IMG/VR virus record: IMGVR_UViG_3300030060_001315
Location: 1-31,394 of that record
Source of the DNA: a virus
Direction: 5' to 3' (one strand)
DNA: 31,394 nt
The notes under the pieces were generated by a model, which was not told where the DNA came from, did no database searches, and saw only the letters and a list, made by a program, of their open reading frames with translations. Both the position numbers and the translations under genes were made by a program. Shown piece after piece: positions 1 through 31,394 of the stretch (position 1 is its first letter; every line of letters starts with the position of its first letter).

Positions 1-35
1 TTTAAATCCTTTTCTGTATGTTCTTTAATAGTCAT
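1..35 (-). CDS. 5' fragment of the 128-aa early gene (cut by the contig end)
   Basis: The first 35 bases encode the first eleven residues (MTIKEHTEKDL) of the protein whose full copy lies at 30748-31134, then run off the contig. It is the left-hand half of the wrap-around overlap, not a truncated gene. In a circularised map this fragment disappears. Confidence 0.85.
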   Translation of the reverse strand, partial: MTIKEHTEKDL

Positions 36-267
36 ATATCAAATCAAATATAAAGTTAGCGTCTACTCCTGTTTCTTCCATTATTCTTTTTATGTGTTCT
101 ACTTTTATTTTATCCGGATTATCCATGTATCTGTCTATTGTACATACTGTAACCTCAAGATCTAATGCAAGACCTGCTCTTATAAATCCTTCTTCTTTTA
201 AAAATTGATGTAGTTTACTTTTGTCTATTGTTGTGTATGGTGCTTTTTTAAATCTATTTACTTTCAT
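25..267 (-). CDS. Small helix-turn-helix protein (left copy)
   Basis: This 80-residue, Lys-rich protein has a predicted helix-turn-helix: a leucine-rich helix (residues about 29-38, AGLALDLEV) followed by VTVCTIDRYMDNP. That pattern suits a small XRE-like or phage DNA-binding regulator. The start codon overlaps the stop of the upstream replication gene in an ATGA, and the gene overlaps the next early gene by 11 bases, so it sits inside an operon. The right-end copy differs only at residues 52 (Asp here, His there) and 64 (Glu here, Gln there). The fold is inferred from the helix pattern; the target DNA and role are unknown. Confidence 0.75.
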   Translation of the reverse strand: MKVNRFKKAPYTTIDKSKLHQFLKEEGFIRAGLALDLEVTVCTIDRYMDNPDKIKVEHIKRIMEETGVDANFIFDLIYDY

Positions 268-911
268 AGTCCTAGTGTTTTCTTTGCTTGTTGATAATTA
301 TTTAATTGTGCGTCTATTTTACTTGTTTTTGTTTTATTCCATTTATCATTATTCTTAGACCAACGCGCTAATCTTCTCTTTATGTCAAATGTTTTCTGCA
401 TTTCAAACTTCATCTTAGTTCCTTTAGGATTTGTTTCTGTCCAATACTCACAAAACTCCTGACATACTTCCGTTGGATAGTTAGAGAAAAAAACTTGTTC
501 CGTAAATTCTTGTAGCCTAATAGATATACTTTTATTTATAGTAGCTTTTTCTTTATTCTTATTAATAGTTCTTTGCTTTCTAGAGGTCTTGTTGTTTAGT
601 AACTTAACAACTTGTTCTTCACTTACTTTATAATGTAGTTTAGCTGGTACGCCCATTCTTTTAACATCTATTAATCCTTTTGATACTAACGATTTAAGAC
701 ACTTTCTTTGTTGGTAAGGGGTAAGAGTCGTGTCGTTCTTAATATTGTCCTCAGTGTTATAAAAGTATCCTTTAACTAAAAGATTGTTGTCAGTAAAATA
801 TATCTCTTTACTGATCAGGTCTGCGAGTAGGACTGCTTCTTTTAATCCTACCCGCTTCGCTACCTCCTTATTTACTACTAAATATGCTGTACTACTTAGT
901 ATTCTTTTCAT
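264..911 (-). CDS. Winged-helix phage replication protein
   Basis: This protein of about 215 residues resembles winged-helix replication initiators of phages. The N-terminal part (about 10-110) contains alternating helices with a motif like 'GYFYNTEDNI', then 'TLTPYQQRKCLKSL' and 'GLIDVKRMGVPAK', typical of a wing and recognition helix. The C-terminal part carries 'EFCEYWTETNPKGTKMKFE' and 'KRRLARWSKNN', seen in phage replication proteins next to dnaA-like genes. A TTG twelve bases upstream is possible, but the ATG at 911 is preferred. It overlaps the DnaA-like gene upstream by 20 bases. It probably binds the origin or recruits host replication factors; the exact partner is unknown. Confidence 0.6.
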   Translation of the reverse strand: MKRILSSTAYLVVNKEVAKRVGLKEAVLLADLISKEIYFTDNNLLVKGYFYNTEDNIKNDTTLTPYQQRKCLKSLVSKGLIDVKRMGVPAKLHYKVSEEQVVKLLNNKTSRKQRTINKNKEKATINKSISIRLQEFTEQVFFSNYPTEVCQEFCEYWTETNPKGTKMKFEMQKTFDIKRRLARWSKNNDKWNKTKTSKIDAQLNNYQQAKKTLGL

Positions 912-1440
912 TTTCAAAATCAATTTCTATTATACAATCATAATCAATTAATGCAACTCTTACAAGTTCGGAATTAAAACTAACATTTTTATAATCTGTA
1001 TTTATTACAACTGTAAAATCTTTCATTTGTACCTTTATAAATATATTGGGATTATCTGAATACTTAACTCCTACATTAAATAGATATGACCTTAATTCTT
1101 GATCCGTTTCAAATACTCTACGTTTATTTTTTAACTTACAATAGTCGTTATATATCGTATCAAATGTTTGTTTGTAACCTTTCCAATTATTGTAATAACT
1201 TTCATGTTTATTAAAATAACTCAAAATACTAGTACGATCTTTGTTAAAACGAGCTCCAATTATTTCCGGATGTATATTGTGTTCTATTCTAGCAATATTG
1301 CTCATAGCTTGCCTACACATTACATGAATTTGTTTTCTACTACTACTTGAAACTTCTGAAATATCAAATCCGTAATTGTTCTTTACTATAGCTAATAATG
1401 TAGATAGTGTATCCTTATCTGTTATTCTTGTATATTTCAT
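892..1440 (-). CDS. DnaA domain IV-like protein
   Basis: This protein has 182 residues. Residues about 38-80 read as a DnaA C-terminal (domain IV) type helix-turn-helix: an 'RKQIHVMCRQAMSNIARIEHN' region split over two helices, then 'HPEIIGARFNKDRTSILSYF', which echoes the eIG..F.rdrtTv signature that binds DnaA boxes. No AAA+ ATPase domain is present, so this is only the DNA-binding part plus a C-terminal tail of unknown fold. It starts in an ATGA overlap with the OB-fold gene and precedes the winged-helix replication gene. It may mark or bind the phage origin and recruit host DnaB. The domain call is fairly good; the role is inference. Confidence 0.6.
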   Translation of the reverse strand: MKYTRITDKDTLSTLLAIVKNNYGFDISEVSSSSRKQIHVMCRQAMSNIARIEHNIHPEIIGARFNKDRTSILSYFNKHESYYNNWKGYKQTFDTIYNDYCKLKNKRRVFETDQELRSYLFNVGVKYSDNPNIFIKVQMKDFTVVINTDYKNVSFNSELVRVALIDYDCIIEIDFENEKNTK

Positions 1441-1898
1441 AATTCAATATTTGGTATTGTTCCATATTTTGCATATTCATATATTATATCAGCGTCTTGT
1501 AACATTTGTTCTACTGTACAATCCCCTTTACAAAACTCTACTGCTGATCTAACAGAACTTTGCCTCATTATTCTGTCCTCTTTATCTGTATCAATCACTT
1601 GTCCTGTTGCTGATTTGTAAGTCTGTCCGGTTTCTCTGTCATAACTTGTTCCACCATCCCCAAACTTTTGTTCATATGATCTCTGAAAATGCGGTTTAAT
1701 TTTAGGAAAATCCCCTGCATGATATTCATAACTTACAACCATTCCCTGTTTAAACTTATCTTGATTCTCAAACTTAGACATGTATTGTCCTGCGTCTCCG
1801 TTTGTCATTTCTACGTCAAACTTATACATAAGTCCGTATTTACTTTCCCATGTTCCGTTTGATTGTACTTGTTTTACTGTTGATGTTTTTACTTCCAT
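1437..1898 (-). CDS. Putative OB-fold / single-stranded-DNA-binding protein
   Basis: This protein has 153 residues. The N-terminal half is beta-rich and reads like the OB-fold proteins found near replication genes of Bacteroidota phages: alternating strands around 'YKFDVEMTNGDAGQYMSKFEN', then 'GMVVSYEYHAGDFPKIKPH'. The C-terminal half contains 'RIMRQSSVRSAVEFCKGD' and a helical end, with no acidic SSB-type tip. Position just upstream of the DnaA-like and winged-helix genes supports a replication role. It could bind ssDNA or another replication partner; no catalytic motif is visible. The leader (1899-1946) is AT-rich and shows no clear promoter. Confidence 0.5.
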   Translation of the reverse strand: MEVKTSTVKQVQSNGTWESKYGLMYKFDVEMTNGDAGQYMSKFENQDKFKQGMVVSYEYHAGDFPKIKPHFQRSYEQKFGDGGTSYDRETGQTYKSATGQVIDTDKEDRIMRQSSVRSAVEFCKGDCTVEQMLQDADIIYEYAKYGTIPNIEL

Positions 1899-1946
1899 TT
1901 TTATATATTTATTTATTTTGCCTACTCTTTAGATTTTCGGCTTCCT

Positions 1947-2315
1947 CTATAAATGCTCTTTGCATGTCGGACACATTTGTATGTCTTCTAATACTCCAGT
2001 TATTTCATCTCCGCAACAAGAGTATTGTATTTCTTCTTCATCTTCTTCCTCCCAATGTTTTTCTATGTTTTCAATAACTTTGTCTACATCTTTTAATGCT
2101 TTTATATCCGGATGTTCTTCTTTATTTATTTCGTTTACATATTTTAGTACACTTGCTCTAATCTCATCTATATGCAACCATTCTAATAACTCAAATGCAT
2201 TAAATACAAGTGTTATATCCTCCCCATGATGATCTTTACCTCTAAGGTATACTTCATTCTCATGTGATTGGAATGTATTAATATCGTGTATTGCTAAGTA
2301 TCTTTCTTCTGTCAT
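1947..2315 (-). CDS. Acidic early protein with C-terminal Cys motif, unknown function
   Basis: This 122-residue protein is not assigned to a named family. It has a beta-rich N-terminal part (residues 1-50), a helical middle, a strongly acidic stretch ('HWEEEDEEEIQ') and a C-terminal 'YSCCGDEI ... MCPTCKEHL' with paired cysteines that could bind one zinc ion. Its start overlaps the upstream stop in ATGA. The acidic patch plus a zinc knuckle would fit a small host-takeover or DNA-mimic-like protein, but that is only a suggestion. Confidence 0.65.
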   Translation of the reverse strand: MTEERYLAIHDINTFQSHENEVYLRGKDHHGEDITLVFNAFELLEWLHIDEIRASVLKYVNEINKEEHPDIKALKDVDKVIENIEKHWEEEDEEEIQYSCCGDEITGVLEDIQMCPTCKEHL

Positions 2316-2650
2316 AGTATTACTGGTATTTTATTATTATTATTATATTCTTCTATTTGCCACTCTTTTACTTTTATACGAAAACTATCTCTTAATTGCC
2401 AAGCATAATTTTTTAACATGTGACAAAATAGTCTGTATAACTGTAATTCTGTTCCTACTACTACAACCTCAGATCCTACTCTTTTGTAATCAATACAATT
2501 TTCTATACATCCATAACCATCGTATCTTGTACTAGCTACTTGTTGTAATGTAGGTTTTAATATCCATTCTTTTGCAATTACCTTTGTATTGTCTAAGTAT
2601 TTTCCTGTAAAACTACACTTTGTAGGTTTGTTTAGATCTTTTATTTTCAT
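2312..2650 (-). CDS. Early protein of unknown function
   Basis: The frame is open further upstream, but the ATG at 2650 is chosen because it overlaps the stop of the preceding gene in ATGA, as at neighbouring junctions. The resulting protein has 112 residues, starting MKIKDLNKPTKCSFTGKYL. It has four cysteines in scattered positions, a probable beta-rich middle and a basic C-terminal half ending in an Asn run. No domain is recognised. It belongs to the block of small early genes just downstream of the promoters, where phages often keep host-interaction genes. Confidence 0.65.
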   Translation of the reverse strand: MKIKDLNKPTKCSFTGKYLDNTKVIAKEWILKPTLQQVASTRYDGYGCIENCIDYKRVGSEVVVVGTELQLYRLFCHMLKNYAWQLRDSFRIKVKEWQIEEYNNNNKIPVIL

Positions 2651-3039
2651 GATAAGTCTTTTATAATTTGTTCGTAATCTTCTGTTGTACATTCCTCATT
2701 CCAAATTTCTTCTAAGTGATCTGACTCGTTTAGTATTTCTTCTCCTTCTATATAAACATACATATTAACAACTTTTTCTGGTGTTATTTCTGTTATTTCT
2801 GTTTCTGATTTTCCAAAGGTTTCTTGCTCATATTGTAATACTCTATCTATCATTTCAAAAACATCTAAGTCATGTTTCTTAATCCATTGTCTAGCGTTGT
2901 AGTGTCCTATTATGTAATAGTCCTCATTAAAAATGTAGTGGTGTAAGTCACAAGCGTAGTGTTCTTGTTCCCAATCTTTCATTTCTGTAAGCCTATCAAT
3001 AGTGTGTTGATAAAGCTCTTCTGTCATAGTTTTTGTCAT
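2647..3039 (-). CDS. Conserved-looking acidic early protein, unknown function
   Basis: This protein has 130 residues and is rich in Glu, Asp and Tyr. Features include 'HYACDLHHYIFNEDYYIIGHYNARQW' split by its aromatic core, then 'VLQYEQETFGK' and 'NMYVYIEGEEIL'. This pattern looks like a small family seen in marine phages, but no function is attached to it. A second Met at residue 5 is an alternative start. It is the second gene behind the promoter at 3275-3307 and is followed by a chain of ATGA-overlapping genes. Confidence 0.6.
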   Translation of the reverse strand: MTKTMTEELYQHTIDRLTEMKDWEQEHYACDLHHYIFNEDYYIIGHYNARQWIKKHDLDVFEMIDRVLQYEQETFGKSETEITEITPEKVVNMYVYIEGEEILNESDHLEEIWNEECTTEDYEQIIKDLS

Positions 3040-3051
3040 AGTTATTTAATT

Positions 3052-3255
3052 TTAAAATTGTAAAATAAAAAATGATAATACAAATGTTACTATTACTAAA
3101 ACTCCATAAATTAAGTCTTCATACTTTGTAATATCAAATTCGTTAATTTCTCTAATTGTGTAATTAGTGTGTTTGTTTTTGAATACAAAATTAGCTGTGT
3201 CCTTAGCGTTTCTGTATTGTGTGAATCCGGTTTTTTTGTTTGTTATTTTATACAT
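3052..3255 (-). CDS. Small early membrane protein with C-terminal anchor
   Basis: The frame is open from 3402, but that longer frame reads straight through the promoter at 3275-3307. The ATG at 3255, about 20 bases downstream of the -7 box, is therefore the credible start. The product has 67 residues: a soluble N-terminal part (MYKITNKKTGFTQYRNAKDT, then a KNKHTNYTIREINE strand pattern) and one hydrophobic segment at residues 49-67 reaching the C terminus, so a tail-anchored arrangement is likely. As the first gene behind its promoter it should be expressed very early. Function is unknown; membrane takeover or superinfection exclusion are possibilities. Confidence 0.6.
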   Translation of the reverse strand: MYKITNKKTGFTQYRNAKDTANFVFKNKHTNYTIREINEFDITKYEDLIYGVLVIVTFVLSFFILQF

Positions 3256-3274
3256 TGTTTTTATTTTTATTAGA

Positions 3275-3307
3275 CAAATATATAAAAAATTATATATATC
3301 AGCCAAA
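3275..3307 (-). promoter_or_regulatory. Bacteroidota-type promoter P2
   Basis: On the minus strand this reads TTTG, 21 bases, TATATTTG, which matches the Bacteroidota primary-sigma pattern TTTG / TAnnTTTG. The expected transcription start is about seven bases downstream, near 3268, giving a leader of roughly 13 bases before the ATG at 3255. The spacer length is the same as in the promoter at 3815-3847. The assignment rests on the consensus and on its placement. Confidence 0.6.
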
Positions 3308-3323
3308 GTTTTTAACATTTTTT

Positions 3324-3797
3324 TTATACTATTGGTGGTTTTATCCATAGTCTTTCGTTCTTTCTTGCTATATGTTTTTTGTCGTTTATATAGTAATTCC
3401 AATATGCGACTATACTACATTTGTCTTTATATTGATCAGGCATACATTGGGGTGGTTGTGTGAATCCTGTGTTAGGTATACCTATTGGTGCATTAACTAA
3501 AGAATTATTACACTTGATAAAGCTCTTATGTATCTTTTTGTATCTAGTAAAGTATTCTAAATTTATACTTGTAAAGTATTTGAAAAGCCAGTTATAGTTT
3601 TGTAAACTTTCTCTAGCCCATTTTGTACTTGGATGATTGTAGTAAGCTTTTTTGTAAGGAACATTATCTCCCTGTTCGTAATGATGGTGTGCTGTACATA
3701 ACATCTGTGCAGTTTCTAGTATCATTTTTACTACATGCTTGTTATATAAGTATCTTGGCGCTTCGTGTGGATCTTTGTCTAAATAAAATATATTCAT
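3324..3797 (-). CDS. Uncharacterised protein resembling a marine-phage family (MNIFYLDKDP type)
   Basis: An ATG exists at 3821 but lies inside the -7 box of the promoter at 3815-3847, so the start is placed at the next Met (3797), giving 157 residues beginning MNIFYLDKDPHEAPRYLYNK. The sequence continues 'HVVKMILETAQMLCTAHHHY', then 'HPSTKWARESLQNYNWL', with many His, Tyr and Trp residues. I recall similar proteins in cyanophages and other marine phages without a known function. The His-rich N-terminal half could bind a metal. It is the first gene of the early region. Family resemblance is from memory and not tested. Confidence 0.65.
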   Translation of the reverse strand: MNIFYLDKDPHEAPRYLYNKHVVKMILETAQMLCTAHHHYEQGDNVPYKKAYYNHPSTKWARESLQNYNWLFKYFTSINLEYFTRYKKIHKSFIKCNNSLVNAPIGIPNTGFTQPPQCMPDQYKDKCSIVAYWNYYINDKKHIARKNERLWIKPPIV

Positions 3798-3814
3798 ATC
3801 GTTTGATTTTGATA

Positions 3815-3847
3815 CAAACATACAACAATTATTGACATATCAACAAT
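3815..3847 (-). promoter_or_regulatory. Bacteroidota-type promoter P1
   Basis: On the minus strand: ATTG (3847-3844), 21 bases, then TATGTTTG (3822-3815), a full TAnnTTTG -7 box. Transcription should start near 3808, about ten bases before the ATG at 3797. This would be the entry to the early region, directly behind the last late gene. The -33 region and spacer lie within an 11-base direct repeat, which may be an operator. Confidence 0.6.
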
Positions 3848-3851
3848 TATT
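3823..3851. repeat. Two 11-base direct repeats over promoter P1 (possible operator)
   Basis: CAACAATTATT occurs at 3823-3833 and again at 3841-3851, with identical starts 18 bases apart. The two copies bracket the -33/-7 spacer of P1. Direct repeats overlapping a promoter commonly serve as repressor or activator sites. The small HTH protein (31124-31366) is a possible ligand, but nothing in the sequence proves this. Confidence 0.45.
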
Positions 3852-3892
3852 AACAAAAAATGTTATAAGCTATGTATTGTTAATAAATATAA

Positions 3893-4612
3893 CTATAAAT
3901 TCATTAGAAGGTTTACCGGTAACGTACCGTTATTTAGTACAACTACACAACCTATTGCGGGTTTTTTACCATACTTAGCGTAAGCCATTGCGTAACTATC
4001 ATGATCTATACCGCAACCTGTCTGTGTTCCATAAACTCTAAACTTCTTTCCTACATAATGTTCCGTATAACATTGAGTATGTAGGTGTCCTTGTACTGTA
4101 TTCATCATATCAGCTCTACATTTTGTTCTAGCAGTACCGCCTTCTCCATGAATATATTGTACATTGTCCTTTACATATCTTTCTGTAAACTTCCATCTCG
4201 GAACTTCTAGTACTTCTTTGTATGATTTAATCCATTTCTTAGGAATATCGGAGGTTTGAGCTTTACGCATTATCATACGATCATGATTTCCTATTATTAC
4301 TGTAGCTTTTGGAAATGCTTTATACCATCTAGCAATCCTTTGTATAGCAAGATCTAATTCTACTCCACCACTTAATCCATCCGGATTTGTTTCATGATAG
4401 GAAGAATAGTGATTATCTATTATATCTCCTATAAATATAACCTCATTACAATTAAACTTATCGTATTGTTCTATACAAAAATCAAGATATGCGTCTAAGC
4501 AAAAGGGCTCATGCAAATCCCCTATGACTAGGACGTTTGAGCTCTCTTGCTTACGCATCTTAATTAATCTGTCAATCTCATGAGGTTTTAACCGGTATCG
4601 GTTATTTCTCAT
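3893..4612 (-). CDS. Calcineurin-like metallophosphoesterase
   Basis: This 239-residue protein has the full set of metallophosphoesterase motifs: GDLHEP (31-36), IGDIIDNH (61-68), GNHD (108-111), HGEGG (155-159) and GHLH (175-178). Together these bind two metal ions for phosphodiester or phosphomonoester hydrolysis. The substrate cannot be read from sequence; related phage enzymes have been linked to nucleic-acid ends or cyclic nucleotides. It is the last gene of the late unit, its start overlapping the stop of the membrane protein upstream. The residues between motifs look intact, so it should be active. Confidence 0.85.
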   Translation of the reverse strand: MRNNRYRLKPHEIDRLIKMRKQESSNVLVIGDLHEPFCLDAYLDFCIEQYDKFNCNEVIFIGDIIDNHYSSYHETNPDGLSGGVELDLAIQRIARWYKAFPKATVIIGNHDRMIMRKAQTSDIPKKWIKSYKEVLEVPRWKFTERYVKDNVQYIHGEGGTARTKCRADMMNTVQGHLHTQCYTEHYVGKKFRVYGTQTGCGIDHDSYAMAYAKYGKKPAIGCVVVLNNGTLPVNLLMNL

Positions 4613-4767
4613 TACTTTCTTCTGTTTGGTATTACTTTATCAACGAACCAAATAACTTTGTTAAGTAATGAATTGTCTTTCTCAGAAGGTGTTAATCTAA
4701 CAATAACTTCTAAGATAGCGATTAAACTCCATATTAGTGTTGTCCAATCTATTTGTGATAATTCCAT
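4612..4767 (-). CDS. Small membrane protein, second holin candidate
   Basis: The frame is open from 4797, but the ATG at 4767 is preferred: it avoids overlap with the endolysin and is preceded by TTTATATATATT, like several other starts here. The product has 51 residues: a short N-terminal part, one hydrophobic segment (about 8-25, TTLIWSLIAILEVIVRL), then an amphipathic basic tail (NKVIWFVDKVIPNRRK). Size, topology and position right after the endopeptidase fit a holin or a membrane-associated lysis factor. A second holin-like gene lies on the other side of the endolysin, so one may be an antiholin. Confidence 0.55.
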   Translation of the reverse strand: MELSQIDWTTLIWSLIAILEVIVRLTPSEKDNSLLNKVIWFVDKVIPNRRK

Positions 4768-4784
4768 AATATATATAAATTTAG

Positions 4785-5159
4785 TTAATATGTCCAAATT
4801 ACATTCTGTGCTTTGTCTAAGTCCAAATCTACATGGATAAAAGTGTCTGCAACGCCTATTCTTGAGAAACCTGCTAACACTAAACTGTTAATAATAATCC
4901 AACGATTTCTACTAGTATTACATTTTATATCAGCCGCAAGACCTTTTAAATGACTACTATTACGACTTGCCTTATATTTTCTACGAATTAGATCTTCATT
5001 ATAGTCTTTTGTTCTGTATCCGCTTGTTATAACAAAAGGTATTTCTGCTAATCCTCTTGCGTCATCTAACTTCTCTAAAAATTGATAATTCATCATTTGT
5101 CCGCTTCCTTCTAATGTAGGACAATCAAACTCAGAATGTTTAAAATATTTAAGCGTCAT
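4785..5159 (-). CDS. M15-family peptidase, endolysin
   Basis: This 124-residue protein is a compact Peptidase M15 domain of the D-alanyl-D-alanine carboxypeptidase / L-Ala-D-Glu endopeptidase type. SGYRT is at 46-50, the zinc motif S-x-H-x-x-G-x-A-x-D at 68-77 (His70, Asp77) and FIHVD at 107-111 with the third zinc ligand His109. It cuts peptidoglycan cross-bridges to release progeny. There is no signal peptide, so it needs a holin for access, and two candidates flank it. Its start codon shares one base with the upstream 28-codon gene (TAATG), suggesting coupled translation. Confidence 0.85.
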   Translation of the reverse strand: MTLKYFKHSEFDCPTLEGSGQMMNYQFLEKLDDARGLAEIPFVITSGYRTKDYNEDLIRRKYKASRNSSHLKGLAADIKCNTSRNRWIIINSLVLAGFSRIGVADTFIHVDLDLDKAQNVIWTY

Positions 5160-5245
5160 TATTTTTTTTTACAATCAGTTTTACATGCTCCAAAACATAT
5201 CTTACCATCAGATATGTAATATAAAAATTTACAAATTAGTTTCAT
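5159..5245 (-). CDS. 28-aa Cys-rich microprotein in the lysis block
   Basis: This short frame is read as a gene because both ends are coupled: its ATG shares a base with the holin-like gene's TAA (TAATG), and its TAA shares a base with the endolysin ATG (TAATG). The product starts MKLICKFLYYISDGK and has four cysteines (5, 17, 21, 25), the last three with even spacing (x3, x3), then a Lys-rich end. The spacing could suit metal binding or disulfides outside the membrane. It may be a lysis accessory or mainly a translational relay; function is unknown. Confidence 0.5.
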   Translation of the reverse strand: MKLICKFLYYISDGKICFGACKTDCKKK

Positions 5246-5418
5246 TATTTATTTTTTTTGTAGTGTGAGTACCATCTATTAACTGTATATCCAATAGTTA
5301 AAACTAATAACAATATCTTTAATATCATCTCTATTTCAGCAAATGTAGTAAATCCTATAACGGAACTATTTACTAGTATTGTTTCTGCTGTGTCCTTTGT
5401 TGCTGTTTTTATTGGCAC
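5245..5418 (-). CDS. Holin-like protein (GTG start)
   Basis: This is a 57-residue protein with an amphipathic N-terminal part, one hydrophobic segment at about 31-47 (MILKILLLVLTIGYTVN) and a basic tail (HYKKNK). A motif 'ETILVNSSVIGFTTFAEIE' precedes the membrane segment, as in small Bacteroidota-phage proteins beside endolysins. No ATG is available before the segment: the frame opens after a TAA, and the GTG at 5418 is the first good start. It overlaps the upstream 37-codon gene by 53 bases and hands over to the Cys-rich microgene in TAATG. One membrane span with the N terminus in the cytoplasm or periplasm would fit a pinholin-like or class III holin. Confidence 0.6.
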   Translation of the reverse strand: MPIKTATKDTAETILVNSSVIGFTTFAEIEMILKILLLVLTIGYTVNRWYSHYKKNK

Positions 5419-5479
5419 TTTTAATATATGTTTTTAAAGCAACTTCGTTTTTTGCTTTAGGTTTATAATTCTTTCTCAT
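5366..5479 (-). CDS. 37-aa very basic microprotein
   Basis: This short frame begins at an ATG sharing one base with the TAA of the connector gene upstream (TAATG). The product begins MRKNYKPKAKNEVALKTY and is rich in Lys, Arg and Asn, with no hydrophobic segment. Its 3' half is overlapped in another frame by the holin-like gene. It could be a real DNA- or RNA-binding peptide, or its translation may serve to open the holin start. Support is from coupling and position only. Confidence 0.4.
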   Translation of the reverse strand: MRKNYKPKAKNEVALKTYIKSANKNSNKGHSRNNTSK

Positions 5480-6054
5480 TATGGATTAAGATCAGGTGTT
5501 AGGAAATCGTCTAGTGTAATCATACCTCCCCTATCTTTACGTGTTTCTCTTTCAATATTCATACCGGAGTAAAATACATTTTTAGTAGGACTTACATCCG
5601 GGCCTGTATTTGTGTTATATTCCGGATACGTAGATGTATTATGTCTTATATAATCTACTAACCTTTCAGTATAGAACTCAGCTGTGTTTCTAATCTCTTC
5701 TCTAAGACTACTCATGTCCTCTTGGCTCATACTTTCTATGTTTTCGCTAGTCTTAACACCTATTCCGTTATTAGATACTCTAACTCTTAGGAATGGTAAG
5801 CATTCGTAAAAAGCCCAATGTACTAATGCGTCTTGTATGTAGTCATCTACAAGTGTTTGATAAGCACCGGATAAACTACTTCCACTTATATCATTCTGTA
5901 GCTTAACAAACAAATCCGTTCCTAGTTTCGTTTCTATATACTTCTTTTGTGCAACTTTTAAGTATGGTAATATAAACTCATTGTCTACATTACCCCCTAA
6001 AGCTGTACTATCTTTAAGTTTGTTTTCTGATATAAATAAAATGTAATTTGCCAT
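5479..6054 (-). CDS. Head-tail connector / adaptor candidate
   Basis: This 191-residue, largely helical protein has an N-terminal pattern 'FISENKLKDSTALGGNVDNE' then 'ILPYLKVAQKKYIETKLGTDL', and later 'DDYIQDALVHWAFYECLPFL' and 'YTERLVDYIRHN'. This matches a family common near the end of the virion cluster in Bacteroidota phages and comparable to gp6/adaptor-type neck proteins, which bind the portal ring. It follows the portal and a coiled-coil gene and shares a TAATG with the first lysis gene. The role is inference from resemblance and position. Confidence 0.5.
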   Translation of the reverse strand: MANYILFISENKLKDSTALGGNVDNEFILPYLKVAQKKYIETKLGTDLFVKLQNDISGSSLSGAYQTLVDDYIQDALVHWAFYECLPFLRVRVSNNGIGVKTSENIESMSQEDMSSLREEIRNTAEFYTERLVDYIRHNTSTYPEYNTNTGPDVSPTKNVFYSGMNIERETRKDRGGMITLDDFLTPDLNP

Positions 6055-6055
6055 C

Positions 6056-6559
6056 TTAGTCTGTAGTATCTATTGAATCCTCTAATTTTTCAAATCTTTT
6101 TTCTTCTTGTTTGTAATTTGCAAGAGCTTTATTATAGAAAGTATCTAATTCTTTATATTCTGATGTAGGCTCCATTCCTAATTTTTTAATATTTTGAAAT
6201 AATGTATCAAGAGCATCTTTCATGTCCTTTAAAGTGTTTCTTAATTTTATTATAGATACACCAGCTGCTGAACGACCTTTTGATGTAGGTTTTTGTGTTT
6301 TTCTGTATGCGTCATTTGCTTCATCAAACCTTTTACGAGCAAGTTTATAATCTTCTACTCTTTTATTATTTTGAAAAATCAAACTATCAAATTGTCCAAT
6401 TTTTGTTAATGCATCTTTGTATAAAGATGTAACGGTGTTTTTGTATCTTGTGACTGTCTTAAAATCTTTTAACTCTATTTTTTTAGGCTCCTCTACTTTA
6501 GGTTTTTCCTGTATGTTAAACTCACTAAGATTCTTGTAAAATTTTTCTTTTTTATTCAT
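6056..6559 (-). CDS. Coiled-coil protein downstream of the portal
   Basis: This protein has 167 residues, almost entirely helical and highly charged, with long heptad-like stretches (about 35-75 and 100-165), no cysteines and no membrane segment. Lys and Glu dominate. It lies six bases after the portal stop and before the connector candidate. Possible roles are a head-associated internal protein, a scaffold-like helper or a neck component. I do not recognise the family. Confidence 0.6.
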   Translation of the reverse strand: MNKKEKFYKNLSEFNIQEKPKVEEPKKIELKDFKTVTRYKNTVTSLYKDALTKIGQFDSLIFQNNKRVEDYKLARKRFDEANDAYRKTQKPTSKGRSAAGVSIIKLRNTLKDMKDALDTLFQNIKKLGMEPTSEYKELDTFYNKALANYKQEEKRFEKLEDSIDTTD

Positions 6560-6565
6560 TTTTTA

Positions 6566-8674
6566 TTATTTTAATCCGCCTCTATTAGGCATGTTATATG
6601 GTATTCTACTTACTTTTTTATCGTTTGCTTTTGGTCTAAAACCTCTTGATCTAGCCTCTACTGTTCCTACTATGTCTGTAGCGTCTGTTATTTTTGTTCC
6701 TGTTGCTACCCCTAATTTATAAAAATATATTTTTCTACGCCAAAAATGAGAACAGTTTTTTCCTCCCTTATAAAACCAGATACTGTAAGTGTCCGCACCT
6801 CTAGGACCGAATCCAGGATTAACCGGTATACTACCCATCATTAATATATCTTCCTTACGATATACCTTACCTGCAGCCATCATTTTCTTACAAAACTCCC
6901 TTCCGTTTCCAGGATTTCTACCGGCAGCATATTCGTATCTAACTTTATACAAGTTAAAATCTCTGTCAATACCATCTTGTTCCGACCTACTACTTGGTCT
7001 TGCTGTTCCTGTTGTAGTTTTAAATTCGTATCTAGCTATATCGTTTAACTCATGTTCAAAATCAAAATCTTCATGCTCATCATCTACCTTAGTATCTGCA
7101 ACTAATGTCCATTCGTTCTCATCTATTTCTTCTCCATGTGTAGCTAAGAATTTATCTAACTCACTAGCTTGTATAGGAACACAATTAGGCACTTTTCTAC
7201 CATCTTTTATTTTATGTCCAATAGGTTCGTATCCACTCTGACATGGATTAGGACTTATCATTTCTTCTTTACAATTACACTCTCCAAGATCTAAGTCTTT
7301 TATCGTATCATGGTCTTTACAAGGCATGTAATATTCTTTACCATCTTGCGTATGTATATGATGTCCTTCACAACCTATTCTTTCTGCTTCAGCCTCCGCT
7401 TCTTCTATTGTATCAAACAAAGGTAATTCAATATTATCTGTAACAATACTACCTACCTTTGCAAACTCTTGTTCTTGTCCTGCTTCTAACGGTGGTAAAC
7501 CTAATTCTTCTCTAATTTCGTCTGTAGTCATTACCTCTTTCATATCCTCTAAAGTAAATTTAGAAGTAATAGGTTTATTTTGTATAAATTCAATAGGTAA
7601 CGCAATATTGTTTACATCTAATATTTTACTTATACATTTTAATATTGTATTTTGATAAGGTTTTACTACAGTATTTAAATATACCTCAAACGCACTGTTT
7701 AACTCATCTGCATTATTACCAAGTCCTGTATCGTTTTTAATACCCATTAACATAGGAGAAGTAACTCTGTGACCTGTAAGTATATTTTGTACTAAAAGTT
7801 CCTGTAACGCAAGGTATTGTTTGTCTGCGTTAGCTACAGCTATTGGTGTTATTGTAGGTGTCTTAGTTTGATCGTCTGAGAAAGTTAATACAAACTTACC
7901 ACTAGCTTTCGCACCTGTAAATTTATTCTTTATACTATTTTCTATTTGAAATCTTTCTTGCTCTGTAGGAATACCATTGGCAAATGAAATAAAATAACTA
8001 CCACTAAATCCATTTTCTATATTTGATAAGTGAAATTCTGCAACTCTTTGATCTATTAAAGCCCAATTACAAGCGGCTGTATAATCCGGTGTGTAGTATA
8101 TGTCCATATTAGGACTGTATGTTCCGGAATACATGATTTGACTAGGGCTTGTTCTGTCATTCATGTTAAATGCAGGTACTTTATGAGGTTTGTTTTTTCT
8201 AGTGTTACTCCAATCAGAACAAACATAATAATATTCTACTCTACCTAATTTATTAGGTTTACCTGCTCTTATTCTTTCTACAGGTACATGATATATTTCT
8301 GCTATTTCTGTTCTAGTTTGATTCCATATAATGTTAATAGCAAAACCTCCCTGTAGTTTGTAGTCAAATGCTAGTTTCTTAATAACCTCATGTAGTGTTT
8401 CGTTAGAATTTGCCTGTGCTAAAAATCTTCTTAATTTAGCGTCAGCGTCTACATTATCATTCTCATCAATCATAATACCTTCACCTGCAATCATATCAGA
8501 TGTAGCGTTTATAATTGCCGCATGAGTACTAGAATTGTAATATAAATCTATAAGAAATTGAGGATATAAATTTGCCCAGTTTTCTGTACCATACTCAATC
8601 CAATCCTTAGATATATTTTCTATAACTTTTGGAGCTGTCTGTGTTTCTAAATTTATATTTAATATCTTATCCAT
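6566..8674 (-). CDS. Portal protein with Cys-rich C-terminal extension
   Basis: This 702-residue protein has an SPP1/HK97-type portal core at residues about 20-400: 'YPQFLIDLYYNSSTHAAIIN', 'DYKLQGGFAINIIWNQ', 'YHVPVERIRAG' and a long helical stem (about 285-350). The ring is the vertex for DNA packaging and tail attachment. The extension from about 420 is not part of a normal portal. It holds a Cys/His block (GCEGHHIHT 434-442, C452, H455, C466, C468), a block with C478 and C498 (NPCQSGYEPIGHK, DGRKVPNCVP), an acidic linker and a last domain (about 570-700) with 'GREFCKKMMAAGKVYRKEDI' and 'PRGADTYSIWFYKGGKNC'. Similar modules appear on head proteins of other Bacteroidota phages. Confidence 0.8.
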   Translation of the reverse strand: MDKILNINLETQTAPKVIENISKDWIEYGTENWANLYPQFLIDLYYNSSTHAAIINATSDMIAGEGIMIDENDNVDADAKLRRFLAQANSNETLHEVIKKLAFDYKLQGGFAINIIWNQTRTEIAEIYHVPVERIRAGKPNKLGRVEYYYVCSDWSNTRKNKPHKVPAFNMNDRTSPSQIMYSGTYSPNMDIYYTPDYTAACNWALIDQRVAEFHLSNIENGFSGSYFISFANGIPTEQERFQIENSIKNKFTGAKASGKFVLTFSDDQTKTPTITPIAVANADKQYLALQELLVQNILTGHRVTSPMLMGIKNDTGLGNNADELNSAFEVYLNTVVKPYQNTILKCISKILDVNNIALPIEFIQNKPITSKFTLEDMKEVMTTDEIREELGLPPLEAGQEQEFAKVGSIVTDNIELPLFDTIEEAEAEAERIGCEGHHIHTQDGKEYYMPCKDHDTIKDLDLGECNCKEEMISPNPCQSGYEPIGHKIKDGRKVPNCVPIQASELDKFLATHGEEIDENEWTLVADTKVDDEHEDFDFEHELNDIARYEFKTTTGTARPSSRSEQDGIDRDFNLYKVRYEYAAGRNPGNGREFCKKMMAAGKVYRKEDILMMGSIPVNPGFGPRGADTYSIWFYKGGKNCSHFWRRKIYFYKLGVATGTKITDATDIVGTVEARSRGFRPKANDKKVSRIPYNMPNRGGLK

Positions 8675-9363
8675 TATATATTATTTAAATGTGCTTGTAA
8701 ATTAGAACGATCAGAACTAGACAATACAGTATTTGTTATTACTATTTCTTTACAAATTCCATCAAATGCACCTAATAACCTATCTAAATTAAAAGTTTCG
8801 CTATTTTCTATTTCAGAATCTTGTTGTACTCCGTTTAAATATGCACGACAATTACTACTTCCGTCACGTTCAAAACCTATATTAAAAAAAGTACCTGTAC
8901 TAATACTTGTATCGTAATTCATAGCAGAACCCCCACCTATCTTTGCACGTAATTGTAAAGTAGAATGTACCCTAAAAAAATCATCGTCTGAAGCTCCTGT
9001 TGCATCGTTAAACATTACATCGTTTGCACCTGAACTTATAGTATCAAACTTTAATCTTGCATAAAAAGCAAACTGTCCTGTGAAATTAATTTGTGTAATA
9101 TCTAATTTATTGTTACCTGTACCTTCTATACCCCCTGTTGCTGCGTCAAATGTAAACCTTGTTGCAGCACCTGTTGCGTTATTATTATTACCGGACTGAT
9201 CACGCCAACCATGCACAGCGTCGTTATCTTCACAAGCAGTACCATCACTTTCGGTAATATCTGTATTATTTTGCAACCAAATTGTTAACCCTGATAAATT
9301 ACTTGGATTCCAAGAACTATTAATATAATACCTACCTAAAGAATTTGTAAGTCCCAGTTTCAT
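8674..9363 (-). CDS. LamG / concanavalin-type lectin-like virion protein
   Basis: This 229-residue, beta-rich protein starts with a short anchor-like N-terminal part, then 'LSGLTIWLQNN' and 'VHGWRDQSGNNNNATGAA'. It ends with 'YLNGVQQDSEIENSETFNL', 'FDGICKEIVITNTVLSSSDR' and a final helix. This arrangement is the usual LamG/ConA-like jelly-roll signature. Such domains bind polysaccharide, so it is probably an adhesin on the head or tail. It lies between small virion genes and the portal, sharing TAATG-type junctions on both sides. Confidence 0.6.
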   Translation of the reverse strand: MKLGLTNSLGRYYINSSWNPSNLSGLTIWLQNNTDITESDGTACEDNDAVHGWRDQSGNNNNATGAATRFTFDAATGGIEGTGNNKLDITQINFTGQFAFYARLKFDTISSGANDVMFNDATGASDDDFFRVHSTLQLRAKIGGGSAMNYDTSISTGTFFNIGFERDGSSNCRAYLNGVQQDSEIENSETFNLDRLLGAFDGICKEIVITNTVLSSSDRSNLQAHLNNI

Positions 9364-9647
9364 TATAGTGTATCGTTCTTATAAACTAATGCTAATCCTG
9401 TTCCTGATAATGTTATTGCTGTAAAGTTAAGAAACAATGTTGTACCTGCAGCATACGTTCTATGTAAATCTGCATCTGTTCCTGTTACATTACTACCTGT
9501 TGTTATAGCAGCTATTGTAGTTTCTACAGGAAAGTGTACTGCATAATAACTAACACCAGTAACTGCTGCTATAGCGTCTGTATCTTCTATTATTGTAACT
9601 GCTCCCTTACCTAATTGTTCTCCTAATAATTCTTGTGTACTATCCAT
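9363..9647 (-). CDS. Small beta-rich virion protein
   Basis: This protein has 94 residues, poor in charge and rich in Thr, Ala, Gly and Val, with alternating short strands ('GVSYYAVHFPVETTIAAIT', then 'GTTLFLNFTAITLSGTGLA'). This composition is typical of small capsid-decoration or tail-associated proteins. Its stop overlaps the start of the lectin-like gene, so the two may form one adhesion unit. No enzyme motif is visible. Confidence 0.55.
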   Translation of the reverse strand: MDSTQELLGEQLGKGAVTIIEDTDAIAAVTGVSYYAVHFPVETTIAAITTGSNVTGTDADLHRTYAAGTTLFLNFTAITLSGTGLALVYKNDTL

Positions 9648-9651
9648 AATT

Positions 9652-10128
9652 TTAATTTGTATATAAATAATTTGTTTGTGTTGTAGGTTCGTATTTTGAA
9701 TATCTAACCTGTTCCGATCCTACTGTTTCTTGTATATATAGTTTTCCTTCTTCTACCTTACCTCTTACAACTCCGTTATTATCATTTACTGTTAATGTTT
9801 CTGTTTCAGAGTTAGGTGCGTTTGTATCATTTACAGCAACCGTACCATTCCAAGTAACTTCGTACACCTCATACTTCCAAAATCCGTAAGGTTTGAAATT
9901 TATATTCCCTGTAAATATATTCTCAGAAGTGTTGTGTGTAAAGGTATTTTTAACATATCTTTCGTTAGTAGTACCTTTTGTTCCGTATGCGTATTTTATA
10001 TCCCCTGTCATATCACATATAAACTTAAATAAATACCTTACTTTATTTTCTAATACAGATGTATTAATTCTCCTTTCTTCTAAACTTAAGTATGTATCTA
10101 TATTACTCCCGTAAACTCCTGTTATCAT
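9652..10128 (-). CDS. Virion structural protein, fibre or collar candidate
   Basis: This protein has 158 residues, mostly beta-strand. Features include 'VRYLFKFICDMTGDIKYAYG', 'FTHNTSENIFTGNINFKPYG', 'WKYEVYEVTW' and 'GVVRGKVEEGKLYIQE'. The Phe/Tyr/Trp-rich strands and the last part resemble accessory virion proteins near the capsid cluster in related phages. Its start is preceded directly by the CCCTTTATATAT motif at 10130-10141. It is the second gene after the terminator at 10327-10359, so it may be controlled separately from the capsid genes upstream. Confidence 0.5.
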   Translation of the reverse strand: MITGVYGSNIDTYLSLEERRINTSVLENKVRYLFKFICDMTGDIKYAYGTKGTTNERYVKNTFTHNTSENIFTGNINFKPYGFWKYEVYEVTWNGTVAVNDTNAPNSETETLTVNDNNGVVRGKVEEGKLYIQETVGSEQVRYSKYEPTTQTNYLYTN

Positions 10129-10129
10129 A

Positions 10130-10141
10130 ATATATAAAGGG
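10130..10141 (-). promoter_or_regulatory. Leader motif CCCTTTATATAT, copy 1
   Basis: The minus strand reads CCCTTTATATAT, one T, then the ATG of the 158-aa virion gene. The same 12-mer with the same one-base gap precedes the ATG at 22805. Two further copies lie at 12613-12624 and 27636-27647. The exact repetition suggests a translation-initiation element, RNA-processing site or phage promoter. Confidence 0.45.
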
Positions 10142-10153
10142 AATAATAAGGAT

Positions 10154-10309
10154 TTATTTGTCTTTTGTAGTCTTAGAGGTACTTTTTTTAGTAAAATAGT
10201 CCTGAAGGCCTAACGGCTCTACTTGATTTGATCTAACGGTGTCTAAGACTATCGTATAACCGCCTGTTGATATTATATGTCCTTTGTATTTAGATTTTAA
10301 TGTATACAT
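10154..10309 (-). CDS. 51-aa small protein between terminator and virion genes
   Basis: A 52-codon frame with an ATG preceded by an AT-rich leader fills most of the space between the terminator and the next gene. The product starts MYTLKSKYKGHIISTGGYTI, continues 'VLDTVRSNQVEPLGLQDYF' and ends with a Lys/Ser/Thr-rich tail. Codons are like those of its neighbours. The N-terminal part looks like a small beta domain. It lies at the place where related phages have small head or neck proteins; the function is not recognised. Confidence 0.55.
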   Translation of the reverse strand: MYTLKSKYKGHIISTGGYTIVLDTVRSNQVEPLGLQDYFTKKSTSKTTKDK

Positions 10310-10326
10310 AATAATTTTTTAAAGTT

Positions 10327-10359
10327 AAAAAAAAAGGGAGTTATTACACTCCCCTTTTT
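10327..10359. terminator. Bidirectional intrinsic terminator
   Basis: A-run, GGGAGT, loop TATTAC, ACTCCC plus one unpaired C, T-run: a symmetrical stem flanked by nine A and five T residues. On the minus strand the hairpin is followed by a long T-run, so it should stop transcripts leaving the tail-tube candidate gene. It is the clearest factor-independent terminator in the window, placed inside the structural region. Confidence 0.75.
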
Positions 10360-10375
10360 AAATATATAAAGTTCC

Positions 10376-10930
10376 TTATGCGTGTATCGTTGTTAATGTA
10401 AAGTTATCAAAAGGAACGGAAGAATATTGTCCTAACCTTAGACAAGGAAAGCTTTCTTGTGCTGTAAAGGTTAAATCGTATCCATTCATGTCACCAAATG
10501 CTGCTCCGGAATTAGCAGTACCTGCAGTTAATTCACATCCGTTTTCTACTCCAAACGCCCAGATCTCATTTTTACCTCCTGTTTGTTGATGTAATTCTAC
10601 AAATATAATTAATCTGTTTTGTGCTAATAGTTTAATTTCGTTTCTATCATCTAGTGTTAATTTGTGAAGCTTAAGGTTAATAACGCCTTCATAAAATACA
10701 GTACCATTTTCTACTGACGCAGTTATAGTTTCTACCATACTTGCTTGTCCTTTTGGTATCTTGTATCTATAATAACCATCACTATACCCTCCAGCTCCTG
10801 CAATTTGTGTCAAAGCACCGGATGAATGTGTAATAGTCAAATCTTCATGTTGTGCAAAGTAAATGTTCTTTACACCACCCATGATGTCTTTACAATCCAA
10901 TCCTCTACTTCTAGTTAATTCACAAGCCAT
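10376..10930 (-). CDS. Major tail (tube) protein candidate
   Basis: This protein has 184 residues. The N-terminal 'MACELTRSRGLDCKDIMGGV' followed by 'NIYFAQHEDL' is a typical opening of an abundant virion protein found right after the major capsid gene in Bacteroidota phages. Later parts are beta-rich: 'GVINLKLHKLTLDDRNEIKL', 'RLIIFVELHQQTGGKNEIWA', 'GDMNGYDLTFTAQE'. This pattern suits a tail-tube fold with an inserted hairpin. It is followed by a strong terminator, as expected for a gene needed in large amounts. A head-decoration role cannot be excluded. Confidence 0.5.
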   Translation of the reverse strand: MACELTRSRGLDCKDIMGGVKNIYFAQHEDLTITHSSGALTQIAGAGGYSDGYYRYKIPKGQASMVETITASVENGTVFYEGVINLKLHKLTLDDRNEIKLLAQNRLIIFVELHQQTGGKNEIWAFGVENGCELTAGTANSGAAFGDMNGYDLTFTAQESFPCLRLGQYSSVPFDNFTLTTIHA

Positions 10931-10955
10931 ATTGTTATAGTTTTAAAGGTTAATA

Positions 10956-11861
10956 TTAGTTTACTCTTACAATGTCTCCTCCCTGAGCATGTTGCGTACC
11001 TCCTGTAAATCTAACAACAACTCTTATGTTATCTGATCCATCTAAAGCAGACATATCTAACATTCTAATCTCTGCATGGTCTGATACTAAGTCAGTTCCA
11101 AAGAATAAGTTAGAAGTTTGAGCTGCTATAAGTCCATTGTCTACCATACCTGGAAGTACAGCGATGTTTATTCCATTATACATTGGCTTAAATCCATCTC
11201 CCATGTTGTAAAGTCTTTCATATCCTAAAGCTGCTTGATTCTCTAAGTATAATCTGTAAGAAGATACACTCATATAGATATATAAATCCTCTTTAGTATA
11301 TACAGCAGAAGGAATGTTTTCTGTAACCTTAGCTAAATTCTCATCTATATTTGCGTTTGTAAATGCAGTACCTGCACCACCTTGAGCATCTACCTCAACA
11401 GAAGTACCATCTCCGTTTAGGTTTAGGTTTATACCATCAAATTGTCCAGCGTTTGAGCTGTTACCATCCCATATATTAGTTTCCACATGATCTGCAATAA
11501 CATCAGCTAAGTGTGAAATAACAAATGCTGTAAAGTCAGCAGACATTCCGTTGTTAGAAGCTCCTGCTCTCATTTGTGCTGCTTGCCAATCTGCTAATAA
11601 ATCTTTTTTACATAAATCTACATTAATTTGTAGCTCTTTTGGATTAAGTACTCTTTCTGTCAATGTAAGTGTACCAGCGTCTGTAAAGTCGCAAGTAGCG
11701 TCTACAATAAGTCCAGAAGTAGCAACCTTTGTAATGTTTCTCTTAAATTTTACATTCTCTAATACAGTCAAAAACTCCATTGACTTACTAGACTTAAGGG
11801 CTGCTGCGATATACTGACCAGCATGTTCCCCTGCGTAATTACTTGTAATTGAAAATCCCAT
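10956..11861 (-). CDS. Major capsid protein (HK97-fold)
   Basis: This 301-residue protein is preceded by the protease and scaffold genes, as expected for the major capsid protein. It opens with 'GEHAGQYIAAALKSSKSMEF' (N-arm), followed by an E-loop-like strand region, a long helix ('ADFTAFVISHLADVIADHVE') and a beta-rich A-domain ('GINIAVLPGMVDNGLIA', 'NLFFGTDLVSDHAEIRMLD'). It ends 'RFTGGTQHAQGGDIVRVN'. This order of arm, loop, spine helix and A-domain fits an HK97-like capsid. A cleavage site for the protease is not obvious. Confidence 0.75.
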   Translation of the reverse strand: MGFSITSNYAGEHAGQYIAAALKSSKSMEFLTVLENVKFKRNITKVATSGLIVDATCDFTDAGTLTLTERVLNPKELQINVDLCKKDLLADWQAAQMRAGASNNGMSADFTAFVISHLADVIADHVETNIWDGNSSNAGQFDGINLNLNGDGTSVEVDAQGGAGTAFTNANIDENLAKVTENIPSAVYTKEDLYIYMSVSSYRLYLENQAALGYERLYNMGDGFKPMYNGINIAVLPGMVDNGLIAAQTSNLFFGTDLVSDHAEIRMLDMSALDGSDNIRVVVRFTGGTQHAQGGDIVRVN

Positions 11862-11876
11862 CTCTTTTTATTTTTT

Positions 11877-12593
11877 TTAGTTATTATTCAAGTTATACAT
11901 AAATCTTTCTTTAGCGCTCATATCTTTATACGCTTTGTTAGATTTTATTTTGTTAGTTTTAGAAAATTTGTTTGTTGTAATAGGCTCAGCGGCAGGTTTT
12001 GCCGATAATTCTACAACTTGTTTCTGAAGATCAATAGTTTCTTCCTCTAAAGTTTCTTTGTATCCTTTTAATGTTTCCATTTCAGCAGATAACTCAGATA
12101 ATTCTGTTTTAAACTCAGAAAGTAATTCAGATACTACATTAGAAACCTCACTAATAAGTTCCTCTTTGTTAAACTCTATTTCCTCAGTAGTTTTGATTTT
12201 TTTAGGATGTCTAGCTTCTGTAACTTCCGAAGGTTCTTCTACTTCTTCAATAATTTCCTCTTCCATTTTTACATCATCTTCATCTTTGTAGTCCTCATCC
12301 TCTTTACCTGCTTCTTCTTCTTCCGGATCTTCTTCCTCTTCTTCCATGATTTCAGCAACTTTACCTTCTTCCTCTACCTTAAAAGATACACCATCTTCTA
12401 TTTTATATTCTCCTTCCGGTAGTGGTATAGTCGTACCATCTTCTGTAAGAACGGAAACATCAACACCAGCTTCTAAAGCGTCTGCGCTTGATACTATTGT
12501 AGTACCATCCTCTAGTTTAGCCTGATACTCAAGTGTTACCTCAGTTTCTTGGCTTAATCCTAAAGCTTTTAAAATTTGTTCTTTGATTTCCAT
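11877..12593 (-). CDS. Acidic scaffold-like capsid assembly protein
   Basis: This protein has 238 residues. Residues 1-75 form a compact repeat-like domain ('DGTTIVSSADALEAGVDVSV', 'GTTIPLPEGEYKIEDGVSF'). Then come an extremely acidic stretch (about 82-122, mostly Glu and Asp) and a coiled coil (about 140-200, 'LISEVSNVVSELLSEFKTEL'). The basic C terminus ('NKAYKDMSAKERFMYNLNNN') may contact capsid subunits. This architecture and its place between protease and major capsid genes are typical of a scaffold removed during maturation. It is likely cut by the neighbouring protease. Confidence 0.65.
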   Translation of the reverse strand: MEIKEQILKALGLSQETEVTLEYQAKLEDGTTIVSSADALEAGVDVSVLTEDGTTIPLPEGEYKIEDGVSFKVEEEGKVAEIMEEEEEDPEEEEAGKEDEDYKDEDDVKMEEEIIEEVEEPSEVTEARHPKKIKTTEEIEFNKEELISEVSNVVSELLSEFKTELSELSAEMETLKGYKETLEEETIDLQKQVVELSAKPAAEPITTNKFSKTNKIKSNKAYKDMSAKERFMYNLNNN

Positions 12594-12612
12594 AATAAAT
12601 ATATTTGTTATA

Positions 12613-12624
12613 ATATATAAAGGG
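12613..12624 (-). promoter_or_regulatory. Leader motif CCCTTTATATAT, copy 2
   Basis: This is the same 12-mer on the minus strand as at the other three sites, here 19 bases upstream of the scaffold ATG at 12593 instead of directly next to it. The larger distance argues that the motif is not simply part of the start codon context. Confidence 0.4.
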
Positions 12625-12636
12625 AGTTTTTTTGTG

Positions 12637-13260
12637 TTATTTGATTTTCAAAATACTTGCTAACGCTTCTAACACTTCTTCATCTGTAAATTTAGGCTTA
12701 CTTAACGCCTCCATTTTATCTACAAAGTATCCTTCTATACTCAAACCTTTTAATTCTCCTTCTTTTATCCTATTCCACATGTCTTCATTATCTATTTTCA
12801 TTTTAACAAACCATGTTCCATCCGGTAGATCAAATCCATACAGTTTTGACTTGTCCATATCCCCTTCCTTTATCCAACTTTCTATCGTTACAACACCTGT
12901 AACCTTACTTTCATGTTGATATGTCGCCTTATGATGGTTATTATACCTTAAATACATCTCTGAAGCCTGTCTTACAGTATCTTTTGAAAAAAATACATAA
13001 TAATCTTGGTCTGTATCAGCATCGTACCTATAAATTTGTTTGTTAGGTATAAGCGCAGGACTTACTAACATTCGTTTTTCTTCATCTACCTTTGCAAGGG
13101 TAAGATTATTCTTAGATTTATCAAAATATACAAAGTCTACCTCTATTGCGGGATCTGTAACTAATGAAATAGCGTCTATTGCTAAGTCTTTGTTGTCTTC
13201 ACTAATTACTAACTCAGTAATCTTATGATATTTCTTTTTTTTCTTTTTCTTTTTTGCCAT
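12637..13260 (-). CDS. XkdF-like prohead protease
   Basis: This 207-residue protein has the features of the XkdF putative serine protease family: 'PALIPNKQIYRY' (68-79), 'YYVFFSKDTVRQASEMYL', a conserved His (H116 in YQHES), 'VTIESWI' (124-130), 'LPDGTWFVKMKI' (145-156) and 'KGLSIEGYFV' (171-180). These make a likely His/Ser catalytic pair for processing of scaffold and capsid during head maturation. Its place before the scaffold and capsid genes supports this. The N terminus is odd: MA followed by eight Lys residues, encoded by A-rich codons prone to polymerase or ribosome slippage. Confidence 0.75.
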   Translation of the reverse strand: MAKKKKKKKKYHKITELVISEDNKDLAIDAISLVTDPAIEVDFVYFDKSKNNLTLAKVDEEKRMLVSPALIPNKQIYRYDADTDQDYYVFFSKDTVRQASEMYLRYNNHHKATYQHESKVTGVVTIESWIKEGDMDKSKLYGFDLPDGTWFVKMKIDNEDMWNRIKEGELKGLSIEGYFVDKMEALSKPKFTDEEVLEALASILKIK

Positions 13261-13269
13261 AATTTTATA

Positions 13270-15120
13270 TTAAATTGTTGATCGTCTATTTATATCAGCC
13301 ATTTGTGCTTGACTATCCGTTATTTCTGATTCTACTACAAACGCTTTTACAGGCTCAGGCTTAAATCCACCTAATGTAAATGCTCCTGTACTAGCAGGTT
13401 GCATAGGTGGAGGTGGAGGTGAAGTAGTATCTGTTGTAGCTGGACTTCCACCAGATAATATTTTACGTATTTGTACAGCAGAAAAGGCTCCTGCTAGACC
13501 TGCTTGTATAAATGGATACCCAGGTATAAACGCTGCAATAGGACTTTTTTGAGCTGTTGTAAATGCGTTCTGTACCCCTTCTATACCAGATATTGTTGTA
13601 GCTGTAACTGCTGCAGCCTTACCTATTGTAGATTCCTGTCCTGCGATTTCTCCTATTAAAGCTAAACTATCTTGTGTTATAGCTTTTTTAGCATCTGCTA
13701 CAGATTTTTCTAATGCTATTTTATCCGCTGCTTCTTTTTCTCTTTGTGCTTTTGTTTCTTCTTGTTCTTTCTCTCTTGCTTCTTTACGTTTTTCTATACC
13801 TTCATTAAATTTTTCAAGTTCTCTATCTACTATTTGATCGAATAAATCTGCTTGTTGTTTATCAAACTTTTCTTTAATTAACGCTTTTTGTTCTTCAAAG
13901 TTTTCAGCATCTTTTATAGCACGTAAAGCGTTTTTTCTGTCTTGTTCTATTTTCGCTTCTGCTCTTTTGTCATCGTCTTCTATTCTTAGTAACTCTATTT
14001 CTTGTTCTAATGTTCTTAATTGTTCTGCTTCTTGTTTTCTTTGTTGTTTTCTTTGTGATCTTCTTTGCCTACTACGTTGTCTACGTTTTTCATCGTCTTG
14101 TTCTTTTTTATTTTCTGCGTCTATTTCACTTTGTAAACTTGCTATTCTATCTTTTAAAGAAACTATATTATTTTTTATTTCATCTGAGTTATCACGTAAC
14201 GACTGCGTACTATTTTGTATAGCTTGTGCTTCTTCATCACTTTTATCTCCTAAATTTTCCAAATCGTCTGCGTTTTGTCTTAGCGCTGCAGAATTTTGAT
14301 CTAACTCTGAGTTACTGTTATTTAACTCATGTTGTAATCTAACTAAAGCCTTTTCTGATTCTGTATTAGCCTTAGCTAAATCATCTTGTAATCTTTGATT
14401 CCTTTTAAATTCATCATTCTGATCTGCTAACTCTCTATTTAGGTTTGCTTGTGCTTCTGCTACTCCATCTGTAGCTGTAGCCCAATCATACACCGCTTTT
14501 CCTATTGCTATCAAAGCTACTACTAAAGCACCGATACCAGTAGCTATAATAGCTAACTTTAAACCTTTCATAGCAACAGATGTAAGTTTTATAGCTCCTG
14601 TAAAAACTCCCTGTGCTGTAGCTGCTACACCTGTAGCTAATGCGCTTGCCTTTGTTACTACTATACCTACTTTTGATTGTGCTATAGCTAATTTTTCTGC
14701 TATAACTCTTTTAGCTGTTGTAGCCATTAATGCGGCTTCTGACATCATACGTACACCCATAGCTATAGAAATAGCCGCTTGTACTTTTACTTGTATCTTT
14801 TCTAATTGTTCGCTTTCACTACCTACAAGTGCTAAAGCTCCTTGAGCAACTGCAAAACCTCCAGCTATCCCCTCACCCATTTTCAAAAATGCTTCTGCTT
14901 TTTGTTGAGGTTCTAATCCTTCCATTTGTTTTTCAAGAGTTTTGATTTCACTACTAGCGTCTTGTATTGCTGTTGCTAACTTGTTAAAGTCTTCACTCCC
15001 TTTTTCTAAACCTTTTATTTCTTCCCGCGCTTGCGCTAATCCTTCTTCAAGCTCTCCTAATGTTTTTACTGACTTTGCTCCCCCTTTTAATATTAATTCT
15101 AATTCTACTTTTTCTGCCAT
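13270..15120 (-). CDS. Tail tape measure protein
   Basis: This 616-residue protein has a coiled-coil N terminus (about 1-75), a glycine- and alanine-rich hydrophobic zone (about 80-215, with strong segments near 85-100 and 188-210), and a long charged coiled coil (about 220-480). A hydrophobic segment and a Pro-rich linker (TDTTSPPPPPMQ) lie near the C terminus. This is the classic tape-measure layout that sets tail length and helps DNA cross the membrane. By the usual rule of about 0.15 nm per residue, the tail would be around 90 nm. It is followed directly by the protease gene, an unusual neighbour. Confidence 0.8.
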   Translation of the reverse strand: MAEKVELELILKGGAKSVKTLGELEEGLAQAREEIKGLEKGSEDFNKLATAIQDASSEIKTLEKQMEGLEPQQKAEAFLKMGEGIAGGFAVAQGALALVGSESEQLEKIQVKVQAAISIAMGVRMMSEAALMATTAKRVIAEKLAIAQSKVGIVVTKASALATGVAATAQGVFTGAIKLTSVAMKGLKLAIIATGIGALVVALIAIGKAVYDWATATDGVAEAQANLNRELADQNDEFKRNQRLQDDLAKANTESEKALVRLQHELNNSNSELDQNSAALRQNADDLENLGDKSDEEAQAIQNSTQSLRDNSDEIKNNIVSLKDRIASLQSEIDAENKKEQDDEKRRQRSRQRRSQRKQQRKQEAEQLRTLEQEIELLRIEDDDKRAEAKIEQDRKNALRAIKDAENFEEQKALIKEKFDKQQADLFDQIVDRELEKFNEGIEKRKEAREKEQEETKAQREKEAADKIALEKSVADAKKAITQDSLALIGEIAGQESTIGKAAAVTATTISGIEGVQNAFTTAQKSPIAAFIPGYPFIQAGLAGAFSAVQIRKILSGGSPATTDTTSPPPPPMQPASTGAFTLGGFKPEPVKAFVVESEITDSQAQMADINRRSTI

Positions 15121-15123
15121 ATC

Positions 15124-15969
15124 TTAAAATGTTGCTGCTATTGTTCTATTTATATGTAATTTTACTACTGCATGCCATTGACAATTTACGTTGTTTTGTC
15201 CTGTTATCTGTATTTTTAGTGTATATGCTGTGCTTGTATCTATTGTTTGAGTTCCTAAACTTCCTGTTCTACCTAACAACCTGCTAATTTTTGCGTTGTG
15301 TGTCATTGTTCCATCATTAGCTGTTCTTATAGTACCATGATATTCGTATGTTTCATAATCACCAGGTGTTCCACTACTACCCCCTGACACTAATCCACTT
15401 AACCAAATCTCATATGTCGTTACACTATTAGCTGGTAACAATATTTCGTTTTGTAAAACGTCGTTACCTTCTATATACAAATCTACGTCCGATGTACTCG
15501 TTGTTTTACCTGAAACTTGTAAAACAGAATATTGTGTTAATCCTGGAGTACCTGTGTTATAACTACCCCCACCTATTGCAAACTCATTATCATGTGTAAT
15601 TTTACCCTGTGAACCTAAAATTAAACAATTTTTTTTCTCATGATCTATAAGGTTCTTTTCTCCTACTACAAGAACATTATTATTTTTTTGTAATAACTGA
15701 TTATCACTACCTATTAATATAGTATTTTGAGACTTAGATGTTTTGTTATTATTACCTAATAATTGTGCACTTGTCAAATCTGTATTTCTTTGTATATCAA
15801 AATCTACACTATAAGATTGACATATACCTAATTGTTTATTGTATTTATATCCGTAAGCTTCACAAGCTATCTGATTTGCTTGTTGTGCTTTTGTTCCATC
15901 TGTAAATATAACTTCTCCATTAATATCTACCTTTAGAGGTTTTATGTCAAATCCTTTTTTAAAATTCAT
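15124..15969 (-). CDS. Tail fibre with YadA-like beta-roll repeats
   Basis: This protein has 281 residues. The N terminus 'QQANQIACEAYGYKYNKQLG' with C36 and C50 is a small attachment-like module. Residues about 82-138 contain four repeats of 14-16 residues with the pattern N-x-v-L-i-G-x-x-N ('NTILIGSDNQ', 'NNVLVVGEKN', 'NCLILGSQGK', 'NEFAIGGGSY'). This is the left-handed beta-roll of trimeric YadA-like heads. The C-terminal domain (about 145-281) is beta-rich and probably caps the fibre. It is a good candidate for a receptor-binding fibre, placed between tape measure and baseplate genes. Confidence 0.65.
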   Translation of the reverse strand: MNFKKGFDIKPLKVDINGEVIFTDGTKAQQANQIACEAYGYKYNKQLGICQSYSVDFDIQRNTDLTSAQLLGNNNKTSKSQNTILIGSDNQLLQKNNNVLVVGEKNLIDHEKKNCLILGSQGKITHDNEFAIGGGSYNTGTPGLTQYSVLQVSGKTTSTSDVDLYIEGNDVLQNEILLPANSVTTYEIWLSGLVSGGSSGTPGDYETYEYHGTIRTANDGTMTHNAKISRLLGRTGSLGTQTIDTSTAYTLKIQITGQNNVNCQWHAVVKLHINRTIAATF

Positions 15970-18704
15970 TATCCTATTAATATAAATTCTACACTACTTA
16001 ACTCATAAGGTTTGTAGTTTATTTTATTTACTCTATATTCCCTATTCTTAATTCTAATCTTATAATAAAACTCAAAGTTTTCTATGTCTGCCGGTGTTAA
16101 GTATAGCTGCATATTTACAACTCTTGTATCCGGATTATATAATTCATCATAATAATTAAACCAATATAAATTATACAAATTATCTACTGGTGTGTTTCCT
16201 ATACTACCTATAAGTCCTATTGTTTCAAAATTGTAATCTTTTGTGCTGTTTGTAGTAGGGATTTCTGTCAAGTGTGAGAATTGTAAAAAATTAGTCCTAG
16301 TTTGTTCTGTTTGTCCGTTTTGTGCTGGAAGTTTTATACCTCCTACGTCTATACTTTTTTGTCCTATGTTATACAGTATTCTTGGTGTGTTTTCATACGA
16401 CAAAAACTCTCCTTCCTTTTCTTCGTTTATAATAGGTATAGTTAAGTCTAAACTAAATTGACTTGCGTATGGTCTTATATATGTAGCACTAAATAATGGT
16501 GTTTCAATTTTTTCTTCTCCTTCTAATATTGTAAAATCGATATTTTCTCTTTCTGCCTGTCCATAATCTAATTGTGTTGTTTCTTTATAAACTCCAAGAT
16601 CATAATCTTTTTTATCATTTTTATATCTAACTTTAACATTCTTTTTTAATGTAAGAGGTTTAGTTTTGTGTTCTGTAATATCTACCTTACTTGTCCAATC
16701 AAGTGTTTTATGTGTTATATATTGACTACTTCCTGTTATATACACATCTTCATACGGTTCTATAATTATATTAGTTTGATTATCCTTATCCTGCATAAAT
16801 ATAAGGTTAAACATTGTACTAATACTTTTTATAAAATCCCACTGTTTATGCTTACCTCTTATTGTTTGTAATATAGAGTTAGTTATTATAGCGTCCTGTT
16901 GATGTTGTATAAATATACTACCCCCAGGATTGTTACCTTGTCCAAAGTTTGTAGTATCTAAAGTCCCTCCTGGTAAGGTATAATCTGCTGCAACGGCACT
17001 TTTAAATTGTGGTTCTAAAGTATCTCCAGCATCTAATATTCTTTGAAAGAAACCTGTATAATTTACAATTCCTGTAAATGTTTGTGTGCTTAAATCTATT
17101 TCTTCTTTTACATTTCCGCTACTATCCTTCCAGCACCATCTAAAACTAAATGAACCAGATGAGCTAGAAAAACCGTTTATAGGATAGTCATATGATATAT
17201 ATATAATAGTACCTGCTCCAGAAGCAGTTAATTTGTGATTTGTATTACTCCAAAAACTTGGATTACCTCCTGTATTAATATTTAAAATAGATCCCCAAAC
17301 TTTAGTAGCTATATTTGTATAACTTGTTGTTGTATTTTGAGATGTATAATTATATGCATTATATTGTGAGTTTCCTACTACTTGCGGTATTTGTTTTCCA
17401 AAGTTAAAATCCATATATAACTCTGTAAAGTCTGTACTGTTTAAAAAATCAGATTGATAAGTAAAACCTGACTCATTCATAATTCGATCAAATAGATATT
17501 TACAATTTACAAATGGTCTATAAAAATCTTGTAATCTACTTAGTACTACATTACCTCCGCTTATTTGACTATTACCATTCCATTTTACTGCAGGGTATTT
17601 TATAGTTTCTGAGGTACGATAACCAGACGTACTAGCTTTTAGGTATGTTACACCTGTTGCTGTTTCTGTAGCAACTATATTAGTTTTTACATACTCATGT
17701 TCTAACTCAGTTAAATCTATCTCATCAAACTTTCTATTTTTTAATGTATCTGCAAGTGTTATTGTATCCCCGAATAAATTTACATTGTAACTTATCTCTC
17801 CTTCTTTGTTTACTATGTCTATAAGTTTCAAATGTCCGTCAAATATAGTATAACCATTTTCTTTTAATATAGCCTTTGTACGCTTGTAAGGATGAAAACT
17901 AAATACGTCATCTTTTACACTTTTTGTTACATCAAATAAACTTGTAAATATTTTATTATTTCGTTTTGTTGCTGGTAATTTAAAAGGTTTACTAAAACTT
18001 TGTTTCTTCTCATGTATGTTTTTGAAATCATCTACACTTAAATTTAACGGTATATAACTTTCTTCATATAGATCACAAATAACTTGTCCGTCTTTAAATA
18101 TATCTACTGTAGGTGCTGTACTTACATTTTCTCTAATAGATATTTCGTTTATTTCTAAATTAGTATCATCATTATTAAAATATGTTAATACAAAAACCAT
18201 TGTAGAATTTGTAGCTGTAAATGTAAGTGTGTGTGTTCCTATTGCAGAAGATAGAGTAACGCCATTTTTTATAGTATCAAATGTTACACCACTAACTGTA
18301 TAACTACCTACTGTTCCTATTATAGTAATACCACCTGTTGTTAATCTTGTTATTTGAATATCATAACTTGCACCTACTTGTAAATTGTCTATTTTTTGAA
18401 AACAACCTGACGCTCCTAAACTACCACTTGGAGGACTGTCAATAGTTAATTTACCAGAACTTATTGTTGGTACATTTGTTGTTCCAAAACTTCCTCCGGT
18501 ACTATTAAATTTAGTCCACATATTAAAAGGTAGTGTTGCTTCTAATGCGTCTAACGGCATACTACTAGGATTTGTTACAGTTTGTGTTATAGACGCTACA
18601 GATCCAAAACTAAAATTTGAAACATATTGATTAAATACAGGTTGTGATATAACACTATATTGACCTTCAAAGTTTTGCGGGTATAGGATTAATTGTACAC
18701 TCAT
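15969..18704 (-). CDS. Large tail / baseplate hub protein with carbohydrate-binding-like insert
   Basis: This protein has 911 residues. It opens with 'MSVQLILYPQNFEGQYS', as in long tail proteins of Bacteroidota phages. A galactose-binding-like beta-sandwich follows (about 60-192: 'LTIDSPPSGSLGASGCFQKI', 'YDIQITRLTTG', 'IGTHTLTFTATNSTMVFVL'). After 'DFKNIHEKKQSFSKPFKLPA' (about 225-245) comes a hub-like region with 'KQWDFIKSISTMFNLIFMQD', and the end is 'YRVNKINYKPYELSSVEFIL'. It likely forms the tail tip or baseplate hub and presents a sugar-binding domain. Its ends share bases with both neighbours (TAATG-type). Confidence 0.65.
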   Translation of the reverse strand: MSVQLILYPQNFEGQYSVISQPVFNQYVSNFSFGSVASITQTVTNPSSMPLDALEATLPFNMWTKFNSTGGSFGTTNVPTISSGKLTIDSPPSGSLGASGCFQKIDNLQVGASYDIQITRLTTGGITIIGTVGSYTVSGVTFDTIKNGVTLSSAIGTHTLTFTATNSTMVFVLTYFNNDDTNLEINEISIRENVSTAPTVDIFKDGQVICDLYEESYIPLNLSVDDFKNIHEKKQSFSKPFKLPATKRNNKIFTSLFDVTKSVKDDVFSFHPYKRTKAILKENGYTIFDGHLKLIDIVNKEGEISYNVNLFGDTITLADTLKNRKFDEIDLTELEHEYVKTNIVATETATGVTYLKASTSGYRTSETIKYPAVKWNGNSQISGGNVVLSRLQDFYRPFVNCKYLFDRIMNESGFTYQSDFLNSTDFTELYMDFNFGKQIPQVVGNSQYNAYNYTSQNTTTSYTNIATKVWGSILNINTGGNPSFWSNTNHKLTASGAGTIIYISYDYPINGFSSSSGSFSFRWCWKDSSGNVKEEIDLSTQTFTGIVNYTGFFQRILDAGDTLEPQFKSAVAADYTLPGGTLDTTNFGQGNNPGGSIFIQHQQDAIITNSILQTIRGKHKQWDFIKSISTMFNLIFMQDKDNQTNIIIEPYEDVYITGSSQYITHKTLDWTSKVDITEHKTKPLTLKKNVKVRYKNDKKDYDLGVYKETTQLDYGQAERENIDFTILEGEEKIETPLFSATYIRPYASQFSLDLTIPIINEEKEGEFLSYENTPRILYNIGQKSIDVGGIKLPAQNGQTEQTRTNFLQFSHLTEIPTTNSTKDYNFETIGLIGSIGNTPVDNLYNLYWFNYYDELYNPDTRVVNMQLYLTPADIENFEFYYKIRIKNREYRVNKINYKPYELSSVEFILIG

Positions 18705-20158
18705 TACATTAATTGACTTTTCTTTGTTTTATCTACTTCTATATTAAAAGTATATTGTATTAGTCTGTCATTTGCTTTAGTTTTTCTAGTATGACTACTG
18801 TCTGTTATTCTAGCTGGTCTTATATACTTTCGAAGATAACCTTCATTTGCATTGTCTGTAGATCGTTGTTCTAATATATATACATCATTACTATTAAATA
18901 ATTCTTCTAACCAAATAGCGTCCTCTTCTGTAATAAAATCTGTATTTAACACTATACTTTCTGTTGTATTGTTAGTAAAGTATTTCTTACCGCCTAAGTG
19001 CCCGTCCGGTCTAAACCTACTCCCGTTCCACGATCCTGATATTTGAGTGTATGATTTTCTGTCTGTATTAAAAGTCTTTACAGATTTTTTAGTAAAATTA
19101 TAATAATCCCAACCACCGAATTTATTTAACCACGTTAGACGTATTGTTTCGTAGTTCTTACAGTCTTCTTCTTGATTATAAAATTCGTATATTTGACTTA
19201 TTGCTGTTCCTGTACTATCAAATGCTTGTACTGTGTAGTAATCCCAGTTAGTAGGTATTGTTATACCTGCACCTCGCATATTACCTATACCTATACCTGC
19301 AAATTGAAACTTTGTATTACTATCATTCATATAACCTGCATGTCCTCCATTTGCGGCTTGTATACTATTTGTAATTAAAGATCCTGTTGTAGCTCCATTA
19401 TAATAAAATTGTATCTCTAATTGTTTTACGCTAGGATGTGTTGCACTAGCTGTACCTACTACAAAATCATAATTGTATTGACTAAAATAAGGCATTGTTA
19501 AATAGTCATTATCTCTTAAATATTGTTTTACTGGAGCATTAGTAGCAAATTTGTCTGTATTACTATTCATAATAAAACCTGCTTGATCTATATGATAACC
19601 GAAATTACCTGTACTACCATCAAGGTTAATTACATCTGTATCATATAACACTCCGTTATATAGTATTTTTATATCTGCATCTACATTAGAATTATATTGT
19701 TTAGAAACACTACCTGTTGCACTATCTGACGCTTCTACATTAAATCTAACTTTAAAAAATCTTACAGAATTTCTATTAGTACTAAACCTATCTATTTGAT
19801 GTATGTTATGAGGTTTTATTTCTGAGAATTGTACACCGTTATATTTAGATTTGTGTATGTCATTTGTATTATGTACAACGCCTCCTAAGTAATCCGCACT
19901 AACATAATTTTGTAGTAAAGGACTTAGATCAAACATTCCGTATCCTTCTCCATTAGGAGATACTTTTAAAACTGCAACTCTATTTTCTGCGTTTGTAATA
20001 TTAGCTGTTTTTTTACTTACAAATACTTCAGCTGTATATTTTATTTTAAATTTACCTGTACTTGGATTAATAGTAACAGAATCATACATTGTATATATAA
20101 TATTACTATTTGCTGGTATTAATCTATATTTAGGTTGTTGTTGTATAACTAAACTCAT
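18704..20158 (-). CDS. Tail / baseplate protein
   Basis: This 484-residue, beta-rich protein has recognisable parts: an N-terminal domain ('YRLIPANSNIIYTMYDS'), 'GYGMFDLSPLLQNYVSADY', then 'RLTWLNKFGGWDYYNFTKKS' (about 340-360) and 'DAIWLEELFNSNDVYILEQ'. The 'W-LNKFGGWDYY' motif is a hallmark of a tail family common in Bacteroidota phages. It is upstream of the hub and overlaps the HK97 gp10-like gene by four bases. It probably acts as a distal tail or baseplate wedge. No enzymatic motif is seen. Confidence 0.6.
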   Translation of the reverse strand: MSLVIQQQPKYRLIPANSNIIYTMYDSVTINPSTGKFKIKYTAEVFVSKKTANITNAENRVAVLKVSPNGEGYGMFDLSPLLQNYVSADYLGGVVHNTNDIHKSKYNGVQFSEIKPHNIHQIDRFSTNRNSVRFFKVRFNVEASDSATGSVSKQYNSNVDADIKILYNGVLYDTDVINLDGSTGNFGYHIDQAGFIMNSNTDKFATNAPVKQYLRDNDYLTMPYFSQYNYDFVVGTASATHPSVKQLEIQFYYNGATTGSLITNSIQAANGGHAGYMNDSNTKFQFAGIGIGNMRGAGITIPTNWDYYTVQAFDSTGTAISQIYEFYNQEEDCKNYETIRLTWLNKFGGWDYYNFTKKSVKTFNTDRKSYTQISGSWNGSRFRPDGHLGGKKYFTNNTTESIVLNTDFITEEDAIWLEELFNSNDVYILEQRSTDNANEGYLRKYIRPARITDSSHTRKTKANDRLIQYTFNIEVDKTKKSQLM

Positions 20159-20709
20159 AATATTTTTTGTATATTTTTACTAATGTCTTTTCCAAAATTC
20201 TTTTCTAATTCCTTTTGAAACTTTTTAAAACTCATTGATAGCGGTTTTGTGTAATAACTTGCTGCTCTTATTCCTTTTTTCTTTACGCTTTCTGCTATAG
20301 CAAATCCAAGACTTTTGTCTGTAATAAATCTGCCGTCTTTACCTCTACCCTTTAATCCTTTCCTCTTTGCGTAATTTCTAAATGTACCTGTTGCGTTTTC
20401 TAATCCTTTTAGATTACTTGTAGATCTATACTTAAACGGACTAGGTTTTCTGTTTCCCTTTTCATCTATGTAAGACCTACGGCTTCTTGTTCCGGAAACT
20501 CCTTTCGCAATATACTTACCATGCTCAGCGGATAAAAATTCTAATGTAATACCTTTAACTGTATTTTGTACTTTGTACTTTAACGAGTTTGTCAATCCTC
20601 CGGTATCATTCCTCCGCTTTAAGATACTTTTAGCTTGTCTAACTATATAACCCCCATAACTGTTTAAATACTTCTCTAAGCTCGTAAAATCTAATCCGAA
20701 TAAAGCCAT
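20155..20709 (-). CDS. HK97 gp10-like tail completion protein
   Basis: This 184-residue basic protein has the pattern of HK97 gp10-family neck/tail proteins: 'GGYIVRQAKSILKRRNDTGG', 'LTNSLKYKV', 'HGKYIAKGVSGTRSRRS', then a Lys/Arg-rich central part and 'RAASYYTKPLSMSFKKF'. These proteins help join tail and head. The central region is unusually basic (many K and R) and may contact DNA or a charged partner. It overlaps the tail protein downstream by four bases and the small beta protein upstream by one. Confidence 0.6.
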   Translation of the reverse strand: MALFGLDFTSLEKYLNSYGGYIVRQAKSILKRRNDTGGLTNSLKYKVQNTVKGITLEFLSAEHGKYIAKGVSGTRSRRSYIDEKGNRKPSPFKYRSTSNLKGLENATGTFRNYAKRKGLKGRGKDGRFITDKSLGFAIAESVKKKGIRAASYYTKPLSMSFKKFQKELEKNFGKDISKNIQKIL

Positions 20710-21164
20710 TATACGCTCGCTATAAATAATTCTACTTGTACATTAGATGAACTAACCGGTTGTACTTCAATAGCTGACATATCATTTGTCATACTTGCCA
20801 TCGCTGGATCTCCATCCGCTTCTGCTACCGCTACATCTTCTCCATGAAATAATATATGACTAGCTCCAGGAGTAAGTCTTACTTGATAGTTTGTAGAACT
20901 TGTAGTTATTATACCTACTATTAATTCTGTTGTATCATCTAAGTTAGTTACCCTTATATACCTTACATCATTCAAATCTATTGCACTTTCACTACCATGG
21001 TTAGATGTTGCAAACTCTGCTATTGTAGTAATATTAGAATGTGCTGCTGTTAGTGTTCTTTCTAAAGTATTATTTATACCTGTTGTAGTAAGTGTATTTG
21101 TAGAACCTCTGTCTGATCCATTAATAACTACACTTTCTGTAATTGTTGTTGTTAAATCTGCCAT
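20709..21164 (-). CDS. Small beta-rich virion protein
   Basis: This protein has 151 residues and is Thr/Ser-rich. Segments such as 'DVRYIRVTNLDDTTELIVGI' and 'YQVRLTPGASHILFHGEDV' point to a compact beta-sandwich. The pattern 'YIRVTNLD' occurs in small structural proteins of other Bacteroidota siphophages. Possible roles are decoration of head or tail. It sits between the small conserved-domain gene and the gp10-like gene with one-base overlaps, so it is made in step with them. Confidence 0.55.
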   Translation of the reverse strand: MADLTTTITESVVINGSDRGSTNTLTTTGINNTLERTLTAAHSNITTIAEFATSNHGSESAIDLNDVRYIRVTNLDDTTELIVGIITTSSTNYQVRLTPGASHILFHGEDVAVAEADGDPAMASMTNDMSAIEVQPVSSSNVQVELFIASV

Positions 21165-21514
21165 TATTTTTTATCTATTTGTTTTAATTTACTTATTGCC
21201 CAGTTTATACCACTAGAACCACCCCAAGCATCCCACATCAAACCCCCGCAACCTTCTGAGTATGGAACATCTTTATTTTGTTGGTGTCTTTTAAATGAAG
21301 CCATGCGAGCGATCGTATCTCTTGAGATGTTTTCTCTTCTTGCTAATTGGCCTGCTCTTGTCCACCCCACACGAGTTCCACAAGAACTTCCGTTTTCCTC
21401 TTTCCATTTTATAGCACGTTTAGCATTGTTAGTAGCTGCCTTGGGATAGTCGTTGTAGCTTTCTAAGTCTATACTTATCTTATCTAATTTTTCTAATAAT
21501 TCGTTATAATCCAT
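21164..21514 (-). CDS. Conserved phage domain (NNAKRALKW / CGGLMWDAWGG type)
   Basis: This is a 116-residue, single-domain protein. The core reads 'YPKAATNNAKRAIKWKEENG', 'CGTRVGWTRAGQLARRENIS', 'TIARMASFKRHQQNK' and 'CGGLMWDAWGGSSGINWAIS'. The same domain is found in other phages, often as a C-terminal part of portal- or XkdF-type head proteins; here it is a separate gene. The helical basic core may bind nucleic acid. Two conserved Cys (CGT, CGG) could pair or bind metal. Biochemical function is unknown. Confidence 0.6.
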   Translation of the reverse strand: MDYNELLEKLDKISIDLESYNDYPKAATNNAKRAIKWKEENGSSCGTRVGWTRAGQLARRENISRDTIARMASFKRHQQNKDVPYSEGCGGLMWDAWGGSSGINWAISKLKQIDKK

Positions 21515-21530
21515 AAGTTATTTTTTATTG

Positions 21531-22040
21531 TTATTTTACACATATCGTAGTATTGTCTATTGGTATATTACAAGTATTTAACTCATTCTCTACTATAACT
21601 CCTATATTCATAACCCAACCCGCAACCGCATTGTCAAATCTTTCTGTAAAAGGTTCGCATGTAAAATCGTTATTTATAAAATATCTTGCCTCTTCTCCAG
21701 CCTCTGTGTTGTAATGATATAATATCTCTCCGTTCTTTAACAAAGCTATAATATCGTTTTGTATTTCTAACATATCTGATAATACTTCCTGTTCATTACT
21801 ATTATCTTCATTTACTAAGTCCATTACAAATAATTGATAGTTAAATTGTCTTTGTCCTTGTGTAATATCTACTGATACAGGATTAATATGTAATAAAGGA
21901 AATAAAGTATTTTTGTCTAGATCAATATCCCACAAATCTCCTGTTGTTGTTGTATTTATTTGTAAGTGTTGTTGTCCTAAACAAACTAATGTATCTACTA
22001 CATTATTATATGTTTTATATCTTATTGAATCTACGCTCAT
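21531..22040 (-). CDS. Tail terminator / neck protein candidate
   Basis: This protein has 169 residues. 'TLFPLLHINPVSVDITQGQR', 'NYQLFVMDLVNEDNSNEQEV', 'LSDMLEIQNDIIALLKNGE' and 'FTERFDNAVAGWVMNIGVIV' form an alpha/beta fold like the tail-terminator proteins of long-tailed phages. The start lies 26 bases inside the -1 frameshift extension of the chaperone-like gene. Together with the gp10-like gene it makes the expected head-tail joining set. Sequence similarity to known terminators is only suggestive. Confidence 0.5.
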   Translation of the reverse strand: MSVDSIRYKTYNNVVDTLVCLGQQHLQINTTTTGDLWDIDLDKNTLFPLLHINPVSVDITQGQRQFNYQLFVMDLVNEDNSNEQEVLSDMLEIQNDIIALLKNGEILYHYNTEAGEEARYFINNDFTCEPFTERFDNAVAGWVMNIGVIVENELNTCNIPIDNTTICVK

Positions 22041-22200
22041 CTTCTATTTTTTGATTTAAGTCTTTTTTATAAGCTAAAAATGTAAGTGCTTCATATACAG
22101 GCGTTTTAGTCACCTTATTTATATTTAATATATTTTCATTTGCTAACATATATATTGTATTATACCACCCCCACTTTGTATCTATTGTTTCTCCAAATTG
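22015..22200 (-). CDS. -1 frame extension of the chaperone-like gene
   Basis: The minus-strand frame one base back from the upstream gene stays open past its TAG (22182-22184) for about 61 codons. It encodes 'QFGETIDTKWGWYNTIYMLA', 'NENILNINKVTKTPVYEALT' and 'FLAYKKDLNQKIEDERRF'. The W-G-W-Y ... L-A ... I-N-K-V-T ... P-V-Y-E-A-L pattern resembles C-terminal parts of tail-chaperone-like proteins of Bacteroidota phages, so it looks like real coding sequence. The fusion would have about 263 residues. Independent translation from an inner ATG (44 codons) is the alternative. Confidence 0.6.
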   Translation of the reverse strand, partial: QFGETIDTKWGWYNTIYMLANENILNINKVTKTPVYEALTFLAYKKDLNQKIEDERRFNKI

Positions 22201-22805
22201 TTTTTCTGTTCTATCAACGCTTCCTTCAAAGACTTCTGTGAATGAATCATAAGTTCTCTTTCTAAATCGTAAAAAAAAACGCTAGCCGCATGTACTTCTT
22301 TAACTGTTAGTTTTTTCTTAAACAGATCTGCCCTATCTCTATTAGGTTCGTATTCTTCTATTCTATACTTATCTCCGGATTGTGCTATTATAGGCCTATA
22401 TAATACAGACAATATTAAATGTAAATTCTCATCAATGTCTTTAATATAAGTTTCAAGATCTATAAACTCACCTAATGTCATATCTTGTAGTTTAGGATGA
22501 AAACCATATTTAACATTATCTATTTCTACTATGTGTTGTAACTGATCTTCCGGTTCTGATTCTAAAAACTTTGTAAGATGTCCTCCTAGTTTTCCTATAC
22601 TAGGCAAATCTAATACATATAAGTCACGTTTAGGTATATCACTAATAGCAGATATAATACGTAAAACTTTCTCTATGTCATGTATCTTAGTATCGTCTTT
22701 TAATACCTTATTAATCCTTTGGTATCTACCAAGTGTTAATTCATTCCAATGTTCCGGAATGTTAAATCTAAATACTTTTTTGCCTTTGGTAAGTTTGACT
22801 TTCAT
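22182..22805 (-). CDS. Tail assembly chaperone-like protein (zero frame)
   Basis: This protein has 207 residues. The N-terminal 'FNIPEHWNELTLGRYQRINK' followed by 'RIISAISDIPKRDLYVLDL' and 'IVEIDNVKYGFHPKLQDMTL' (about 93-112) matches a family seen in Bacteroidota phages. The C-terminal half is helical. A short product plus a longer one made by -1 frameshift is the signature of tail assembly chaperones such as lambda G/GT. It is unusual that the gene lies next to the terminase, 7 kb from the tape measure. The ATG is preceded by CCCTTTATATAT and one T. Confidence 0.6.
   Translation of the reverse strand: MKVKLTKGKKVFRFNIPEHWNELTLGRYQRINKVLKDDTKIHDIEKVLRIISAISDIPKRDLYVLDLPSIGKLGGHLTKFLESEPEDQLQHIVEIDNVKYGFHPKLQDMTLGEFIDLETYIKDIDENLHLILSVLYRPIIAQSGDKYRIEEYEPNRDRADLFKKKLTVKEVHAASVFFYDLERELMIHSQKSLKEALIEQKNNLEKQ
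22200..22206 (-). other. Candidate -1 ribosomal slippery site (G AAA AAC)
   Basis: The zero frame reads CAG AAA AAC, so the heptamer G AAA AAC fits the X-XXY-YYZ slip pattern, allowing G:U pairing at the first base, as in known sites of the G-UUA-AAC type. A slip puts ribosomes into the extension five codons before the zero-frame TAG. A run of nine T (22271-22279, codons TTT TTT TAC) is a second possible slip site upstream. Confidence 0.5.
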
Positions 22806-22806
22806 A

Positions 22807-22818
22807 ATATATAAAGGG
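22807..22818 (-). promoter_or_regulatory. Leader motif CCCTTTATATAT, copy 3
   Basis: This copy is identical to the one at 10130-10141, including the single T between motif and ATG. It fills the 30-base space between the terminase stop and the chaperone-like gene. ATTAACA lies a few bases further upstream on the same strand, as it also does at the copy near 27640. Confidence 0.45.
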
Positions 22819-22835
22819 ATTTTGTTAATAATCGT

Positions 22836-24149
22836 TTACTGTACGTAGTATCTTCCAACATTAGCGTCTATTTCATAATACATTCTCATCATTATAGCGT
22901 CAGCATAATCCGGTGATCTACCTAATAATTCTTTTATTGTATCTTTACCTATAATAGCTAGTTTTGTATCTTTGTCTATACCTGTCCTCCTTACTTGTTC
23001 TAATTCAGATATGATTATAGTTTTTAATTCTGTATTATCTGTATATAAGCATACCTCATCTTTATTTATTAACTCAGCTAATTTGTAATAACATTGTGTT
23101 TTGAGGTTTCTGTAATTTTCTCCTTTTAACGCTTTAGATCCATTTACAAAACCTCTACATCTAAGTATATCTTTAACACCTCCTCCAACACCATCTTCAT
23201 CTACAATTATGTTATATGTATTTACTACATATTTGTTTTGTAATTCTTTAATCTTATTAGCGCAATCCGTAACACTACTAACATCCATTTGAACATACTT
23301 AATTACTTTTAGACCTTTCCATACAATTATTACAGTCCTATCATTTCCAAACCTCGCTATGTCCGCACTAATGTAATAATTATCACCTTTGACGGACTTA
23401 TTTTCAAAAGAGGTCTGTAACCTATCCCACTCTATTAACCTGTCGTCTGCGTCATCATACTCCCAATTACCATATAATAGTCTTTGTTTGCTAATATTGT
23501 CTAATTTCTTTAATTGTTCCTCATAGTGTTTTGATATGTGTGGATTGTCTGTAACTAATGATTGTATAAATTTTCTATACTTAGGTAACTCATTATTTTC
23601 ATGAGGTCTATAAAAGTCTGTATATACCCAATTCTTAGCAGGATTGCAAGTAAGTAATAGTTTCGGTATTAAATTATAGTCATCTAATTTATACCTTAGT
23701 CTTGAAGATAATACTGATTTTGCTTTTTCTCTAATCTGATTACACTCATCTACAAATGCTAGTGTTATTTCTAAACTTCCTAAACTATCATAGTTTGGAT
23801 CTGCAGGGTAATGAAATAAATCCTTAAGAAACACCTCACTACCATTATAAAACTTTATAGTATTACTATTTCCGTTATATACATAGTGTTCTCCAAACTT
23901 TAGATTAAATTGTCCGCATACCTCAAAGAAAGTATTTAGTGTTGTAGCTTTTAAATTAGATAACTTAGATCTACCTATAAGACATCTAATACCTCTATAC
24001 TGTAAACAATTAATTATAACCCAAGCACAACCAGTCCATGACTTACCTCCCCCAGCTGCACCACCAAACAATATTTCTGTTGTTTCGTTATCAAATAGGT
24101 AATTAAAACATTCTCTTTGTTTCTTACTTAGATCCGGTATAATCCTCAT
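22836..24149 (-). CDS. Terminase large subunit
   Basis: This 437-residue protein is the packaging motor and nuclease. Walker A is GGAAGGGKS (29-37) and Walker B with the catalytic acid is LAFVDE (130-135). A coupling motif is near TCNP (167-170). The RNase H-like nuclease has its acids at Asp263 (SADIARFGNDRT), Asp317/Asp319 (VDEDGVGGG) and Asp414/Asp417 (SPDYADA). The set is complete, so the protein should be active. It overlaps the small subunit by 26 bases. The length is normal for this group. Confidence 0.92.
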   Translation of the reverse strand: MRIIPDLSKKQRECFNYLFDNETTEILFGGAAGGGKSWTGCAWVIINCLQYRGIRCLIGRSKLSNLKATTLNTFFEVCGQFNLKFGEHYVYNGNSNTIKFYNGSEVFLKDLFHYPADPNYDSLGSLEITLAFVDECNQIREKAKSVLSSRLRYKLDDYNLIPKLLLTCNPAKNWVYTDFYRPHENNELPKYRKFIQSLVTDNPHISKHYEEQLKKLDNISKQRLLYGNWEYDDADDRLIEWDRLQTSFENKSVKGDNYYISADIARFGNDRTVIIVWKGLKVIKYVQMDVSSVTDCANKIKELQNKYVVNTYNIIVDEDGVGGGVKDILRCRGFVNGSKALKGENYRNLKTQCYYKLAELINKDEVCLYTDNTELKTIIISELEQVRRTGIDKDTKLAIIGKDTIKELLGRSPDYADAIMMRMYYEIDANVGRYYVQ

Positions 24150-24486
24150 TAAGATTTAACTCTATTGTAATAGGTTCGTTCCCTGTTGTAATATCAAGCT
24201 CCGACTTCTCAATGTATCCTCTTTTCTTTCCTTTTGTTTTTAAATAGAATATTGTAGCACTTGTAGAACCATCCTTCATTTGTGTGTGCAATTGACTTTC
24301 TGCAAAATCCAAAGCTATCTCCTCAATATCTCTTACTTTGTCTGCAAACTCTGTATCCTCTTTTAACCATTTGTAGTATGTAGACCTTGGTATATCAGAA
24401 GTTCTACATGCTGTAGTTACTACACCTAATGATTGTTCTAACGCTTTTAGAAATAAATCCTTTTTTATATGCCCACTATTGCTCAT
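24124..24486 (-). CDS. Terminase small subunit
   Basis: This 120-residue protein has an N-terminal helix-turn-helix ('LGVVTTACRTSDIPRSTYYK', then 'WLKEDTEFADKVRDIEE') that binds packaging-site DNA. A helical oligomerisation part follows ('ESQLHTQMKDGSTSATIFYL') with 'KTKGKKRGY', a frequent end in small terminases of related phages. It overlaps both the large subunit and the IbrB-like gene upstream, tying packaging genes to the sulfur-type module in one transcript. Confidence 0.8.
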   Translation of the reverse strand: MSNSGHIKKDLFLKALEQSLGVVTTACRTSDIPRSTYYKWLKEDTEFADKVRDIEEIALDFAESQLHTQMKDGSTSATIFYLKTKGKKRGYIEKSELDITTGNEPITIELNLNEDYTGSK

Positions 24487-24997
24487 CTTCTTTGTCTTTA
24501 GGTTTCCATGATTTGCTAAACTCTAAGTCTTTAAATACTTCTGATTTTGGGATACCTGCTCTATATAATAATCTAACTACTTCCTCTTTCTCCATTTGTA
24601 GTCTTTTCATTATCTCTTTTCCTTCTAATCCTTGTTCTACCATCTCTACAAGTATATTACTCATCTCTAATACTCCGTGTGTTCCTCTTGCTCTATTGTG
24701 TCTTATAGTAGCCATTTGTTGTTGGGATATATCTTTAGGTGTAATCATAACAGTAGGTACATATCCATCTGTTAAGTCTTTTAGATCTTCTGATACTGTC
24801 CACCTATGAAATCCATCTACTATTGTCATATCCGGATTTATTACAATAGGCTGCGTCCAACCATCTTCCTGTATAGATATTTTTAGTAACTCCATTTCAG
24901 TACTAGCAACTCTATTCGGATTATAGTTATTAGGTTTTAACTCTTCTCTTTTTCTCCAAACAATATTATTTAGAGGTTGTTTATCGTATTTTTTCAT
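24476..24997 (-). CDS. IbrB/YbdM-like ParB-fold protein
   Basis: This 173-residue protein has a ParB/Srx-type fold: 'LKPNNYNPNRVASTEMELLK', 'IQEDGWTQPIVINPDMTIVD' and the nucleotide-pocket-like motif DGFHRW (61-66). The following 'ATIRHNRARGTHGVLEMSNI' (96-115) is specific to the IbrB/YbdM family rather than chromosome-partition ParB. In enterobacteria IbrB is encoded beside IbrA, a PAPS-reductase-family protein, and the same pair is found here. Proteins of this fold can bind or hydrolyse CTP or ATP; activity in this family is not settled. It overlaps the small terminase gene by 11 bases. Confidence 0.75.
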   Translation of the reverse strand: MKKYDKQPLNNIVWRKREELKPNNYNPNRVASTEMELLKISIQEDGWTQPIVINPDMTIVDGFHRWTVSEDLKDLTDGYVPTVMITPKDISQQQMATIRHNRARGTHGVLEMSNILVEMVEQGLEGKEIMKRLQMEKEEVVRLLYRAGIPKSEVFKDLEFSKSWKPKDKEDEQ

Positions 24998-25040
24998 ATA
25001 TAATCATTATTAATATTATTAACCAAAACAAGCAAAACAT
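24981..25040 (-). CDS. Possible 19-aa membrane microprotein
   Basis: A 20-codon frame fills the 53-base space between IbrA- and IbrB-like genes and runs 17 bases into the latter. The product, beginning MFCLFWLIILIMIIYEK, is almost fully hydrophobic with a charged end, i.e. one short membrane span. No other small frame in this gap is open. AT-rich spacers can give such frames by chance, so support is weak. Confidence 0.25.
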   Translation of the reverse strand: MFCLFWLIILIMIIYEKIR

Positions 25041-25050
25041 TATAAACTCA

Positions 25051-26217
25051 TTACTTTCCATATCTATGTATAGCTTCTTCCATTGTTATTCCCATCTTAT
25101 CTCTTTTCTTTACCGCTGCATTAAATAATGCGTTTATCTGTCTACCTTTAAAATCACCACGCAAAGCACATCTACATAAAAATTCCCAAGACATACCTGT
25201 AATAGGATGCGGTTCACTATCCTCTATTTGATCTCTTGTCTTATTATAATGATAAGTTTTCATGTAGTTATTAAGTGTTTTCATTACTTCGTTTTTGTAT
25301 TTAGGACTATAACTATCTAGTATAACTTTTGTGTATTCTTGATATGTTAAATGTTCCGGTTTGTTTTTAGGATTACTGTATAACTCAGTGTTTCCGTATC
25401 TCCATGCTGTAGCAACTCCAGGTACTCTATTTAACATTTTACTCCACATCTCAGGAAAACATTCACTATATATCCATAAACCTCTTAACGGTTCTTCTCC
25501 ATACGGAGGACATACTCTTTGTGTAAGATACTTTCCGTATAGTTTTGTTTTATTAAATACATCATAAGTCTTATTATAATCCCAACCTAACTTATGTACT
25601 GCTAACCATACATCTTGACTACTCCAATCGTAAATAGGATGAGCCATTACTGTATTCCATACAGCACTACTTTGTATATAACTATCATTCTTTTTCGATG
25701 TTATTACAGACATTCTTCTCATACTTTCTTCCGTTCTAACTCCTGTAAGATATATAACAGAACCTACCTCTTTATCAAAATAATACGGACTAAAATCTTG
25801 AAATGATAATCCTTTCTTCCATCTCTTATGATCTGTAATAGCTTTTTCTGGTAGAGGTCTTACCCATAAATCCTCTTTATCTTTATCCCAACAATACCAA
25901 TAAGGCTCTTCATTACTACAAGCGTTTCTGTGTTTCCACTCCATACAAAGCCATATAAAATTAATATCTTCTATTTCAGACACTCTTTGTACATATTCAA
26001 CGGTTGGTGGATGTACAGCCTCTTCATCAAAAAACATTACATCTAACGGTAGCTTATCCATTTCTCTTGCAACTTCTAACGCAACATTTAATACCGCTGT
26101 ACTATCTTTACCACCACTAAAACTAACACAAACCTTATCGTAATTTTTAAAACAATATTCTATACGCTTTTTACTTGCTATATAAACATTATCTTCTTGA
26201 TAGTTTTTTACACTCAT
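25051..26217 (-). CDS. PAPS-reductase-family protein, IbrA-like (DUF3440 type)
   Basis: This 388-residue PP-loop ATPase has SGGKDS at 34-39 for adenylation chemistry. 'DVMFFDEEAVHPPTVEY' (59-75), 'LTGVRTEESMRR' (157-168), 'AHPIYDWSSQDVWLAVHK' (192-209) and C236 follow, as in PAPS-reductase / DUF3440 proteins. Members activate a substrate with ATP, often to transfer or reduce sulfur, but no cysteine pair for sulfite formation is seen. Pairing with an IbrB-like gene downstream points to the IbrA type, whose reaction is unknown. It follows the bicupin by one base. DNA sulfur modification is a possibility, not shown. Confidence 0.75.
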   Translation of the reverse strand: MSVKNYQEDNVYIASKKRIEYCFKNYDKVCVSFSGGKDSTAVLNVALEVAREMDKLPLDVMFFDEEAVHPPTVEYVQRVSEIEDINFIWLCMEWKHRNACSNEEPYWYCWDKDKEDLWVRPLPEKAITDHKRWKKGLSFQDFSPYYFDKEVGSVIYLTGVRTEESMRRMSVITSKKNDSYIQSSAVWNTVMAHPIYDWSSQDVWLAVHKLGWDYNKTYDVFNKTKLYGKYLTQRVCPPYGEEPLRGLWIYSECFPEMWSKMLNRVPGVATAWRYGNTELYSNPKNKPEHLTYQEYTKVILDSYSPKYKNEVMKTLNNYMKTYHYNKTRDQIEDSEPHPITGMSWEFLCRCALRGDFKGRQINALFNAAVKKRDKMGITMEEAIHRYGK

Positions 26218-26218
26218 A

Positions 26219-27064
26219 TTATTGTGTTCTAATTGTTTCTATTGATCCAGCACTAACAAAATCTCCTTCATCATTCTGTACTATTGTTCTATTAATCATA
26301 GGATGTACTATGTCTGTTGCTCCAAAATCACTATCCGGATGAAAAGCTATTACATCCATATGACTATCCGTTGTATCAAATTTGTGTGTTCCTGCTAAAT
26401 GTATCTTACCATCTAATCCTACTCCTTCTGAGTTTTCCATACCTTCTTGCCATTCTTTTATCACAAATATCATACCCTTAAATAAAGGTAGAGTACCAAA
26501 AGGTGTAACACATTCTCCATATCCATCAGCTACAATACCTATTCTATGACTCGGATGCGTATGCGCTGTTTGTGTTATATTCTTTGGAAAGTGTAAATGA
26601 TTAAGACAGGGATCTCCTAACTTTACCGGAGGTATTAATAAACTGTCTGTACAACCATCAATATATTTAAGTCTGCCGGTTTTTTCTATATTACCTCCAA
26701 ATGTATTCATTGCCCTGTATTGTGTTTGAGGATATATACCTTTTGTATGCAATACTTCTATTAATATAAACTTAGATCCATGTACTTTCTGACTTATAAA
26801 AATTCCATCTACACTAAAATAACTACCAGCAGTTATAAACATATTATTATATAAGTTTGTTATTATAGTGGCGTTACCTTCGTACACATATCCGTAATAA
26901 CTACAATCATTGCTTAACTCAGGCAATCCTTCATTATCTATAACATTGTAGTATCTTATCGGATACTTTTCATGTTTACTATCATCAAATAGTAATCCTG
27001 CTTTTTCATTTGAGAAACTAATAAATGCTAGGTTCTCTTCATATTTTATGTTTTCTGGTATCAT
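26219..27064 (-). CDS. Bicupin-like metal-binding protein
   Basis: This protein has 281 residues. Two cupin-type beta-barrels are suggested: a degenerate one (about 45-110) and a full one (about 150-245). The metal site is probably formed by His156/His158 (NHLHFP) and His168/His170/His173 (TAHTHPSHRIG), with His242 near 'IAFHPDSDFGATDIVHPMIN'. A 'GYGECVTPFGTLPLFKGMIF' turn region follows the first motif. Cupins act as dioxygenases, isomerases or binding proteins; the reaction here is not known. The gene is packed tightly between the ParB-like and IbrA-like genes, so it belongs to the same module. Confidence 0.6.
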   Translation of the reverse strand: MIPENIKYEENLAFISFSNEKAGLLFDDSKHEKYPIRYYNVIDNEGLPELSNDCSYYGYVYEGNATIITNLYNNMFITAGSYFSVDGIFISQKVHGSKFILIEVLHTKGIYPQTQYRAMNTFGGNIEKTGRLKYIDGCTDSLLIPPVKLGDPCLNHLHFPKNITQTAHTHPSHRIGIVADGYGECVTPFGTLPLFKGMIFVIKEWQEGMENSEGVGLDGKIHLAGTHKFDTTDSHMDVIAFHPDSDFGATDIVHPMINRTIVQNDEGDFVSAGSIETIRTQ

Positions 27065-27070
27065 ATTTTT

Positions 27071-27637
27071 TTATTTATAGTTATTTACTAAGACCATTAA
27101 GGCCTCCTCTAATTTTATATCCTCTCTTTCTCTTATTGTATTTAGTGTTTCTACAAGTTTCTTTTTGTTTTCATATAACATAATACACTCAAACTTTCCG
27201 TAGTCCTCATCTTTTACACTAGGTTTTACATCTTCAAATTGTAGATCATCATCTAGTTTAAAATAATCATCTTCATTTTGCCAAACATCAAGCCCCCAAT
27301 CCTTTAACTCTATTGTATTCCAAGTATTACCTAAAACATCCCAGTTCCAATCCCCAAAGTTTACATTGTCTTTTACTATAAATTCTCTTTTCTGTTTGTC
27401 TGTTAATCCTGTAGCTATCTTGATTGGTACTTCTTTTAATCCCGCTTCTATAGCTGCTTTATGTCGCATGTTTCCTCCCAGTATAGTCATATCTTCATCT
27501 ACTACAATAGGACGCAATTCTAACATTTCAGGAAATTCTCTAATACTATTAACTAACTTATCGAACTTTGCGTTCTTTATAATTCTTGGATTATCTTCGT
27601 TAGTTTTTAATTTGTTGATTTTCATTTTCTTATCCAT
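27071..27637 (-). CDS. ParB-like nuclease-fold protein
   Basis: This protein has 188 residues. The N-terminal ParB-type domain reads 'NPRIIKNAKFDKLVNSIREF', 'PIVVDEDMTILGGNMRHKAA' (GGNMRHKA at 54-61) and 'VPIKIATGLTDKQKREFIVK'. The region 'DNVNFGDWNWDVLGNTWN' (90-107) with 'LKDWGLD' is typical of phage ParB proteins linked to DNA modification. It differs from the second ParB-like protein of the module, which carries the IbrB-specific motif. The start overlaps a CCCTTTATATAT copy; Met5 is an alternative. It could bind DNA or nucleotide and direct the other enzymes. Confidence 0.7.
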   Translation of the reverse strand: MDKKMKINKLKTNEDNPRIIKNAKFDKLVNSIREFPEMLELRPIVVDEDMTILGGNMRHKAAIEAGLKEVPIKIATGLTDKQKREFIVKDNVNFGDWNWDVLGNTWNTIELKDWGLDVWQNEDDYFKLDDDLQFEDVKPSVKDEDYGKFECIMLYENKKKLVETLNTIREREDIKLEEALMVLVNNYK

Positions 27638-27647
27638 ATATAAAGGG
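27636..27647 (-). promoter_or_regulatory. Leader motif CCCTTTATATAT, copy 4
   Basis: This is the same 12-mer, here running directly into the ATG so that its last two bases are the A and T of the start codon. It marks the start of the ParB-bicupin-IbrA-IbrB module. ATTAACA upstream is shared with the copy near 22810. Confidence 0.4.
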
Positions 27648-27659
27648 CTTTATTGTTAA

Positions 27660-27890
27660 TTATTTTTCTGTATTATTATATTTAAAATCATTCCATAACC
27701 GATCACCACTCATGTGTTCCTCATTCCTTTTTATGTCTGGAAATCCTTTGTACTCTTCTGTTTTTATCTGTTCCATGTAGGTATCACAACATCTAGCTTC
27801 CTCACAAACTAATCCTTTTATCTCTATATACTTAAATTTTACTTTGTATATATTTTTTTTATTACCGCATATATGACAAATAAACTTCAC
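27660..27890 (-). CDS. Small zinc-ribbon protein (GTG start)
   Basis: This protein has 76 residues with a zinc-ribbon-like Cys set: C5 and C8 (FICHICGN), then C29, C34 and C35 (LVCEEARCCDTYME). It starts at a GTG that overlaps the TGA of the microgene upstream (GTGA), which also supports the choice of start. The C-terminal half is helical and charged. Such small zinc proteins often bind host polymerase or nucleic acids; no specific partner is visible. Confidence 0.6.
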   Translation of the reverse strand: MKFICHICGNKKNIYKVKFKYIEIKGLVCEEARCCDTYMEQIKTEEYKGFPDIKRNEEHMSGDRLWNDFKYNNTEK

Positions 27891-27961
27891 AACCTATCCT
27901 CTATTTGTGTTAATACATACATACCTAAAACAAAACCTACTCCAAATATTACTAAATACAT
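27887..27961 (-). CDS. 24-aa membrane microprotein
   Basis: A 25-codon frame is locked between two genes: its ATG shares one base with the TGA upstream (TGATG), and its TGA overlaps the GTG of the zinc-ribbon gene (GTGA). The product, beginning MYLVIFGVGFVLGMYVLTQ, has one hydrophobic segment (2-17) and a short charged end. Coupling at both ends makes a real gene much more likely than chance. Function unknown; membrane signalling or exclusion of other phages are possible. Confidence 0.55.
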   Translation of the reverse strand: MYLVIFGVGFVLGMYVLTQIEDRL

Positions 27962-28146
27962 CATTTTTTATATTTTAAATATACTTCTTCTTTTGTTATA
28001 TGTTTTTCTTCAAATCCAAACTGCATTTCAAATCCATAATCTTCTGTAATTATTTCAGGCAAAACAACTTTACCATTTTTTATAATAGTAGGTTTGTAGT
28101 AATACTTCTTAGTTTTCCTACCTACTCTGTTATTATTATTCTTCAT
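27961..28146 (-). CDS. Small early protein, unknown function
   Basis: This protein has 61 residues and is very basic at the N terminus ('MKNNNNRVGRKTKKYYYKP'), then 'TIIKNGKVVLPEIITEDYGF' and a helical acidic/basic end. No domain is recognised. It overlaps the zinc-ribbon gene upstream by 11 bases and is followed by the microgene in TGATG. Size and place suit a small regulator or host-directed factor. Confidence 0.5.
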   Translation of the reverse strand: MKNNNNRVGRKTKKYYYKPTIIKNGKVVLPEIITEDYGFEMQFGFEEKHITKEEVYLKYKK

Positions 28147-28534
28147 AGTTTTCTATTATTTGTTTTATACCTCTATAACACTGCATAAGACAACTATTAC
28201 AATTTGTATTAATTCTAAAACCTGTGTTATATATTGTGTTATGTAATTCTACCATTTTCTGTTTCGCTTCTTTTGTTTTTGCTTCTCCTGTCTTAATATC
28301 TTCCCATATTTCAAAGATTTCCTTTTTTAGGTGCTCAGGTATCTCTTTTGTTTTTAAGTGTTCTGTAGCCTCCCATTTGTTCTCAGGACAACTCATTATA
28401 GCTATACTTGCTTTTATCCTCATAAAACATCCGCACTTTTTACAAGTCATTGTAGGTTTAAAAAGATATTCACATGATCTACATACATCTAATCTTTTAT
28501 TGTATAGTTTTTTATCTATAAAAAAATTACTCAC
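28136..28534 (-). CDS. Zinc-ribbon protein with two Cys clusters
   Basis: This protein has 132 residues. The N-terminal cluster C18-x2-C21 ... C31-x2-C34-x-C36 ... C49 ('VCRSCEYLFKPTMTCKKCGC') is a zinc ribbon. A helical linker (about 55-105) leads to a second cluster C112-x2-C115-x3-C119 ('NCNSCLMQCYRG'). Similar proteins are widespread in Bacteroidota phages next to sigma-like genes, so a transcription- or nucleic-acid-related role is plausible. It overlaps the sigma-like gene upstream by eight bases. Confidence 0.6.
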   Translation of the reverse strand: MSNFFIDKKLYNKRLDVCRSCEYLFKPTMTCKKCGCFMRIKASIAIMSCPENKWEATEHLKTKEIPEHLKKEIFEIWEDIKTGEAKTKEAKQKMVELHNTIYNTGFRINTNCNSCLMQCYRGIKQIIENYEE

Positions 28535-29060
28535 CTAATACTTCTTTTAATATTTTTCTTACATTATCTATTGTATTAAATAAACTATTCCTACTTATTC
28601 CTGTTTTCTTTGCTAGTGTATCTAATGTTTCTTTATTTTCTACACTATAATATAGTTTGTATATCTCCTTATCATACCAATACATCTTATCCAACTCTTG
28701 ATCTATTTGTTCGTAATATTGCCAAGTCTTAACCTCATTATCTGTATCTGTATAATTGTAAACAATATAATCTACATTATCTAAATTTGTTAGATTATCG
28801 TAATACTTTGTATATGTAGAATAAAACTTGTTCTTCTTAGAAGTGAAGTATCTCCTAAGTGTCAATGCAGAATATTTTATTAATCCTTCCTTGCCGTCTT
28901 TATCATAAATACTTCTCAAAGTATCTTGATTCATATTTAAAAAATACTCATATAACATTTGAACAGAATCGTTAATCCTATCTTGACAGTGTGTATATTG
29001 TCCTGCTATACCTTTAAAAACAATTTCTAACTCTATTAATACATCAGCTATTTTACTCAT
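28527..29060 (-). CDS. Sigma-factor-like (region 4-type) protein
   Basis: This protein has 177 residues. The N-terminal half contains 'RINDSVQMLYEYFLNMNQD' (about 28-46), like the D-x-x-Q region of sigma-70 region 2, and 'YSALTLRRYFTSKKNKF'. The C-terminal helix-turn-helix 'TLDTLAKKTGISRNSLFNTI' plus 'DNVRKILKE' matches sigma region 4. It therefore looks like a divergent sigma or region-4 protein. A phage sigma could switch host polymerase to late promoters; the repeated CCCTTTATATAT elements are a conceivable target. It overlaps neighbours by eight bases on each side. Confidence 0.55.
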   Translation of the reverse strand: MSKIADVLIELEIVFKGIAGQYTHCQDRINDSVQMLYEYFLNMNQDTLRSIYDKDGKEGLIKYSALTLRRYFTSKKNKFYSTYTKYYDNLTNLDNVDYIVYNYTDTDNEVKTWQYYEQIDQELDKMYWYDKEIYKLYYSVENKETLDTLAKKTGISRNSLFNTIDNVRKILKEVLGE

Positions 29061-29409
29061 GTCTTAATTTTATTTTATGTAAATTTTCTACTACTTTAAC
29101 AGTTCTATTGTATAGTAATTGTTTTTGTATTTGTATTTGTAGAGAATTATCTTTGTTAGATATACCGCATAAAAAACCACTACTCATTATTGACAATTGT
29201 AGTGGTATAATAGTTAGAAAATCGTAATAGTTTCCGGAATTATACTGCTCTCCGTACTCATTGTGATAATCAATTATTGCATTTAAGATCTCTATATACT
29301 CAATCTCTTTATCTTGATTATTTACTAGAGGTATAATACCATCTAATACTGACTTCATGTAGTCTTCAATCAGTACCTCATGTTCTATACAAGAATAGAT
29401 GGGTTTCAT
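29053..29409 (-). CDS. Early protein of unknown function
   Basis: The ATG at 29409 is chosen over an upstream TTG (29418), giving 118 residues starting MKPIYSCIEHEVLIEDYMKS. It is helical, acidic in the first half and rich in Ile, Asn and Gln, with two cysteines. The start lies inside a 14-base palindrome, which may be an operator. No family is recognised. It directly precedes the sigma-like gene with an eight-base overlap. Confidence 0.55.
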   Translation of the reverse strand: MKPIYSCIEHEVLIEDYMKSVLDGIIPLVNNQDKEIEYIEILNAIIDYHNEYGEQYNSGNYYDFLTIIPLQLSIMSSGFLCGISNKDNSLQIQIQKQLLYNRTVKVVENLHKIKLRHE

Positions 29410-29416
29410 GTGAAAC
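29403..29416. repeat. 14-base palindrome over a start codon (possible operator)
   Basis: GTTTCA-TG-TGAAAC is a perfect inverted repeat with six-base arms. It covers the ATG at 29407-29409 of the gene upstream of the sigma-like gene. A dimeric repressor site or a small RNA hairpin at the start would both block expression. No second copy was noticed. Confidence 0.35.
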
Positions 29417-29462
29417 AATTTTACATATACATCTGCCTATTTTTATGTAATTTTGTAAAAAG

Positions 29463-29867
29463 TTATTCACAATCTTTTATTAATATCTTTACTTTCTCCT
29501 TATAATGATCGATCATTTCAACATATTCATGCCTCATATACTTAACTGTAGACTTACTCATTAATACTAACTCATCAGATATGCCTTCCTCTATCCTCAA
29601 ATCTAATAGTTTTCCAAAAGTGTATTGTTCTCCTTGATTAAACATATTACATTTTACACATTGGACTTGTACATTAATTTCATCCCATCTTGTTGGTAGA
29701 TGTCTTCTACTCTGAAAATGTCCTGCTTGTAGTTTTTTATAATGATCTTTTTTACCGCAAGTAAAACATTCTGTAATTCCGTTTTTGTCTGCATATCTTA
29801 ATCTTATATACAAACTAAACCATTTATCTAATTCTTTCTTTAGTTTAGGAATGGATTTTTTTTTCAC
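29463..29867 (-). CDS. NinG-like recombination nuclease
   Basis: This 134-residue protein has the zinc-bound HNH-like pattern of lambda NinG (Rap): C34-x2-C37 ('CFTCGKKD'), His50 (LQAGHFQSR), 'RWDEINVQVQCVKCNMFNQG' with C70-x2-C73-N74, and 'EQYTFGKLLD'. NinG-type proteins act on branched DNA in recombination; a structure-specific endonuclease role is expected. It starts in an ATGA-like junction with the winged-helix gene upstream. Metal ligands are all present. Confidence 0.75.
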   Translation of the reverse strand: MKKKSIPKLKKELDKWFSLYIRLRYADKNGITECFTCGKKDHYKKLQAGHFQSRRHLPTRWDEINVQVQCVKCNMFNQGEQYTFGKLLDLRIEEGISDELVLMSKSTVKYMRHEYVEMIDHYKEKVKILIKDCE

Positions 29868-30169
29868 TTTCTAGCTTTTATTGTAGTATAAAAGTGTTCC
29901 GGTTTTCCGTATATCCCTGTTTTAGTTTTAGATAATTTGTAAAGGTATCCTTCTCTTTGTAAATTACTCATTGCTCTTCTTACGCTTGTTAAAGGTACAT
30001 TTTTATATGCTTTAAAATGTTCCCATACCTCAGAAGCTGTTAAGTTTCTAAACATAGTATTATCAAATATAAAACGTACTATTTCTTCCTGTTTCATATT
30101 TGCTTTTTGTGCTTTTAAAAATTCTTCAATCGTTAAATTGTTTGTGTTGTGATAGTGTTTTGTTTTCAT
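29864..30169 (-). CDS. Small winged-helix protein
   Basis: This is a 101-residue basic protein. 'TIEEFLKAQKANMKQEEIVR', 'FIFDNTMFRNLTASEVWEHF' and 'TSVRRAMSNLQREGYLYKLS' form the helix-helix-helix-wing pattern of a winged-helix DNA-binding domain, followed by a Lys-rich tail. It may regulate early genes or help at the origin. Its start lies within the 3' end of a membrane microgene (44-base overlap). No specific family can be named. Confidence 0.65.
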   Translation of the reverse strand: MKTKHYHNTNNLTIEEFLKAQKANMKQEEIVRFIFDNTMFRNLTASEVWEHFKAYKNVPLTSVRRAMSNLQREGYLYKLSKTKTGIYGKPEHFYTTIKARK

Positions 30170-30293
30170 AATGTAATAATTTAAATAATGTTAATAATAA
30201 ATAGGTTAATAAAAAAGCTATTCCAACTAGTACTATACATACTAATACAATCGGAATAGTTATAATAATAAGTATATATTGATATACATTCAT
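30126..30293 (-). CDS. 55-aa membrane protein
   Basis: A 56-codon frame is coupled to the Dam-type gene by an ATGA overlap. The product begins MNVYQYILIIITIPIVLV and has a long hydrophobic zone (about 6-38), i.e. one or two spans, then a polar end. It continues 44 bases into the winged-helix gene in another frame, where its polar tail is encoded. Length, coupling and coherent hydrophobicity favour a real gene. Possible roles are membrane exclusion or lysis timing. Confidence 0.5.
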   Translation of the reverse strand: MNVYQYILIIITIPIVLVCIVLVGIAFLLTYLLLTLFKLLHYENKTLSQHKQFND

Positions 30294-30751
30294 AATATAG
30301 TTAATTGGTTATCTAATTTAAATTTTTGTTTATATATAACTAACATACTTGGAAAAGGAGCGCTACCGCTTTTATTAGGATTCGTAAATTTTAATCTACC
30401 TTTTATAAATATTAGATCTGCTTTGTTATATATATATTTGTGAAAGTATTTAGTGTCTGTTCTTACAGGTATTAACATAACTATTAATTTTGTTTTATCT
30501 GATTCCTCATAACACTTTTGTACCCATAAGTCTATTTGACTATACGGAGGATTACACCAAACTACTTCATTACTCCAATCTTTAAAAAGTCCGTTATTTT
30601 CTTTAGTATAGTATTTTTTACATTTATAGTTTGTATCGCTTGCTGCTACATCTATTGTAAAATTGTATTGTATATTTAATTTTATAAATAAATCATTAGG
30701 TGTTCCCCACTCATCTGTTTCAGAACTAAATATAACTTTCTCTCCTTTCAT
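30290..30751 (-). CDS. Phage-type DNA N6-adenine methyltransferase (Dam family)
   Basis: This 153-residue protein fits the small phage Dam family: 'FSSETDEWGTPNDLFIKLN' at the N terminus, 'FTIDVAASDTNYKCKKYY' (DVAA at 34-37), the catalytic NPPY at 67-70 ('VVWCNPPYSQIDLWV') and 'PFPSMLVIYK' near the end. It would methylate adenine in phage DNA, protecting it from host restriction or timing replication. No companion restriction enzyme is present, as usual for phages. Its start overlaps the gene upstream in ATGA. Target site is unknown. Confidence 0.8.
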   Translation of the reverse strand: MKGEKVIFSSETDEWGTPNDLFIKLNIQYNFTIDVAASDTNYKCKKYYTKENNGLFKDWSNEVVWCNPPYSQIDLWVQKCYEESDKTKLIVMLIPVRTDTKYFHKYIYNKADLIFIKGRLKFTNPNKSGSAPFPSMLVIYKQKFKLDNQLTIL

Positions 30752-31134
30752 CTTAATTTAATTCTTTTAATTTCATTAGATATATTTTTTATTCCTGTAC
30801 CTGTTCTACTTCTGTACTTTAATCGTTTGTCTTGTCTTTCCGGTTCTTTATCTGTATTATTCCAAATTAATTGCCTGTGTGCTTTGATCCACAAATAATA
30901 TGTCTGTACATTAAGAACAAACTTGTCTGTGTGTCGTACACCGTTTCTAAATGCTTGTTCTATATCCTCAAAGGTTAAATTTGCAAAGTCCTGTAAGATG
31001 TCATAATATAAACTCTGTGCAAGTATTACAAGTGTTTTATCATCTTTACTTTGTCCTAACTCTACAAATGTCTTTGTAATTAGATCTAAACATTTAAGTT
31101 TTAAATCCTTTTCTGTATGTTCTTTAATAGTCAT
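30748..31134 (-). CDS. Conserved-looking replication-neighbourhood protein
   Basis: This is a 128-residue, mostly helical protein. The core 'LTFEDIEQAFRNGVRHTDKF' followed by 'NVQTYYLWIKAHRQLIWNN' is a pattern I associate with small genes beside replication initiators in Bacteroidota phages and mobile elements. The C-terminal end is strongly basic ('RLKYRSRTGTGIKNISNEIK'). A role as a replication accessory, for example helping load the host helicase, is only a guess. The 5' end of this gene is repeated at 1-35 because of the contig overlap. Confidence 0.55.
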   Translation of the reverse strand: MTIKEHTEKDLKLKCLDLITKTFVELGQSKDDKTLVILAQSLYYDILQDFANLTFEDIEQAFRNGVRHTDKFVLNVQTYYLWIKAHRQLIWNNTDKEPERQDKRLKYRSRTGTGIKNISNEIKRIKLR

Positions 31135-31366
31135 ATATCAAATCAAATATAAAGTTAGCGTCTACTCCTGTTTCTTGCATTATTCGTTTTATGTGTTCAA
31201 CTTTTATTTTGTGAGGATTGTCCATATATCTGTCTATTGTACAAACTGTAACCTCAAGATCTAATGCAAGACCTGCTCTTATAAATCCTTCTTCTTTTAA
31301 AAATTGATGTAATTTACTTTTGTCTATTGTTGTGTATGGTGCTTTTTTAAATCTGTTTACTTTCAT
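31124..31366 (-). CDS. Small helix-turn-helix protein (right copy)
   Basis: This is the second copy of the 80-residue HTH protein described at 25-267, with His52 and Gln64. All other nucleotide differences are synonymous, so both alleles look functional. In a circular genome only one of the two exists per molecule. It overlaps the 128-aa gene by 11 bases and starts in ATGA with the partial replication gene at the contig end. Either allele could regulate the nearby promoters. Confidence 0.75.
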   Translation of the reverse strand: MKVNRFKKAPYTTIDKSKLHQFLKEEGFIRAGLALDLEVTVCTIDRYMDNPHKIKVEHIKRIMQETGVDANFIFDLIYDY

Positions 31367-31394
31367 AGTCCTAGTGTTTTCTTTGCTTGTTGAT
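31363..31394 (-). CDS. 3' fragment of the winged-helix replication gene (cut by the contig end)
   Basis: The last 32 bases encode the final residues (QAKKTLGL and stop) of the replication protein found whole at 264-911. It is the right-hand half of the wrap-around overlap, identical in this stretch, not a second gene. Confidence 0.85.
   Translation of the reverse strand, partial: QQAKKTLGL

Follow-up and report, generated by a model that had tools for sequence, protein, structure and literature searches.

Beside the terminase genes of a viral DNA of 31,394 nucleotides (IMG/VR record IMGVR_UViG_3300030060_001315; this whole stretch is hereafter the window), four closely spaced minus-strand genes encode two ParB-fold proteins, a bicupin and an IbrA-like protein. 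We asked whether these genes form a genuine unit and, if so, which chemistry this unit might carry out and on what target.

Four tightly packed genes beside the terminase

The genes of the locus are as follows.

27071..27637, minus strand: ParB1 (188 amino acids, GGNMRHKA), a stand-alone ParB/Srx N-terminal-domain protein and the cassette's first gene
26219..27064, minus strand: bicupin (281 amino acids), a predicted metal enzyme
25051..26217, minus strand: IbrA-like protein (388 amino acids, SGGKDS), a PP-loop N-type ATP pyrophosphatase with DUF3440
24476..24997, minus strand: IbrB/YbdM-like ParB protein (173 amino acids, RHNRARGTHG), with an NTP-binding-type domain and a putative HTH
24124..24486, minus strand: terminase small subunit (TerS; phrog_309, phrog_4044), context outside the cassette
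22836..24149, minus strand: terminase large subunit (TerL; PF03237, PF04466), context outside the cassette

From these coordinates, 6 bp separate ParB1 from the cupin gene, 1 bp the cupin gene from IbrA and 53 bp IbrA from IbrB; the IbrB and TerS genes share 11 bp, and the TerS and TerL genes 26 bp. Because the gaps are short and these last genes overlap, the cassette and the terminase genes are likely to lie on one transcript; a search for minus-strand terminator-like sites at the locus found none. Compared with L002, the cupin, IbrA and IbrB show a pN of 0.09-0.17 against saturated pS. As judged from sequence, all four ORFs are intact and real and evolve under purifying selection, and both their predicted positions and the features originally read in them (the ParB fold with GGNMRHKA, SGGKDS and RHNRARGTHG) are borne out by coordinates and profile matches.

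A conserved cassette upstream of packaging genes

Related viral loci keep the order ParB1–bicupin–(second PP-loop protein)–(class II glutamine amidotransferase, GATase)–IbrA–IbrB–terminase, where brackets denote genes found in some cassettes. Among viral contigs with enough flank to be counted, ParB1 was present in 70 of 71, IbrA in 70 of 70, IbrB in 54 of 55 and TerL in 43 of 44. Loci anchored on IbrB contained IbrA in 69/69 cases, a cupin in 49/49 and TerL in 64/68; 47 of the 49 cupins are in place, the remaining two being relocated and divergent with the metal motif retained. The second PP-loop protein follows the cupin in approximately 25 loci. A GATase carrying MCGI is encoded in 9, always together with the second PP-loop protein. 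With the same order in dozens of independent contigs and a low pN, the four-gene observation is far beyond chance. On this comparison of gene orders, the four genes make up an accessory cassette conserved among tailed phages, which recurs in scores of viruses before the packaging genes. The original prediction had viewed them as a pathway-like module tied to packaging, a view supported by this recurrent order before the terminase, and the conserved neighbourhood that it called for in other genomes is clearly present, IbrA being found in every locus of both samples.

The terminases themselves are variable. TerL proteins behind the cassette have a median identity of 24%, with 37% of pairs unalignable (the comparison figure for IbrB is 74%), and several small-terminase families are found there. 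IbrA is absent from 11b, phi10:1 and P12002L, which carry relatives of this TerL; that of Flavobacterium phage 11b is 53% identical to the window's. Because the cassette often precedes unrelated terminases, and IbrA is missing where close relatives of the terminase occur, the cassette is optional; its horizontal exchange among phages belongs to the overall explanation proposed below, which as a whole has about an even chance of being right. Inheritance of all four genes as a single unit was rejected, since a strong distance correlation is seen only for IbrA–IbrB (r 0.71); ParB1 and cupin distances track those of the cassette no better than they track those of TerL.

IbrA and the question of sulfur

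IbrA matches PF01507 (PAPS_reduct; 52.7 bits against a cut-off of 22.5, E 6.8e-14), phrog_2302 (E 7.5e-84) and, in its C-terminal part, DUF3440 (PF11922; 42 bits against a cut-off of 25, E 1.1e-10). Its SGGKDS region (F33, S34, G36-S39) is invariant and an acidic/Arg set is conserved too. The nearest folds to its AlphaFold2 model (pLDDT 89) are the PAPS domain of FAD synthase (Z 15.5), APS reductase (14.7) and CysD (14.6), of which FAD synthase and CysD are Cys-free adenylyltransferases.

Sulfur-type marking of phage DNA (as a phosphorothioate or a thio-base) had been put forward as one example of what the pathway might do. The PAPS-reductase fold, a weak similarity to DndC, BrxP and SspD, and the presence of LarE and TtuA in the fold list would fit such a reading, but the residues and partners found do not support it. 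No Cys of IbrA is invariant in 75 phage homologues: C91 (0.91), C236 (0.91) and C348 (0.87) are mostly lost in the GATase clade, and YbdN is without C91. Neither is any Cys invariant in the second PP-loop protein, where the best column reaches 0.45. IbrA scores 31 bits on the DndC equivalog TIGR03183, far below the cut-off of 290, and 17 against 165 on the CysH equivalog TIGR00434, and none of its Cys is invariant as the catalytic C-terminal Cys of CysH would be; the cassette has no recurring cysteine desulfurase and no recurring DndD/E-like partner. IbrA has the PP-loop superfamily in common with the phosphorothioation proteins DndC, SspD and BrxP, but shows no conserved Cys set and no recurring Dnd/Ssp partners, and we regard sulfur marking as quite improbable. 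A PAPS-reductase/Dam fusion, suggested by the match of the window's methylase to phrog_33262, was also rejected: the one member inspected, Siskin gp52, proved to be a methylase-like gene of ~228 amino acids, and the family's "PAPS reductase" label is therefore probably an annotation error.

The bicupin is a predicted metal enzyme

Taken alone, the cupin has no significant match in Pfam or PHROG, and tblastn against the named phages of INPHARED gave none either. Its AlphaFold2 model (pLDDT 94) and structure comparison (Z up to 18.9) reveal the double cupin barrel expected of a cupin metal enzyme. The protein had been described as a His-rich bicupin; the bicupin part is confirmed by model and comparison, whereas the His-richness is only mild (13 His in 281 residues). 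The C-terminal cupin carries the site H168-x-H170-x3-R174 ... H227, conserved across 44 viral and 37 bacterial homologues, with H168 and H227 present in 81/81 and H170 in 80/81; these His are the predicted metal ligands. Ureidoglycine aminohydrolase (DUF861), BacB, AerE and salicylate dioxygenase likewise have the bicupin fold (Z 15.8-18.9), but at 10-14% identity to the cassette cupin their functions cannot be transferred to it, and the likeness to the ureidoglycine aminohydrolase family, too, is one of fold only.

In bacteria, a PP-loop ATPase lies at most two genes from the cupin in 23 of 69 loci, and such ATPases make up 27 of 253 ORFs near the cupin versus 5 of 255 far from it. They are of differing types, including an asparagine synthetase (PF00733, E 2.6e-47). 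The bacterial relatives also adjoin CysE-like, threonine-aldolase-like and sialic-acid-type genes; they lie in apparent small-molecule and sugar loci, a setting as compatible with a diffusible product as with DNA.

Two ParB-fold proteins make DNA a plausible target

ParB1 matches PF02195 above the Pfam cut-off (E 7.6e-8), ParB CTPases of the PDB (E about 4e-10) and the N-terminal part of ParB-methylase profiles (phrog_498, E 2e-26; PADLOC MTase_II, E 3e-9); G55, R58, N91 and G95 are 97-100% conserved in 72 homologues. A weak match (E 0.002) is to the ParB/Srx relative SbnI (5uje), an amino-acid kinase. Javan128 and Sazerac each encode a ParB_N–N6_N4_Mtase fusion. In the Streptococcus Javan128 fusion (phrog_498), the N-terminal domain is homologous to ParB1 (31% over 149 amino acids, E 2e-14) and the gene sits three genes from TerL; such fusions carry the methyltransferase as an attached enzyme, while ParB1 stands alone. 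In Salgado and Akoma, the first ParB was rejected as a ParB1 homologue, no homology being detectable by BLASTP. The labels "GNAT", next to the ParB1 homologue of Leptospira phage LE3, and "methyltransferase" (Salgado gp8) were set aside because neither is Pfam-supported.

IbrB matches phrog_2159 (E 4.3e-61) and DNA-binding ParB/Noc proteins over two domains, its profile aligning over 9-146 to ParB 4umk. Its NRARGxH signature is common to E. coli YbdM, Gaia and Rasputia, and an IbrB-type ParB adjoins IbrA in all 69 IbrB-anchored loci. Since DNA methylases encoded near terminases carry fused ParB1-type domains and the alignment of IbrB with ParB covers the DNA-binding part, DNA is a plausible target of the cassette. 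Of the original idea of a pathway acting on DNA or a nucleotide, the DNA target thus survives as plausible while the sulfur chemistry does not.

IbrA/IbrB pairs elsewhere

IbrA/IbrB pairs had been described from enterobacteria, where E. coli has YbdN/YbdM, but they are common in phages too, with about 215-219 INPHARED records. The E. coli pair consists, as here, of a PP-loop + DUF3440 enzyme beside an IbrB with YNPN, DGFHR and NRARGxH; unlike it, the window's pair belongs to a longer cassette with bicupin and ParB1, before a terminase. Longer cassettes often add the second PP-loop protein and the GATase. In Mycobacterium phage Akoma and Arthrobacter phage Salgado, ParB, IbrA and IbrB lie directly upstream of the terminase, but no cupin is seen, and in Rasputia IbrB and other ParBs precede the terminase. 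In mycobacteriophage Gaia (gp103-gp104), an ectoine synthase (EctC; PF06339, E 1.3e-32) is fused to IbrB beside IbrA; this cupin is not homologous at the sequence level to the cassette bicupin, and the terminase is not adjacent. The association therefore extends beyond the four genes, to a non-homologous cupin–IbrB fusion and to the cupin/PP-loop pairing of bacteria. Because some pairs (Streptococcus Pika, Gaia, Flavobacterium 23T, Microcystis) are located away from the terminase, the coupling of IbrA–IbrB to packaging is not universal. Some faecal-phage INPHARED hits with an EctC match were ignored, as they resemble bacterial ectoine operons.

Proposed function of the cassette

We propose that the cassette performs ATP-dependent, non-sulfur group chemistry, most likely marking the phage's own DNA around packaging, a reading for and against which the chances seem to us balanced. 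Around the observed gene content, gene order and predicted active-site residues, we infer catalytic steps, a DNA target and a benefit. IbrA would adenylate an acidic or oxo group. The second PP-loop protein and the GATase, in those cassettes that have them, would supply an amide nitrogen, and the metal bicupin would oxidise, cyclise or isomerise the activated or amidated group. IbrB, the obligate partner of IbrA, would bind NTP and DNA and bring IbrA to its target, with ParB1, kin of methylase-fused domains, as a second component engaging NTP and DNA. The phage might thereby be protected against host nucleases. More tentatively, and with a modest chance, this could be a new DNA hypermodification, in which IbrB/ParB1 direct adenylation, amidation and cupin ring or oxidative chemistry to the packaging stage; the IbrA/IbrB pairs scattered among phages and enterobacteria would then be simpler forms of the same DNA-modifying engine.

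Alternatively, though this is unlikely, the cassette may make or destroy a small molecule (a modified nucleotide, an amino-acid derivative or an immune signal), for instance in countering nucleotide-based host defence or changing host metabolism, with DNA not a substrate. FAD synthase, near IbrA in fold, is a small-molecule adenylyltransferase, SbnI is among the ParB/Srx relatives, and the genes beside the bacterial cupin kin, Asn synthetases included, point the same way; however, two ParB proteins, one aligned via its DNA-binding region, and the methylase fusions of ParB1-type domains point to DNA, and a steady terminase-side position is unexpected if the function were early and anti-defence. 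In the literature, IbrA/IbrB carry the annotation of prophage gene co-activators (PMC4490671; PMC5874904), the role from which they were originally named. Together with ParB1 they could bind DNA and co-activate late or prophage genes, with the cupin as a small-molecule sensor, in keeping with weak matches of individual cupins to AraC-type sensor domains. The strictly conserved PP-loop and the metal triad, like the additional GATase and PP-loop genes, are enzyme-like, and the invariant cupin residues are catalytic in character, which makes this role improbable.

Modification of a protein during assembly, with terminase or capsid proteins as possible substrates, would fit the cassette's constant place beside terminase genes, but those terminases are often unrelated and the cassette is also found away from them; we hold this to be very improbable. 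As for a ParB-type partition module of a phage-plasmid, to which two ParB_N-type proteins might point, they score 18.0 and 22.6 bits on the parB_part model, under its cut-off of 58.45, no ParA family recurs in the neighbourhoods and the partners are enzymes, so that partition is extremely improbable.

A literature search, in which subscription papers were under-covered so that absence is unproven, returned no description of the four-gene set or of IbrA/IbrB chemistry. IbrA/IbrB pairs are found in E. coli and in over 200 sequenced phages, and the cassette reveals which enzymes accompany them. It speaks against a transfer of sulfur and in favour of Cys-free adenylation/amidation with a metal cupin, and it directs the search for the product to cultivable phages. 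If this product is on DNA, phages would have a new way of marking their genomes just ahead of packaging. The position beside the packaging genes may also be due to a site that tolerates insertions or to late-operon timing.

Conserved cassette ahead of the terminase genes

In the window (31,394 bases, an IMG/VR virus record), the cassette and terminase genes are arranged as follows:

27071-27637, minus: ParB1; ParB_N match above the Pfam cut-off
26219-27064, minus: bicupin, 281 aa; fold from an AlphaFold2 model
25051-26217, minus: IbrA-like; PAPS_reduct and DUF3440, both above Pfam cut-offs
24476-24997, minus: IbrB-like; phrog_2159, E 4e-61; ParB_N Pfam score just under the cut-off
24124-24486, minus: terminase small subunit (TerS), downstream of IbrB
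22836-24149, minus: terminase large subunit (TerL), downstream of TerS

The tight packing originally noted is borne out by intergenic spacings of 6, 1 and 53 bp and by an 11 bp overlap between IbrB and TerS. Composition is alike in the cassette (GC 31.7%) and the remaining genome (30.8%). Compared with locus L002, pN is low (cupin 0.168, IbrA 0.167, IbrB 0.094; TerL 0.283) and pS saturated: these genes are under strong purifying selection. About 3 kb upstream lies a Dam-like DNA N6-adenine methyltransferase gene (30290-30751; phrog_111, E 1.7e-56), with a NinG-like gene in the same region (29463-29867).

Co-occurrence of the four families was examined in loci anchored on the cupin (187 viral relatives by cupin alignment, 80 kept; 75 bacterial loci) and, against the bias of such anchoring, on IbrB; both samples are dominated by near relatives of the query and metagenome contigs. 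The viral order is ParB1, cupin, IbrA, IbrB, TerS, TerL, with, in some loci each, a second short PP-loop gene then a class II glutamine amidotransferase gene before IbrA, and a small gene before IbrB. Among cupin-anchored contigs with enough flank, ParB1 was present in 70/71, IbrA in 70/70, IbrB in 54/55 and TerL in 43/44, confirming a conserved neighbourhood. IbrB anchoring gave IbrA in 69/69, TerL in 64/68 and the cupin in 47/49. The two exceptions, contigs L238 and L243, carry a cupin 24-30% identical on the opposite side of IbrB with HxHPxxR, HHFRT and HPMxN kept, so the cupin is retained even where gene order differs. L238 also encodes a 119-aa SET-domain-like protein between ParB1 and IbrA (L238:3492-3848). 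An unnamed ~165-aa family (FWEMGRP...VLN) with no Pfam match lies between IbrA and IbrB in 17 viral loci (e.g. L003:7978-8469, L006:2669-3163, L042:4371-4865).

Cassette mobility

IbrB has a median identity of 74%, versus 24% for the downstream TerL, of which 37% of pairs are unalignable; the position following IbrB is occupied by genes of several families. IbrA is absent from the entire genomes of the nearest named TerL relatives, Flavobacterium phage 11b (53%), Cellulophaga phi10:1 (48%) and Polaribacter P12002L, which have small unknown genes only ahead of terminase. Thus, the cassette is an accessory set ahead of unrelated terminases. Only IbrA-IbrB distances correlate strongly (r 0.71; remaining pairs, including those with TerL, 0.19-0.47), indicating that the four genes do not always move as one unit. 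One 710-aa TerL (L005:3052-5181) has an intein-like insert, from CFVGETLVKT to VHN, before its C-terminal part.

IbrA/IbrB have been described as prophage co-activators (PMC4490671, PMC5874904), and E. coli ybdNM is repressed by CitR (PMC9068703). The literature searched yielded neither an established chemistry for IbrA/IbrB nor a description of the cassette. IbrA/IbrB are already known by name; the phage accessory module described here adds ParB1 and a conserved cupin to them.

Chemistry of IbrA and the cupin

No catalytic Cys is involved when FAD synthase or CysD transfers AMP to an oxyanion. PP-loop thiolases, like sulfonucleotide reductases, rely on cysteines. SGGKDS is kept in 75/75 phage IbrA homologues and five further phage IbrAs, as are a number of acidic, Arg and Trp residues, but no Cys is invariant in these proteins (best column 0.91). 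The best-conserved cysteines are mostly lost in the amidotransferase-bearing clade, and C91 is missing in E. coli YbdN too. Sulfur transfer or reduction is thus unlikely as the shared IbrA chemistry, which speaks against the sulfur-type marking first proposed. The folds closest to the IbrA model (pLDDT 89) are those of the FAD synthase PAPS domain (Z 15.5), APS reductase (14.7) and CysD (14.6); these matches hardly reach into the helical C-terminal region (about residues 255-388). Salmonella phage Siskin gp52 (L167:2932-3618, ~228 aa), annotated as a PAPS reductase, is methylase-like, a probable annotation error, and was set aside.

By itself, the 281-aa protein has almost no profile match (Pfam, PHROG). 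Its AlphaFold2 model (pLDDT 94, 81 homologues) predicts a bicupin, as originally proposed, with best VIA-align matches to the ureidoglycine-aminohydrolase family (Z 18.9), BacB (16.5) and AerE (15.8). Across 44 viral and 37 bacterial homologues, H168, H170, R174, H227, Q165, H242 and H254 are almost always kept, and would include a three-His-like metal site.

In mycobacteriophage Gaia, an ectoine synthase domain (PF06339, E 1.3e-32) is fused to the IbrB domain in gp104, adjoining IbrA; the cupin attached to the pair there is of a second kind, not homologous to that of the window. A PP-loop ATPase lies within two genes of the cupin, invariably on the same strand, in 23/69 bacterial loci (27/253 near ORFs versus 5/255 far). 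These are asparagine synthetases (PF00733), a ~357-aa family without Pfam match, and IbrA-type proteins located in likely prophages. Among the extra genes of phage cassettes, too, one encodes a PP-loop protein and another a class II amidotransferase, the latter with an N-terminal MCGI motif in 9/9. The theme shared by these links, we propose, is a metal cupin paired with an adenylating, often amidating enzyme, in nitrogen rather than sulfur chemistry.

In Maricaulis and relatives (L085, L096-L100, L108), cupin relatives lie near NeuB-like, CMP-sugar transferase-like, ATP-grasp-like and sulfotransferase-like genes, which suggests that they take part in sugar pathways of the surface or flagellin. 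In Nostocales and Hyella (L152-L157), the cupin is followed by serine-acetyltransferase-like and threonine-aldolase-like genes.

DNA or a small molecule as target

We infer that the cassette acts on DNA. ParB1 matches ParB CTPases over its N-terminal half (~4e-10) and is 31% identical (E 2e-14) to a methylase-fused ParB domain; in Streptococcus Javan128, three genes ahead of TerL, and in Staphylococcus Sazerac, such ParB1-type domains form part of N6/N4 DNA methylase fusions. The IbrB signatures YNPN, DGFHR and NRARGxH are common to YbdM, Gaia and Rasputia, and the IbrB profile aligns with ParB 4umk over 9-146, including the DNA-binding part. Terminase is directly preceded by IbrA-IbrB, or by IbrB and other ParBs, in Mycobacterium Akoma, Arthrobacter Salgado and Microbacterium Rasputia. 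Against a DNA target count the IbrA-IbrB pairs of Streptococcus, Gaia, Flavobacterium and Microcystis phages, which are not adjacent to terminase. The main rival is that the cassette makes a small molecule. In Rasputia (L166:1-1890), three ParB-like genes in a row, the first IbrB-type, are followed by an HTH gene and terminase.
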